49,991 bases of DNA from Rickettsiales bacterium (GTDB lineage Bacteria; Pseudomonadota; Alphaproteobacteria; Rickettsiales; SXRF01): the NCBI GenBank assembly GCA_021299465.1, contig JAJTHB010000023.1, positions 1-49,991 on the forward strand, written 5' to 3'. The translations under genes were made by a program, and so were the position numbers. This document shows, one piece after another, positions 1-49,991 of the stretch. How positions within the stretch are numbered: the stretch's first letter is position 1; the number at the start of each line of letters is the position of its first letter. The notes under the pieces are model-generated. The model was not told where the DNA came from. It saw nothing but the letters and a program-made list of their open reading frames with translations, and did no database searches.

Positions 1-507
1 GAAGAAAAATATTATTTCACGCCAGGCGATCTGGGCTTCAAAGCGCATGCTACCAGCGCTGGCAAACTCGGCACGCTTATCTGCTGGGATCAGTGGTATC
101 CCGAAGGCGCACGCCTCACCGCCATGCAGGGCGCGCACACCCTCTTCTACCCCACCGCGATTGGTTGGCATCCATCCGAGAAAGCCGAGTGGGGCGATTC
201 ACAGGTCGATAGCTGGATCACGATCCAGCGCGCCCACGCGATTGCCAACGGCGTGTTTGTCTGCGCGGTGAATCGTATCGGCCACGAAACCCCGCCGCAA
301 GGTGGCGACGGGCTGACTTTCTTTGGTAACTCGTTCATCTGTGATCCGTATGGCCGCATGCTCGCCCATGCATCCCATGACAAAGAGGAGGTGCTGATTG
401 CGGAGGCTGACCTCTCGCTGGTCGAGCACAAGCGCCGCAACTGGCCGTTTTTCCGCGACCGGCGTGTGGATGCGTATGGCGATTTAACCAAGCGCTTTGG
501 AGCTTAA
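1..507 (+). CDS. aguB: N-carbamoylputrescine amidase, 5' truncated by window edge
   Basis: This is the C-terminal part of a carbon-nitrogen hydrolase (nitrilase superfamily). It converts N-carbamoylputrescine to putrescine, CO2 and ammonia, the last step of the agmatine route to putrescine. The reading frame is open from base 1 and ends in TAA at 505-507. The motif LICWDQWYPE near the visible start carries the nucleophilic cysteine, and GWHP, the FFGNSF stretch and the R..WPFFRDRR tail are typical of the family. The Glu and Lys of the catalytic triad lie upstream, outside the window or at its edge. aguA follows with no gap, so the two form one operon that turns agmatine into putrescine. Confidence is high for the family and for the pathway because of the neighbour. 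Confidence 0.93.
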   Translation, partial: EEKYYFTPGDLGFKAHATSAGKLGTLICWDQWYPEGARLTAMQGAHTLFYPTAIGWHPSEKAEWGDSQVDSWITIQRAHAIANGVFVCAVNRIGHETPPQGGDGLTFFGNSFICDPYGRMLAHASHDKEEVLIAEADLSLVEHKRRNWPFFRDRRVDAYGDLTKRFGA

Positions 508-1545
508 ATGAAACGCGAATTTTTAATGCCCGCCGAGTGGGAGAAGCAAGCCGCCATCTGGCTGGCATGGCCTCACAACAAAGAAGACTGGCCGGATAAA
601 TTTGAGCCGATTCCCTGGGTGTATGCAGAGATTATTCGCCATATCGCACGCACGCAGCTGGTTCGCCTTGTGGTGCAGAATGACAAAGAGAAGAAACGCG
701 CAAACGATGTGCTGGAGCGCGCGGGCGTGAACCTAAAAAAAGTCGAATGGTATGTGATTCCCACCGATCGCATCTGGCTGCGCGACTCGGGGCCGATTTT
801 TGTAAGGGATAAAAAGAAAAACAAAGCCATGCTCGACTGGCGCTTTAATGCGTGGGCGAAATATCCCAACCATAAAAAAGATGACAAGGTGCCAGAGGCG
901 ATCAATGAAACGCACAAGCTCGAGCGCCTCCAGCCGATGCACAAAGGCAAGCGCGTGGTGCTGGAGGGCGGCTCCATTGATGTGAATGGCAAAGGCACGC
1001 TGATCACCACCGAGGAATGCCTGCTCTCCAAGATTCAATGCCGCAACCCAGGCTTTACGCGCGATGATTACGCCGAGGTGTTTGCAACCTATCTTGGCAT
1101 TGATCAGATCATCTGGCTTGGAAACGGTATTGTCGGCGATGATACGCACGGCCATGTTGATGACATTACGCGTTTTGTGAAAGCCGATACGATTGTCACG
1201 GTGGTTGAGAAAGATAAGCGTGATGACAATTACAGCCTGCTGCAGGATAACCTGAAGCGCCTCAAAAAAGCGCGTGATGCCAAGGGCAAAGCATTTAACA
1301 TTGTTGAACTACCCATGCCGAAGCCGGTGGTGTTTGAAGGCCAGCGACTGCCCGCCTCTTACGCTAATTTCCTGATTTGTAACGACGTGGTGCTGGTGCC
1401 GACTTTCAATGATCCCATGGATCGCATCGCACTCAATATTCTTGCCGAATGTTTTAAAGGGCGCGATGTGGTGGGTATTCACGCGGTTGATCTCGTCTGG
1501 GGACTGGGCACCATTCACTGTATGAGCCAGCAGGAACCGGCATGA
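508..1545 (+). CDS. aguA: Agmatine deiminase
   Basis: The enzyme hydrolyses agmatine to N-carbamoylputrescine and ammonia, supplying the substrate of the aguB product encoded just upstream. The 345-residue length is normal for the peptidylarginine-deiminase-like family. Visible signatures are WLRDSGP (R92, D93), GDDTHGHVDD (H214 and the aspartates around it) and the C-terminal catalytic cysteine C338 in GTIHCMSQQE. The family usually has a glycine where this protein has threonine in that last motif, a mild substitution. ATG 508 directly follows the aguB stop, and a GGAG sits 7 bases upstream. The gene ends in an ATGA overlap with the next one, so translation is probably coupled. The product should be cytoplasmic. 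Confidence 0.95.
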   Translation: MKREFLMPAEWEKQAAIWLAWPHNKEDWPDKFEPIPWVYAEIIRHIARTQLVRLVVQNDKEKKRANDVLERAGVNLKKVEWYVIPTDRIWLRDSGPIFVRDKKKNKAMLDWRFNAWAKYPNHKKDDKVPEAINETHKLERLQPMHKGKRVVLEGGSIDVNGKGTLITTEECLLSKIQCRNPGFTRDDYAEVFATYLGIDQIIWLGNGIVGDDTHGHVDDITRFVKADTIVTVVEKDKRDDNYSLLQDNLKRLKKARDAKGKAFNIVELPMPKPVVFEGQRLPASYANFLICNDVVLVPTFNDPMDRIALNILAECFKGRDVVGIHAVDLVWGLGTIHCMSQQEPA

Positions 1546-2417
1546 TGCGCCTGCTTGCTACAAGCTGGCGGGTGTTTCGCAATGCCGTGGCGAATACGGT
1601 CAATCATGATGGCATCGAGCATGCGGGTTATCTTGCTTTTCTTGGGCTGCTCGCGCTGTTTCCTTTTTTAGTATTCATGTTTTCAGTGATCGGCGTGATC
1701 GGACAGGGCGAGGCCGGTGAGCGTCTGATTGCCGAAGCGCTTTCGGTGCTCCCTGAGCATGTAATCGCGGCACTCAAACCACGTGTGGTTGAAATCATCT
1801 CAGGCCCCCCGCAAGGCCTTCTTACTATCGCCATTTTAGGCGCGATCTGGACTGCCTCATCCGCCGTGGAGGGCATCCGCACCGTCCTCAACCGCGCCTA
1901 CCATGTGACGACACCGCCAGCCTACTGGTTTCGCCGTAGCATGAGTGTGGTGCAGCTGCTCATCTTCACCGCGATCATGATCACTGCCATGCTGGCACTG
2001 GTATTCTTACCCATCGTACTTCATAACATTGAAGGATGGATGGGCATTAAACTGATCGAAGACGGAGAGCATGAGCTTGGCCGGATGGTCATCTGGATCG
2101 CAGTGGCTGCGATTTTTGCCACCGTAAGCTTCATTTACTATACCATTCCCAATATCAAACAGAGCTTTGTTGCCGTATGGCCCGGAGCATTGGTGGTGGT
2201 CGCGCTTTGGCTTTCTGCCGCCAATCTGTTTACGGTTTACCTTTCTAATTTTGATCAGGTAAATCTTATCTATGGCAGCTTAGGGGGCATCATCGCCGCA
2301 CTGCTTTTTTTCTATATCTGCAATGTGATTTTTATTTTCGGCGCCGAGCTGAATTACCAGATTACCCATGCGCTCGGCCACCGCGTGATCGAGAAGCAGC
2401 AAGGCATTGATGAATAA
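1542..2417 (+). CDS. YihY/UPF0761 family inner-membrane protein
   Basis: This 291-residue polytopic membrane protein belongs to the YihY family, once misnamed ribonuclease BN. The N-terminal part has the family's DGIEHAGYLAFLGLLALFPF segment, and about six hydrophobic helices are visible, for example near residues 28-48, 95-115, 138-165, 180-205, 212-235 and 245-270. The C-terminal IYGSLGGIIAALLFFYI and FGAELNYQ motifs are also characteristic. The biochemical role of the family is unsettled; transport of small molecules has been suggested. The gene overlaps aguA by 4 bases and the following glycosyltransferase by 8, so it is in the same transcription unit. Nothing in the sequence ties it functionally to polyamines. 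Confidence 0.88.
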   Translation: MMRLLATSWRVFRNAVANTVNHDGIEHAGYLAFLGLLALFPFLVFMFSVIGVIGQGEAGERLIAEALSVLPEHVIAALKPRVVEIISGPPQGLLTIAILGAIWTASSAVEGIRTVLNRAYHVTTPPAYWFRRSMSVVQLLIFTAIMITAMLALVFLPIVLHNIEGWMGIKLIEDGEHELGRMVIWIAVAAIFATVSFIYYTIPNIKQSFVAVWPGALVVVALWLSAANLFTVYLSNFDQVNLIYGSLGGIIAALLFFYICNVIFIFGAELNYQITHALGHRVIEKQQGIDE

Positions 2418-4473
2418 TCGCCTAACCACGTCAAATGATTTGATAGTGTGGCCTCTTATAGCGCCAATCGTCGGCATTATTCTTGGCGTTTTGATGTTAT
2501 TTTATGGGGATCAGCTGGGGCGTGTGGTGCCTCGCGGTGCACTGGATGGTTATAGCAGCCACCTGATCGCTTGCCTCGTTGGCGCTCCCATCCTGATCAC
2601 CTTGTATCTTTGGAAAAAAGGCACAGCGCTACCCGCCTTGCTTGCCATTAGCAGCTCCATTTCACTGTTCTGTTTCACACTTCTGCCAGCAACTTCCAAT
2701 GGTTCGGTGACGGTTATCGAGCAACTCATCTGCCTGCTGGGTGCTATCATTTTAGCTTGGTCACTGGTCAGGTTTGCCCCCTTTCATTCGCCCGCTAAAA
2801 AAATGATGGTTCTGATTCGCCGCCTTGGGCACGTTCCCAGCCTGGTTTATGTCGGCACGCTCTTTATGTTATTTCTAGCGCTGACCATTACGTTATCCTG
2901 GGAACTGTTTATGTTCCGCCCATCCTATGATGATTCGCTGGTGCAGTATATTCAGGGTAAAATCTACGCGCAGGGCGAGTTTTTCATCAAACACCCGCTG
3001 CAAGAATTCTTCCAAACCAAGCTGATGATCAATACCAAAGAACAATGGTATTCGATCTGGCAACCGCTGCATGCGTTTTTTATTTCGCTTGGTTTCCGCG
3101 TGGGTGCGCCGTGGATTGCCAACCCGATGCTGGGCGGCCTGACGCTGGTTGCCATTTATTTTCTGGCGCGGCGCGTGGCGGGTGAAAAAACGGCAAGGCT
3201 CGCTGCCCTGCTTACCCTCTTCTGCCCATTCATATTCTTCATGTCATCGGAATATATGGTGCATGCCACCTCGCTGCTTTTTTCCGCGCTGTTTCTTTTA
3301 TTCTTTTTCGAAATGCGTCATGCGATCGAGTTTAAGAACCAGACCGACGCAGCCTGCTTTGCTCTGCTGGTCGGGCTTTCAATCGGCATGGTGTTTCTGA
3401 TCCGCCCGCTCACCGGCGTCGGCGTGATGCTACTCTTCGTCGTGTTCTTCCTCTATGAACTATGGAAAAAACCGAAAGACCACCTGCCCTCCATGCTTGC
3501 GATCGGGCTTGGCTTTGCCGTCTGTGGCTGCATTCAAATTTGGTACAACCTGAACACCACCACCGACTGGTGGCTGGCGCCTTATGTGAAAGACCATGAG
3601 CGCGGCCTACCAGGCTTTGAGCGTGGCCATACCATCCTGATCGGGCTGCTCAAAGGCCAGCGCGAGTGGGGGCTACTCAACCACGCCATGTTTGAGTGGT
3701 TTGTGCCATCCACTATTTTTGTACTGCTTGCCTGCCTTACACCAATGAAAAACACGGCGCTTAAGCTGCTCGCTTTATTGCTGGTCGTGTACAGCATCGT
3801 CAATATGTATAACCGCTTTATCTACCATATCTTTGGCCCACGCTTCATTTATGAACTGACACCTGCAATCATCGTGCTCACTGCTTACGGCATGATGAAA
3901 TTACCGGCCCTGATTCGCTGCTGGGGCATTCGCTTGCCGGCAGGAAAAAGCAGCACGCAGGCTTCGCTCATCATCACCGTGATGGTTATTTTTGCCAGCG
4001 GCTGGAGTGATAAAATCCCGATGGTGATGGGCATGTATAAACGTTACATCCATAACAAACCCCAATTCGTAGAGACTATTCTGGAAGGCACGGAAAAACC
4101 GGCGCTGGTCTTTATCGAGCGCCCACGCAATAAATTTGGTACACGTCGGCGCGAAGGCCCGAATAAATATTTATGGGTCGCATTCCTCAATCCTCCTACG
4201 CCCGATGCGCCGGTGATTGTCGCGCGTGATCTTGGTGATACCCGCAACAAAGAGTTGATGGCGTATTATCCCAAGCACAAACCTTATCTGGAATATAAAG
4301 GAAGGCTGTTTGAAGTTGACCCTGAGACCAAAACTTCGGATGAAGCGCGCTCAAGGCAACGGCGGGATTTTCGCCGCGAGCGCGAGAAGCGCCGCCCAGG
4401 GATTGATATTCCGGTCAAACCAGCAGAGCAATCTTTGCCGAAAATTGAAGGTACAACATTGCCAGCGCAATAG
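2410..4473 (+). CDS. GT-C fold (ArnT/PMT-like, GT39-type) membrane glycosyltransferase
   Basis: This 687-residue protein has a dense run of hydrophobic helices in its first 520 residues and a hydrophilic, positively charged C-terminal tail. The first periplasmic loop contains the acidic SYDDSLVQYI motif and WQPLHAFFISLGFRVG, the arrangement seen in polyprenyl-phosphate-sugar dependent transferases such as ArnT. The donor is therefore expected to be a lipid-linked sugar and the transfer periplasmic; the acceptor is unknown. ATG 2410 was chosen over TTG 2407 because it is a stronger start. The 3' end overlaps the oppositely oriented prepilin peptidase by 59 bases. It may belong with the arabinose-type operon downstream, but that gene pair lies between them, so this is only inference. 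Confidence 0.75.
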   Translation: MNNRLTTSNDLIVWPLIAPIVGIILGVLMLFYGDQLGRVVPRGALDGYSSHLIACLVGAPILITLYLWKKGTALPALLAISSSISLFCFTLLPATSNGSVTVIEQLICLLGAIILAWSLVRFAPFHSPAKKMMVLIRRLGHVPSLVYVGTLFMLFLALTITLSWELFMFRPSYDDSLVQYIQGKIYAQGEFFIKHPLQEFFQTKLMINTKEQWYSIWQPLHAFFISLGFRVGAPWIANPMLGGLTLVAIYFLARRVAGEKTARLAALLTLFCPFIFFMSSEYMVHATSLLFSALFLLFFFEMRHAIEFKNQTDAACFALLVGLSIGMVFLIRPLTGVGVMLLFVVFFLYELWKKPKDHLPSMLAIGLGFAVCGCIQIWYNLNTTTDWWLAPYVKDHERGLPGFERGHTILIGLLKGQREWGLLNHAMFEWFVPSTIFVLLACLTPMKNTALKLLALLLVVYSIVNMYNRFIYHIFGPRFIYELTPAIIVLTAYGMMKLPALIRCWGIRLPAGKSSTQASLIITVMVIFASGWSDKIPMVMGMYKRYIHNKPQFVETILEGTEKPALVFIERPRNKFGTRRREGPNKYLWVAFLNPPTPDAPVIVARDLGDTRNKELMAYYPKHKPYLEYKGRLFEVDPETKTSDEARSRQRRDFRREREKRRPGIDIPVKPAEQSLPKIEGTTLPAQ

Positions 4474-4897
4474 CGACGCCATAAGGCACCGGTTCGCCTT
4501 CCTTGAGAATGCGCGGCAGCGTTTTAGCAGGCCTTAAATAAGGTATCGGCTTGCGAATAAGCCACAGCGATAAAGCGAGAATGCCGCCCAATATCGCGGT
4601 GATGAAGATAAACTCGAGCAGCAGGCTCCAGCCTACCCACAAGGCGCAAACAGTAATCAGCTTGATATCGCCGCCCCCCATGAGCCGAAGCGCAAACACC
4701 ACATAACCTAGCGCGAAAACCACTCCCATGGCGGCCAGCGCCATCTGCCAATCAACCGCCTCATGACTTAGCCATAAAGACACGGGATAAAGCACCAGAA
4801 GGGATCCAACCAGCCAGTTAGGTATGATATAGCGCGTGACATCATACACCATCACTGCCAACATGGAAAAAATGAAATACAGGCTGATTATGGCCAT
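4415..4897 (-). CDS. A24 prepilin peptidase (CpaA/TadV type, no methylase domain)
   Basis: The 160-residue membrane protein is an aspartic protease that would remove the leader peptide from type IV prepilins or pseudopilins at the cytoplasmic membrane. The two catalytic aspartates are visible: D19 in YDVTRYIIPN and D77 in GGGDIKL, the GxGD-like motif of the A24 family. The short length means that the N-terminal zinc-binding methylase domain of PilD-type enzymes is absent, as in CpaA, TadV or FlaK-like enzymes. Two pilin-like genes occur later in the window (near 44.5 and 47.5 kb), which are plausible substrates. The C-terminal 19 codons or so overlap the 3' end of the glycosyltransferase gene on the other strand. 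Confidence 0.88.
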   Translation of the reverse strand: MAIISLYFIFSMLAVMVYDVTRYIIPNWLVGSLLVLYPVSLWLSHEAVDWQMALAAMGVVFALGYVVFALRLMGGGDIKLITVCALWVGWSLLLEFIFITAILGGILALSLWLIRKPIPYLRPAKTLPRILKEGEPVPYGVAIALAMLYLQFSAKIALLV

Positions 4898-4960
4898 AAA
4901 ACCCTCGTTTCAGGCAGATTATCAGCCAGTCCTTAACCAGAGATTAATGGGCTTCAGGCT

Positions 4961-5794
4961 ATGATGAAATCTGCGTTGCGCCCCATGCTGAACCTGTTTC
5001 TGTCACTGCTGCTGATTTACATCGCCATATTGGCACTGATGTTCGTGTTCCAGCGATCACTGATGTATCATCCGTTCGCTGCAACCGGCACGCCCGAGCA
5101 AAATGGCCTCAGCGGCTTTAGTGAGCTTCACGCACCAACCCCCGATGGCATCCAAATACAATTGTGGTATCGTCAGGCTGATAGAGGCTTTCCAACCATT
5201 GTTTATTTTCATGGTAATGGTGGCAATATTGCCGGGCGAGCGGTGATTTATGATGCGTTTGCGAGACTTGGTTTTGGCGTACTGGCTGTTAGCTATCGCG
5301 GCTATGGCCTGAGTAATGGCAGCCCAAGTGAGCAAGGGCTGTATACGGATGCGCGCACCGCTATCGAGCTGCTGATCAAAGAAAAACACGTGGAGCCATC
5401 ACGTATTATTCTATTTGGCGAATCGCTGGGTACCGGTGTGGCCACGAAAATGGCAACCGAATATAAAGTCGGCCTGCTGGTACTTCAGGCCCCTTACACG
5501 TCAGTTGCAGCCCGTGCACAGGAAATTTATCCGTTTGTTCCGGCAAGACTGCTCATGAAAGACCGCTTTGATAACCTCTCAAAAATTCAGGCAATTCAAT
5601 CGCCGCTACTGCTCTTCCACGGCGAACTGGATAATGTCATTCCTGTTCATCATGGCAGGCGTGTTTTTGAATCGGCGCGCGAGCCAAAGCGTGCATTTTT
5701 CCTTCCTCATGTTAATCACAATGACTTTGACAGCCGCATGATTTCATCGCATGCTCAGACCTACGCGAAAGAACTTGGTCTTATCCATCAATGA
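4961..5794 (+). CDS. Membrane-anchored alpha/beta hydrolase (BEM46/ABHD17-like)
   Basis: A 277-residue serine hydrolase with one N-terminal hydrophobic helix (about residues 10-32) followed by a full alpha/beta hydrolase domain. The oxyanion HGNGGN motif, the nucleophile elbow GESLGTG, an aspartate in HGELDNVIP and a late histidine in HVNHNDF can all be seen, so the enzyme should be active. The substrate is not evident. It starts the transcription unit that continues into the DprE1-like oxidase with an ATGA overlap, so it may act on a lipid or glycolipid of that pathway, but homologues are also found as solitary genes. ATG 4961 is followed by a second ATG; either could start translation. Confidence 0.85.
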   Translation: MMKSALRPMLNLFLSLLLIYIAILALMFVFQRSLMYHPFAATGTPEQNGLSGFSELHAPTPDGIQIQLWYRQADRGFPTIVYFHGNGGNIAGRAVIYDAFARLGFGVLAVSYRGYGLSNGSPSEQGLYTDARTAIELLIKEKHVEPSRIILFGESLGTGVATKMATEYKVGLLVLQAPYTSVAARAQEIYPFVPARLLMKDRFDNLSKIQAIQSPLLLFHGELDNVIPVHHGRRVFESAREPKRAFFLPHVNHNDFDSRMISSHAQTYAKELGLIHQ

Positions 5795-7161
5795 ATACAA
5801 AACAAGAACGGTTACATGGCTGGGGTCACACACCCGTGGTTGATTCACTATCGTGGCGACCAGAAAAAGGGCGCGAACTGCGTGAGTTAGTGAAAAATGC
5901 CGCCTCGCCCACGCTGCTTGCGCGCGGCATGGGGCGCTCGTATGGCGATGCTTCACTGCAACCAGCCGGCGTGATTCGCACCGAACGCTTCGATCATCTG
6001 ATTGAGTTTGATGCCGAGCTTGGCATCCTAAGGGCACAAGCTGGGTTGACGCTTGCAGACGTGATGGATTTTGCGGTTCCGCGAGGATTTTTACCGCCGG
6101 TGCTACCTGGCACGCGCTATGTCACGCTAGGCGGCGCTTTTGCCTGCAATGTGCATGGCAAAAACCATTTCGCGCTTGGTGATTTTGCTGAGCATGTCCT
6201 CTCGATACGCCTGCTGCTTGCTGATGGTCGCTCGGTGGAATGCTCGCCGCAGGAGCATAGCGATCTGTTCTGGGCAACCGCTGGCGGCATGGGCATGACC
6301 GGCGTCATTGAAGAACTCACGCTTCGCTTGAGGCCAATTAATTCTATCTCGCTCAGAGCGATTCATTACCGCGTCGATTCTATCCACGACATGATCGCCG
6401 CCTTCGAACAATATCGCAGCAAAAGCGACTATATGATTGGCTGGATTGATCACATGGCAAAAGGTGACCTGCTCGGCCGAGGTGTATTTGAAGCAGCGTC
6501 GCATGTCGCTTTTGCTGATGGCGGCAAGCCTCTGAGTGAGTACCGGCCGCTTAAGCAGAAAAAAAACATCCCGACCTTTGCACCAAACTGGCTGCTTAAT
6601 CGCTATTCAATGGCAATTTATAACCGCTTGCGTTTTCGCCGCTACAGCTATCAGCGCCAGAGTGAGAACACCGATTTCAATGGTTTTTTTCATCCGCTCG
6701 ACGGGCTTGGCAGCTGGTATAAGCTCTATGGCAAGCGTGGCTTCTTCCAGTATCAATGCCTCATTCCTGAAACTGCGAATGTTGCACAGAATATTCAGCG
6801 CTTTCTCGAAATGCTGCATGAAGAAAAGCTTTTTTCCTATCTCGCTGTTATCAAATACCACCGCGATGGCCTCGGCATGCTCACCTTCCCGCTGAAGGGA
6901 TACAGCATCGCACTTGATTTTCCGAACACGAAGCGTGTGCGTGATTTCCTGCCGCAGCTTAGCCGGTGGATCGCCGAGCGCGGCGGGCGCGTGTACCTTG
7001 CGAAAGACGCGCTGCTGACGCCAGAACAGTTTCAGCACATGTACAGCACGCATGCTGGTGTATGGCAGGATGTGCTGCGTGATATTGATCCGGACGGCCG
7101 CTTCACATCACTTATGTCCGACCGCCTGAACTGGAAGCCATGGCGCTCGTCCGCCCTCTAG
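5791..7161 (+). CDS. dprE1: DprE1-like FAD-dependent decaprenylphosphoryl-ribose oxidase
   Basis: The product is a 456-residue FAD-binding protein of the VAO/PCMH type. With DprE2 it would epimerise polyprenylphosphoryl-D-ribose to the D-arabinose form by oxidising the 2'-hydroxyl. Visible family signatures are GMGRSYGDAS (FAD pyrophosphate loop, near residue 47), PVLPGTRYVTLGGAFACNVH and GKNHFALGDF (near 95-125), FWATAGGMGMTG (near 165) and, near the C terminus, YLAKDALLTPEQF with MSDRLNW. These match mycobacterial DprE1 rather than general aldonolactone oxidases. It overlaps the upstream hydrolase by 4 bases and the downstream glycosyltransferase by 22, and DprE2 follows, which strengthens the call. 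The UbiA-type ribose-phosphate transferase that would make the substrate is not in this window. Confidence 0.88.
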   Translation: MNTKQERLHGWGHTPVVDSLSWRPEKGRELRELVKNAASPTLLARGMGRSYGDASLQPAGVIRTERFDHLIEFDAELGILRAQAGLTLADVMDFAVPRGFLPPVLPGTRYVTLGGAFACNVHGKNHFALGDFAEHVLSIRLLLADGRSVECSPQEHSDLFWATAGGMGMTGVIEELTLRLRPINSISLRAIHYRVDSIHDMIAAFEQYRSKSDYMIGWIDHMAKGDLLGRGVFEAASHVAFADGGKPLSEYRPLKQKKNIPTFAPNWLLNRYSMAIYNRLRFRRYSYQRQSENTDFNGFFHPLDGLGSWYKLYGKRGFFQYQCLIPETANVAQNIQRFLEMLHEEKLFSYLAVIKYHRDGLGMLTFPLKGYSIALDFPNTKRVRDFLPQLSRWIAERGGRVYLAKDALLTPEQFQHMYSTHAGVWQDVLRDIDPDGRFTSLMSDRLNWKPWRSSAL

Positions 7162-8714
7162 CTCGCTTCCTGCAGCAACCAGCGGCATGGTGGCTGCTCT
7201 GCTCTTTGCTTATGCTTGCATTTGCCCTGATGTTCGTTCGCGCCTGGGCAGCGGAAGATGCCTACATCACCTTCCGCGTGATCGAAAACGCAGTAAATGG
7301 CGATGGCCTGCGCTGGAATCTTCATGAGCGTGTGCAAGTCTATACCCATCCACTCTGGCTGCTGCTAAATATTCCGCTGCATGCAATCTGGGGAAACCTG
7401 TTTCACTCAAGCATGGCGCTATCGCTGGTTTGTTCGCTTGGAGCGCTTGCCGTAACGCTTGCTGCGCGAAAGCAATCCGCAGCGATTGTGATGGTCTTAC
7501 TGTTTGCGGCTTTTCTGGCTTCTAAATCCGTGATGGATTACACGACTTCCGGCCTTGAAACGCCGCTTGCTTATCTGCTTTTTGCGTTCGTCGGACTGGT
7601 ATTGGTACGGCTACGGGAACATAAATTCTTCTGGTTCCTGCTGTCGCTAAGCGTCGCTCTGTCGCTGCTGAACCGTCTCGATACGGCGATTCTTTTTGCA
7701 CCTGTTTTACTCTGGCTGGTGGCAAGCGAATGGAAGAACGTGCGCTGGCTACAGATCATATACGGCGCATTGCCGCTGATTGCCTGGTTCTATTTTGCGC
7801 TGCTTTATTATGGCTTTTTATTTCCCAACACCAAGTATGCCAAGCTCGATACCGGACTGCCGCTTGCGCTCTATCTGCAGCAAAGCGCTAATTATGTGAA
7901 ATACCTGCTCGTCCTTGATCTTGCTGGTTTTCTGATCCTGTGCTCATCGATCTTTTTCATTTTTCGCGCGCGCGGAGTACCACAAATGATCGCCATTGGC
8001 ATCTACTGCTATTTTCTTTATGTGCTGCGTATTGGCGGTGATTACATGGCGGGGCGTTTCTGGGCGTTGCCGATTTTTGCCACAATCTGGCTGTGGTATG
8101 TGGCGCCTCCTGAAAAGCTTCGCCTAGATCAGCTCTTTGCTATAGCGGGTGTGCTCATCGCCGCGCATGTCGTCTCACCTATGCTGCGCAACATCCATGA
8201 AAACTGTAATGACTGCATTGAGCTAAAAGGCCGCATCCTTGATTCGACGCGAACCTTCCGCGGCAGCAGCCTGGTAATGGAGCGCTGGCCACTTAAAATC
8301 AGGCCTGAAGCGCATCATCCTTTCTGCCATGATGGAAGGCGCCGCCTTGCAAAGAAAGACCCGCCGGTTGAGGTGATGTTTTTTATCGGTATGCATGCTT
8401 ACTGCGCTGGCCCGCAGCTTAAGGCGATTGATATGCTTGGCCTCGGTGATGCGCTGATCGCCCGCCTGCCCGCTTCCGATGATCACCGGTTTTACATTGG
8501 CCATTTCCGCCGCGATGTGCCTAAAGGCTATGCCTACGCCGTAGAAACCGGCTTTACTACATTGATGAATCCATCTCTGGCTAAGTATTACGAGAAGCTG
8601 CGCCTGATTACGCAAGGCGAATTGTTTGATGCCGAGCGATTAAAAACCATTGTACGATTCAATCTGGGTGACTATGACCATTGGCGGGATGAGTACCTTA
8701 ATGCAAAAAAATGA
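7140..8714 (+). CDS. Arabinosyltransferase-like GT-C membrane glycosyltransferase
   Basis: This 524-residue membrane protein has about ten hydrophobic helices up to residue 350 and a soluble C-terminal domain. The first loop reads AAEDAYITFRVIENAV (D40) followed by a short gap and VQVYTHPLW, a pattern like that of the mycobacterial AftB family, which uses decaprenylphosphoryl-arabinose. Another conserved-looking stretch is FPNTKYAKLDTG near residue 230. Its place between DprE1 and DprE2, overlapping both, makes it the likely user of the lipid-linked D-arabinofuranose they would make. The acceptor could be lipopolysaccharide, a pilin or another surface glycan; the sequence does not say. ATG 7140 is the only good start and lies inside the end of dprE1. 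Confidence 0.78.
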   Translation: MALVRPLARFLQQPAAWWLLCSLLMLAFALMFVRAWAAEDAYITFRVIENAVNGDGLRWNLHERVQVYTHPLWLLLNIPLHAIWGNLFHSSMALSLVCSLGALAVTLAARKQSAAIVMVLLFAAFLASKSVMDYTTSGLETPLAYLLFAFVGLVLVRLREHKFFWFLLSLSVALSLLNRLDTAILFAPVLLWLVASEWKNVRWLQIIYGALPLIAWFYFALLYYGFLFPNTKYAKLDTGLPLALYLQQSANYVKYLLVLDLAGFLILCSSIFFIFRARGVPQMIAIGIYCYFLYVLRIGGDYMAGRFWALPIFATIWLWYVAPPEKLRLDQLFAIAGVLIAAHVVSPMLRNIHENCNDCIELKGRILDSTRTFRGSSLVMERWPLKIRPEAHHPFCHDGRRRLAKKDPPVEVMFFIGMHAYCAGPQLKAIDMLGLGDALIARLPASDDHRFYIGHFRRDVPKGYAYAVETGFTTLMNPSLAKYYEKLRLITQGELFDAERLKTIVRFNLGDYDHWRDEYLNAKK

Positions 8715-9429
8715 CACGATACTGGTAGTTGGCGCGACATCGTCGATGGCGCAGGCAATTTGCCGTGAGCTGGCGGCGCGTGAATATCAGCTGGTGCTAG
8801 CTGGCCGCGATGAAACTGAGCTGGAGCTGCTTGCCGCTGATGTTCGCACACGCTCAGGGGCATCGTGCAGGCAACTCATTGCTGATCTTAGTGATCCGGA
8901 TTTTTCTGCCGAGCGCCTGATTCTTGAGGCAGGCGATTTTGGTCATGCGCTGATTGCAGTTGGCGATATGGGATCAAGCCTAGCGGATGATTCGGATAAC
9001 CTCGCCTATGTCACGAAGCTTAACTATCTTGCCCCCGCAAGTATCGCAGCCAGTGCCGCTCTCAAGCTTTCGGAAAGTGGCGGCGGCGTGGTGGCAATCG
9101 TCGGTTCCGTGGCAGGTGATCGCGGGCGGCAAAGCAATTACGTCTATGGTAGCGCCAAGGCAGCCCTTGCGAGCTTTGCCTCAGGTCTTAGAAATCGCTA
9201 TGCAAAACTCGGCGTGCATGTGCTCACGATCAAGCCCGGCTTTGTCGATACGCCAATGACATGGGGTATGAAAAGCCCGCTGATTGCCAGCCGCGAATAT
9301 GTTGCGCGCGATATCGTGCAGGCAATGCAGAAGCGTCGTGATATTCTCTATACGCCTTGGTTTTGGCGTTTTATCATGGGTATTATCATGCACATTCCCG
9401 AACGGGTGTTTAAGAAACTGAAACTTTAG
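8689..9429 (+). CDS. dprE2: DprE2-like NAD(P)H-dependent SDR reductase
   Basis: The 246-residue protein is a short-chain dehydrogenase. Paired with DprE1 it would reduce the 2'-keto intermediate to polyprenylphosphoryl-D-arabinose. The nucleotide-binding motif is VVGATSSMAQAI, replacing the usual TGxxxGxG in the way DprE2 proteins do. The catalytic set is visible as the serine of IVGSVAGDRG and YGSAKAAL (Tyr and Lys), followed by IKPGFVDTPM. A hydrophobic C-terminal stretch FWRFIMGIIM is also family-like. Starts at 8674, 8689 and 8701 are all possible; 8689 is preferred as it overlaps the previous gene by a modest amount. The stop overlaps the end of recR on the other strand by 4 bases. Assignment to DprE2 rests mostly on the operon partner. 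Confidence 0.85.
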   Translation: MSTLMQKNDTILVVGATSSMAQAICRELAAREYQLVLAGRDETELELLAADVRTRSGASCRQLIADLSDPDFSAERLILEAGDFGHALIAVGDMGSSLADDSDNLAYVTKLNYLAPASIAASAALKLSESGGGVVAIVGSVAGDRGRQSNYVYGSAKAALASFASGLRNRYAKLGVHVLTIKPGFVDTPMTWGMKSPLIASREYVARDIVQAMQKRRDILYTPWFWRFIMGIIMHIPERVFKKLKL

Positions 9430-10016
9430 AACGGCAATCTTGCCTTGAGCGCTGCGCCCAGTGTCCCGTCATCGAGATAATCGAGTTCACCGCCCATTGG
9501 AATCCCCTGAGCGAGCCGTGAGATAGAAACGCTGCAGCTTTCCAGCCTGCCGGTTAGGTAATGTGCGGTGGTTGCGCCTTCGATGGTGGCGTTGGTGGCG
9601 AGAATAATTTCTTTGACCTGATCGCTTCCAGCGCGGCGAATCAAAGGCTCGATATTAAGCTGCGCCGGACCGCGATCATCCATCGCGGATAAAGTGCCGC
9701 CGAGCACATGGTACTGGCCGCGGTAAAGGTTGCAGCGCTCGATCGCCCATAAATCGGCAAGATCTTCCACTACACAAATCACGCTCTGATCACGGCGTCC
9801 GTCACAGCAAATCGAACAAGGATCCGAAGTATCTAGATTGCCGCAGGTGCTGCAGGGGATCACCTTCTCCATGGTACGCATGAGCGAATCAGCCAGCGGC
9901 GCCATCATTTTTTCCTTATGGCGCACCAGTTGAAGCACTAAACGCCTCGCCGAGCGAGGGCCTAGCCCGGGGAGCTTGGCAAAGAGGCGAATGAGTTCGT
10001 CAAGTTCGTGAGACAT
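9426..10016 (-). CDS. recR: Recombination mediator protein RecR
   Basis: RecR acts with RecF and RecO to load RecA at gaps in damaged DNA. The 196-residue length is standard. The order is a helix-hairpin-helix segment (LPGLGPRSARRL, residues 15-27), a zinc finger with C55, C58, C67 and C70, a Toprim domain starting at ICVVEDLADLWAIE (residues 80-93), and the C-terminal Walker-B-like ISRLAQGIPMGGELDYLD stretch. The gene is the last of the dnaX-ybaB-recR cluster on the minus strand, a conserved arrangement in proteobacteria. A palindromic repeat lies in the gap before it, so it could be expressed differently from ybaB. Confidence 0.97.
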   Translation of the reverse strand: MSHELDELIRLFAKLPGLGPRSARRLVLQLVRHKEKMMAPLADSLMRTMEKVIPCSTCGNLDTSDPCSICCDGRRDQSVICVVEDLADLWAIERCNLYRGQYHVLGGTLSAMDDRGPAQLNIEPLIRRAGSDQVKEIILATNATIEGATTAHYLTGRLESCSVSISRLAQGIPMGGELDYLDDGTLGAALKARLPF

Positions 10017-10020
10017 AGTT

Positions 10021-10094
10021 TAGTGCTTGGTGGCTAGTGCTAGGTGCTTTGTTTATTGCTCAGTTAAGCACTAATCACAAGGCACCAGGCACTA
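10021..10094. repeat. Palindrome made of 7-bp tandem units (ybaB-recR gap)
   Basis: Each arm is 29 bp and consists of one leading base and four heptamers. The left arm begins AGTGCTT GGTGGCT and the right arm, read in reverse complement, begins AGTGCCT GGTGCCT. The arms match at 23 of 29 positions, with a 16-base loop at 10050-10065. It fills nearly the whole gap between ybaB and recR and would be transcribed as a long hairpin in the operon mRNA. The internal repetition means several alternative registers could fold. Two relatives with 8- and 9-bp units occur in the window. Confidence 0.85.
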
Positions 10095-10099
10095 TTTCT

Positions 10100-10420
10100 T
10101 CAAAACGGCAATTTCATTCCCGGCGGCAGGCTGATGCTTTTGCTGAGCTTGTCCATTTCTTCGGTGTAAGTTCCGTCGACCTTTTCTCGCGCATTGCGAT
10201 AGGCAGCGATGATTAAATCCTCTAGCGTTTCTTTGTCTGCTGGCGTGAGCAGGCTGGGATCGATACTGACACGAAGCATGTCGTTCTTGCCGGTGATCGT
10301 CATGCTCACCGCGCCGCCGCCGCTGCTTCCATCAAATGTACTCGCCTCTAAGCGCGACTGCATTTCTGACATACGGCTTTGCATTTCTTGCGCTTGCTTC
10401 ATCATTTTTTGTAGATTCAT
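10100..10420 (-). CDS. ybaB: YbaB/EbfC family nucleoid-associated protein
   Basis: A 106-residue DNA-binding protein of the YbaB/EbfC family, which forms tweezer-like dimers and is linked to nucleoid organisation. The start MNLQKMMKQAQEMQSRM, the glycine-rich GSSGGG segment near residue 33 and the C-terminal LPPGMKLPF are signature features. The length is normal. It lies between dnaX and recR on the same strand, the usual context, with a 12-base gap after dnaX. ATG 10420 is the only sensible start. Confidence 0.95.
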   Translation of the reverse strand: MNLQKMMKQAQEMQSRMSEMQSRLEASTFDGSSGGGAVSMTITGKNDMLRVSIDPSLLTPADKETLEDLIIAAYRNAREKVDGTYTEEMDKLSKSISLPPGMKLPF

Positions 10421-10431
10421 GGGTTGCCTCG

Positions 10432-12024
10432 TTAGTTGGAATGAACTTTGGTGACTGTTGCACCTGGAAATTGCTCGAGCACGCTAGCCACAAGCGGATG
10501 TGTTTGCGCGTCGCTGATTGATTGTTTTTTTCTGGCTTCCTGCTGATCAGCCAGGCTCGCCTCGCCTTCTTCGTTGGATGCACTGAATTTCCAAACCTTG
10601 CCTGTCCAGCGTGAAACCAGATCCCCAAGGCTGGGTAAAAAATCGCGGGGAAATGGCGCTGTTAATTTAAGCACAACCTCGCCTTGAGCGAATGAAATGA
10701 GCCGCGCATCATGCATGAGCTGTGTATGCTTCAGCGGCTCGCGGTTTTTTTCAAACAGCGTCACCAGCTCGGCGAAATTTGCTGGCTGTGGCTGCGCGCT
10801 TGTAACAAGCTCAAGATTTGGTTTGGTGATGGATGCTTTAAGTTCAGCATCTGAATCGTTCTGGATTTTGGTTTCTGGTTTCTGAGCCTTATCCGGCGTT
10901 GGCAATTCCGCAGCATAAGCGATACGCACAAGCAGCATCTCAAGCGCGGCAATCGGGGATGGTGCAACGCGCACCTCTGAAAGCCCCTTGAGCAGCATTT
11001 GCCATAGCCGTGTGATCACCGGCATCGACACCTGATCCGCCAACGACTTTGCTTGCGCGCGGTCTTGCTCAGAAAGCGCGGGGTCTGAAAGTGCCGCCGG
11101 CGCCACTTTAATACGCGTGATGAGATGCACCGTCTCAAGTGCATTTTGTACCATGAGCAAGGGATCAGCACCGGCCTCATATTGCTGGCGGAGCTCACTC
11201 AGGCTTACTTCGATCTGGCCGCGAAGCAGCGTTTCAATCAGCGTGAAGGTTGCGCTGTTATCAGCAGCGCCAAGCATACTGCGAATCATCGCGCCCGTAA
11301 TATGTGGCTTGCCGCCCTCTTCACTGGCCCGCGCAATCGCTTGATCTAGCAGCGAGAGCGAGTCGCGTACCGAGCCCTCAGCGGCAAGAGCAACGAGCGC
11401 CAGCGCATCATCATCAATCTGCACATCTTCTTTCTGGCAAATGCCGGCGAGATGTTTGGAGAGCGCTTCACTATCAACCCGCTTCAGGTCAAAACGCTGG
11501 CAGCGAGAGAGAATGGTCACCGGAATCTTACGCGATTCGGTGGTCGCAAAAATAAATTTCACATGTGGCGGTGGCTCCTCAAGCGTCTTGAGCAACGCGT
11601 TGAAGGCACTGGTCGAAAGCATGTGCACTTCATCAATGATATAAATCTTGTAGCGCGATGAACTGGGCAGGTAGCGAACGCCATCGATCAGCTCGCGGAT
11701 ATCGCCGACGCCGGTATGGCTCGCAGCATCCATCTCCAGCACATCGACATGGCGATCCTCGCCAATCATCGTGCAATGTGCGCACACGCCACAAGGGCTG
11801 ATGGTGGCCCCGCCTTTGCCATCCGCGCCGATACAGTTAAGTGCACGGGCGATGATGCGAGCAGTCGTAGTTTTACCAACACCGCGAATGCCCGTCAGCA
11901 AAAAGGCATGGGCAATGCGTCCGCTCTTAATCGCATTTGATAGCGTGCGCACCAGCACATCCTGACCAATCAGATCATCAAAATTCGTGGGGCGGTATTT
12001 ACGAGCGAGAACGCGATATTCCAT
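10432..12024 (-). CDS. dnaX: DNA polymerase III gamma/tau subunit
   Basis: DnaX is the clamp-loader motor subunit, and its long form also organises the replisome. The 530-residue protein begins MEYRVLARKYRPTNFDDLIGQ. It has Walker A GIRGVGKTTTA (residues 45-55), a zinc module with C64, C78, C81 and C84, Walker B IIDEVH (129-134) and sensor 1 TTESRK. The C-terminal region after residue 370 is a variable linker plus the tau-specific domain. A run of seven A in the linker at codons 425-427 makes a potential slippery site (listed separately). No clear Shine-Dalgarno sequence precedes ATG 12024: a 91-bp palindrome abuts the start codon and may control translation. The gene heads the dnaX-ybaB-recR cluster. 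Confidence 0.96.
   Translation of the reverse strand: MEYRVLARKYRPTNFDDLIGQDVLVRTLSNAIKSGRIAHAFLLTGIRGVGKTTTARIIARALNCIGADGKGGATISPCGVCAHCTMIGEDRHVDVLEMDAASHTGVGDIRELIDGVRYLPSSSRYKIYIIDEVHMLSTSAFNALLKTLEEPPPHVKFIFATTESRKIPVTILSRCQRFDLKRVDSEALSKHLAGICQKEDVQIDDDALALVALAAEGSVRDSLSLLDQAIARASEEGGKPHITGAMIRSMLGAADNSATFTLIETLLRGQIEVSLSELRQQYEAGADPLLMVQNALETVHLITRIKVAPAALSDPALSEQDRAQAKSLADQVSMPVITRLWQMLLKGLSEVRVAPSPIAALEMLLVRIAYAAELPTPDKAQKPETKIQNDSDAELKASITKPNLELVTSAQPQPANFAELVTLFEKNREPLKHTQLMHDARLISFAQGEVVLKLTAPFPRDFLPSLGDLVSRWTGKVWKFSASNEEGEASLADQQEARKKQSISDAQTHPLVASVLEQFPGATVTKVHSN
10744..10750 (-). promoter_or_regulatory. Possible -1 frameshift site (A AAA AAC) in dnaX
   Basis: In the dnaX frame the mRNA reads GAA AAA AAC at codons 425-427, giving the heptamer A AAA AAC in the correct register for a tandem -1 slip. 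After such a slip the new frame runs 11 codons to a TGA, giving a protein of about 438 residues. Escherichia coli dnaX uses A AAA AAG at almost the same codon number to make the gamma subunit. CCGCG and CGCGG segments downstream could pair, though weakly. The AAC version is a poorer slip site in bacteria than AAG, so this remains a prediction. Confidence 0.4.
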
Positions 12025-12115
12025 GAGGTTTCGAAAGTTTCGAAGGTTTCATAAGTTTCGTAGGTTTTAGCATAACCTGCGAAACCTTCGCAACTTACGC
12101 GACTTACGAAACCTC
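12025..12115. repeat. Palindrome made of 9-bp tandem units, abutting dnaX start
   Basis: Two 42-bp arms (12025-12066 and 12074-12115) are separated by 7 bases and match at 32 of 42 positions in inverted orientation. Inside each arm a 9-bp unit recurs about four and a half times, for example AGGTTTCGA then AAGTTTCGA. The last base of one arm touches the dnaX ATG, so the structure occupies the entire leader between the SRP RNA gene and dnaX. It could act as a terminator-like structure after the SRP RNA, a translational control element for dnaX, or both. Confidence 0.85.
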
Positions 12116-12121
12116 TTATGC

Positions 12122-12211
12122 TGACTGGTGGTGACCCGAAGAACATCCCACGACGGCTGCTTCCTTTCGGACCTGACCGGGTTAGCAGGCGACTTCGCCC
12201 ACCACCAGCCT
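12122..12211 (-). ncRNA. ffs: Signal recognition particle RNA (small, 4.5S-type)
   Basis: The minus strand holds the nearly universal SRP loop GTCAGGTCCGAAAGGAAGCA at about 12157-12177, followed by the GGGATG segment of the opposing strand. The ends GGCTGGTGGT and ACCACCAGTC pair to close the long hairpin, giving an RNA of about 90 nucleotides. It binds Ffh to target membrane proteins. A sigma70-type promoter is placed exactly to start transcription at its 5' end. Its position just upstream of dnaX is common in alphaproteobacteria. End positions are accurate to a few bases. Confidence 0.95.
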
Positions 12212-12217
12212 CGCGGG

Positions 12218-12246
12218 ATTATGGGTTAAGACTGGAAGCGGTGCAA
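12218..12246 (-). promoter_or_regulatory. Promoter of the SRP RNA gene
   Basis: On the minus strand the -35 element is TTGCAC (12241-12246) and the -10 is CATAAT (12218-12223), with an ideal 17-base spacer. The predicted start lies about 7 bases downstream, at the paired 5' end of the SRP RNA. This promoter probably also serves dnaX by read-through. Confidence 0.75.
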
Positions 12247-12249
12247 GCG

Positions 12250-12867
12250 CTAAAACAACCAATGAATAAAGCTATGCAGTAGCATGAAGGCTTGATGGAT
12301 AATTTCAATCATGATACCGGCGGTCAGCGCGATCATGACCATAGCAGCGATCACCAGCAAACCGTCACGCTCTAAAATGGCGAGTGCGATGATAGTAATC
12401 GCAATGCTCGGCAGGAAGTTACCGCCAGGAATCGGCATCGCGAGTACGCCGGCCAATATGAAAATCGTCAAAGCCAGAAAGCGCTTAAACCAACCATCAG
12501 TAAGGAAAATCAGGCGTGGTTTCAGGTATTTTTCCATTTTTTTGAGCGGCTCAATCGAACGGGTCAGCGAGCCGTGGATGACACGTGGGGAAACCGATTT
12601 ATTTCGGATATTCTCTGGCAGCCAGATGCCATATTTACCCATCATGATTTGAGCGCACATGAACATGATCGGCACCGCCATCAGCGTCGAAAATCCCGGG
12701 ATAATCCCCGCCACCACCGAGCTGATCGCCAGCACCAAAATGGCAAGCGCCAGGCCGCGATGGCCCATTTTCCTTAGCAACTCTTCAATGGTCATGGTGC
12801 CGTCACGGTCAAAGTCCGCAATGATTTCGGCGATAATCTCGCTGGTTTTAGAGGCTGTTTTTTTCAT
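12250..12867 (-). CDS. ExoD family membrane protein with EF-hand-like loop
   Basis: The 205-residue protein belongs to the ExoD family, whose founding member affects exopolysaccharide synthesis in rhizobia; its molecular role is unknown. After a soluble N terminus come LLRKMGHRGLALAILVLAIS, the IIPGFSTLMAVP segment and a later FLPSIAITIIALAILERDG segment, all family-like, with four or so hydrophobic helices. Residues 18-29 (DFDRDGTMTIEE) match the 12-residue EF-hand calcium loop at every key position (D1, D3, D5, G6, hydrophobic 8, E12). ATG 12867 with AAGAG upstream is preferred; the longer open frame to 12978 has an untypical leader. It is divergent from ftsK. Confidence 0.82.
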   Translation of the reverse strand: MKKTASKTSEIIAEIIADFDRDGTMTIEELLRKMGHRGLALAILVLAISSVVAGIIPGFSTLMAVPIMFMCAQIMMGKYGIWLPENIRNKSVSPRVIHGSLTRSIEPLKKMEKYLKPRLIFLTDGWFKRFLALTIFILAGVLAMPIPGGNFLPSIAITIIALAILERDGLLVIAAMVMIALTAGIMIEIIHQAFMLLHSFIHWLF

Positions 12868-12936
12868 GGCTCTTGTTTGTATGATATTGAAGGCACACAC
12901 AATGGCAAAAAAATCTAAACGTAACCTTAACAAGCT

Positions 12937-12965
12937 TTGACTAAGCGCGCCAAAGGCTTTAAAAC
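12937..12965 (+). promoter_or_regulatory. Candidate promoter of ftsK-lolA
   Basis: TTGACT at 12937-12942 and TAAAAC at 12960-12965 are separated by 17 bases in the gap between exoD and ftsK. The -35 is good and the -10 only fair. It would give a leader of about 25 bases before ATG 12996. Confidence 0.5.
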
Positions 12966-12995
12966 GGCTCTGGTTCAACTATCACGGTGTATTTC

Positions 12996-15311
12996 ATGGC
13001 CAAAGCGCGCGTGCGCAAAGAGACAGTAAGCCCCGCCACCCGCCTGTTCGGGCTGGCGCTGGGGCTTATGTCGTTTTACATTGCAATCTGCCTCATTAGC
13101 TATCATCCGGCGGATCCATCGCTCAATCGCTCAACGGAAGCGCCAGCAAGCAACTGGGCGGGATATGCCGGTGCGCTAACTGCTGATTTGTTGCTTCAGG
13201 TCATGGGGCTGGCGAGCTTGCTTGCAGTGTTCATACCGCTGGCATGGTCGGTCAAAATCTTCATCGGTCAGCGCATCAGCTATCTGTGGATACGCACCAG
13301 CCTGCTCATCGTTTCCTTTGTTTTAACCGCCGCACTGCTGGCTAAGGTTGAAGCACCACTGTCATGGCCAATCGCAAGCGGGCTTGGTGGCTCAATCGGC
13401 ACCATCCTGCATGATAGTTTTTACGGGCTGTTTAAGCATACCAGCTTCATTATCGCGCTGGCAGTCACAACACTTTGCACCATACTACTTTCATTTGGTA
13501 TGAATGTGAGTGAATGGCTTGGTTTGGCCATGCGTATCAAAGAGGCTTTTTTGGTAGCGACCGGTTTGGTGGTCGCGCTCTTTACCCGTCGTGGGCATGA
13601 TGAAGATGAGGATGATATCCCGCGCCAGAGCCTTCGCGAGCGGCTGATGTTCTGGCGGCGCGGGGATGCCTATGAGGAATACGAAGATGGCGAGGACATC
13701 ATCGATGACGAGGAAGAAGATGATCGCCCCGTAAGAAAACGCGAACCCAAAGTCACCAAAAAACCAAAGCTCGAAGAAAAGAAATCCCAGCCGAAGGCAC
13801 AGGCTTCACTGGCTTTGCCGCAAGGTGAATATGAGCTGCCGCCCATGAAGTTACTGGCTGCGGCGCCACGCGCTAAAAAGAATGCTATGTCGGAATCCGC
13901 ACTCACCCAAAATGCCAAGCTGCTCGAAGGCGTGCTTCAGGAATTTGGTGTGAACGGCGAGATCCTTGAAATCCGCCCGGGTCCTGTCGTCACGCTGTAT
14001 GAACTCGAGCCGGCGCCCGGCACCAAATCGTCGCGCGTTATAGGCCTTTCTGATGATATCGCCCGCTCGATGAGCGCGGTGTCGACGCGCATCGCCGTAA
14101 TTCCTGGCCGCAATGCGATCGGTATCGAGCTTCCGAATGCTACGCGTGAAACAGTGTATTTCCGCGAAATGCTGGAAAACGAAGCGTTCGAAGCAACTGA
14201 TGGCAAGCTGCCGCTCGCACTTGGCAAAGATATTGGCGGCGCGCCGATCATCGTGGATCTCGCGCGCATGCCGCATTTACTGGTGGCGGGTACGACCGGC
14301 TCCGGCAAATCAGTTGCGATCAATACCATGATCATGTCGCTGGTCTACCGCCTCACGCCGAATGAATGTAAATTCATTATGATTGATCCCAAGATGCTTG
14401 AGCTTTCGGTCTATGACGGCATTCCGCACCTGCTGACGCCGGTCGTCACCGAGCCGGGTAAGGCAGTGGTGGCGCTGAAATGGACGGTGAAGGAAATGGA
14501 AAACCGCTACCGGCTGATGAGCAATCTCGGTGTGCGCAATATCGACGGCTACAACAAAAAAATCCGTGAAGCCAAATCCAAGGGCCACACCCTGACACGC
14601 ACGGTGCAGACGGGCTTTAACCCTGATACCGGCGAGGCTATCATCGAGGAAGTGCCGCTCGAAATGGTCGAGCTGCCGTTTATCGTGGTGGTGGTGGATG
14701 AAATGGCGGATCTGATGATTGTCGCCGGCAAGGAAATTGAAGGCTCGATCCAGCGCCTCGCACAGATGGCGCGCGCCGCCGGCATCCATATTATCATGGC
14801 GACGCAGCGCCCATCAGTGGATGTTATCACCGGCGTGATCAAAGCCAACTTCCCGACGCGCATTTCGTTCCAGGTCACAAGCCGCATCGACAGCCGAACG
14901 ATTCTAGGCGAACAAGGCGCGGAGCAGCTGCTCGGCCAGGGCGATATGCTTTATATGGCAGGCGGCGGGCGTATCACCCGTATTCACGGCCCATTTGTGA
15001 CCGATAAGGAAGTTGAGATGGTTGTCTCGCACCTCAAAGCACAAGGCACCCCAACCTATATTGAAGACGTTACCCGCGATGAAGAAGCTGAAATGGACCT
15101 TGGTGAGATGGGCGAAAAAGATGAGCTCTATGATCAGGCCGTCAAAATTGTGATGCGCGATGGCAAGGCCTCAACCAGCTACATCCAGCGCTGCCTGAAA
15201 GTCGGCTATAACCGCGCCGCCTCGATCATCGAGCTGATGGAGCGCGAAGGCATTGTCGGCCCTGCCAATCATGTCGGCAAACGCGAAGTGCTGGTACGGG
15301 ATGATGCTTAG
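12996..15311 (+). CDS. ftsK: DNA translocase FtsK (short SpoIIIE-like form)
   Basis: FtsK is the septal ATPase that pumps DNA during chromosome dimer resolution and division. The 771-residue protein has four or five N-terminal membrane helices (to about residue 190), a short acidic and then basic linker (about 195-290), the motor domain and a C-terminal winged-helix gamma domain that reads KOPS sites (IVMRDGKASTSYIQRCLKVG and on). Walker A is GTTGSGKS and Walker B is VVVVDEMADLM. The linker is far shorter than that of Escherichia coli FtsK, as in most alphaproteobacteria. ATG 12996 is preferred to GTG 12987. lolA follows with an 11-base overlap. Confidence 0.96.
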   Translation: MAKARVRKETVSPATRLFGLALGLMSFYIAICLISYHPADPSLNRSTEAPASNWAGYAGALTADLLLQVMGLASLLAVFIPLAWSVKIFIGQRISYLWIRTSLLIVSFVLTAALLAKVEAPLSWPIASGLGGSIGTILHDSFYGLFKHTSFIIALAVTTLCTILLSFGMNVSEWLGLAMRIKEAFLVATGLVVALFTRRGHDEDEDDIPRQSLRERLMFWRRGDAYEEYEDGEDIIDDEEEDDRPVRKREPKVTKKPKLEEKKSQPKAQASLALPQGEYELPPMKLLAAAPRAKKNAMSESALTQNAKLLEGVLQEFGVNGEILEIRPGPVVTLYELEPAPGTKSSRVIGLSDDIARSMSAVSTRIAVIPGRNAIGIELPNATRETVYFREMLENEAFEATDGKLPLALGKDIGGAPIIVDLARMPHLLVAGTTGSGKSVAINTMIMSLVYRLTPNECKFIMIDPKMLELSVYDGIPHLLTPVVTEPGKAVVALKWTVKEMENRYRLMSNLGVRNIDGYNKKIREAKSKGHTLTRTVQTGFNPDTGEAIIEEVPLEMVELPFIVVVVDEMADLMIVAGKEIEGSIQRLAQMARAAGIHIIMATQRPSVDVITGVIKANFPTRISFQVTSRIDSRTILGEQGAEQLLGQGDMLYMAGGGRITRIHGPFVTDKEVEMVVSHLKAQGTPTYIEDVTRDEEAEMDLGEMGEKDELYDQAVKIVMRDGKASTSYIQRCLKVGYNRAASIIELMEREGIVGPANHVGKREVLVRDDA

Positions 15312-15969
15312 GTTAGTTGCCAGTTTAGTGATGGTGCTCTGCTTCTGCATGACAGCTCAGGCATCCACAAAAGAGACATTTTTTTTGCCTCCTGATGAAG
15401 TAAGTAAGCACCAAACCACCATTGATCGCGTGGCGAATTATCTGAGCGGGCTATCAACCATTGTATCAGATTTTACGCAGGTCGCGCCGGACGGTTCACT
15501 TTCCAGCGGTAAGTTTTATTTGAAGCGCCCCGGGCGCATGCGCTGGCAATATAATCCGCCGACACCGATCCTGATGATCGCGAATGGAAAAGAGTTTGTG
15601 TATTATGATTACGAGCTGGAACAGGTGAGCTATATCCCGCTTGATTCAGCGCTTGTTGGATTTCTTGCACAGGAAAAAATCCGCTTTGATGAGAAGGTTG
15701 GCATCACCAGCTTCGAGGAAAAAGATGGGGTGATTCGTATCGGTCTTGCTCAGCGCGATAAACCGTCAGAAGGCGCGCTGCTTCTCGAGCTTTCCGATAA
15801 GCCGCTGATGATTCGCACCATGGTAGTAACGGACGCCACCGGCCAGCAAACCAGCGTCGCTTTGTCGGACGCAAAATTCGGTGTCAAGCTTGAAAAAGAT
15901 TTATTTATTTTCCGCGATCCAAGGCAAAATCCACGTGGCCCAAGAAACCGTACTGTGCTGAATCAGTAG
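15301..15969 (+). CDS. lolA: Outer-membrane lipoprotein carrier protein LolA
   Basis: LolA shuttles lipoproteins across the periplasm from LolCDE to the outer membrane. The 222-residue precursor starts with a signal peptide (hydrophobic LRLVASLVMVLCFCM, cleavage expected after the AQA near residue 21). The mature part has the family's ANYLSGLSTIVSDFTQ and GKFYLKRPGRMRWQYNPP segments, then ILMIANGKEFVYYD and ITSFEEKDG. The start was moved to ATG 15301, which overlaps the ftsK end, because the longer frame would put residues before the signal peptide. The ftsK-lolA pairing is common. No LolB is visible nearby, in line with its absence in many alphaproteobacteria. Confidence 0.92.
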   Translation: MMLRLVASLVMVLCFCMTAQASTKETFFLPPDEVSKHQTTIDRVANYLSGLSTIVSDFTQVAPDGSLSSGKFYLKRPGRMRWQYNPPTPILMIANGKEFVYYDYELEQVSYIPLDSALVGFLAQEKIRFDEKVGITSFEEKDGVIRIGLAQRDKPSEGALLLELSDKPLMIRTMVVTDATGQQTSVALSDAKFGVKLEKDLFIFRDPRQNPRGPRNRTVLNQ

Positions 15970-15990
15970 GAAAACTGCGCCTGTCAAAAT

Positions 15991-16009
15991 AATGACGATA
16001 ATTGTCATT
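15991..16009. promoter_or_regulatory. 19-bp palindrome, Fur-family-like operator candidate
   Basis: The sequence AATGACGATAATTGTCATT is two 9-bp half sites around a central A with a single mismatch. That 9-1-9 layout is the one used by Fur-family repressors, and each half agrees with the classic Fur half site at about six of nine positions. It lies about 70 bases before the DUF1150 gene in an otherwise featureless 108-bp gap. The regulator is not identified. Confidence 0.4.
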
Positions 16010-16077
16010 GAAACTTCACAATACATTCCTAAGTGACATGCTATAACTAAATAGTAACCCACTGGAGCATGTAGTTT

Positions 16078-16284
16078 ATGACCAATGCTTATGAGCATGA
16101 TGACAATGCCTACGTAATGATGGAAACCAACCCTGTTGCTTACGTTAAACCCGTGCTCACCGAACAAGGCAGAACCTACGGAGTATTCACGGCAGATGGT
16201 TTGCAGCTTGCGTTATTCTCGACGCAGGAAGCGGCTTATTTTGCAGCCAAGCAGCATGATCTGGAACCAGTACTCATCCATTAG
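16078..16284 (+). CDS. DUF1150 family small protein
   Basis: This 68-residue protein matches the DUF1150 family: YVKPVL, a short GRTYGVFTADGLQLALF core and the C-terminal FAAKQHDLEPVLIH. DUF1150 proteins are short, of unknown function and largely confined to alphaproteobacteria, where they often sit next to small heat-shock protein genes. Here no hsp20 gene is adjacent; the gene stands alone between lolA and a strong terminator, with a GGAG upstream of ATG 16078. A palindromic operator candidate precedes it. The protein has no signal peptide or membrane helix. Confidence 0.85.
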   Translation: MTNAYEHDDNAYVMMETNPVAYVKPVLTEQGRTYGVFTADGLQLALFSTQEAAYFAAKQHDLEPVLIH

Positions 16285-16317
16285 ACGAAAATTACCATTG
16301 GTTGTTTCTGAGCACTT

Positions 16318-16345
16318 AAGACCCATCTTCGGATGGGTCTTTTTT
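16318..16345 (+). terminator. Rho-independent terminator after the DUF1150 gene
   Basis: A perfect 10-bp stem (AAGACCCATC with GATGGGTCTT) closed by a TTCG tetraloop is followed by a run of T. It lies 33 bases after the DUF1150 stop. The A run on the other side lets it also stop transcription of the queC-side operon, whose last gene ends at 16344. Confidence 0.92.
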
Positions 16346-16913
16346 ATGGCTGCGTTAAGCTGTGGATCAAAAAAAGCGCGGCCTTAAACATCAGAATCGC
16401 AGCAATCACCCATTTCCAGCGCGCGAATCGATTATAGCTATGCGGCAGCTTGACTAGAATTTTTTCGCGCATTTCTTTGTCCGTCACCTCCTGAAGTGGC
16501 TGGTATGGTTTTTCGATCATCTGGCGATCGCGGCCAAATGAAGAAAGTTTATATCGCTTGGGGTACCATGAAACCGGAATCGTATGGATATCCTTGCCAC
16601 CCTCACCGACATGATAATGGTAGCGGCCTGAAATTCGGCCAATCGCCGCTTCACCTATATCAGGTAGCGGCACCACCACGACATCATCAAGAGCGAGTCC
16701 GGTAAACTGCGCCCAGACACGATCGAGCTGGAGCTGAATCGTCTCCGGCGGCGCATCAGGATTCAGCCGCTCGAGCAAAAAGCGGAATTCTCTCGGGTTT
16801 GCAATCGTTGAAAGATCAGGAAGTTCGTCAAACGGCAACTTCAGGTATGTTTGCGAAGCAATCGCTTGTTGCTCCTCGGCCGAGAGCTGCTGGGTTAGTA
16901 TCCAAACACTCAT
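16344..16913 (-). CDS. Mrr-N-like recognition domain with C-terminal membrane anchor
   Basis: The first 125 residues resemble the N-terminal domain found ahead of the nuclease domain in Mrr-type restriction proteins. Signatures are [22 protein letters not shown], a [20 protein letters not shown] stretch and then [11 protein letters not shown] with a VSWYPKRY segment. No PD-(D/E)xK nuclease motif follows. Instead residues of about 165-185 ([18 protein letters not shown]) form one hydrophobic helix, so the protein looks tethered to the membrane. It overlaps queC by 4 bases and is last in the MAPEG-queE-queC unit. The function is unknown. The domain assignment is from pattern memory and is fairly secure in shape but not in role. 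Confidence 0.6.
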
Positions 16914-17602
16914 GCTACGTAGGGCACGGGATCAACGATCCCGTTTTCCCTGAATGCCTTAAGCCGCAGCTGGCAGGCGTCGCAGCGCCCACAGGCGCGT
17001 CCCATTTCATCGGGGTCATAGCAACTCGTGGAGAGCGCAAAATTCACGCCCAGCTTCAGACCCTGCTGGATAATATCCGCCTTGCTCATATCGATCAGCG
17101 GCGTGTGGATGGTGATGCGGTGCTTGCCTTCCTGACCATAAGCGGTCGCGATATTGGCCATGGTTTCGAACGCGGCAATAAAATCCGGCCGGCAATCAGG
17201 ATAGCCGCTATAATCCAGCGCATTCACGCCGATAAATAAATCATAGGCTTTCAGCACCTCAGCCCATGCCAGCGCAAAGGAGAGAAAAATGGTGTTGCGT
17301 GCGGGCACGTAGGTATTAGGAATGCCCTGACCGATCGATTCCATCGGACGATCTTTCGGCACAGGCATGGATTTCTGCGTCAGCGACGAGCCGCCGATAC
17401 CAGCTAAATCAATCGTCATGATTTTATGGTCGGTGATACCGTAATGGCGGGCGATCTTGCGCGCTGCAACCAGCTCATGCTGGTGGCGCTGGCCATAGGA
17501 AAAAGACAGCGCATGCACCTCAAAGCCATGTGATTTGGCAACGGCCAGCGCCACCATCGAATCCAGCCCGCCTGAAAGCAACATGACAGCTTTATTAGCC
17601 AT
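16910..17602 (-). CDS. queC: 7-cyano-7-deazaguanine synthase QueC
   Basis: QueC is an ATP-dependent ligase that turns 7-carboxy-7-deazaguanine into preQ0 on the way to queuosine in tRNA. The 230-residue protein has the PP-loop SGGLDSMVA at residues 10-18, [11 protein letters not shown], and [17 protein letters not shown]. The zinc site is seen as [18 protein letters not shown] (four cysteines) near the end. It lies 2 bases after queE and overlaps the following Mrr-N-like gene by 4 bases, so all three are co-transcribed. queD and queF are not in the window. Confidence 0.96.
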
Positions 17603-17604
17603 GA

Positions 17605-18267
17605 TTATTCAATCCCCAGTATTTTATGTGTCTGCAGTGATAGCAGGTAACCTCGCGTCATGGCAAGCGAAAGCGCGCGCTTCTGGTTTGCCTTGTTCTT
17701 ATTTTCGTCATATTCATCCATCGGTTGCACATAGACGGGAATGTTCCACTCAGTCTGCCCAACCTCACCGATATCGTGGTAAAGCGGGTTCGAATCGGAG
17801 ATGATAAATTTGAAAGCGCGAATGTAAGGACGAAGGTCATCGCGTACCCTGAAATACCCCTGGCCGGTATTTTTTGGCGAGCAGATGATTTCGATTTGTT
17901 GTGGCAGCGGTTGATACAACGTGCCGTTACTTTCAATCTGCACTTTGAAACCCTCCGCAATTAGCGCCTCGCAAAGCGGCACGATATTTTGTCTCAGTGG
18001 CTCACCGCCGGTGATGACGGCTAATTTAATTTTAGCTTTAGCCAGAGCTTTCACTTCATGGAGGATGTCGTCAAGTAGCCTGTCCTGATAATCTTCAAAC
18101 TCGGTATCGCAGAAATCACAGGCAAGATTACAGCCGCCGAGGCGGATAAATAGAGCGGGCCAGCCGGTATACGGCCCCTCGCCTTGCAGCGTAGGAAAAA
18201 TCTGCTTCACTTCCAGCGAGCTGCCGTCATGGATGCGAGGTTTTCGAATCGGATTCTTTCCAAACAT
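17605..18267 (-). CDS. queE: 7-carboxy-7-deazaguanine synthase QueE
   Basis: QueE is a radical SAM enzyme that rearranges 6-carboxytetrahydropterin to 7-carboxy-7-deazaguanine. The 220-residue protein has [20 protein letters not shown] then the iron-sulphur binding cysteines C46, C50 and C53 (CNLACDFC), the standard Cx3Cx2[10 protein letters not shown] follows as the SAM-binding GGE motif, and C-terminal YVQPMDE is also typical. It directly precedes queC, and only 2 bases separate it from the damaged MAPEG gene upstream, whose promoter it probably uses. Confidence 0.95.
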
Positions 18268-18269
18268 CG

Positions 18270-18655
18270 CTAGAACATCGCCATGAGTGCAAGGACGATG
18301 AGAATGGTCAGCGTCGTCACCGTACCGATCTGGCGGAAGATAATGCGCTGGCGCTTCACCTCATGAATGGTGAGGCTGTAGGCATGGAATATGCGCCCTA
18401 GAACTAGCGCCGCACCAAATACGGCGAGCAACTCACGGGACGCGCCGTTTAGTTCATTAAGGGCCATCAATACCAGTACCAGCGGTACATATTCTACAAA
18501 ATTCGCATGGGCACGAATGCGGCGCATCATATCGCTATGGCCGCCGTCACCCAGCGCGACTTTGTGAACATATCGCCCGCGCGGATAACCAAAAAAGTAA
18601 GAACTAAATAAACGAGTGTCAGCAGGCCAGCAAAAAACGCGGTGACAGGAACCAT
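18270..18655 (-). pseudogene. MAPEG family membrane protein, frameshifted
   Basis: From ATG 18655, preceded by a very good AGGAGA, the frame encodes VTAFFAGLLTLVYLVLTFLVIRA, the first helix of a small MAPEG protein, and then runs out of frame. The rest (KVALGDGGHSDMMRRIRAH, then NFVEYVPLVLVLMAL and on to the end at 18270) is in a second frame. Deletion of one base in the GC-rich stretch near 18573-18585 explains the break and would restore a normal protein of about 128 residues. MAPEG proteins include glutathione-dependent membrane enzymes; the exact role is unknown. It may be a real mutation or a sequencing error. The downstream 86-codon fragment has no good ribosome site. Confidence 0.82.
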
Positions 18656-18677
18656 GATTCTCTCCTAAGATGAGTGA

Positions 18678-19868
18678 ATGAAGACCATACCAAAAAAGCA
18701 GGGACTCGCAACAAGGCTTGTGCGCACGGGAAGGCTTACCACGCCTTTCGGCGAAACATCAGAAGCCCTATTTATGAACTCCGCCTATAGCTATGGCTCG
18801 GCGGAAGAAGGCGAAGGCCGTTTTGACGGCAGTATCGATGGCTTCAAATATGGCCGCTATTCCCACCCTAACCTTGCCATGCTGCAGGATAGGCTGGTGG
18901 CGATGGAAGAAGGCGCCGAGGGCTGCATCGCCGTAGCCTCCGGCATGGCGGCGATGTTTGCAGCGCTGATGTGCCACCTGAAAACCGGTGATCACGTGGT
19001 CGCAAACCGTGTGTTGTTTTCTTCGTGTCATTACATCATCACCCAGATTCTTCCACGCTTTGGAATTACTCATTCGCTGGTGGATAGCGCCGATCTTGCG
19101 GGCTGGAAAAAAGTGATCACACCGAAAACCAAACTGGTCTTCATCGAAAGCCCCGCCAACCCAACACTCGAGATTACCGATATTGCCGCGGTTGCCGGCT
19201 TGTGCAAAAAAGCAGGTGCGCTACTGGTGGTCGATAATGTGTTCGCAACACCGCTCTTACAACACCCGCTTATGCTCGGCGCCGATGTGGTGATGTACTC
19301 AACTACCAAACATATCGACGGCCAAGGGCGCACGCTCGGCGGCGCGGTGCTCGGCAAAAAGAAATGGATCGAAGAAACGCTCATGCCGTTTGTGCGCCAT
19401 ACCGGCCCGCATATGAGCCCGTTTAACGCATGGGTGCTGACAAAAGCACTTGAAACCCTGCCGCTGCGGGTGGCGAGACACTGCGAGAATGCCAATAAAA
19501 TTGCGCATACCCTCGAGGGGCATGCCAAGATTGCAAAGCTCATCTACCCCGGCCTTAAAAGCCACCCGCAATTTGCCATCGCTAAAAAACAAATGTCGCA
19601 TGGCGGGCCGATGATCGCGTTTGAGATTAAAGGCGGAAAAAAATCAGCATTTCGTTTTTTGAACGCGCTATCGATTTTTGATATTTCAAATAATCTGGGC
19701 AACAGTAAAAGCCTCGCCACGCATCCGGCTTCAACCACACACGCCAGTCTCGGCGCAGCCGAGCGCAAGAAACTCGGTATCAGCGACGGGCTGATTCGCC
19801 TTTCGATCGGCATTGAAGATGCGGATGATTTGCTAGAAGATATTTTGGCTGCGCTTAAAGCCGCGTAA
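18678..19868 (+). CDS. metZ: O-succinylhomoserine sulfhydrylase
   Basis: MetZ is a PLP enzyme that makes homocysteine from O-succinylhomoserine and sulphide. The 396-residue protein opens with TRLVRTGRLTTPFGETSEALF, a MetZ-type start, and carries the cofactor lysine in YSTTKHIDGQGR. ASGMAAMFAAL, ESPANPTLE and the C-terminal LIRLSIGIEDADDLLEDI motifs are those of the Cys/Met metabolism family. The GETSEAL motif favours MetZ over MetB or MetC, which it could otherwise resemble. It diverges from the MAPEG-que operon across only 22 bases and overlaps the end of trmB by 14 bases. metK two genes away continues the methionine theme. Confidence 0.9.
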   Translation: MKTIPKKQGLATRLVRTGRLTTPFGETSEALFMNSAYSYGSAEEGEGRFDGSIDGFKYGRYSHPNLAMLQDRLVAMEEGAEGCIAVASGMAAMFAALMCHLKTGDHVVANRVLFSSCHYIITQILPRFGITHSLVDSADLAGWKKVITPKTKLVFIESPANPTLEITDIAAVAGLCKKAGALLVVDNVFATPLLQHPLMLGADVVMYSTTKHIDGQGRTLGGAVLGKKKWIEETLMPFVRHTGPHMSPFNAWVLTKALETLPLRVARHCENANKIAHTLEGHAKIAKLIYPGLKSHPQFAIAKKQMSHGGPMIAFEIKGGKKSAFRFLNALSIFDISNNLGNSKSLATHPASTTHASLGAAERKKLGISDGLIRLSIGIEDADDLLEDILAALKAA

Positions 19869-20571
19869 ATGTTAAATAGGTCGGTCTACCTGCAAGCGCC
19901 TTCTGCTCATACCGCGTTGGGGTATAGTCTGGCCATGAGTTTAGCCAGTCATTGCAGCGTCTGGCTATCCATGTAAAAGCTGTGTGCGCAAGCAGGCGCT
20001 CCAGCATCCAGGTGGCATAATCGGCATGGTCGGTGGCAAGGCGCAACTCGGCGCCCGGCTTCATCACCCGCGCAAGGCTGGTTAAAAATTCATGCGAGAT
20101 AATCCGGCGCTTATGGTGGCGCGATTTCGGCCATGGGTCAGGGTAGAGTATATAGACACGCTCAAGCGATGCATCCGGCAATACGCTGATTAACAAGCGC
20201 GCATCATCGCCATAGAGGCGAATATTATTGAGTTTTTTTGTCTCAATGTGTTTAAGCAGTTCGCCGATACCGTTGATGTAAGGCTCGCAGCCGATGATAC
20301 CCACCATGGGGTTTCTTTCCGCTTGATAGGCCAGATGCTCACCGCCGCCAAAGCCAATTTCTAAAAACATGTGGCTAAGTGGTTGAGTGGCTGAGTGGCC
20401 GAAGCTTTCTGACAGTTTACCACCCTGCCAATTTGTCACTTCTTCCAGCGAAAGCTGGAGTTCAGGCAACAGCGTATCCATCAGCGATTGCTTGCCCGCG
20501 CGGAGGCGTCGACCGCGGCGGCGACCGAACGAGGCAAGCAGTCGTGGCTGGCTAGACGTTTCCGGCGGCAA
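19855..20571 (-). CDS. trmB: tRNA (guanine-N7-)-methyltransferase
   Basis: TrmB methylates G46 in the variable loop of tRNAs using SAM. The 238-residue protein has the family start [15 protein letters not shown], the SAM-binding [11 protein letters not shown], the [12 protein letters not shown] motif and the closing TRYEQKAL. Because the conserved start must be included, the best initiator is TTG 20571, inside the end of metK, so the two genes overlap by 20 bases. Residues of about 43-66 (including [11 protein letters not shown]), just before the SAM site, are encoded by a repeated palindrome and are not family-like. The enzyme probably tolerates this because the stretch is variable in the family. 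Confidence 0.92.
20371..20439. repeat. Palindrome of 8-bp tandem units inside trmB
   Basis: The left arm (20371-20402) is four 8-bp units, for example GTGGCTAA, GTGGTTGA, GTGGCTGA and GTGGCCGA. After a 13-base spacer come three degraded units in inverted sense (20416-20439), such as TTTACCAC and TTTGTCAC. It lies in frame in trmB, just before the codons of the SAM-binding motif. It has the same architecture as the 7-bp and 9-bp palindromes near dnaX. Confidence 0.7.
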
Positions 20572-21769
20572 TTTTCAGCGGCTCGTTCATCTTGAATTCA
20601 TCTTGCAAGGCGGCGACCAGATCCAGCTTTTCCCAGCTGAAGCCACCGTCTTTATCAGGCTCGCGTCCAAAATGGCCATAAGCAGCGGTGCGCGCATAGA
20701 TGGGGCGATTAAGCTGAAGATGTTTTCTGATACCGCGAGGGCTTAAATCCACCAGTTTTTGCAGCACCACTTCCAGTTTTGCTTCATCGACACGGCCAGT
20801 GCCGTCGGTGCTGACATAAAATGAAATCGGTTTGGATACACCGATAGCATAAGAAAGCTGGATAGTGCAGCGATCAGCAAGACCGGCAGCTACAACGTTT
20901 TTAGCAAGGTAACGCGCCGCATAAGCTGCGGAGCGATCCACTTTCGTTGGGTCTTTGCCAGAGAAGGCACCGCCGCCATGTGGCGCAGAGCCGCCGTAGC
21001 TGTCTACGATGATTTTGCGTCCGGTAAGCCCCGTATCTCCGTCCGGCCCGCCGATAATAAACTGGCCGGTTGGGTTTACGTAAAACTCCGCTTCATCACA
21101 CATCCAGCCCTTGGGCAGTGACTCCATTACGTAGGGACGCACAATCTCGCGCACCTGTTTTTGGGTGAGGCCAGCAGCATGCTGCGTGGAAACGACAATC
21201 GAGGTTGCTTTCACCGGCACACCGTTTTCATAAAGCAGCGTGACCTGGCTTTTCGCATCCGGCCCAAGTTCCTTCGCAGCGCCGCTATGGCGCGCGCGAG
21301 AAAGCCCAAGCAGAATGCGATTGGCAAGCTGAATGGGAGCTGGCATCAGCGCTTTGGTCTCGTTGCAGGCAAAGCCAAACATGATGCCCTGGTCGCCCGC
21401 GCCTTCATCTTTATTTTCGCCAGAATCCACGCCCATCGCAATATCCGCCGACTGGCTGTGCAGATGCACATAAACATCCATGTTATCGGCGTGGAAACCT
21501 TCCTGCATGTAGCCAATTTCGCGCACTTTATCGCGCGCGATGCGCTCGATCTGCGCTTTGGTAAGATCCGCGCCGCGCGTTTCACCGGCGATCACTACCG
21601 TGTTGGTGGTGGCAAGTGTTTCACAGGCCACACGTGCTTCGGGATTGATCGCAAGCATCGCATCCAGCACAGCATCTGAAATCTGATCGCAGACTTTATC
21701 GGGGTGGCCTTCAGCAACAGACTCGCTGGTGAAGAAATAACGGCTGCGGCCATGGAAACTAGAGGACAT
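20552..21769 (-). CDS. metK: S-adenosylmethionine synthetase
   Basis: MetK joins methionine and ATP to make SAM. The 405-residue length is that of the alphaproteobacterial form. Signatures include [21 protein letters not shown] at the start, the [12 protein letters not shown] hexapeptide region, [19 protein letters not shown] and GHFG. ATG 21769 has an excellent AAGGAG at 8 bases. The leader contains a SAM-II riboswitch and a recognisable promoter, so the end product should repress its own enzyme. trmB, a SAM user, follows with overlap and is probably in the same transcript. Confidence 0.97.
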
Positions 21770-21819
21770 GGTTTCTCCTTAAGTGTTTAATTTATGGAGG
21801 ATTTGCCAAAGCGAGCAGC

Positions 21820-21866
21820 GCTTAGACCTATATTTTACGTGGCGGCAAGCTGGCAAATCCCCACGA
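21820..21866 (-). promoter_or_regulatory. SAM-II riboswitch aptamer in the metK leader
   Basis: On the minus strand P1 is CGTGG (21861-21865) paired with CCACG (21838-21842). Between them are GGATTTGCC and TTGC, and after them a short A/T-rich linker and GTCTAAG. This follows the SAM-II (SAM-alpha) layout of P1, GAUUU loop, UUGC, then an A-rich strand with CUAA that closes a pseudoknot. CAGC and GCTG can form P2. The usual GCUAAA is GTCTAAG here, a variant. The loop GGATTTGCCA is perfectly complementary to TGGCAAATCC at 21799-21808, giving a competing 10-bp helix that frees or exposes the TCCTCC next to it, which could mask the AAGGAG of metK. Confidence 0.72.
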
Positions 21867-21878
21867 GTTGAGGGGGCA

Positions 21879-21906
21879 AAGCTAGCCAAAATGCACCTTA
21901 AGTCAA
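21879..21906 (-). promoter_or_regulatory. Promoter of metK
   Basis: TTGACT (21901-21906) and TAGCTT (21879-21884) are separated by 16 bases on the minus strand. The predicted start is near 21871, about 5 bases before the riboswitch aptamer begins, which supports both calls. Confidence 0.65.
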
Positions 21907-21913
21907 GGAAAAG

Positions 21914-22339
21914 CTAGTCGTCGAGCAGCGGCTTGTTATCCGCTACGGCGCGCACCAGATCCGACAGACGTTTGCGGATCGGTTGCTCCTTGATGCGCTT
22001 AAAGGCTTTCATCATCTCAAGCGATTCGCGATCGGACACCTGCCCGCGATGCTCAAAGGCTAGTGCCTCTTCAGCAAAACCTGATTGAACGGTGGTGGTG
22101 GCGCTGCCTGAATAACCTTCCAGACCGTCAAAAAAATAAGCAACCGGCACATTCATGAAACGTGCGAATTCATACAGGCGACTGGCGTTCATCGCGTTGC
22201 TGCCTTTTTCGTATTTCTGTACCTGCTGGAAGGTAATGCCTACAGCTTTGGCAACCGCCTCTTGGCTCAATCCCATCATGGTACGGCGAAGGCGCAGTCG
22301 CTTGCCAACATGGGCATCAACATCTTGTTTGCTAGGCAT
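21914..22339 (-). CDS. XRE family helix-turn-helix regulator
   Basis: The 141-residue protein has an N-terminal HTH domain: VGKRLRLRRTMMGLSQEAVA, then GITFQQVQKYEKGSNAM (recognition helix) and ASRLYEFARFMNVPVAYFF. The C-terminal half is polar, with RESLEMMKAFKRI near residue 105 and no ligand-binding fold that I recognise. Regulators of this exact shape sit beside metK and lnt in many alphaproteobacteria; their targets are not settled. Three starts are possible (22393 TTG, 22360 ATG, 22339 ATG); none has a clear ribosome site, and 22339 gives the usual short leader before DAHVGKR. Confidence 0.85.
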   Translation of the reverse strand: MPSKQDVDAHVGKRLRLRRTMMGLSQEAVAKAVGITFQQVQKYEKGSNAMNASRLYEFARFMNVPVAYFFDGLEGYSGSATTTVQSGFAEEALAFEHRGQVSDRESLEMMKAFKRIKEQPIRKRLSDLVRAVADNKPLLDD

Positions 22340-22406
22340 TAACACTTTCGTTTGTTTAATCATAGGAGTGCAGATAAACCTTAATGAACACAACTTGCAA
22401 GCGAAA

Positions 22407-23936
22407 TTAATTAACCACTTTAATTTTTCTTTGGTAAATCATTAGAAAAGCAATGATAAATAATAAAAAATAGACTGTTAAGTCTGGATAATCACGATAT
22501 AGCCCTGGTTCTGCGAGCGGTAGCGGAAGGTTAATATCTAAAACACCCTCTTTGCCCAGCGGAATCATCCCTCTTATACGCCCATAGCTATCGATCACGG
22601 CGCTGATGCCGGTATTGGCAACACGCACCAGCGGCAGCCCCTGCTCTACCGCCCGCAGGCGCGCCATGTGGAAATGCTGGTGCGGGCCGGTGCTGAGACC
22701 AAACCACGCATCATTGGTGAGGTTCAGCAGAAAATCGGGGCGTGTTTCCGCTACAGCCAGCTCAGGAAAAATCGATTCATAACAAATAAGTGGGCTGACA
22801 CTCGGCAGGCCCTGCCACTTCAGCGTTTCCGGTCCGGCGCCTGCGCTGAAATCCTTCATGCCCACTGGCGTTTCCAGTGAATCCGGAATGAGCCAGCGCA
22901 GCGGCAGGAACTCACCAAATGGCACCAGCTTGTGTTTGTCATAACGTCCGACAATCACGCCGCGATGATCGACCGCAGCGATGCTATTATAAATATTCTC
23001 TTCCTCGGCGTGCAGCCCGCCAGTGATAAGTAATTGCTTGGGCGCCAGCATCTGGCCGATACGCGTGGTGAGCGTGGAATCCTCGCGGATTACATAAGGC
23101 ACCGCCGTTTCCGGCCAGATGATGTGGGTGATATCCCCCACCCCTTCGCTCATACTGAGCGTCACGTGATGGCGCAGCCCCTCGAACTGCAGTTTGGGAT
23201 CCCACTTATGGTGCTGCGCGATATTTGCCTGCACGAGGCGCAGTTTCACATCCGGCACCGTATCGACATAGCCGCGTGCTTCCATGCCCATCATATCATC
23301 GGTAAGACGCCACTGGCCCCAGCCCCACATGCCAATAAAGAGCAGAATACCTAAAGCAAAGACGAGGCGTGAATAGCGATAACGTAGCCAGAGCGCTGCC
23401 GGCAGAACGGCCAGCATCACGACCACCCATGACATGCCATAGATGCCGACCTGTGAGGCGATCTGCATCAGGCCTTCATCGGCCATGAGAGCGTAACCTG
23501 CGAGATTCCATGGAAAGCCGGTAAATAAATGCCCGCGTGCGAACTCCACCAGCACCCACAACGTTGCAAACCACAACGCATCTGAAATGTGATGACGGCG
23601 AAAGGCTGCGTAAATAAGTGCGGTGACACCAACATAAACGGCAATGACAGCGGTGAGGCCGAATAATGCAAAGGGAATCAGCCATGCGAATTTTTCCGGC
23701 TCGGTGAGTAGCGCGATGGTAAACCAGTAAAGACCGGCGATGAAGTAACCCCAGCCCCAGAAGAACCCATCCCAAAAAGCACGTTTCAGATTAGCGGCAT
23801 GGCTAAGCAACCAGAATAACCCGCCGTAAGCGATGATCGCAACCGGCAGAAAGAAAAATGGTGGCAGCGTAAGCACAGCGCTAGCGCCAAGCAGCATGAG
23901 TAGCAGGTTACGCTTCCAACCGCTTAGTGGTTTCAT
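22407..23936 (-). CDS. lnt: Apolipoprotein N-acyltransferase
   Basis: Lnt adds the third acyl chain to lipoproteins at the inner membrane. The 509-residue protein has five or six N-terminal helices and a periplasmic nitrilase-like domain. The catalytic triad is visible as E in IIWPETAVPYV, K in YDKHKLVPFGE and C in LICYESIFPEL. FPWNLAGYALM and LTNDAWFG are further signatures. A last hydrophobic helix (about 488-504) ends the protein. It overlaps corC by 4 bases, the conserved order. LolA elsewhere in the window serves the same lipoprotein pathway. Confidence 0.96.
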   Translation of the reverse strand: MKPLSGWKRNLLLMLLGASAVLTLPPFFFLPVAIIAYGGLFWLLSHAANLKRAFWDGFFWGWGYFIAGLYWFTIALLTEPEKFAWLIPFALFGLTAVIAVYVGVTALIYAAFRRHHISDALWFATLWVLVEFARGHLFTGFPWNLAGYALMADEGLMQIASQVGIYGMSWVVVMLAVLPAALWLRYRYSRLVFALGILLFIGMWGWGQWRLTDDMMGMEARGYVDTVPDVKLRLVQANIAQHHKWDPKLQFEGLRHHVTLSMSEGVGDITHIIWPETAVPYVIREDSTLTTRIGQMLAPKQLLITGGLHAEEENIYNSIAAVDHRGVIVGRYDKHKLVPFGEFLPLRWLIPDSLETPVGMKDFSAGAGPETLKWQGLPSVSPLICYESIFPELAVAETRPDFLLNLTNDAWFGLSTGPHQHFHMARLRAVEQGLPLVRVANTGISAVIDSYGRIRGMIPLGKEGVLDINLPLPLAEPGLYRDYPDLTVYFLLFIIAFLMIYQRKIKVVN

Positions 23937-24898
23937 GCCGTGGTATGGATGCGGACTTTGTGAATGCGGCGGGCATCCGCTTCGAGAACCTCAAAGCGCA
24001 CGCCACTGACATGGTTGATGACCTCACCTTTAACAGGCACGCGGCCAAGCTGGAAGAAAATGAGTCCACCCAATGTGTCAAATTCTTCTTCTTTTTCTTC
24101 CGTCACCACATTGAGTCCCAGTGCTTTCTCAATCGACTCAATAGAGATACGCGCGCTGACATCATAGACACCGGCGGCATGTTTATGAACGCGATCGGTG
24201 GCTTCTTCACCTTCATCATGCTCGTCGCGAATCTCGCCAATGATTTCTTCAACGACATCTTCCAGCGTTACCAGGCCATCAGTGCCGCCATATTCATCGA
24301 CCACCATCGCCATATGGCTACCAGCATGACGCATTTTACTTAAAAGATCGACAATGCGCATCGAAGGCGGCACAAAGAGCAACGTGCGCATGACACTGGT
24401 GAGCGAATATGGCTGGTCGCCGGAAAACATCGGGAGCAAGTCCTTCACATGCACAAAACCGCGAACATGATCGAGCGTGTCTTCATAGACTGGAATGCGT
24501 GTATGCCGGTGCTCCATGATATGCGTCTTTAACGCCGGAAGCGGAATATCGATCGGCACGGATTCAATATCGGTGCGTGGCACCATGATATCATGCACCT
24601 GAGTATCACCAAACGAGAGCACATTATGCAGCATCACCTTTTCTTCAGGCTCAAGACGCTCTTCCGAATGCTCCTCATGCTCCTCAATCACTTCATCGAG
24701 GACTTCTTTAAGTGTGGCTTCCTGCCTGCCGCCAAACAACGTGCGAATCCATAGGCGAAGCGATGAGTACGTACCGCTTTTGCGTTCAGAGGCATGAATA
24801 CGGGCATTAGAGACGGCAAGCGTTGGCTTGCTGAGCGGCTCAGCGTCAGAAGGGTGATTCATAATCCGTGTAGATGAATGGCGCACATTGTGGGTCAT
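23933..24898 (-). CDS. CorC/HlyC-type CBS-domain protein
   Basis: The 321-residue protein has a variable N terminus, two CBS domains ([15 protein letters not shown] around residue 110 and [20 protein letters not shown] around 215) and a C-terminal CorC_HlyC domain ([20 protein letters not shown]). The family is associated with magnesium and cobalt efflux, often called CorC or YbeX, but it is also named hemolysin-like. It has no DUF21 membrane domain, so it is soluble. It lies between ybeY and lnt as usual. A start at 24862 is also possible and is closer to a GGA; 24898 is the longest ATG frame. Confidence 0.88.
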
Positions 24899-24935
24899 AA
24901 AAAACTAAGCGATGAGTCTAGCATGACAAATAAAG

Positions 24936-25376
24936 TCAGCACAAGTAGGGATTCGTAATCCCAAGTTTTTTAAGGATTTTTATTTCAAGCCGTTCCATTT
25001 TTTCGGCCTTTTTTTCGTGGTCATGATCATGGCCGAGTAGATGCAGCACACCATGAACGATAAGATGTGCAGTATGATCACGAAATGTTTTTTTCTGATC
25101 AAGTGCTTCACGCTTGATCGTTTCAAAGGCAAGGATGACATCACCCAGATAGTCATCATCTCCTGAAAACGACAGGACATTCGTCGGTTTATTTTTACCC
25201 CGAAACTCATGGTTAAGTGATTGCACGAATGCATCATCTGCGAGCACGATCGTAAGCTGCGCGTTTTGCTTTCCAAGCGCAGCAGCGGCAGCAGCTCGAA
25301 CAGTCTTGCAATAGGGCTTCAGCGCTGTTTTCCAGAATATGTGCTGAAGTTGGACGTGGATATTACTTAACGTCAT
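24936..25376 (-). CDS. ybeY: Endoribonuclease YbeY
   Basis: YbeY is a metal-dependent RNase involved in 16S rRNA 3' processing and ribosome quality control. The 146-residue protein ends with the zinc motif HGVLHLLGHDHD. Upstream are KPTNVLSFSGDDD and YLGDVILAFE, all diagnostic. The start is ATG 25376 (25379 is also ATG), which overlaps the end of phoH by 14 bases; the longer open frame to 25550 is only phoH read out of frame. The order miaB-phoH-ybeY-corC-lnt is the conserved proteobacterial one. Confidence 0.94.
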   Translation of the reverse strand: MTLSNIHVQLQHIFWKTALKPYCKTVRAAAAAALGKQNAQLTIVLADDAFVQSLNHEFRGKNKPTNVLSFSGDDDYLGDVILAFETIKREALDQKKTFRDHTAHLIVHGVLHLLGHDHDHEKKAEKMERLEIKILKKLGITNPYLC

Positions 25377-26385
25377 CATCCATCTGCTGGCGGCTGCTGA
25401 GTTTCTTTTTGCGATCCCATTCATCATAGGCTTTGATGATTTTCGCCGCGAGCGCATGGCGAACCACATCCTTGTCGGAAAAACGCACCAAACCAATGCC
25501 GTCAATACCCTCGAGCTTACGCACGGCATCGCCAAGGCCGGATTTAACATCTTTCGGTAAATCGGTCTGTGATAAATCTCCCGTTGCCACCATGCGGGAA
25601 TTTTCTCCCATGCGGGTGAGGAACATTTTCATTTGCGTGGCGGTGGTGTTCTGCGCTTCGTCCAGAATCACGAACGCATTGGAAAACGTGCGGCCACGCA
25701 TAAAAGCAAGTGGCGCGACTTCAATCTCACCATTTTCCATATGACGTGCGAGCTTTTCCGCCGGAATCATGTCAAACAGCGAATCATAAAGCGGGCGCAG
25801 GTATGGATCGATTTTTTCTTTCAAATCCCCAGGCAAAAACCCAAGCTTCTCTCCTGCTTCCACCGCTGGCCTCGAAAGAATAATCTTCTCAACACGCCCG
25901 CTGATAAAATGCGCAACCGCCATGGCGACCGCGATGTAGGTCTTTCCGGTGCCCGCTGGCCCAAGCGCAAAGACCAAATCGTTTTTTTGAAGCTTCTCGA
26001 TATATTGCGCCTGAATCGGTGAGTACGGCTTGATATTCTTCTTCATGGTTTTGATAGAAATATCATGGCTGCCAAACAATCCGTCGTCTTGATTGGTGAC
26101 CATGCGAATCGCGGCATCCACCTGTGCGCTGCCAACATCCGAACCTTTTCGCAAATCATCATAAAGACGCTTGAGCACTGCATGGGCCTGATCCACCTGC
26201 GCCTTTTCGCCTTCCAGCTCAACCACACTGCCGCGTGATGAAGCGGTGATGCCAAGCTGGCGCTCGATACGCGCCAAATGCGCATCATCATGCCCAAGGA
26301 GCATGGAGAGCAGCCTGTTATCATCAAACATCATGCTGAGGCTTGTTGATTCGTGGTTCTGGTGTTTGCTGGATTTATCTTTCAC
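25363..26385 (-). CDS. phoH: PhoH-like ATPase
   Basis: A 340-residue P-loop ATPase of the PhoH/YbeZ family, which partners YbeY in RNA metabolism. The N-terminal part has a small KH-like segment (ARIERQLGITASSRGSVVEL). The ATPase domain has Walker A GPAGTGKTYIA, SRPAVEAGEKLGFLPGDLKEK, Walker B FVILDEAQNTT and TGDLSQTDLP. The initiator is GTG 26385 with AGGAG six bases upstream, which decides the start. miaB lies 21 bases upstream. Confidence 0.95.
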   Translation of the reverse strand: MKDKSSKHQNHESTSLSMMFDDNRLLSMLLGHDDAHLARIERQLGITASSRGSVVELEGEKAQVDQAHAVLKRLYDDLRKGSDVGSAQVDAAIRMVTNQDDGLFGSHDISIKTMKKNIKPYSPIQAQYIEKLQKNDLVFALGPAGTGKTYIAVAMAVAHFISGRVEKIILSRPAVEAGEKLGFLPGDLKEKIDPYLRPLYDSLFDMIPAEKLARHMENGEIEVAPLAFMRGRTFSNAFVILDEAQNTTATQMKMFLTRMGENSRMVATGDLSQTDLPKDVKSGLGDAVRKLEGIDGIGLVRFSDKDVVRHALAAKIIKAYDEWDRKKKLSSRQQMDDDVK

Positions 26386-26406
26386 TGACTTCTCCTTATG
26401 ACAGCT

Positions 26407-27759
26407 TCATGCTGCGATACTTGATGTTTCTGTTACAACGTCGCCGGTCAAACTATTAAGATATCCGCCGGTGATGCGCACCGGTACGATCTGGTTCATG
26501 CAGTGCCTGGCGCCCTGCACATAGACCGACTGCAAATAAGGGCTTTTACCGAGCTGCTGGCCTTCATGCTTGCCATCTTTAGTGAAAAGAACCGGCATGA
26601 CCTTGCCCACACTTGCCTCGTTAAAACCTTGCTGTTGCTTCCTGAGCAGGGCTTGCAGGGCTTGCAGGCGTTCATCTTTGACGGCTTCTTCGATCTGCCG
26701 ATCATCGGTCGCAGCCGGCGTCCCCGGTCGCGGGCTGTATTTGAAGGAATAGGCCTGCGCATAATGGACATGGCGAACCAGCGCCATCGTTTCTTCGAAA
26801 TGTTTGTCGCTCTCACCTGGAAAGCCAACAATAAAATCAGAAGATAGCGCGATATCAGGACGCGCCTTGCGGAAGCGCTCGATGATATCGATATAAAATG
26901 CCGCGGTATGTTTGCGGTTCATGCGTTTTAAAATCTCGTCGCTGCCGGACTGAATAGGCAGATGCAGGTATGGCATGAGCTTCGGTTCACTGCCATGCAG
27001 GGCGATTAAATCATCGCTCATATCGCGCGGATGCGATGTGGTGAAACGAATGCGTTCCAGACCATTGATCTCAGCGAGCTTTGCGATCAGATCGGCAAGC
27101 GATGCGCTATGGCTGCGCTCATCTAAACCATGATAGGCATTCACATTCTGGCCAAGCAGCGTGATCTCTTTCGCACCCTGATCAACCAATCGTTTGGCCT
27201 CATCGATGACCGCTGATACCCGGCGGGAGTATTCAGCGCCGCGCGTGTAAGGCACAACGCAGAAGGTACAGAATTTATCACAACCTTCCTGCACGGCAAG
27301 AAAGGCTGATACCCCCTGGGGGGCACTAGATTGCGGCAGGCGATCAAACTTATCTTCTTCCTCAAACTCAAGCGCTACCACACCGCCTTTGCCTCGAATT
27401 GCCTTGGTCACAAGTTCCGGTAGCTGGTGGTAATTTTGCGGGCCAAACACCATATCAACAAACGGCGCGCGGCGGATGATTTCCTCGCCCTCCGCCTGCC
27501 CGACACAACCACCCACCGCAATCAGCACCGGATCGTTTGATGTTTTTCTTTTTTCCTTCTCGGCACGCACACGCCCGAGGTCTGAATAAACTTTTTCTTC
27601 GGCTTTCTCACGGATATGGCAGGTATTTAGGATAATCAGATCCGCCCCGTCCGGCGATTCAGACGGCGCATAGCCCAGCGGCGCCATGACATCGGCCATA
27701 CGCACCGAGTCATAGGCGTTCATCTGGCAGCCGTAAGTTTTGATATAGAGTTTTTTCAT
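26407..27759 (-). CDS. miaB: tRNA-2-methylthio-N6-isopentenyladenosine synthase MiaB
   Basis: MiaB is a radical SAM methylthiotransferase that modifies A37 in tRNAs reading UNN codons. The 450-residue protein has the N-terminal UPF0004 domain with cysteines C11, C47 and C85 for the auxiliary cluster, the radical SAM site C160, C164, C167 (CDKFCTFC), [10 protein letters not shown], and a C-terminal TRAM domain that begins near residue 380. Length and motifs are normal. It heads the block that continues into phoH, ybeY, corC and lnt, and the PCD gene lies only 5 bases upstream. Confidence 0.96.
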
Positions 27760-27764
27760 GTGCG

Positions 27765-28121
27765 CTAGGAGGGCGCTATCGCATTAATCTTAGCGGCGAT
27801 GATGAAATCATTTTCATGCAAGCCGCTGATGGTGTGCGTCCACAAGATGACTTCAACATAGCCCCAACCCATCATAATGTCGGGGTGGTGCGCTTCCGCT
27901 TCAACAATCTCGGCAACTTTATTAACAAACGAAAGGCCACTCATGAAATCCTTAAACACATAGCGGCGCTTGATCGCGCGGTTGGACAAGGCCAACTCCC
28001 AGCCCGGAACCTGCGCAAGGTAGGGTTTAGCCTTTAACTCATCAATGACAGGAGTGCCGGGCGCGCAGACCGTACATTTTTTTTGCGCAAGCGCGAAACC
28101 GGACGTTGTATCTTTAGCCAT
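27765..28121 (-). CDS. Pterin-4a-carbinolamine dehydratase (PCD/DCoH)
   Basis: The 118-residue protein is a 4a-hydroxytetrahydrobiopterin dehydratase-type protein. The conserved EAEHH-like motif appears as AEAHHPDI, followed by [20 protein letters not shown], which gives the substrate-binding histidines. The N-terminal 30 residues (with CTVCAPGTP) form the usual lead-in. In bacteria without phenylalanine hydroxylase nearby, as here, such proteins may act in pterin or molybdopterin metabolism, so the physiological role is open. It is transcribed with miaB and diverges from tsaB. Confidence 0.92.
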
Positions 28122-28174
28122 AATGGCTTAAGTCTCTAGCGGGTAAAGCCATTTTCGTCAATCAGTTAGTTCAT

Positions 28175-28825
28175 ATGATCATACTGGCTATCGACACCGC
28201 CACCGGCCCCTTTAGCGCTGCACTATGGAAGGATGGTGCGGTGATTGCGCTGCGCGAGTGCCAGGAATCCAGCCGTCAATCGGCGCTGCTACTGCCAATG
28301 ATAGAAGATATGTTAACCAGCACCGAGACAACCTACCAACAATTGACCGCGATTGCCTGCAGCACTGGGCCAGGAAGTTTTACCGGTATTCGTGTGGGAT
28401 TAGCGGCGGCGCGCGGCCTTACGCTTTCGCTTGGCTTAACCGCCTGGGGCTTCAGCACATTGGAAATTATGGCGTTTGGGTGTCTGACGCAAACCAAACA
28501 AAGGTATGTAACAAGCATTTTATCTGCCGGTAAAGGCGAAGTCTATGCACAGACCTTTAACTGTAACGATACGTTTAGCGCTGCGTCAGAAGCCACTGTG
28601 TCACCGATTGAGCATGTGTTGCAAGCGATGCCAGATGATGCTGCGATCATCAGCAACATCCAGATTGATCGCCCCTTTACATTTGCCAGCCCCCGCGCAG
28701 ATCATCTCGTCATGCTTGCTGCAAAGCGTCAGGCTGGCCAGCCACTATCACCTTGTTACATTCGCCCGCCCGATGCCAAACCGATGGACAGCGCAATCAG
28801 GCGCGATATGATAAATCCGGCTTAA
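28175..28825 (+). CDS. tsaB: tRNA threonylcarbamoyladenosine biosynthesis protein TsaB
   Basis: TsaB is the scaffold partner of TsaD in making t6A37 in ANN-decoding tRNAs. The 216-residue protein has ILAIDTATGPFSAALW at the start and CSTGPGSFTGIRVGLAAARGL at about residues 62-82, both highly typical. It lacks the metal-binding HxxxH of TsaD, so it is the TsaB paralogue. The frame ends at 28825, and the lipoprotein gene follows after 14 bases with a good ribosome site. The gap to the divergent PCD gene contains an 8-bp inverted repeat (AATGGCTT with AAGCCATT) that could be an operator. Confidence 0.93.
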   Translation: MIILAIDTATGPFSAALWKDGAVIALRECQESSRQSALLLPMIEDMLTSTETTYQQLTAIACSTGPGSFTGIRVGLAAARGLTLSLGLTAWGFSTLEIMAFGCLTQTKQRYVTSILSAGKGEVYAQTFNCNDTFSAASEATVSPIEHVLQAMPDDAAIISNIQIDRPFTFASPRADHLVMLAAKRQAGQPLSPCYIRPPDAKPMDSAIRRDMINPA

Positions 28826-28839
28826 GGATGGAGGCACCT

Positions 28840-29448
28840 ATGATACCAGCATTCAAACGATTATTACTTTGTATATGTGCGGCAGCGGCGCTTGCTAGCT
28901 GCGGCCCGAGTGAATCACCCGTGGATTTTCCGCCGCTCAGCTTTAAGCGCTATCAGCCCATCTATTTGAATGTGGCCAGCATAGAGTTTGTCGATGAGTA
29001 TAAATCGCCGATGCGCTCCCCCCATGTCGAGCATCTGATGCCTTACTCGCCGGCGGAAGCAATGCGTATCTGGGTGAAGGACCGCATCCGCACAACAGGT
29101 TCAGACAGAGTGCTGCAGGTCATTATTAAGGATGGCCGAGTGACCGCCAGCCAGATTCACAAAGACAGCAGCATCGAAGACTTTTTCACCATCGACCAGG
29201 ATCGTCGCTACGAGGCAGCGCTGGACGTTGAGATGCGGGTTTATGGTGGACAAAGCGCACTATCCGAAGCCAATGTTGTGGTGAAAGCAACGCGGGCGAT
29301 GACGATGTCGGAAAATGCCAGTGTCTGGCGACGCAACTATGAATTCCGCAAAATGATCTATGAAATGATGGAGGCTGTGAACGCCGAACTTGAGAAAAAC
29401 ATCCATCAATACATGGCGAACCACGTTAACTACACCCAAGGCCACTGA
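28840..29448 (+). CDS. Conserved alphaproteobacterial lipoprotein of unknown function
   Basis: The 202-residue precursor begins MIPAFKRLLLCICAAAALASCGP, a lipoprotein signal with the lipobox LASC and the modified cysteine at about residue 20. The mature part contains IEFVDEYKSP, PHVEHLMPYSPAEAMRIW, and FTIDQDRRYEAALDV, then polar helices to the end. I recognise this pattern from uncharacterised lipoproteins of the class but know no function. ATG 28840 with GGAGG upstream is chosen over an upstream frame that overlaps tsaB. The next gene shares one base with its stop. Confidence 0.82.
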   Translation: MIPAFKRLLLCICAAAALASCGPSESPVDFPPLSFKRYQPIYLNVASIEFVDEYKSPMRSPHVEHLMPYSPAEAMRIWVKDRIRTTGSDRVLQVIIKDGRVTASQIHKDSSIEDFFTIDQDRRYEAALDVEMRVYGGQSALSEANVVVKATRAMTMSENASVWRRNYEFRKMIYEMMEAVNAELEKNIHQYMANHVNYTQGH

Positions 29449-30356
29449 TGCATGTCTACCTGCCTATTGCCGAGATGTCGGTTAATGTGTTTGCCATCCT
29501 CGGCCTTGGCGGAGCAGCAGGCCTGCTTGCTGGCATGTTCGGTGTTGGCGGCGGGTTCTTGCTGACACCACTGCTTATCTTTATTGGTGTATCACCATCG
29601 GTTGCCGTGGCAACGTCCGCGAATCAGATTATTGCTTCGTCGGTGTCCGGTTTTGTCACACACTGGCGGCGACGCAACGTCGATTTCAAAATGGGGTTCT
29701 TTTTACTCGCTGGCGGTTTTATTGGCTCAACACTCGGTGTGGCGCTCTTTCGCTGGCTGAAAGATATTGGTCATGTTGACCTGATTATTTCATTATCCTA
29801 TGTGACTTTTTTGGGACTCATCGGTTTACTCATGGCGCACGACAGCTACCGTGCCTATCGCAAGCTGCCGACCAAACCGCCCGCTTCCAGCCGATTCAGC
29901 TTTCTAGCAAGGCTTCCTTATGCCGTGCATTTTCCGGCATCGAAACTAACGATCAGCGCCCTGATTCCACTCGTCATCGGCATGTTTGTCGGTGTTATGG
30001 TCTCGCTGATGGGTATTGGCGGCGGCTTCTTTTTAGTACCGGCGATGATTTATCTGCTGGGAATGCCCACCACCATGGTGATTGGCACATCGCTGTTTCA
30101 AATCATATTCATCACAGCGCATGTGACGCTGCTGCAAGCCATCACCACACAGACCGTTGATATTCTGCTCGCATTATTGCTGCTGTCAGGCTCAGTGTTC
30201 GGCGCACAACTTGGGATACGCCTCGGCGGCAAAATTCAGGGCAATGCACTGCGTGCGCTACTCGCTGCGCTGGTGCTTGGCATTGCTGTCAAGCTTGCAT
30301 TTGGCTTATTTGCAGCGCCTGACGATATTTACTCAGTGAGCATTCTTGATGACTAG
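29448..30356 (+). CDS. TauE/SafE family membrane transporter
   Basis: The 302-residue protein has eight or so helices in two repeats, each opening with a glycine-rich motif: GLLAGMFGVGGGFLLTPLL near residue 25 and GVMVSLMGIGGGFFLVPAM near residue 185. This duplicated pattern defines the TauE/SafE (DUF81) family, linked to export of sulphite or sulfonates. It is followed by a TIGR02186 gene with an 8-base overlap, a pairing found widely in alphaproteobacteria, and by a Usp gene, so the three form a unit. The substrate is not shown by the sequence. Confidence 0.9.
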   Translation: MHVYLPIAEMSVNVFAILGLGGAAGLLAGMFGVGGGFLLTPLLIFIGVSPSVAVATSANQIIASSVSGFVTHWRRRNVDFKMGFFLLAGGFIGSTLGVALFRWLKDIGHVDLIISLSYVTFLGLIGLLMAHDSYRAYRKLPTKPPASSRFSFLARLPYAVHFPASKLTISALIPLVIGMFVGVMVSLMGIGGGFFLVPAMIYLLGMPTTMVIGTSLFQIIFITAHVTLLQAITTQTVDILLALLLLSGSVFGAQLGIRLGGKIQGNALRALLAALVLGIAVKLAFGLFAAPDDIYSVSILDD

Positions 30357-31077
30357 GTGGCTAAGCTTGTTTCTGATGCTCTTTGCCTCACCTGCGATTG
30401 CTTCACCGCTCGTTGGCGATTTATCCCAATACCGTATTGAGATGGATGCCAGCTTCAATGGCACACGGCTGTTTTTATTTGGTGCCCGTAATGACATCGG
30501 CGATATTGTGATTGCCATACGCGGTCCTGCTAAAAACTACATGATACGCAAGAAGGAACCCATAGGGGGTATCTGGGTGAATCGTGCGCGCATGAAACTG
30601 TTTGATATACCCAGCTTCTATGCCATCGCCAGCAGCAAACCACTAGAGGAGATCGAAGCAGGTCATGTCTTTGAGCGTCTAAAGATTGGCCAGCCAAGAC
30701 TTTTTCCAGCACCAAGCGCATCCTCCGCACTGGCAAAACATCATGAGTTCACGGGAGCGTTTCTAGCCCATCAACAAGCGCGTGGCCTTTATAACGCCCA
30801 ACCTATTGAATTAAAATTTATGGGCGAGATGCTGTTTAAAGCCACCATTGAATTTCCTGATACGATACCCCCGGGCGAGTATACAGCGGAAATGTATTTA
30901 GTACGTGATGGCGAGATTGCTGGCCTGCAATCCATTCCGATCAAGGTCAGCAAAACTGGCCTTGATGCGTTCCTCTACAATTACGCGCATCGTTCGCCGC
31001 TTTTTTATGGCCTGACCGCCATTTTACTTGCTTTATGCGCTGGCTGGTTTACCGGCCGCTGGTTTGAACGCAGCTAA
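30349..31077 (+). CDS. TIGR02186 family membrane-anchored periplasmic protein
   Basis: The 242-residue protein has an N-terminal signal (LSLFLMLFASPAIASPL), a periplasmic domain and one C-terminal helix (about 217-234) with a short basic tail. FLFGARNDIGDIVIAIRGP and IGGIWVNRARMKLFDIPSFYA match the TIGR02186 family of unknown function. It is nearly always coupled with TauE/SafE transporters, as here, so it is probably an accessory component of the transporter. ATG 30349 is used rather than the TTG one codon earlier. Confidence 0.88.
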   Translation: MTRWLSLFLMLFASPAIASPLVGDLSQYRIEMDASFNGTRLFLFGARNDIGDIVIAIRGPAKNYMIRKKEPIGGIWVNRARMKLFDIPSFYAIASSKPLEEIEAGHVFERLKIGQPRLFPAPSASSALAKHHEFTGAFLAHQQARGLYNAQPIELKFMGEMLFKATIEFPDTIPPGEYTAEMYLVRDGEIAGLQSIPIKVSKTGLDAFLYNYAHRSPLFYGLTAILLALCAGWFTGRWFERS

Positions 31078-31087
31078 TGGAGTGGCT

Positions 31088-31564
31088 ATGACAAGTATGA
31101 TTAAACCTCCAAAATACCTGGTTTGTGTCGACGGACGTGAGGATTGCCTGGCGGCCCTCAGGTTAGTCTGCCTGAAGGCACTCGCGCGTGCTGGAAGTGT
31201 TGAAATGCTGCACGTCACACCACCTGCGGATTTCCAAACTCTGGGCGGCATTGCCGACCGTATTCGTGATGAGCGCACACGCGAGGGTGAGGAACTGCTT
31301 GACCGGCTGATGCTTGAATGCCAGCAGCATTATGGCATTCGCCCAAGCACCCATTTACGCGAAGGCGCAATTGGCGAGGAGATCATTGCAGCCGCCGTTG
31401 CAGATCCGGATGTGATGATGGTTGTCATCGGTGTTGCGCATGCAACCGGCGCACGCGGCACGCTGGCAGCATGGCTTGCCAACCAGTTGGGCGGGAAACT
31501 TCCTATTCCGCTTTTGATGGTGCCTGGGAATCTGACGCAGCAACAGCTTCAGCAGCTCGTTTAG
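31088..31564 (+). CDS. Universal stress protein family protein
   Basis: The 158-residue protein is a single Usp domain. The first strand is KYLVCVDGREDCLAALRL with the expected aspartate, EMLHVTPP is strand two, and the C-terminal VVIGVAHATGARG with the IPLLMVPG strand holds the nucleotide-binding loop. The loop lacks the full G2xG9xGS/T pattern, so ATP binding is uncertain. ATG 31088 with GGAG upstream is chosen. It is the last gene of the TauE-TIGR02186 unit. Its last 62 bases overlap the RDD gene on the other strand. Confidence 0.85.
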   Translation: MTSMIKPPKYLVCVDGREDCLAALRLVCLKALARAGSVEMLHVTPPADFQTLGGIADRIRDERTREGEELLDRLMLECQQHYGIRPSTHLREGAIGEEIIAAAVADPDVMMVVIGVAHATGARGTLAAWLANQLGGKLPIPLLMVPGNLTQQQLQQLV

Positions 31565-32138
31565 GCACCATGATTACAATGCTGTGCGCGAGCTTATCGT
31601 GCCAAGCCTGTTTGCGTTTATCGAGCCCCATCCAGAAAAAGCCAATGCAAAAAAACAGGGTTGAGATCACATAACCAAAGAGTCTTGCGATCACCTGCCA
31701 GTCAGTAAGCAGTGCTTCCGTCTTGGCATCCACAACCTTCATACGAAGTATTTTTTTTCCAGGCGTTGCGCCCCATAAACGCCAGCATAGACCCGTGATC
31801 AACGCCAGTATGGTAAATTGCGTCATGGTGTTGCTAAACCATTGCTTGGCATAGCCGCTGTCAATCACGTACTGAACCATGAGCTGATTAACCTCAGCCC
31901 CCGACATTCCTGGCGTTATTCTTTCTTTGACTACCGACCAATCGAGCGGTGGCAGCAGCGCGTATTGCGCCATGAAATAATCAACAAATGGCGCAAGAAT
32001 AATTAGCGCCAGTACAGAATCAATCGTTGCTGCGAGCATGCGGCGATTAAAACCCGCATATCTGGGATCTGCTGGTTTCTTATGGTAAAAACCAAACAGA
32101 CCAATGGCATAAAGTGGTTTTTTTTCTTTGCTGCTCAT
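31503..32138 (-). CDS. RDD family membrane protein
   Basis: The 211-residue protein has an RDD domain: AGFNRRMLAATIDSVLALII (first helix with the Arg and Asp), a middle helix near residues 100-122, GATPGKKILRMKVVD and WHDKLAHSIVIM near the end. RDD proteins are small membrane proteins, some of which transport ions, but no specific function is known here. The gene lies 2 bases after bioD and is therefore the last gene of the biotin operon, though no link with biotin is known. Its C-terminal 20 codons overlap the end of the Usp gene. Confidence 0.85.
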   Translation of the reverse strand: MSSKEKKPLYAIGLFGFYHKKPADPRYAGFNRRMLAATIDSVLALIILAPFVDYFMAQYALLPPLDWSVVKERITPGMSGAEVNQLMVQYVIDSGYAKQWFSNTMTQFTILALITGLCWRLWGATPGKKILRMKVVDAKTEALLTDWQVIARLFGYVISTLFFCIGFFWMGLDKRKQAWHDKLAHSIVIMVPKRAAEAVAASDSQAPSKAE

Positions 32139-32140
32139 TG

Positions 32141-32821
32141 CTACTCCACCAGCCAGCTAATCAGCGGCATTTGTGTCCATGGTTCTATTTTATCCGTACG
32201 CGGCAGTTTTATAATCGGGATGTCCTGCTTGATGAATTGCTCAAAGGTTTTCACCGTATCCTCAATCGCCACATCACTCATCGGGGATTCATTTACCACC
32301 AACGCATGAAGCTTAAGGTTGCGCTGATTCATGACCTCAATGGCGGTCAGTGTGTGGCTAATGGTGCCAAGGTAACTACCCACCACCATGATAATCGGCC
32401 AGTTAAGCGCCGCCATCCAATCCAGCACCGTCTCGTTAGTATTCAGGGGCACCATGATACCCCCTACCCCTTCCACTAGCAAAAAGTCATTCTTAATCGT
32501 GGTGTGCTCACGACAGAATTGCGCGATCGGCTCAAGCTCCAGCATTGGCTTTCCTTCCTTGATGGCCGCCATATTGGGTGCGAGCGGAAGTGCAAAGCGC
32601 CACGGGGAGATGGCCTCCGCCAAATCAGGTGTTGGTGGCAAACCCAGGCTCTGCAAAATCAATGCGCTATCGCTACCCGCGTCATCAGGGTGATAACCGC
32701 TGATGATCGGCTTTAAAGCGGTGACCTTTTTGCCAGCCTGTGCCAGTTGCCAGCAGAGCGTGGTCATTAGATGCGTTTTGCCGACGCCGGTGCCCGAAGA
32801 GGTAATAAAAAACGAACGCAT
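32141..32821 (-). CDS. bioD: Dethiobiotin synthetase
   Basis: BioD closes the ureido ring of biotin by ATP-dependent carboxylation of diaminopelargonate. The 226-residue protein starts MRSFFITSSGTGVGKTHLM, which holds the P-loop (residues 10-16), followed by ALKPIISGY and the VEGVGGIMVPL motif. ATG 32821 has AAAGGAG upstream and shares one base with the bioC stop. The longer open frame is not used. The enzyme is one of seven biotin genes in this locus. Confidence 0.94.
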   Translation of the reverse strand: MRSFFITSSGTGVGKTHLMTTLCWQLAQAGKKVTALKPIISGYHPDDAGSDSALILQSLGLPPTPDLAEAISPWRFALPLAPNMAAIKEGKPMLELEPIAQFCREHTTIKNDFLLVEGVGGIMVPLNTNETVLDWMAALNWPIIMVVGSYLGTISHTLTAIEVMNQRNLKLHALVVNESPMSDVAIEDTVKTFEQFIKQDIPIIKLPRTDKIEPWTQMPLISWLVE

Positions 32822-33594
32822 CAGCTCTCCTTTTTGAGCACCATAAATAGCACCTGCCACGTCGCAGGCAAGCCACGCGATGTACGGTATTTGGCATAAC
32901 CCTGCTCCAGTCGTGCAAACTGACGCGGCGTCATCAAGCCTCGGCGACGCTGGGCATGCGCATTAGTCGCCCCGATCGCCTGCAGGCTACGCATCAACGC
33001 AATCGTATCAGGGTAATATTCGGTGATGGTTTCCTGAGTAAAACGTAAACATCGCAAACCCGCCAGTTCATGATACCCCATGATGGTATGCGGGGTCATG
33101 AATGCATTGATATGGGGGGCATTATCAATCGCCTGAAAGGCCTGAGCTAATTCTAACAGAGTACCCGCCACTGGTATGGTAACGATAGCTACAGCCCCTG
33201 CTTTTAATACACGCGATAGCTCTGCAAGCGCTATCGCCGGCCGATTACACCATTGCAGCATGAGCGACGAAAACACCCCGTCAAAACTAGCGTTCGCCAA
33301 TGGCAGTGCCTCCGCATCAGCCTGTAATGTGATAAATCCTTGCTCACTCGACCGACGGCACATGCCATAAGCGCTATCAAGGCCCAGAATATTCCAGCGG
33401 TGCCTAGCCAGCCTGCTTTCAGCAGCAAAAGCACCCGTGCCGCAGCCAAGATCCAGTATCAGCTCATTGCCACGCCAATAGTGTGCGGCGAGCTTCATGG
33501 CATGGCGGCGAACCAATTGCTGCAACTCGGCATGCTGATCATAGGCACTTGCCGCAGCTGAGAAATGATAAGCAATTGAGTGTGCTTCAAGCAT
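32821..33594 (-). CDS. bioC: Malonyl-ACP O-methyltransferase BioC
   Basis: BioC methylates malonyl-ACP so that it can enter fatty-acid synthesis as a pimelate precursor. The 257-residue SAM-dependent methyltransferase has FSAAASAYDQHAELQQLV at the start, a typical BioC signature, then motif I ELILDLGCGTGAF and FDGVFSSLMLQWC. It overlaps bioH by 8 bases and is followed by bioD. BioC and BioH together make pimeloyl-ACP, so the classic route is complete. Confidence 0.9.
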   Translation of the reverse strand: MLEAHSIAYHFSAAASAYDQHAELQQLVRRHAMKLAAHYWRGNELILDLGCGTGAFAAESRLARHRWNILGLDSAYGMCRRSSEQGFITLQADAEALPLANASFDGVFSSLMLQWCNRPAIALAELSRVLKAGAVAIVTIPVAGTLLELAQAFQAIDNAPHINAFMTPHTIMGYHELAGLRCLRFTQETITEYYPDTIALMRSLQAIGATNAHAQRRRGLMTPRQFARLEQGYAKYRTSRGLPATWQVLFMVLKKES

Positions 33595-34270
33595 GAAGAT
33601 GCTCTGAAATAAGTTGCTTCAAGCGATTGGTATCATGCCAGTGGGGGGCATGTCCACAATCCGCCCACAATGAAAGCCTGGCATTTGGAATACGCTCAGC
33701 AAAGCGCTGTGATTGTGCAGATTCCACCACGACATCCGCCTCGCCATGCACCAGCAAGGTTGGCGGGAAACAATCAAAATTCAGCTCATCACAGCTATAG
33801 CCATCCAGCAATAGCAGCCAATTCATCCAGTCATTCGCCAGCACCGCTTGTTTGGAAACATCGCTAAGCTGGCTTCGAATCATTTCGCTGAACTGATCCT
33901 GATACCCAACCAGTTCCCATGCTTTACTGATAGTGCGCAGCGGATCGCGGCTGAAATTCTGGCTGAAGAGATCAAAGGTCGGGCGCTTCATGCCGAGGCG
34001 GCTTACCGGACTTTCGACAAACTGGTATGGCGTCGCGATCAGTACCAACTTAGCTGGATTGATCTTTTTTTCTGCAATCGCCCGCACCGCCAGCTGGCCA
34101 CCAAGCGACCAACCAATAACAGCGCTGGCATGCTTAGCCTCAGCCGCGATTAAGTCCAGAGCATCGCCTACCGATTGGCAGGCAGCATAATGAATCGCGG
34201 TGCTATCCAAGCAAAGACTTGATAAAGCATCATGGGGCTGCCCCCAGCCGGAAAGCGTGACGATCTTCAT
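33587..34270 (-). CDS. bioH: Pimeloyl-ACP methyl ester carboxylesterase BioH
   Basis: This alpha/beta hydrolase of 227 residues would cleave the methyl ester of pimeloyl-ACP and stop chain elongation. It starts MKIVTLSGWGQPHDAL, carries the nucleophile S55 in GWSLGGQLAV, an aspartate in LLVHGEADVVV and the histidine in WADCGHAPHWH. Position between bioF and bioC, with overlaps of 4 and 8 bases, fits BioH, though such esterases are interchangeable in bacteria and the family is broad. The open frame upstream to 34399 is bioF read in another frame. Confidence 0.85.
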   Translation of the reverse strand: MKIVTLSGWGQPHDALSSLCLDSTAIHYAACQSVGDALDLIAAEAKHASAVIGWSLGGQLAVRAIAEKKINPAKLVLIATPYQFVESPVSRLGMKRPTFDLFSQNFSRDPLRTISKAWELVGYQDQFSEMIRSQLSDVSKQAVLANDWMNWLLLLDGYSCDELNFDCFPPTLLVHGEADVVVESAQSQRFAERIPNARLSLWADCGHAPHWHDTNRLKQLISEHLHA

Positions 34271-35394
34271 ACCCACCCCCAGGTATGTAAGGCTGCTGCA
34301 AGCATTGCGATGTCCTGTTCTTGATGCGAGGCAGTAAGCGCAATACGTAGCCGCGCAGTAGCAGGCGGCACAGTAGGCGGCCGTATAGCAGGCACCCAAA
34401 AGCCATGCTGCTCTAAATAGCCAGCTGCCGATAAAGCTCGTTCATTCTCACCAAGCAGCAGCGGCACAATAGCGCCTTGTGGAGCTTCCAGCCCTAGTTT
34501 TGTTGCCAGCAGCTTAGCATACTCAAGCGGCTTATCACTGCGCCAAGGTTCACGCGATAATACATCCAGCGCCGCGATAGTGGCGGCGATAGACGAAGCC
34601 GGTAGTGCAGTTGAAAAGATCAAACTCCGCGTGCTTGTTTTTAGATAATCGATAAGATTTCGTGATCCGGCAATATACCCCCCATAGCTACCCAGTGCTT
34701 TGGATAATGTGCCGAGTTGTATGACCGATGAGGGATAGTGGACGGTGGATGCACGGTAAAGATCATGCGCGCCATCTATGAGCACCCATGCATCGTAGCG
34801 CTGGGCTAAGGCGATAATCTCAGTCAGCGGCGCTGCGTCGCCATCCATCGAGAAGATGCTTTCGGTGGCAATCAAGCAGTTGTGATGCTCGGCGCGGTTT
34901 GCTTCGAGCAACATATGTAAATGATCAAGATTGTTATGCGCAAAGCGCATTAGATTCGCACCTGATAGCCGCGCGCCATCCAGCATGCAGGCATGGGCAA
35001 ATTTATCCATCAGGATCAGATCGCCGCTACCTGCAAGCGCGGGTATCACTCCGATATTGGCAAGGTACCCACTACCAAAAACGCAGGCCGCCTCTGTGTT
35101 TTTGATGGCAGCAAGGCGTGATTCCAATACATCATAAAGCGGGTGGTTGCCGCTTACCAGCCTTGAAGCCCCTGCCCCTGCGCCATATTTCAAGGCCGCA
35201 TCGGCGGCAGCTTTGATGACCTCCGGATGACGCGCTAGAGCAAGGTAATCGTTGCTGGCAAAGGAGATCAACTCACGGCCATCCTTGGCGATCTTTGCGC
35301 CTTCCAGAGGCATGATGGTAGACGGCGCGCGCCTGGCGTAACGACTTTCCAGAAGCTGTAATTTTTGCTGTAAAAACGTATCCAAGGCTGGCAT
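34267..35394 (-). CDS. bioF: 8-amino-7-oxononanoate synthase
   Basis: BioF is a PLP enzyme that condenses pimeloyl-ACP (or -CoA) with alanine. The 375-residue protein has ISFASNDYLALARHP, GAGASRLVSGNHPLYD, SIFSMDGDAAPL, the aspartate in VLIDGAHDL and the cofactor lysine in GTLSKALGSYGG. The C-terminal RPPTVPPATARLRIALTASH is standard. ATG 35394 gives the usual N terminus, MPALDTF; ATG 35406 and 35409 are alternatives with no ribosome site. It heads the operon bioF-bioH-bioC-bioD-RDD and diverges from bioB. Confidence 0.93.
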   Translation of the reverse strand: MPALDTFLQQKLQLLESRYARRAPSTIMPLEGAKIAKDGRELISFASNDYLALARHPEVIKAAADAALKYGAGAGASRLVSGNHPLYDVLESRLAAIKNTEAACVFGSGYLANIGVIPALAGSGDLILMDKFAHACMLDGARLSGANLMRFAHNNLDHLHMLLEANRAEHHNCLIATESIFSMDGDAAPLTEIIALAQRYDAWVLIDGAHDLYRASTVHYPSSVIQLGTLSKALGSYGGYIAGSRNLIDYLKTSTRSLIFSTALPASSIAATIAALDVLSREPWRSDKPLEYAKLLATKLGLEAPQGAIVPLLLGENERALSAAGYLEQHGFWVPAIRPPTVPPATARLRIALTASHQEQDIAMLAAALHTWGWV

Positions 35395-35404
35395 AAGTTT
35401 AAGC

Positions 35405-35432
35405 ATCATATACGAGAGGATTTGCCATGCAA
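35405..35432 (-). promoter_or_regulatory. Candidate bioF promoter overlapping the bioB start
   Basis: On the minus strand TTGCAT (35427-35432) and TATGAT (35405-35410) are spaced by 16 bases. The -35 is the reverse complement of the bioB start codon and the next bases. Transcription would start close to 35398, leaving a leader of only a few bases before bioF ATG 35394. No ribosome site precedes bioF, which agrees with a leaderless or very short leader. Confidence 0.4.
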
Positions 35433-36407
35433 CCTGCCATCCGCCACGATTGGCGCTCCAGCGAAGTTGTCGCTTTGTTTGATCTGCCATTTAACGAGCT
35501 GCTGTTTCGCGCCGCTACGGCCCACCGCACCTATTTTGATCCAAATGAAGTTCAGATTTCGACGCTGCTTTCGATCAAAACCGGCGGCTGCCCAGAAGAC
35601 TGCGCTTACTGTCCTCAAAGTGCCAGCTATGAAACCGGTGTCAAAGCCGAGAAGCTGATGGATCATGAAAGTATTTTATCAGAAGCTCAAAAAGCAAAAG
35701 ACGCTGGTGCATCGCGCTTTTGCATGGGTGCGGCGTGGCGTTCGCCTAAAGATCGCGATATCGAAAAAATGGAAGCGATCATCAGCGGTGTGAAAGCGCT
35801 GGGCCTTGAGACCTGCGCAACGCTCGGTATGCTTACCAAGCCGCAAGCCGAGCGACTGAAAGCCAGTGGGCTTGATTACTACAACCATAACCTCGATACA
35901 TCGGAAGCGTTTTACGACAAGATCATCACCACCCGCAGCTACCAGGAGCGCCTCGATACGCTCGCGAATGTGCGTGATGCCGGCATGAACGTATGCTGCG
36001 GCGGCATCATCGGCATGGGCGAAAACATCAGTGATCGCGCTGAGATGCTGCGCACGCTTGCGAACCTGCCGGAGCATCCGGAAAGCGTGCCGATCAATCT
36101 GCTGGTGCAGGTGGAAGGTACGCCGCTTTACGGCCACAGCGCGCCGGATAGCTTTGACTTCGTGCGCACGATTGCAGTGGCGCGTATCCTGATGCCGCGC
36201 TCATTTGTGCGGCTTTCGGCAGGTCGTGAATCTATGAGCGAAGAAATGCAGGCACTATGTTTCTTCGCGGGAGCGAATTCGATTTTTTATGGCGAAAAAC
36301 TCCTTACCACGCCCAATCCAGAGCAGGATCAAGACAAAAAGCTTTTTGAAAAGCTTGGCCTGAAGCCCTTGATGCCAGCAGCGCCAGCGCATGCCGATGC
36401 AGCCTGA
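35427..36407 (+). CDS. bioB: Biotin synthase
   Basis: BioB is the radical SAM enzyme that inserts sulphur into dethiobiotin. The 326-residue protein shows the cluster cysteines C55, C59, C62 (CPEDCAYC), followed by CMGAAWRSP and YNHNLDTS. The C-terminal [15 protein letters not shown] motif contains the arginine that binds the second cluster. ATG 35427 has GAGAGG upstream. Its end overlaps bioA by 17 bases, so the two are translated together. I found no BioR-type operator of the TTATMKATAA form in the short gap to bioF. Confidence 0.96.
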
Positions 36408-37659
36408 ATGGTTTGAGGGGCTGGATCATATCTGGCTGCCTTACACCCAGATGAAGATTGCACCAAAGCCACAAGCGGTCGTGGCTACTGACGGGTGCAG
36501 GATTAAGCTTGCAGATGGCCGCGAACTGATTGATGGCATTGCCTCCTGGTGGAGCGCGTGCCATGGCTATAACCACCCGCATATTGTTCACGCCATGCAG
36601 AAGCAGCTGGAGATCATGCCGCATGTGATGTTTGGTGGGCTGGTGCATGAACCAGCGCTGACACTGGCGAAGCGCTTATCGGCAATGACGGGCCTGCCGC
36701 GCGTGTTCTTTGCAGATTCGGGATCCGTCGCGGTTGAAATTGCCCTTAAAATGGCGCTGCAATATTGGCGCATCAAAGGAAAGCCAAACAAAGATCGCTT
36801 TCTTTGTTTTCGTGATGGCTACCATGGCGATACGCTGGGCGCGATGTCAGTTTCTGATCCACAACGTTCGCTGCACAAGGCATTTCAGAACAGCGTCATC
36901 AAGCAATATGTCGTCGACATCCCCAGCGATGAATATGGCTTCGCCGAGTTTGATGGTTTGATTGGCGGCGTAGCGGGCAACGTCGCCGGTGTGATCATCG
37001 AGCCATTGGTGCAAGGTGCAGGAGGTATGCGTTTTCACTCAGCTGATACGCTTGCAGAAATTTACCGCATCTGTAAAAAACACGGGCTGATTTTTATCGC
37101 CGATGAGATCGCCACCGGCTTCTGGCGAACAGGCAATTTTTTTGCATGCAATGAAGCTGGCATGACGCCAGATATCATGTGCCTTGGCAAGGGGCTGACC
37201 GGCGGCGCGATCACGCTCGGCGCGACGCTCGCGAGCGAGGAGATTTACAGCGCATTTCTTACAGACCGGTTTGAGGACGCGTTCATGCACGGCCCGACCT
37301 ACATGGGGAATCCGCTGGCTTGTGCTGCGGCAAACGCAAGCCTTGATTTGTTTGAACGTGAACCAAGGGCTGCTGAGGTCGAAGCCATCGAAGCCCAACT
37401 TTCTAATGAGCTGGCTGATTGCGAAGGGCTGGCAGGCGTGGTGGATGTGAGGGTGAAAGGTGCCATCGGTGTGGTGCAGATTGCGCCAGATCGCATGGAT
37501 TATTACGGCCTGCGCGAGATGTTCATTGCGCGCGGCTGCTGGATCCGCCCCTTTAAGGATATTATTTATCTCGCGCCAAGCTTCACGATTTCAGAAGAAG
37601 AATTATCGCAGCTGACGGGGGCAATCAAGGAGGTGCTTAGCGCGCCATTGATGCGCTAG
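36391..37659 (+). CDS. bioA: Adenosylmethionine-8-amino-7-oxononanoate aminotransferase
   Basis: BioA transfers the amino group of SAM to 8-amino-7-oxononanoate. The 422-residue fold-type I aminotransferase has [54 protein letters not shown] (D238) and the PLP lysine K267 in CLGKGLTGG. These match BioA rather than other class III enzymes. ATG 36391 lies in the end of bioB; 36397 is also ATG. Its tail overlaps the end of the following minus-strand gene by 23 bases. Confidence 0.95.
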
Positions 37660-38059
37660 CGTCTTGTCCAACTCCCATTTCATTTTTTATTTCTTCTGCA
37701 AGTCTGATATTGATTTCTCGGCGGGCAAAGAAAGCATCCAGCACATCGCTGAGCTTCAGATAAATTTCGCCCGATGGCTTTTCACTAATCCAGCCCTCAG
37801 CCCTAATATCGCCCAAAGTGACGCGTGGATTTCCTTCTTTCCTGCCTTCATACTCATAGGTACCAGCTTCAAGCTTGTCCAAATAACCCATCAATATTTC
37901 TTTTCTGCCTGGTGAGCTTGGCGAATATTCAAGTCGATGCTGGCCGCAGCTATCCACGGCATGCAGAATATAGGAGGCGATCTGCCCCTTACGCATAATT
38001 TCTTTTTCTTCAGGGGTCAGCGCATCCAGTTTATCTTGCGGAATTTTGATAAAACCCAT
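37637..38059 (-). CDS. Hypothetical protein
   Basis: I do not recognise this 140-residue protein. It begins MGFIKIPQDKLDALTPEEKEI, is soluble and has several charged helices, with a middle section YSPSSPGRKEILMGYLDKLEAGTYEYEG and then VTLGDIRAEGWISEK. There is no signal peptide, membrane helix or motif that I can name. The single ORF with regular codon use looks coding. It lies between bioA (23-base convergent overlap) and a terminator that separates it from the unknown gene upstream. Confidence 0.65.
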   Translation of the reverse strand: MGFIKIPQDKLDALTPEEKEIMRKGQIASYILHAVDSCGQHRLEYSPSSPGRKEILMGYLDKLEAGTYEYEGRKEGNPRVTLGDIRAEGWISEKPSGEIYLKLSDVLDAFFARREINIRLAEEIKNEMGVGQDASASMAR

Positions 38060-38136
38060 GAATCCCTCTTAAATTAGTGAGTTTTATCGTATAATATTGC
38101 GCGCTGCTTTGTGTGACGATTTCATGAAATAACAAA

Positions 38137-38163
38137 GGGCTGATTCCAATGAGAAATCAGCCC
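38137..38163 (-). terminator. Terminator between two unrecognised genes
   Basis: A 9-bp stem GGGCTGATT/AATCAGCCC with a 9-base loop lies 22 bases past the stop of the minus-strand gene ending at 38186. On the minus strand it is followed by TTTGTTATTT, a usable T-rich tail. Confidence 0.7.
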
Positions 38164-38185
38164 CTTGCTGTTAGCGCAATTTAGT

Positions 38186-39463
38186 TTAGGCTGCTTTTTT
38201 GCCGCTGAAGCTATTTAAGTCTTCGAGAATGCGGCGCTTAATCGAATTACGATCACTCGCCTGCATGCCGTAACGAATGGCGAGCAATGCATAATCATCA
38301 TCCGACAGCGTTACCGGAATATGTACTGCTTCCTGATGAGCAACTGGCAGCTCGACGATGCGACGGACGACATCCGAAAGGCGCATTTCATTACGAATCG
38401 CTTCTTCAATGATTTTGTTGGCCACACGGAGATCACACTCGATCGCCTCGTTATCCATGCCGCTTGCCAGCTTGTTTGATGGCTTAGCTTCTGATTTCGG
38501 AAATACATCCGACAGCGGGCTTGCAAATTTCGATTTATCGGCAGCGCCGTTCACGGCTTGTTCATTTGCCATAGGTTTCTTCTCCTCATGTTTAGGCGTA
38601 GGTTGGGATAATGTTTGGTTTTTCTCAGGAATCTCTTCTGGTTCGGGCAGATTAGTTTTAGCAAAATCCTGAAGCCTGATCGGCTCTGGCTTAGCAGGTT
38701 GAGTAGCAGGCTCCTGCTCTTGTTTAATCTGCACTTCAGCTATTGCTTTGGGTTTGCTTTCCGCTTCGACAGGCTTTGCTTCCGTGATCACCGAAGCTAG
38801 TTTTAGATCAGGGCGGCCAAGCTCAGCACGCGCAGGATTGGTGATCTCACCAATGTCGGTGGTGCGGCGATAAATCGTCGCATACATCTCGATACGCCCG
38901 TCTGAGTATTTTTCAATCTCGATGGCATGCTCGTTGTTATCGCTGACCAGCAAGGTATAGCTAAACTGCTGCGCCTGATTTTTTTCAGGCAGCATCGCTT
39001 TGCGAAAATCACCGCGATAAATAAAGCCAGTGAGGCCGCTGATCTCGCGCTTGTATTTCGTGACGAGCCAGCCTTTGAAATCTGACATCAGCTCACGGCA
39101 ATTCAACGATGCCTGATCAGGACTCGTCATGACAAGATCCAGATCTTTGGCATCAAACATCTTCATGCGATCGCCGGCAGGGATACGACGCGAAATAGCA
39201 AGATACTGCTCACCTTCCGATTCTGCGACGATCATCGATACACCTGCATCCTGATCCTGTGAGAGCACAAATGAAGTCAGCGCTTCATCGCCAAACTGAT
39301 AGGTGTTAATGTGTGTGATCGAGAGACGGCGGCCATTAAGTGAGGGCTGTGGTACAAACCCAAAACCAATCACACTTCCTACCTGCAATTGATCCGGCTG
39401 CAGGCGTTCAACCTGCTGATTCTTTTTCATCGGCTTCCAAAAATCGGAAAGTGCGTCTAGCAT
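38186..39463 (-). CDS. Hypothetical protein with Pro/Glu-rich linker
   Basis: This 425-residue protein is not recognised. The N-terminal 215 residues look like a folded domain rich in strands (LQVGSVIGFGFVPQ, then GEQYLAISRRIPAGDRMKMFD, and YTLLVSDNNEHAIEIEKYSDGR). Residues of about 235-320 form a low-complexity Lys/Glu/Pro linker, and a C-terminal helical segment includes LRVANKIIEEAIRNEMRLS, then VPVTLSDDDYALLAIRYG. There is no signal peptide or membrane helix, so it should be cytoplasmic. It may share an operon with smpB and dapA, 37 bases upstream. No function is proposed. Confidence 0.7.
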   Translation of the reverse strand: MLDALSDFWKPMKKNQQVERLQPDQLQVGSVIGFGFVPQPSLNGRRLSITHINTYQFGDEALTSFVLSQDQDAGVSMIVAESEGEQYLAISRRIPAGDRMKMFDAKDLDLVMTSPDQASLNCRELMSDFKGWLVTKYKREISGLTGFIYRGDFRKAMLPEKNQAQQFSYTLLVSDNNEHAIEIEKYSDGRIEMYATIYRRTTDIGEITNPARAELGRPDLKLASVITEAKPVEAESKPKAIAEVQIKQEQEPATQPAKPEPIRLQDFAKTNLPEPEEIPEKNQTLSQPTPKHEEKKPMANEQAVNGAADKSKFASPLSDVFPKSEAKPSNKLASGMDNEAIECDLRVANKIIEEAIRNEMRLSDVVRRIVELPVAHQEAVHIPVTLSDDDYALLAIRYGMQASDRNSIKRRILEDLNSFSGKKAA

Positions 39464-39500
39464 AGTCTACCTTGTATTCCCGTTGCTTGTGCTGGCATTT

Positions 39501-39977
39501 TTAGTGATTCTTTTCACGCATGATGCGCGCTTTATCTCGTTGCCAGTCACGTTGTTTGATCGTATCGCGTTTTTCGTATTCTTTTTTACCTGTTCCCAAT
39601 CCTAGTTTTATTTTGGCCATGCCACGACTATTGAAATAGAGCGCCAGTGGCACCAGCGTCACTCCTTTCACCTTCAGCCTGCCAATCAATTTGTTGATTT
39701 GCCGCTTGTGCATCAACAATTTTCTTGGCCTGCGTTCTTCATGGTTAAAACGATTACCACCGGCATATGGCGCGATCGTGGCATTAAAAAGCCACAATTC
39801 TTCGCCCTTGGGGCCGGCATACGCATCAGCAATATTGGCTTTACCGGCGCGCAGCGATTTAACCTCGGTTCCCGTCAGCACAAGCCCAGCTTCAAATTCC
39901 TCTTCAATCGCATAATTCGCAAATGCTTTGCGGTTATTCGCGACCGTGATGGAGGAAGAATCTGCTTTGCCAGCCAT
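39501..39977 (-). CDS. smpB: SsrA-binding protein SmpB
   Basis: SmpB binds tmRNA and delivers it to stalled ribosomes. The 158-residue protein has [52 protein letters not shown] and the basic C-terminal tail [19 protein letters not shown] that reaches the decoding site. All are standard. It follows dapA by 39 bases on the minus strand, a frequent pairing in alphaproteobacteria. The tmRNA gene is not in this window. Confidence 0.96.
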
Positions 39978-40016
39978 AGCGGGATCAGGTTTTGCTAATT
40001 AAGATGAAAAAATGGT

Positions 40017-40889
40017 TTAGATCAAGCGTAAATTTTTTAACACTTCACTCATTGCCTTTTGCGACGCTTCACTAAGCGGAGCAAGGGGAAGGCGAAGATC
40101 GGGCTTGCACCTGCCCATCAGCGACAGCGCAAATTTAACCGGTACAGGATTGGTTTCAATAAACATCACATCATGCAACGTCACGAGTGGGTCATGTAAT
40201 TTTAATGCGCCCACATAGTCACCCTTCAAGCAGGCATTCTGCACCTCAGCGCAGGCGCGTGGCGCGATATTAGAGCTCACTGATATACAGCCCACACCAC
40301 CGGAAGCATTGAACGCCACCGCCGTCATATCTTCGCCCGATAGCAAGTCGATATTTTTTTTAAGCTTCGCGCGCAGCGTGTATGGGCGCGCCAGATCGCC
40401 TGTTGCATCTTTGAGGCCGACAATGCGCGGCAGCTCGGCGAGCTTTGCCAGCGTCTCATCGGTGATGTTGATGCCGCTTCGGCCAGGAATATTGTAAATC
40501 ACAATCGGAATATCGACCGCATCATGAATCGCTTTATAATGGGCATAGAGTCCGGCCTGTGTCGGCTTGTTATAATAAGGCGCGACAATCAGCGCGCCAC
40601 TCGCGCCCGCCTCTTTGGCATGTTTGGTGAGCATGATCGCTTCTTCGGTGGAATTGCTGCCGGTTCCGGCCATCACCGGCACCCTTCCCTTTGCCACTTC
40701 CACGCACAGCGCAATCACACGGTTATGCTCTTCATGCGACAAGGTTGGCGATTCGCCGGTTGTGCCACAAGGCACTAGGCCATGAATGCCTTCGGTAATC
40801 TGCCATTCGACAAGATTTTGAAAAGCTTTTTCATCCACATTGCCACCGGCAAAAGGAGTAACCAGCGCGGTATAAACACCCTGAAACAT
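40017..40889 (-). CDS. dapA: 4-hydroxy-tetrahydrodipicolinate synthase
   Basis: DapA condenses pyruvate with aspartate semialdehyde in lysine and diaminopimelate synthesis. The 290-residue aldolase has LVPCGTTGESPTLSHEEH, the catalytic tyrosine Y132 in VIYNIPGRSG and the Schiff-base lysine K160 in VGLKDATGD, at the positions expected from the Escherichia coli enzyme. ATG 40889 is clear. It lies upstream of smpB on the same strand and is preceded by a 63-bp gap in which I see no firm promoter. Confidence 0.96.
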   Translation of the reverse strand: MFQGVYTALVTPFAGGNVDEKAFQNLVEWQITEGIHGLVPCGTTGESPTLSHEEHNRVIALCVEVAKGRVPVMAGTGSNSTEEAIMLTKHAKEAGASGALIVAPYYNKPTQAGLYAHYKAIHDAVDIPIVIYNIPGRSGINITDETLAKLAELPRIVGLKDATGDLARPYTLRAKLKKNIDLLSGEDMTAVAFNASGGVGCISVSSNIAPRACAEVQNACLKGDYVGALKLHDPLVTLHDVMFIETNPVPVKFALSLMGRCKPDLRLPLAPLSEASQKAMSEVLKNLRLI

Positions 40890-40952
40890 AATAAATCCCT
40901 ATATTAGCCCTGACGGATGTCTAGCCTAATAGCTGAAAATGTAAAGCATCCG

Positions 40953-42161
40953 CTACGAAGGCGGCCTAATCTCGGTGATATCGAGCCACGACATGCCAAG
41001 TGCCCCAGGATGAAGCGGCACATTCACTATGCTGCCATTCGGCATGGTGTCAAATTGCATGGGTGTGGCAGAAAAGCTGTATGTGCCCTTGTTTTCCTGC
41101 CAATGCTGGACATGAATCGTGTATTGATACTCAGCCCTTGCGGCACAGATATAGTCTTTTGCCGCATAATGGGCTAGTGTCGCATGCCTGTTTGAAGCGG
41201 CGCACTCGGTATCAGCATTGAGATGATGGGTGCTGCGGCGTGTACATCTCTTGCCACAGCTTTTAGAACAGTGCAGCAAACAGCTTCTGGAAGTCACCTG
41301 CTGAGCATGAATCTCAGGAGCCGCCTGCATCCAATGGATATTGGCTGCGCGAAGCATGTAGGCTCCCGACAGCATGAATCCGATAACGGCACAGAGTACA
41401 AAATCTGCAATCACCCACGATGCCCAAGAAGTGCGGGCAAACATCGATATAATTGCAAACAGCCATATTCCAAGAAGCAGAACCGACAGAAACAGGCTTG
41501 AAAAAATAAATTGCTGGTCGTCGATGGTATCAACATGGCTCCCCATGATGGGCATCCAACCCAGCAAGCCCATCATCAGAATACCGGCATGGATGCTGAT
41601 CGTGGCAAAGGCCAGCATCATCAGGTTACGCTGAACATAACCACCAAGCTGAACCTCCGGCCGAGCCTGCGTGAACTTCGCGATTTCCATCAGCAGGTCA
41701 CGGTGGTCATTAAAATGAGAATCTGACCTACCCGCCACGCCGCTTGGGATGACACACCAGATTTTATCACGGGTGGCATGCAAAGACTTGATGTTCAATG
41801 CAAATAGCTTCTTAAGCGCATCCTGTAAGCCCCCTGAATGAAGCGCTTGCTCAAGGTGATTCGGAAAATCGGTAATGAAGTAGTAGCTTTGATCAAGCTG
41901 CGCATCCGAAACTCTGATTTCTGAGGCTATGCCCATCTGTTTTAGAAATCGATGATACCAGCGCTCCTTGCGTATGATAAACGGTATGCCGTTCTGCCTC
42001 GCCATGCCGACATGCCTGCGCATCACTCCATGTTTTCCGTGAACAATGTAATTAAGCCGTTCTTTCTTTATGTTATCAGCCTTCAAATGCCGACCAAGCA
42101 GGAAACGGCCGCGCACGACGAGCGCAAAAATAAAAAACAGCAGCTGTAAGACAAAGACCAT
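40953..42161 (-). CDS. Membrane protein with cysteine-repeat segment, possible DUF3592-like tail
   Basis: The 402-residue protein has a single N-terminal helix (1-17), a basic soluble domain of about 160 residues, and three further helices (about 180-202, 217-240, 247-270). The C-terminal part reads like an extracytoplasmic DUF3592-type domain (YQYTIHVQHWQENKG, then a PLHPGALGMSWLDI tail). It contains an unusual spacing C294, C298, C302, C306 (CLLHCSKSCGKRC) plus C320. I know no function. It follows a GT-C glycosyltransferase and a pilin-like gene on the same strand, so it may belong to their pathway. The tail assignment is weak. Confidence 0.6.
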   Translation of the reverse strand: MVFVLQLLFFIFALVVRGRFLLGRHLKADNIKKERLNYIVHGKHGVMRRHVGMARQNGIPFIIRKERWYHRFLKQMGIASEIRVSDAQLDQSYYFITDFPNHLEQALHSGGLQDALKKLFALNIKSLHATRDKIWCVIPSGVAGRSDSHFNDHRDLLMEIAKFTQARPEVQLGGYVQRNLMMLAFATISIHAGILMMGLLGWMPIMGSHVDTIDDQQFIFSSLFLSVLLLGIWLFAIISMFARTSWASWVIADFVLCAVIGFMLSGAYMLRAANIHWMQAAPEIHAQQVTSRSCLLHCSKSCGKRCTRRSTHHLNADTECAASNRHATLAHYAAKDYICAARAEYQYTIHVQHWQENKGTYSFSATPMQFDTMPNGSIVNVPLHPGALGMSWLDITEIRPPS

Positions 42162-42198
42162 CGCCAGACTCTATAAAATAAATCTTAAAAAATAATGT

Positions 42199-44127
42199 CT
42201 AGCCGCGACGACGCCATACAGTGAAACGGCATTCGTAGGATTTTCCGGATTCATCGCACAGATCGAAACCGCTCACCTGCTGATAGCCGGCGAGCCACTG
42301 GGTAAACTCCGGGAAGTATGACAGGCATTGTATGAAATCAAACCGCTCCTGTGTTTTAAAGATGTGGCTGCGGCTTTCGTCAAAAAACACCATATCCGGC
42401 GACTGACGCCTGAAATCCTCCATCATGTTTTTCACCGTCCACGCCATGATTGCTTCACCTTTGCTGTTAAACACGCAGTGCTCAGGATCGCTGTAGGCAG
42501 CAGGTATCATCCAAAGCTGGTGAAACCTGCCCGCCCAGTCTTTTTTCACCAGGTTATTGAGCGGAAATGCGGGATAAATACCAATATTGAATAAATAGAT
42601 ATGCTCAGTATCAGGGTATTTTTTTACCTCCCCTATTAGGGTTTCCATAAGGCTTGATGTGTAAACACTCTGAGATCCCCGGTAGTAGGTGTAATGATTG
42701 AAACATAGAACCATCAAAACCAGTACAGCTCCACATACACTCATGGTGTGGTTGTATACGAAATTATTGTGATTCGTTGATTTGATGTAGAGCCCGACAA
42801 GCAGCGCCACTAGCAGCATTAAACAAAAAGCCCACCACCAAGGTAGTAAAAGCCAGAAATAGGCAGCAGCACGAGAAATTGGTTGAGCGATCAAAAGAAT
42901 GGCAACCAGCGTGATAGCGGCGCCTGCCAACGCCAACCTGCGCCGGGGATAAGCCACCGTCAAGGCATAGTGAAGCCTGAAAGCAAAAAGCAGCAGCAAA
43001 AAAAATATCAACGGACTTAACAAAAAACGCCATTGGTTGTGCGGCTCAAAATAAATCAGGTAAAGCAGTGCCGCCGTTGAAGCCATAAAAACGATCGCAC
43101 TTATCTGTTCGCCAGGCGTAGGCTTAGAATTAGAAGTATTAGATCGATGCGTGTTTTCAAGCAGTATAAAGGCAAGATAAAGCAACACCATGCCAATCGG
43201 TGGCAAATAGGTATAATTCCATCCTTTGAACTGGCTGAGCGTGATAAGACATGCAGCCATGATCAAGCATAAAAAATAGGCATGAGCTTTTGAATTATCG
43301 GGCTTGTGGACTCCTCCCGATAGTACCAGGAAAAAACTAACGGGCGCGATGGCACTTAACAACTTCGACCAGACATGTTCGCTGGGAAAGCGATGCGCTC
43401 CATAGGATTGCGCCGCGATGGGAGCGAGTTCAGTAAAATATTCCGGATGAAGCATAACAGCCAGTCCAGCATAGGCAAATGCACAAGACGGAATCACCAT
43501 GAGATAGGCGGCGCGGCGAGCAATTCCGGTTTTTGAAAACCAGTGAAACAACTCAACCGCCAGCCAGATTAAAAAGAAATGTGGCTTGAGACATAAACCA
43601 AATGCAGCCAGCAGCGCCGTAAAGAAATGGGTTTTTTTCGTGTGGTTATATGCTTTGTCTGGAATTGAAACGATCAGATAGGGCAGTATGGCGAGCATGA
43701 AGATATGCTCCCGCTGGGAATATATGTCGGTATTTCCGGGGAGAATGAAGGCATAAATCAGGCCGCTAGCTGCGACAACAAAATATCCCACATTGCCATA
43801 AACGATTAAAAACGGCCTTAGCAAATAAGATGAAAAAGCAAGCACACCAAGCGCAAACATGCCAATCGTGGCTTTGTAGGTCACAATCTCATCGGCGCCG
43901 ATAAGGCCAGCCAACCATACGCCTGGTGCCATCACGTAAAATACCAGCGGCGGATTAACCTCAAATATATCGCGGTAAAGTATGTCCCCGTTGAGCCACG
44001 AGCCAGTGGCATAGGTAAGCCAGCCAATGTCGCAATTGGCAGGAAGGTACGTCATTATGACAGCAAGCGTTAGCGCCGCGATCCAGAAAAACACGGAGAA
44101 ATAGAAATGCGTGTTGAATAAAACCAC
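42199..44127 (-). CDS. GT-C fold membrane glycosyltransferase beside a pilin-like gene
   Basis: This 642-residue protein has about eleven hydrophobic helices and a C-terminal soluble domain from residue 530. The first extracytoplasmic loop has ANCDIGWLTYATGSWLNGD (D33) and YRDIFEVNPPLVFYV (D53, E56), which resembles the acidic motif of polyprenyl-phosphate-dependent GT-C enzymes. The donor should be a lipid-linked sugar. It starts 3 bases after the pilin-like gene, and such tight pairing is known for pilin glycosyltransferases (TfpO, TfpW) in Pseudomonas, so the pilin is a reasonable acceptor candidate. That assignment is inference from context. Confidence 0.72.
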   Translation of the reverse strand: MVLFNTHFYFSVFFWIAALTLAVIMTYLPANCDIGWLTYATGSWLNGDILYRDIFEVNPPLVFYVMAPGVWLAGLIGADEIVTYKATIGMFALGVLAFSSYLLRPFLIVYGNVGYFVVAASGLIYAFILPGNTDIYSQREHIFMLAILPYLIVSIPDKAYNHTKKTHFFTALLAAFGLCLKPHFFLIWLAVELFHWFSKTGIARRAAYLMVIPSCAFAYAGLAVMLHPEYFTELAPIAAQSYGAHRFPSEHVWSKLLSAIAPVSFFLVLSGGVHKPDNSKAHAYFLCLIMAACLITLSQFKGWNYTYLPPIGMVLLYLAFILLENTHRSNTSNSKPTPGEQISAIVFMASTAALLYLIYFEPHNQWRFLLSPLIFFLLLLFAFRLHYALTVAYPRRRLALAGAAITLVAILLIAQPISRAAAYFWLLLPWWWAFCLMLLVALLVGLYIKSTNHNNFVYNHTMSVCGAVLVLMVLCFNHYTYYRGSQSVYTSSLMETLIGEVKKYPDTEHIYLFNIGIYPAFPLNNLVKKDWAGRFHQLWMIPAAYSDPEHCVFNSKGEAIMAWTVKNMMEDFRRQSPDMVFFDESRSHIFKTQERFDFIQCLSYFPEFTQWLAGYQQVSGFDLCDESGKSYECRFTVWRRRG

Positions 44128-44130
44128 GTC

Positions 44131-44844
44131 TTATTGGGCGCTTAGACGTACACTGACGGTACAGAGGCTGTTGGTATTTGCAACATAGGAACCGCTGTAA
44201 TTATAACTAGCCGAAGCATTCAGGCACAAATTACTACCACCAATCGCCCCGAGAACCCTTCCTGTTGCAGGCCTGCCATCATCAATTTTAACATCCATCG
44301 CCAGCGCATCCAGCGATGGGATAATGCCTCTGCCGTCCGAAGAAAGGGAAACACCAGGTCTAACTATTTCAAGGTAATTTCCAGTCCACATATTCGCTGT
44401 GGCAATTCCTGCTGTACTTATATTATCAATAAAATAAATCGCAAAAACAGCTCTATCAGCAAAACCTGTGGGGGCATTTTGGCGCGTGAGTGTGGCGCCG
44501 GTACCAGAAAAAGAACCCTGTATTAATCCAGCTAATGCCAACTCCTGCCATGCTGACTGAGTATCACCTGTGAGCCAACTAATCCTTCCATCACCATTAC
44601 CATCGGTAACGACAGGGAAAAAACTAGTCGCATTCGTTATATCGCCGGGCAAACCGTCATATTTTAATTTGAAGGTGACTACCGCTGCGTCAAATTTTTC
44701 GAAGTCAGACATCACACTCTTGATTTCGGCGCTTCGAATCAGGCTGCTGCCAAAGACAATGCCACCTATGATCAAGCCAATAATAATCAGTACAACCGAA
44801 ATCTCAACTAAAGTGAAACCTTTTGCTTGTCCGCTTTTTAACAT
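44131..44844 (-). CDS. Prepilin/pseudopilin-like protein
   Basis: The 237-residue protein starts MLKSGQAKGFTLVEISVV, a type III/IV prepilin leader with cleavage expected after the glycine before FTLVE and a glutamate at mature position 5. A hydrophobic helix follows (ISVVLIIIGLIIGGIVFGSS). The mature domain has LKYDGLPGDITNATSFF and DGNGDGRISW, a pattern of pseudopilins with a GD-rich, possibly calcium-binding loop. A C-terminal cysteine pair (CLNAS and LCTVSV) could form a disulphide loop. ATG 44844 with GAAGG upstream is preferred over GTG 44859. It heads a unit with the GT-C enzyme. A prepilin peptidase gene is present at 4.4-4.9 kb. Confidence 0.85.
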   Translation of the reverse strand: MLKSGQAKGFTLVEISVVLIIIGLIIGGIVFGSSLIRSAEIKSVMSDFEKFDAAVVTFKLKYDGLPGDITNATSFFPVVTDGNGDGRISWLTGDTQSAWQELALAGLIQGSFSGTGATLTRQNAPTGFADRAVFAIYFIDNISTAGIATANMWTGNYLEIVRPGVSLSSDGRGIIPSLDALAMDVKIDDGRPATGRVLGAIGGSNLCLNASASYNYSGSYVANTNSLCTVSVRLSAQ

Positions 44845-44869
44845 AACCAAAGCCTTCACTTATATTAGT

Positions 44870-44889
44870 ATGGTCGGGGAGATAGGATT
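44870..44889 (-). repeat. Second copy of the tRNA-Pro 3' end (att-like direct repeat)
   Basis: The 20 bases atggtcggggagataggatt occur here and again at 45051-45070, where they are the 3' end of tRNA-Pro with its CCA. The copies are in direct orientation, 181 bp apart. This is the arrangement left by an integrative element at a tRNA 3' end, with the intact tRNA on one side and a 3' fragment on the other. Confidence 0.85.
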
Positions 44890-45050
44890 GTCACATGGCC
44901 TCCTGGCCATGTGCCGCGAGCGGCAGCTTGCGCTGACAAATTTTGCTTACTGCAAAATTTACGAACCTAAAGAACGGTTCGAGCCCTATCACCTCAAATA
45001 CTTCCTTATAAGAAATTGGAGTATAACTCCAATTTCTTATAAGGAAAAAA
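44890..45050. other. Hairpin-rich insert between the two tRNA 3'-end copies
   Basis: This 161-bp non-coding stretch is a chain of hairpins: CACATGGCC with GGCCATGTG around a TCCT loop; AAATTTTGC with GCAAAATTT; CGAACC with GGTTCG; and a perfect 21-bp hairpin next to the tRNA. Its inner end reads GGTTCGAGCCCTATCACC, which looks like the T-arm and acceptor of a tRNA in the opposite orientation. So the unit is bounded by tRNA-like ends facing outward. It may be a remnant of an integrated element or a small non-autonomous repeat. No protein is encoded. Confidence 0.6.
45002..45046. repeat. Perfect 21-bp hairpin beside tRNA-Pro
   Basis: Two 21-bp arms (45002-45022 and 45026-45046) are exact inverted complements separated by ATA. 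The hairpin lies 5 bases past the tRNA CCA end. On the tRNA strand the T run precedes the hairpin rather than following it, so it is not a standard terminator. It belongs to the hairpin-rich insert. Confidence 0.9.
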
Positions 45051-45051
45051 A

Positions 45052-45128
<77 letters not shown>

Positions 45129-45254
45129 ACACCATGCAACTACCAACCTGGCAGCGCATTTATTCATTATTCCCTCACTCGCGTTCGGGTGGCAGACTGG
45201 GCTGCTCCCGATTCAGGTGCGCATGCTTAACACAGCACAATGATTTGGCAAGTG

Positions 45255-46226
45255 CTAAGCTGCTGCATCACTTCCTGACTGCTTTTCCAGCCTCTTTGCC
45301 CGAATCATTGACGCAACCACCGCCGTGCCGAGGATCAGAACAATTACCGCAAGCGAAATCGCGGTTGGGATTTTATAATGATGCATGAGCAGCATTTTGA
45401 TGCCGACGAAAATCAGCAGCACCGAAAGCCCCATTTTGAGGTAGTAAAACTTGTGGATCAGGCCGGCAAGCATGAAATACATCGAGCGCAAGCCGAGAAT
45501 AGCAAAGGCATTCGCCGTAAACACAATGAACGGATCGAGTGTTACCGCGAAAATCGCCGGAATCGAATCCACCGCGAATACCAGATCGGTCGCCTCGACC
45601 AGCATCAATACTAAAAATAGCGGTGTGGCGATCCATTTGCCGCCTTCCTTTACCCAGAATTTATTGCCGCGGAAATCTGGCGTCATCTGGATGTATTTTT
45701 TGACGAGCTTCACCACCGGGTTTTTGCTCGGGTCATATTGCTCGTCTTTCGACATGGCGAGCTTGACGCCGGTAAAGAGCAGGAACGCGCCAAAAATGTA
45801 TATAATCCAGCCATATTCTTTCACCAGCTCACTGCCAAGCCAGATCATGACACCGCGCATCACCAACGCGCCTAATATACCCCAGAAGAGCACACGGTGC
45901 TGGTATTTGAGCGGTACGGCGAAATAGCTGAAAATAATAGCGATAACGAAGACGTTATCCATAGATAGCGATAGCTCGATGATATAGCCGGTGAAATATT
46001 CCAGCCCCTTCTGAGGCCCGAAATGGCTCCACACCCAGCCGCCAAAAATCATGGCGAGCGCGACCCAAATGGCCACACGCACAGAAGCGTCCTTAAAGGT
46101 CAGCCCCTCTTCTTTTTTCTTGGTAACACCAAGATCAATCATGATCGCGGTAATGAGGAAAGCTACGAACGCCACCCAAAACCAAACGCTAACACCCGTT
46201 GCTGCCTCTGTCATTGCCTGTTCCAA
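45255..46226 (-). CDS. TerC family integral membrane protein (Alx-like)
   Basis: The 323-residue protein has about nine helices and the TerC signatures ELSLSMDNVFVIAIIFSYF near residue 85 and VEATDLVFAVDSIPAIFAVT near residue 215, whose aspartates are thought to bind a metal ion. The family includes Alx, which exports manganese, and TerC of the tellurite cluster; this lone gene looks more like Alx. The end is a basic cytoplasmic tail. I looked for a yybP-ykoY manganese riboswitch in the 82-bp gap upstream and saw none. It is divergent from the channel gene. Confidence 0.9.
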   Translation of the reverse strand: MEQAMTEAATGVSVWFWVAFVAFLITAIMIDLGVTKKKEEGLTFKDASVRVAIWVALAMIFGGWVWSHFGPQKGLEYFTGYIIELSLSMDNVFVIAIIFSYFAVPLKYQHRVLFWGILGALVMRGVMIWLGSELVKEYGWIIYIFGAFLLFTGVKLAMSKDEQYDPSKNPVVKLVKKYIQMTPDFRGNKFWVKEGGKWIATPLFLVLMLVEATDLVFAVDSIPAIFAVTLDPFIVFTANAFAILGLRSMYFMLAGLIHKFYYLKMGLSVLLIFVGIKMLLMHHYKIPTAISLAVIVLILGTAVVASMIRAKRLEKQSGSDAAA

Positions 46227-46308
46227 AACACATCTCCATGCATACTTGTGAATTACAAATAGGCGACCTATATAGTCGGCTAAATTTTAAAATAAAGGAT
46301 AAAGCGAC

Positions 46309-47106
46309 ATGGGATTTCAAAATAGGCTGCGCGAGATAGTGGAAAAACCACTTTTTCAGAAAACCATTATATTTCTGATTATTATCAACGCCATCACGCT
46401 GGGGCTTGAGACCTATCCCGAGGTCATGGCAAGCTACGGCGCGGTGCTTACTGGACTGGATCGTGTGATCCTTTGGATCTTCGTCGCTGAGCTCTTGATG
46501 CGCATCGCCGCCTATGGCCTCAATTTTTTCAAAGATCCATGGAATCTGTTTGATTTTGCCATCGTCAGCGTCTCGCTGGTTCCAGCTCAGGAAGGCTTCT
46601 CGGTCCTGCGCGCGTTGCGCGTGCTGCGTGTACTCCGTCTTATTTCAGCCTTCCCGCGCCTGCGCTCGGTGGTGCAGGGCCTGGTCGGCGCGATTCCCGG
46701 CATCGCCTCCATCGCGCTGATCATGATACTTATCTTCTATGTATTCGCAGTGATGGCGACCAAGCTATACGGTGCTGTTTACCCCGAATGGTTCGGCACG
46801 CTCGGCAATTCGTTCTTCACGCTCTTTCAGATTATGACACTCGAAGGCTGGGCGGATATGGTACGCCAGATTCTTACCACCCACCCGAACGCCTGGATTT
46901 TCTTTGTGATCTACATCCTAGCCGCCACTTTCACCGTGCTGAACCTATTCATCGCCGTCATCGTTGAGGCGATGCAGAACGAGCACAAAAAACATGAAGA
47001 AGTGATGGAAGATACCGAACGCCAGATTCTGGAGGAAGTGCGAGATCTTAAAAAGCTGATTCAATCCATTCAGTTTAGTAAAGAGGCTAGAAATTCATCA
47101 GAATAA
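46309..47106 (+). CDS. Single-domain voltage-gated cation channel (NaChBac family)
   Basis: The 265-residue protein has six helices as one repeat of a voltage-gated channel. S4 has arginines every third residue: R101, R104, R107, R110. The pore filter at residues 177-183 is TLEGWAD, where NaChBac has TLESWAS. S6 reads FTVLNLFIAVIVEAMQ. A coiled coil follows (about 225-255), which normally makes the tetramer. The glycine at filter position 4 and aspartate at position 7 suggest greater calcium preference than in sodium channels. Its 3' end overlaps the pilin-like pseudogene on the other strand by 20 bases. AAGGA lies 11 bases before ATG 46309. Confidence 0.92.
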   Translation: MGFQNRLREIVEKPLFQKTIIFLIIINAITLGLETYPEVMASYGAVLTGLDRVILWIFVAELLMRIAAYGLNFFKDPWNLFDFAIVSVSLVPAQEGFSVLRALRVLRVLRLISAFPRLRSVVQGLVGAIPGIASIALIMILIFYVFAVMATKLYGAVYPEWFGTLGNSFFTLFQIMTLEGWADMVRQILTTHPNAWIFFVIYILAATFTVLNLFIAVIVEAMQNEHKKHEEVMEDTERQILEEVRDLKKLIQSIQFSKEARNSSE

Positions 47107-47868
47107 CCGGCGAACAGTAGGACGTATAAGCCTCAGGAGATTGCATATCCTGGTTTAGATTGTAAACGATCTCTGGCGATTGGGATACATCATCTATACA
47201 CGCCATTTCTCCGGTGCCGGATACAGGATAATACGAGATTAGCGTCACGCTCTCCATTGGCAGCCCGCTGATGCTTCTGAACTTGCCGCTAAATGGCTTT
47301 GCATCATCCATTTTAGAATCCATGGCATAGCTCTCTGCCGCACCATAAATACCAAACGTATTGCCTCCTATGTTTGTTGTTCCTCCAATGTAAAGAACAT
47401 TCCTTGTACCAAACTGCTCAATGATAAAATTGTTCAGCGGCCCAAGCACGAGCAAACCACCCTTACTGTTAAAAAAACCACCGCCACCAGCATCTTTACC
47501 ATCACCTTTGAGGGCTGTTGCGGGAGAGTCAATGCCAATTCTATTCTGGCTTACAGCGCTATTATCGTAGTTTCCATTCACTAAATTTGCACTGGCCAGA
47601 TGATGCCATCACCATTCCCATTAACAGCACCGCTAAAAAACTCTGTTGCTCGCAGACAATCACCGGGCAGGCAGCGATATTTTTCTCTGAATGCGAAAGT
47701 TGCTGTCTCAATTTGATCGATCTGCGATACCTGACGCCTGATTTCAGCCGCACGAATCAGGTCTCGCCCAACCAGAATCCCCGCAATAAGCAAGCCAATC
47801 ACAACCATCACAATCGACAGCTCAATCAGCGTAAATCCATTTCTTTGCTTGAAATTTTGGTTCATCAC
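47087..47868 (-). pseudogene. Pilin-like protein, broken by a frameshift
   Basis: The first part (47868-47581) has a leader and GFTLIELSIVMVVIGLLIAG, then FREKYRCLPGDCLRATEFF and NGNGDGIIW, and ends at a TAG. Reading on in the -1 frame gives SANLVNGNYDN and 160 more residues to 47087 in an open frame. The neighbouring intact pilin-like protein has the same layout (LPGDITNATSFF then NGDGRISW and a long C-terminal part), which shows that the two ORFs are one gene with a single-base deletion. The break near 47590 does not have a classic slippery heptamer in the right register, so programmed frameshifting is unlikely. Overlap with the channel gene is 20 bases. Confidence 0.78.
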
Positions 47869-47975
47869 ACCCGTATCATTTGCTTTGGGGACATGATTAT
47901 AACCCTAAACTGGTTACCAATCAGTTTATACACAAATGGCGGTGCTTTGGTAAGCTTCTGATTTAAAAAAAATAA

Positions 47976-48116
47976 ATGGTGGTCGGCAGCGGAGTCGGAG
48001 CGAACCAATTAGTGGTCTTTGTAAACGCCATGAACGAGATGGGCAAGATATTTGAGAGCCCTGTAAAACTTGAGAAAAAATCCTTCAAATTTGAACCTCT
48101 GGTATTGGCGGCATAA
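47976..48116 (+). CDS. Small unrecognised protein, possibly phage-derived
   Basis: This 46-codon frame (MVVGSGVGANQLVVFVNAMN at the start, KKSFKFEPLVLAA at the end) lies in a 305-bp gap between the broken pilin gene and a phosphoesterase. The composition is protein-like, with an amphipathic helix, but the start has only a poor ribosome site in an A-rich stretch. The rest of the gap (47869-47975 and 48117-48173) shows nothing. Since a phage tail gene lies 0.9 kb downstream, it may be a leftover of the same element. Coding status is uncertain. Confidence 0.4.
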   Translation: MVVGSGVGANQLVVFVNAMNEMGKIFESPVKLEKKSFKFEPLVLAA

Positions 48117-48173
48117 ATTGTTATGTTTGCAGAAATAACAGAAAGATAAGACTATGCGACCAAGTAAAAAAGC

Positions 48174-48944
48174 ATGAAGATCATCACTTACAGCGATTTA
48201 CATCTGGAGTTCGGGACGGAGTTTCTTCCGCCTGCCGAGAGTGATGCCGATGTGATGATTTTGGCCGGTGATATTATCACCTTTGGCGATGATTCGCCGT
48301 TGGAGCGATTTCTTGCCGGGTGGAATAAGCCGGTTCTGTTTGTGGCCGGAAACCATGAGTTCTACACTCGCAGCAACATGCAGACTGAAGCGGAACGGTT
48401 CAAGGGCTGGCTGGGTGAAAAATTCCCCAATGTGACGTTCCTTGAGGATGAAGCCATCACGTTGGAGGGCGTGCATTTCTTCGGCGGAACAATGTGGACG
48501 GATTTCAGCGGTGGTAATGCCAAGGCGATGCTGGAAGCCAGAGCGCAAATGAATGATTTTCGCCTGATCCGACAAAGCGATGATGAACTATTAACGCCAG
48601 AACGCACAGTTGATCTGCATACAGCGTTTGCTGAAAAGCTCGCAGCGTGGTTTTCTGAACCATTGCCGGGTGTGCGGGTGGTCATCACCCATCACGCGCC
48701 GGTGGTGAACCCAAATACCAAATATGGCGGTAGCCTGCTTATGCCAGCTTTTAACTCGCTGGATATGATCGAAGTGATTGATACTCATCAGCCTGCACTG
48801 TGGGTGTATGGTCACACGCATGAATGCGATGATCACCACATAGGCAGTACGCGAATTATCTCAAACCAGCTTGGCTATCCAAACCGCGCTGGTGGTTATG
48901 AATGCAAAGGCTTTGACCCAGCAGGACTGCCTGTCACGCTATAA
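48174..48944 (+). CDS. Calcineurin-like metallophosphoesterase
   Basis: The 256-residue protein has the metal-binding motifs of the family in order: SDLHLE (D8, H10), LAGDI (D33), AGNHEFY (N60, H61), THHAP and YGHTHE. The enzyme should be a soluble phosphodiesterase or phosphatase with two metals; the substrate is not apparent. Proteins of this subtype are common in phage and chromosomal islands. It sits 14 bases before a phage tail-like gene, so it may have arrived with it. Confidence 0.88.
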   Translation: MKIITYSDLHLEFGTEFLPPAESDADVMILAGDIITFGDDSPLERFLAGWNKPVLFVAGNHEFYTRSNMQTEAERFKGWLGEKFPNVTFLEDEAITLEGVHFFGGTMWTDFSGGNAKAMLEARAQMNDFRLIRQSDDELLTPERTVDLHTAFAEKLAAWFSEPLPGVRVVITHHAPVVNPNTKYGGSLLMPAFNSLDMIEVIDTHQPALWVYGHTHECDDHHIGSTRIISNQLGYPNRAGGYECKGFDPAGLPVTL

Positions 48945-48958
48945 TCAGGAATTTAACC

Positions 48959-49540
48959 ATGTCTGTTGATCTTTCAGTCGAGAGCGATCTGAAGTCGCTG
49001 CGCCGTGGCCTGAGTGCGCTGGAGAAGCAGGCCGCGCCGCAAGCGACCGTGCGAACCCTGAACCGAGTGGCGGAAAGCGCGAAGGTTTCAAGCGCCCGGC
49101 ACATTGCCCTACAAATGGGCGGCAGGCAGGCTGCTGTAAAAAGACGTATCGAGACCCGCCCATCTACCTTCCGGCGTTTATGGGCGGCGCTGGTAGCAAG
49201 TGAGCGCCCATTGCATTTGATCGAGTTCGTGGTCGGCTCCAAGAAGCCAACCCAACAGCCCGGTGGCAAGCGCGGATTGGTGAAGGCCAAAGCATGGGGA
49301 AAGAATCGCACCTATCGCAGCGCCTTCATCGCACCGCGCAAAAAAGGATCGAACACCACGGAAGTGTATATGCGGAAATCTGGGAAGCGGCTGCCGCTGA
49401 AGCTGTTGTTCGGACCCGGCATCATGCAGCTGTTTAAGCAACGGGAGAATGTCCAAACAATGGAACAGACGGTGAATGACCGTCTGCCCAAGGAGTTTAT
49501 GCAGAACCTCGCCTACTACATGGCGAAGATCAGGCGTTAA
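48959..49540 (+). CDS. Phage minor tail protein Z-like protein
   Basis: The 193-residue basic protein resembles the Minor_tail_Z family of lambdoid prophages. It begins with a helical part (LKSLRRGLSALEKQAAPQAT, then TLNRVAESAKVSSARHIA), has a central RRIETRPS segment and ends with the QTVNDRLPKEFMQNLAYYM helix. No other head or tail gene is present in this window, so it is a phage remnant or domesticated gene. Its stop overlaps the end of zur by 4 bases, which places it at a tight convergent junction with a host gene. Confidence 0.65.
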   Translation: MSVDLSVESDLKSLRRGLSALEKQAAPQATVRTLNRVAESAKVSSARHIALQMGGRQAAVKRRIETRPSTFRRLWAALVASERPLHLIEFVVGSKKPTQQPGGKRGLVKAKAWGKNRTYRSAFIAPRKKGSNTTEVYMRKSGKRLPLKLLFGPGIMQLFKQRENVQTMEQTVNDRLPKEFMQNLAYYMAKIRR

Positions 49541-49935
49541 GCCGCGCATGCCTCGCAGGTGATGGGGAGTTCAATCACCGCATGTTTTGTAAGGCGCACG
49601 CCTTGAACTCTAAGCGATTCAAGCTGATGAATCACTGCGTGATCGTGCAGTTCTGCAACTTTGTGGCAGTCATGGCAGACGGTAAGCACGGAAAGCGCGT
49701 GCTTATGATCGCCCGTGCAGTCACAGGCAACAAACGCGCCCAGCTCTTTAATTTTATGTACGGCACCTTCTTTAATCAGTGCATCAAGCGCACGATAGAT
49801 GATGGTAGGTGCCTTGATACCCTTTGGTTTAAGCCGTTCAAGCAAATCATAGGCGCTCATTGGATTATGGCTATCTTTCAGTGCTCTAAGCACCAAATCA
49901 CGCGGGTGTACGGGGTAGCTGCTTGGTCTTGCCAT
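49537..49935 (-). CDS. zur: Fur-family zinc uptake regulator Zur
   Basis: The 132-residue protein has an N-terminal winged helix (SAYDLLERLKPKGIKAPTIIYRALDAL) and a C-terminal dimerisation domain with structural cysteines in CHDCHKVAEL and CEAC. CDCTGDHKH is the regulatory metal region. The pattern fits Zur better than Fur, which has different histidine spacing. AGGAGG precedes two adjacent ATGs; 49935 leaves a workable spacer and is preferred over 49938. A 23-bp palindrome of Zur type lies directly upstream and suggests self-regulation or control of a divergent zinc transporter beyond the window edge. Confidence 0.88.
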   Translation of the reverse strand: MARPSSYPVHPRDLVLRALKDSHNPMSAYDLLERLKPKGIKAPTIIYRALDALIKEGAVHKIKELGAFVACDCTGDHKHALSVLTVCHDCHKVAELHDHAVIHQLESLRVQGVRLTKHAVIELPITCEACAA

Positions 49936-49950
49936 CATGCCTCCTAAAAC

Positions 49951-49973
49951 AATTTGTTATATTATTACAAATT
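49951..49973. promoter_or_regulatory. Zur-type operator upstream of zur
   Basis: A 23-bp inverted repeat runs from AATTTGT to ACAAATT around TATATTATT. Its core GTTATATTATTAC resembles the Zur box of proteobacteria (GTTATAATATAAC-like). It lies 13 bases before the first zur ATG and overlaps the probable -10 region. Confidence 0.7.
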
Positions 49974-49991
49974 GCTTTACATGCAACTGGA

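Follow-up and report, generated by a model that had tools for sequence, protein, structure and literature searches.

Bacterial spacers are known to contain tandem 6- to 9-mers, for which there is, to our knowledge, hardly any explanation. REP/BIME and REPIN sequences are dispersed extragenic palindromes without tandem units in their arms, REPINs accompanying a RAYT transposase, and the Rickettsia palindromic elements are alphaproteobacterial palindromic repeats able to sit in genes, typically in-frame in proteins. Vioque is said to have described, in 1997, short tandem repeats (STRR) within the RNase P RNA gene of heterocystous cyanobacteria. Two array types lie closest to the element described here. 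Xanthomonas and Nostoc carry tandem heptamers, GGGAATC and GGGGA(C/T)T, respectively, which are mostly intergenic and are studied as G-quadruplex sequences with one G-rich unit family per organism; in Xanthomonas, 70 cases (Xcc) and 75 cases (Xac) are described in which two neighbouring arrays converge on each other (Rehm et al. 2015, PMC4692102). TAACTGA direct repeats are found in Beggiatoaceae, Cyanobacteria and Bacteroidetes; arrays of the largest class stop 1 nt short of a start codon and mostly lack a ribosome site, the distribution is strain-specific with some relatives' spacers lacking arrays, and the arrays, direct and of period 7 with one inverted pair among 170 sets, are proposed binding sites (MacGregor 2015, PMC4679880).

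The element studied here adjoins dnaX in a 49,991-nt stretch of contig JAJTHB010000023.1 from a Rickettsiales bacterium (assembly GCA_021299465.1, G000 below), which we analysed as a whole and refer to as the window. A reading made from the sequence alone had described a 91-bp palindrome of about four and a half 9-bp units per arm at 12025–12115, and this description was confirmed: 32 of 42 arm positions pair (76% complementary), and TRF gives a period of 9 with 4.7 copies, although an 18-bp period fits the left arm better than a 9-bp one (87% vs 78% matches). The G/T-rich left arm (12025–12066, 42 nt) consists of approximately 4.7 copies of the unit A-N-G-T-T-N-C-G-N, 7 nt separate the arms as a loop (12067–12073), and the C/A-rich right arm (12074–12115, 42 nt) carries inverted copies of the same unit. 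In a scan scoring palindromes with periodic arms the element reaches a composite z of 11.4, the maximum in three Markov copies of the window being 6.06; as RNA it is predicted to fold with −37.5 kcal/mol (z −6.3), and none of 200 shuffles folds as well.

The neighbours of the element are dnaX (10432–12024, minus strand, TIGR02397; top-ranked named match 51% identical among the matches listed), whose ATG at 12024 abuts it, and, directly upstream on the dnaX strand, the small SRP RNA gene ffs (12117–12213, minus; Rfam RF00169, 53.5 bits, gathering threshold 40). The next genes on the same strand are ebfC/ybaB (10100–10420, minus, TIGR00103) and recR (9426–10016, minus, TIGR00615). While the element had been thought to fill the whole dnaX leader, what it fills is a spacer, namely the 92-bp gap between ffs and the dnaX ATG. 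The dnaX ATG does lack a usual ribosome site, as had been remarked, but this is ordinary here: Shine-Dalgarno-like words precede 32 of 136 ORFs of at least 200 aa (13 of 136 after shuffling), a share that may truly be higher, with the first ATG taken as the start. Between 11950 and 12300 we detected neither an intrinsic terminator, which would need a T run after a GC-rich stem, nor a sigma-70-type promoter match; by eye, the 9-bp period would yield pairs of the form TTKCGN-17 bp-TANGTT, a weak likeness to the promoter consensus on which we claim no promoter. Elsewhere in the window, an inverted repeat whose 21-bp arms match perfectly around a loop of 3 nt (45002–45046), perhaps a terminator or a further repeat family, stands beside a tRNA gene (45055–45128, minus).

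The 9-bp element is dispersed. With BLAST, and with a covariance model for which nine copies served as input, we located it at 10 places in the source genome (two further matches, at chance level, were left out) and at 17 in the congener G001; these two genomes alone represented the genus in the search. Among 55 genomes searched at E 0.01 under stricter filters, which lose weak matches, it was matched in these two and in G026, the sole match among the 53 others and a weak one, by eye to another, unrelated palindrome. No match was found in plasmid and phage collections, nor, for two elements of the related genome G014, in plasmids, although the low-complexity filter of BLAST may hide such sequences in both searches. 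In 24 of the 27 copies one end or both lie no more than 10 bp from a start or stop codon, as counted on longest ORFs with alternative starts and with no baseline computed. The copies occupy divergent, operon-internal and convergent contexts and the interior of rnpB, a variety that fits a single regulatory role poorly.

Seven of the ten copies of the source genome have a G001 copy in the same spacer: those at dnaX, C35:9113, C35:5438, C2:27851 and C2:11505, that on C36 beside mutM, and that on C27. Two more (C4:127394 and C8:28937) fall outside the comparison, as do C10:10158, C24:4187, C24:4331, C8:24335, C7:22749 and C107:5371 (near a contig end) of the congener. The spacer between mutM and its divergent neighbour, which we take to be ubiE, measures 96 bp in the source genome, where the element leaves 14, and 90 bp in the congener; the same gene pair in G002, G004, G006, G007 and G008 (G003 was dropped as its mutM start was not found, and the pair is not adjacent in G005 and G009) is separated by 44 to 130 bp with no palindrome at z 5.5. 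At the remaining copy, C35:4475, the congener has a different palindrome in that spacer. It is a look-alike of other palindromic repeats of the GTCATTCCCGCGAA...GGGAATCC type, seen at L009:3398-3512 and L009:873-935, with many matches in G001. On contig C24 of the congener two 9-bp palindromes that look alike by eye stand about 50 bp apart (L230:2678-2770 and 2820-2912), perhaps a recent tandem duplication.

Three copies of the congener have empty sites in the source genome: C6:20329, C46:5916, whose spacer we take from protein sequence to be that of groES-groEL, and one inside rnpB. The G001 rnpB is 482 nt long (Rfam RF00010, 288.5 bits) and carries the 9-bp element in the loop of one helix, taken as P12; the 354-nt rnpB of the source genome is without it, as are the other 17 rnpB sequences aligned, some of which (for example that of G019) have a moderately longer, non-periodic loop at that place. 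These comparisons show insertion to be the route by which the elements reach short spacers and, in one case, a structured RNA. No clear target duplication was visible by eye at C6:20329 and C46:5916, two sites being few. What the sequence-only reading had named as refuting its own proposal was thus not observed: further copies exist in the source genome and in the congener, and at shared positions relatives have empty sites or a different palindrome, not just a conserved leader. The 3' part of the G001 rnpB (L218) contains a second, different hairpin insert of the CCCCTCTCCC...GGGGAGGG type, and in G005 a 7-bp-unit palindrome lies directly downstream of rnpB (L238:11018-11096).

The 7-bp and 8-bp versions claimed for the window are both present. 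The former (10020–10095, z 8.2) fills the ebfC-recR spacer; the latter (20367–20443, z 7.7, 61% paired) sits in frame within trmB (19855–20571, minus, TIGR00091), where the congener has, by eye, another kind of palindrome. The proposal of one class with a varying period was borne out over 439,654 bases from the bacterial family: all 18 hits at z of at least 8 have a period of 7 (nine), 8 (three) or 9 (six), and two shuffles of each stretch gave none. The choice of stretches was not random: the window, four stretches of G001 and those of G014 and G007 were taken for holding elements or dnaX; those of G003, G006, G008 and G009 gave no hit at z of at least 7. At 80 other alphaproteobacterial dnaX loci (843,092 bases) we counted four hits at z of at least 8 against one in two shuffles, and at z of at least 7, 38 of any period against eight when each locus was shuffled twice; where genomes are GC-rich, the scan is therefore less clean. 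The different units of the class may share a common mechanism.

Shared sites make the exchange of units visible. Four of the 12 genomes read at ebfC-recR hold four different palindromes: besides that of the source genome, a 9-bp one in G001 (z 10.2) and 7-bp ones in G007 (z 6.9) and G014 (z 8.9). The spacers without a palindrome measure 130 bp in G013 and about −1 to 23 bp in seven genomes, with starts placed by tblastn (G012 gave no recR and G015 no result). In the ffs-dnaX spacer, G014 and G002 carry 7-bp-unit palindromes. A 15.4-kb contig of G014 (C24, L201) bears seven palindromes of period 7 or 8 with several different units at z of at least 7.5, more densely than the stretches of the source genome.

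The arrays also share a polarity: in 47 of 48 hits from the bacterial family (22 + 26; period 7–9, z of at least 7, one marginal hit, L231:319, included) the G-rich arm comes first and the C-rich arm second, the exception (L200:770) being a short A/T-rich stem that resembles a terminator. These hits are not independent, about half being copies of the one 9-bp family; on our reading they comprise some 15–18 units, a few of them perhaps related. Among the 80 control loci, 15 hits at the same settings divide into 3 left-G and 12 left-C, and those listed at z of at least 7.5 appear for the most part GC-rich and low in complexity; 350 kb of a cyanobacterial (Trichormus) plasmid gave few hits, 3 left-G and 2 left-C at period 7–9 and z of at least 7.2, one palindrome being of this plan. 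The polarity rule is therefore shown for this bacterial family only. The palindrome of this plan (Trichormus variabilis plasmid A, L259:43070-43144) has a 7-bp unit and fills most of a spacer. Given the G-rich-first symmetry, the strand leaving an element is C/A-rich, and in nine cases the outward arm alone is nearly unstructured (−3.6 to 0 kcal/mol, vs −20.6 to −37.3 kcal/mol for full elements).

What has been retained in these arrays can be read from the 9-bp unit. Across 183 units tabulated without filtering, drawn from the outermost 36 nt of every arm (the filter would pass 180, and another table, filtered and with 210 kept, gave the same picture), unit positions 1, 3, 4, 5, 7 and 8 (A, G, T, T, C, G) are 89–99% conserved and positions 2, 6 and 9 vary. 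Across seven orthologous pairs of the two congeners, the six conserved positions mismatch at 33 of 330 sites (10%; 0–25% in each), the three variable ones at 74 of 163 (45%; 33–62% in each), a test that is partly circular as the conserved positions were picked from the same elements. The comparison with fourfold sites is not: in dnaX, ebfC and mutM, 206 of 372 such sites differ (55%), and the unit has thus been kept while neutral sites are near saturation. We detected no coupling of the arms, an element's own arms pairing at 0.742 and swapped arms at 0.739 (p 0.43, n = 27), and no homogenisation by slippage, adjacent units differing more at the variable positions (0.645) than units of other elements (0.594). 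The arrays are therefore seemingly maintained neither by pairwise selection on the stem nor by local slippage; hence, they are kept by their sequence motif or by slow inter-locus conversion. Overall likeness is 0.781 for orthologs vs 0.782 for paralogs in the source genome and 0.747 in the congener. This lack of any greater likeness among orthologs, which slow inter-locus conversion could also give, is what speaks most against vertical inheritance. In its favour, orthologous units of the same index mismatch less at the variable positions (0.447 vs 0.575; six pairs, n = 44).

The reading we prefer, with a probability of roughly one half, is that a short motif stands here in convergent arrays that arose by insertion, have been passed on vertically and are most likely the binding sites of a putative factor. 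On this view the dispersed 9-bp family is non-coding and one of many in the bacterial family, in each of which two convergent tandem arrays are built from a 7-, 8- or 9-bp unit; the insertions, and the sharing in place of most tested copies by both congeners, are shown. Selection would keep the short motif in its repeated convergent order as a binding array for a DNA- or RNA-binding factor at gene starts, and it is such binding that we infer from the arrays; the stem would be a by-product of their inversion rather than a selected feature. A transcript starting inside the element may give the next gene an unstructured leader, because the C/A-rich arm reads outward.

The strongest competing reading, which we consider possible but clearly less probable, takes the elements to be selfish and functionless, miniature sequences (MITE-like or REPIN-like) moved in trans and left in spacers as the sole harmless sites. 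It accounts for insertions with empty sites, for a copy number of 10 vs 17 between congeners, for the two copies that look alike by eye close together on C24 of the congener and for the confinement of the family to this genus among the 55 genomes under the stricter filters. It accounts poorly for shared copies that keep six of nine positions despite nearly saturated fourfold sites, for units that vary between relatives, which makes a single sequence-specific transposase an improbable mover of the whole set, and, as far as two sites can tell, for the lack of a target duplication visible by eye. Two candidate movers were set aside for want of a match where one is needed: the RAYT/Y1 transposase model PF01797 has no match in either congener (98.6% and about 98% complete), which also counts against the selfish reading, and the reverse transcriptase model PF00078 has one match in the source genome and none in the element-bearing G001, G004 and G007, this being one family model applied to incomplete genomes.

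A second competing reading holds that leader RNA hairpins are selected as such, as attenuators, in translation control or as RNase sites, for example in separating ffs from dnaX mRNA. The strong predicted hairpin, its place exactly between ffs and dnaX in both congeners and the extension of one helix in rnpB are what such a role would lead one to expect, and we nevertheless regard it as improbable: the arms show no element-specific pairing, there is no terminator match, and the elements also lie between divergent and between convergent genes. Furthermore, of the 19 leaders read (six remoter genomes are not among them) just 4 have a palindrome within 100 nt of dnaX, and in two of these 4 the units are different ones; on this count a conserved dnaX/ffs leader RNA was rejected as the main reading.

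More improbable still is an origin as minisatellites that arose on the spot, through slippage and through switches of template from one arm to the other. While tandem units in palindromes and the many different units of relatives suit such an origin, the same 9-bp unit stands at 27 dispersed places, adjacent units are less alike than random ones, and the arms are not homogenised within elements. Finally, a coding extension, with the outward strand readable as Arg-Asn-Leu repeats whose variable sites seem synonymous in that frame, is very improbable and was discarded on the unit statistics: a start codon inside the C35:5438 element in that frame and last units in frame with dnaX (both by eye) speak for it, but the third base of AAC, which coding would leave free to change, ranks with the most conserved positions (96–98% C) while its first base changes in about 8–9%, and the frame relative to the next gene differs between loci (by eye).

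The preferred reading of convergent, factor-bound arrays can be extended, tentatively and at odds we would call low, to a general class of bacterial spacer element: site, convergent 7–9 bp arrays and G-rich-first polarity would persist while one genus differs from the next in its unit. Every unit would then be recognised by a binding factor of its own, itself changing fast, and entire sets of spacers, divergent promoters among them, would pass from one motif to another. The 9-bp family is a clean case, in which two congeners offer shared, empty and exchanged sites as well as an insertion into RNase P RNA; with a single polarity across some 15–18 units, and with constraint on the unit that can be measured, the family makes the old question of junk or binding array experimentally decidable.

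How, then, does the family compare with the described systems? With REP/BIME and REPIN-RAYT sequences it shares dispersed extragenic palindromes, and it differs in having tandem units in the arms and no RAYT match here; unlike Rickettsia palindromic elements, it and its relatives lie mostly in spacers, with one 8-bp-unit case inside trmB. The STRR reportedly place short tandem repeats inside rnpB as well, a possible likeness in architecture and insertion, though in a differing lineage.

The sequence-only reading knew of no named family with this combination of features. This holds for the 9-bp variant, of whose palindromic form we found no description in the literature searched; it does not hold for the plan, since inverted pairs of heptamer arrays are described in Xanthomonas (PMC4692102) and, in Beggiatoaceae, heptamers in tandem next to start codons (PMC4679880). 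Like the TAACTGA arrays, the element adjoins a start codon with short tandem units; unlike those 7-bp direct repeats towards the start codon, it has a 9-bp unit and inverted arrays. With the Xanthomonas type it shares two convergent tandem arrays, G-rich first (47 of 48 here, and in Xanthomonas as far as the word 'convergent' implies it), a comparison in which our scan sought palindromes only and single arrays went uncounted. It departs from that type, as there described, in its many units of period 7, 8 and 9 and in copies shared in place between congeners, and the 9-bp consensus A-N-G-T-T-N-C-G-N has no GGG run and is not a 7-bp G-quadruplex unit. The architecture itself thus has precedents, in the inverted GGGAATC pairs of Xanthomonas, the TAACTGA arrays of Beggiatoaceae and the cyanobacterial STRR; what differs here is the 9-bp unit, its palindromic layout, the many units and periods within one bacterial family, the measured constraint and a shared site at which units have been exchanged.
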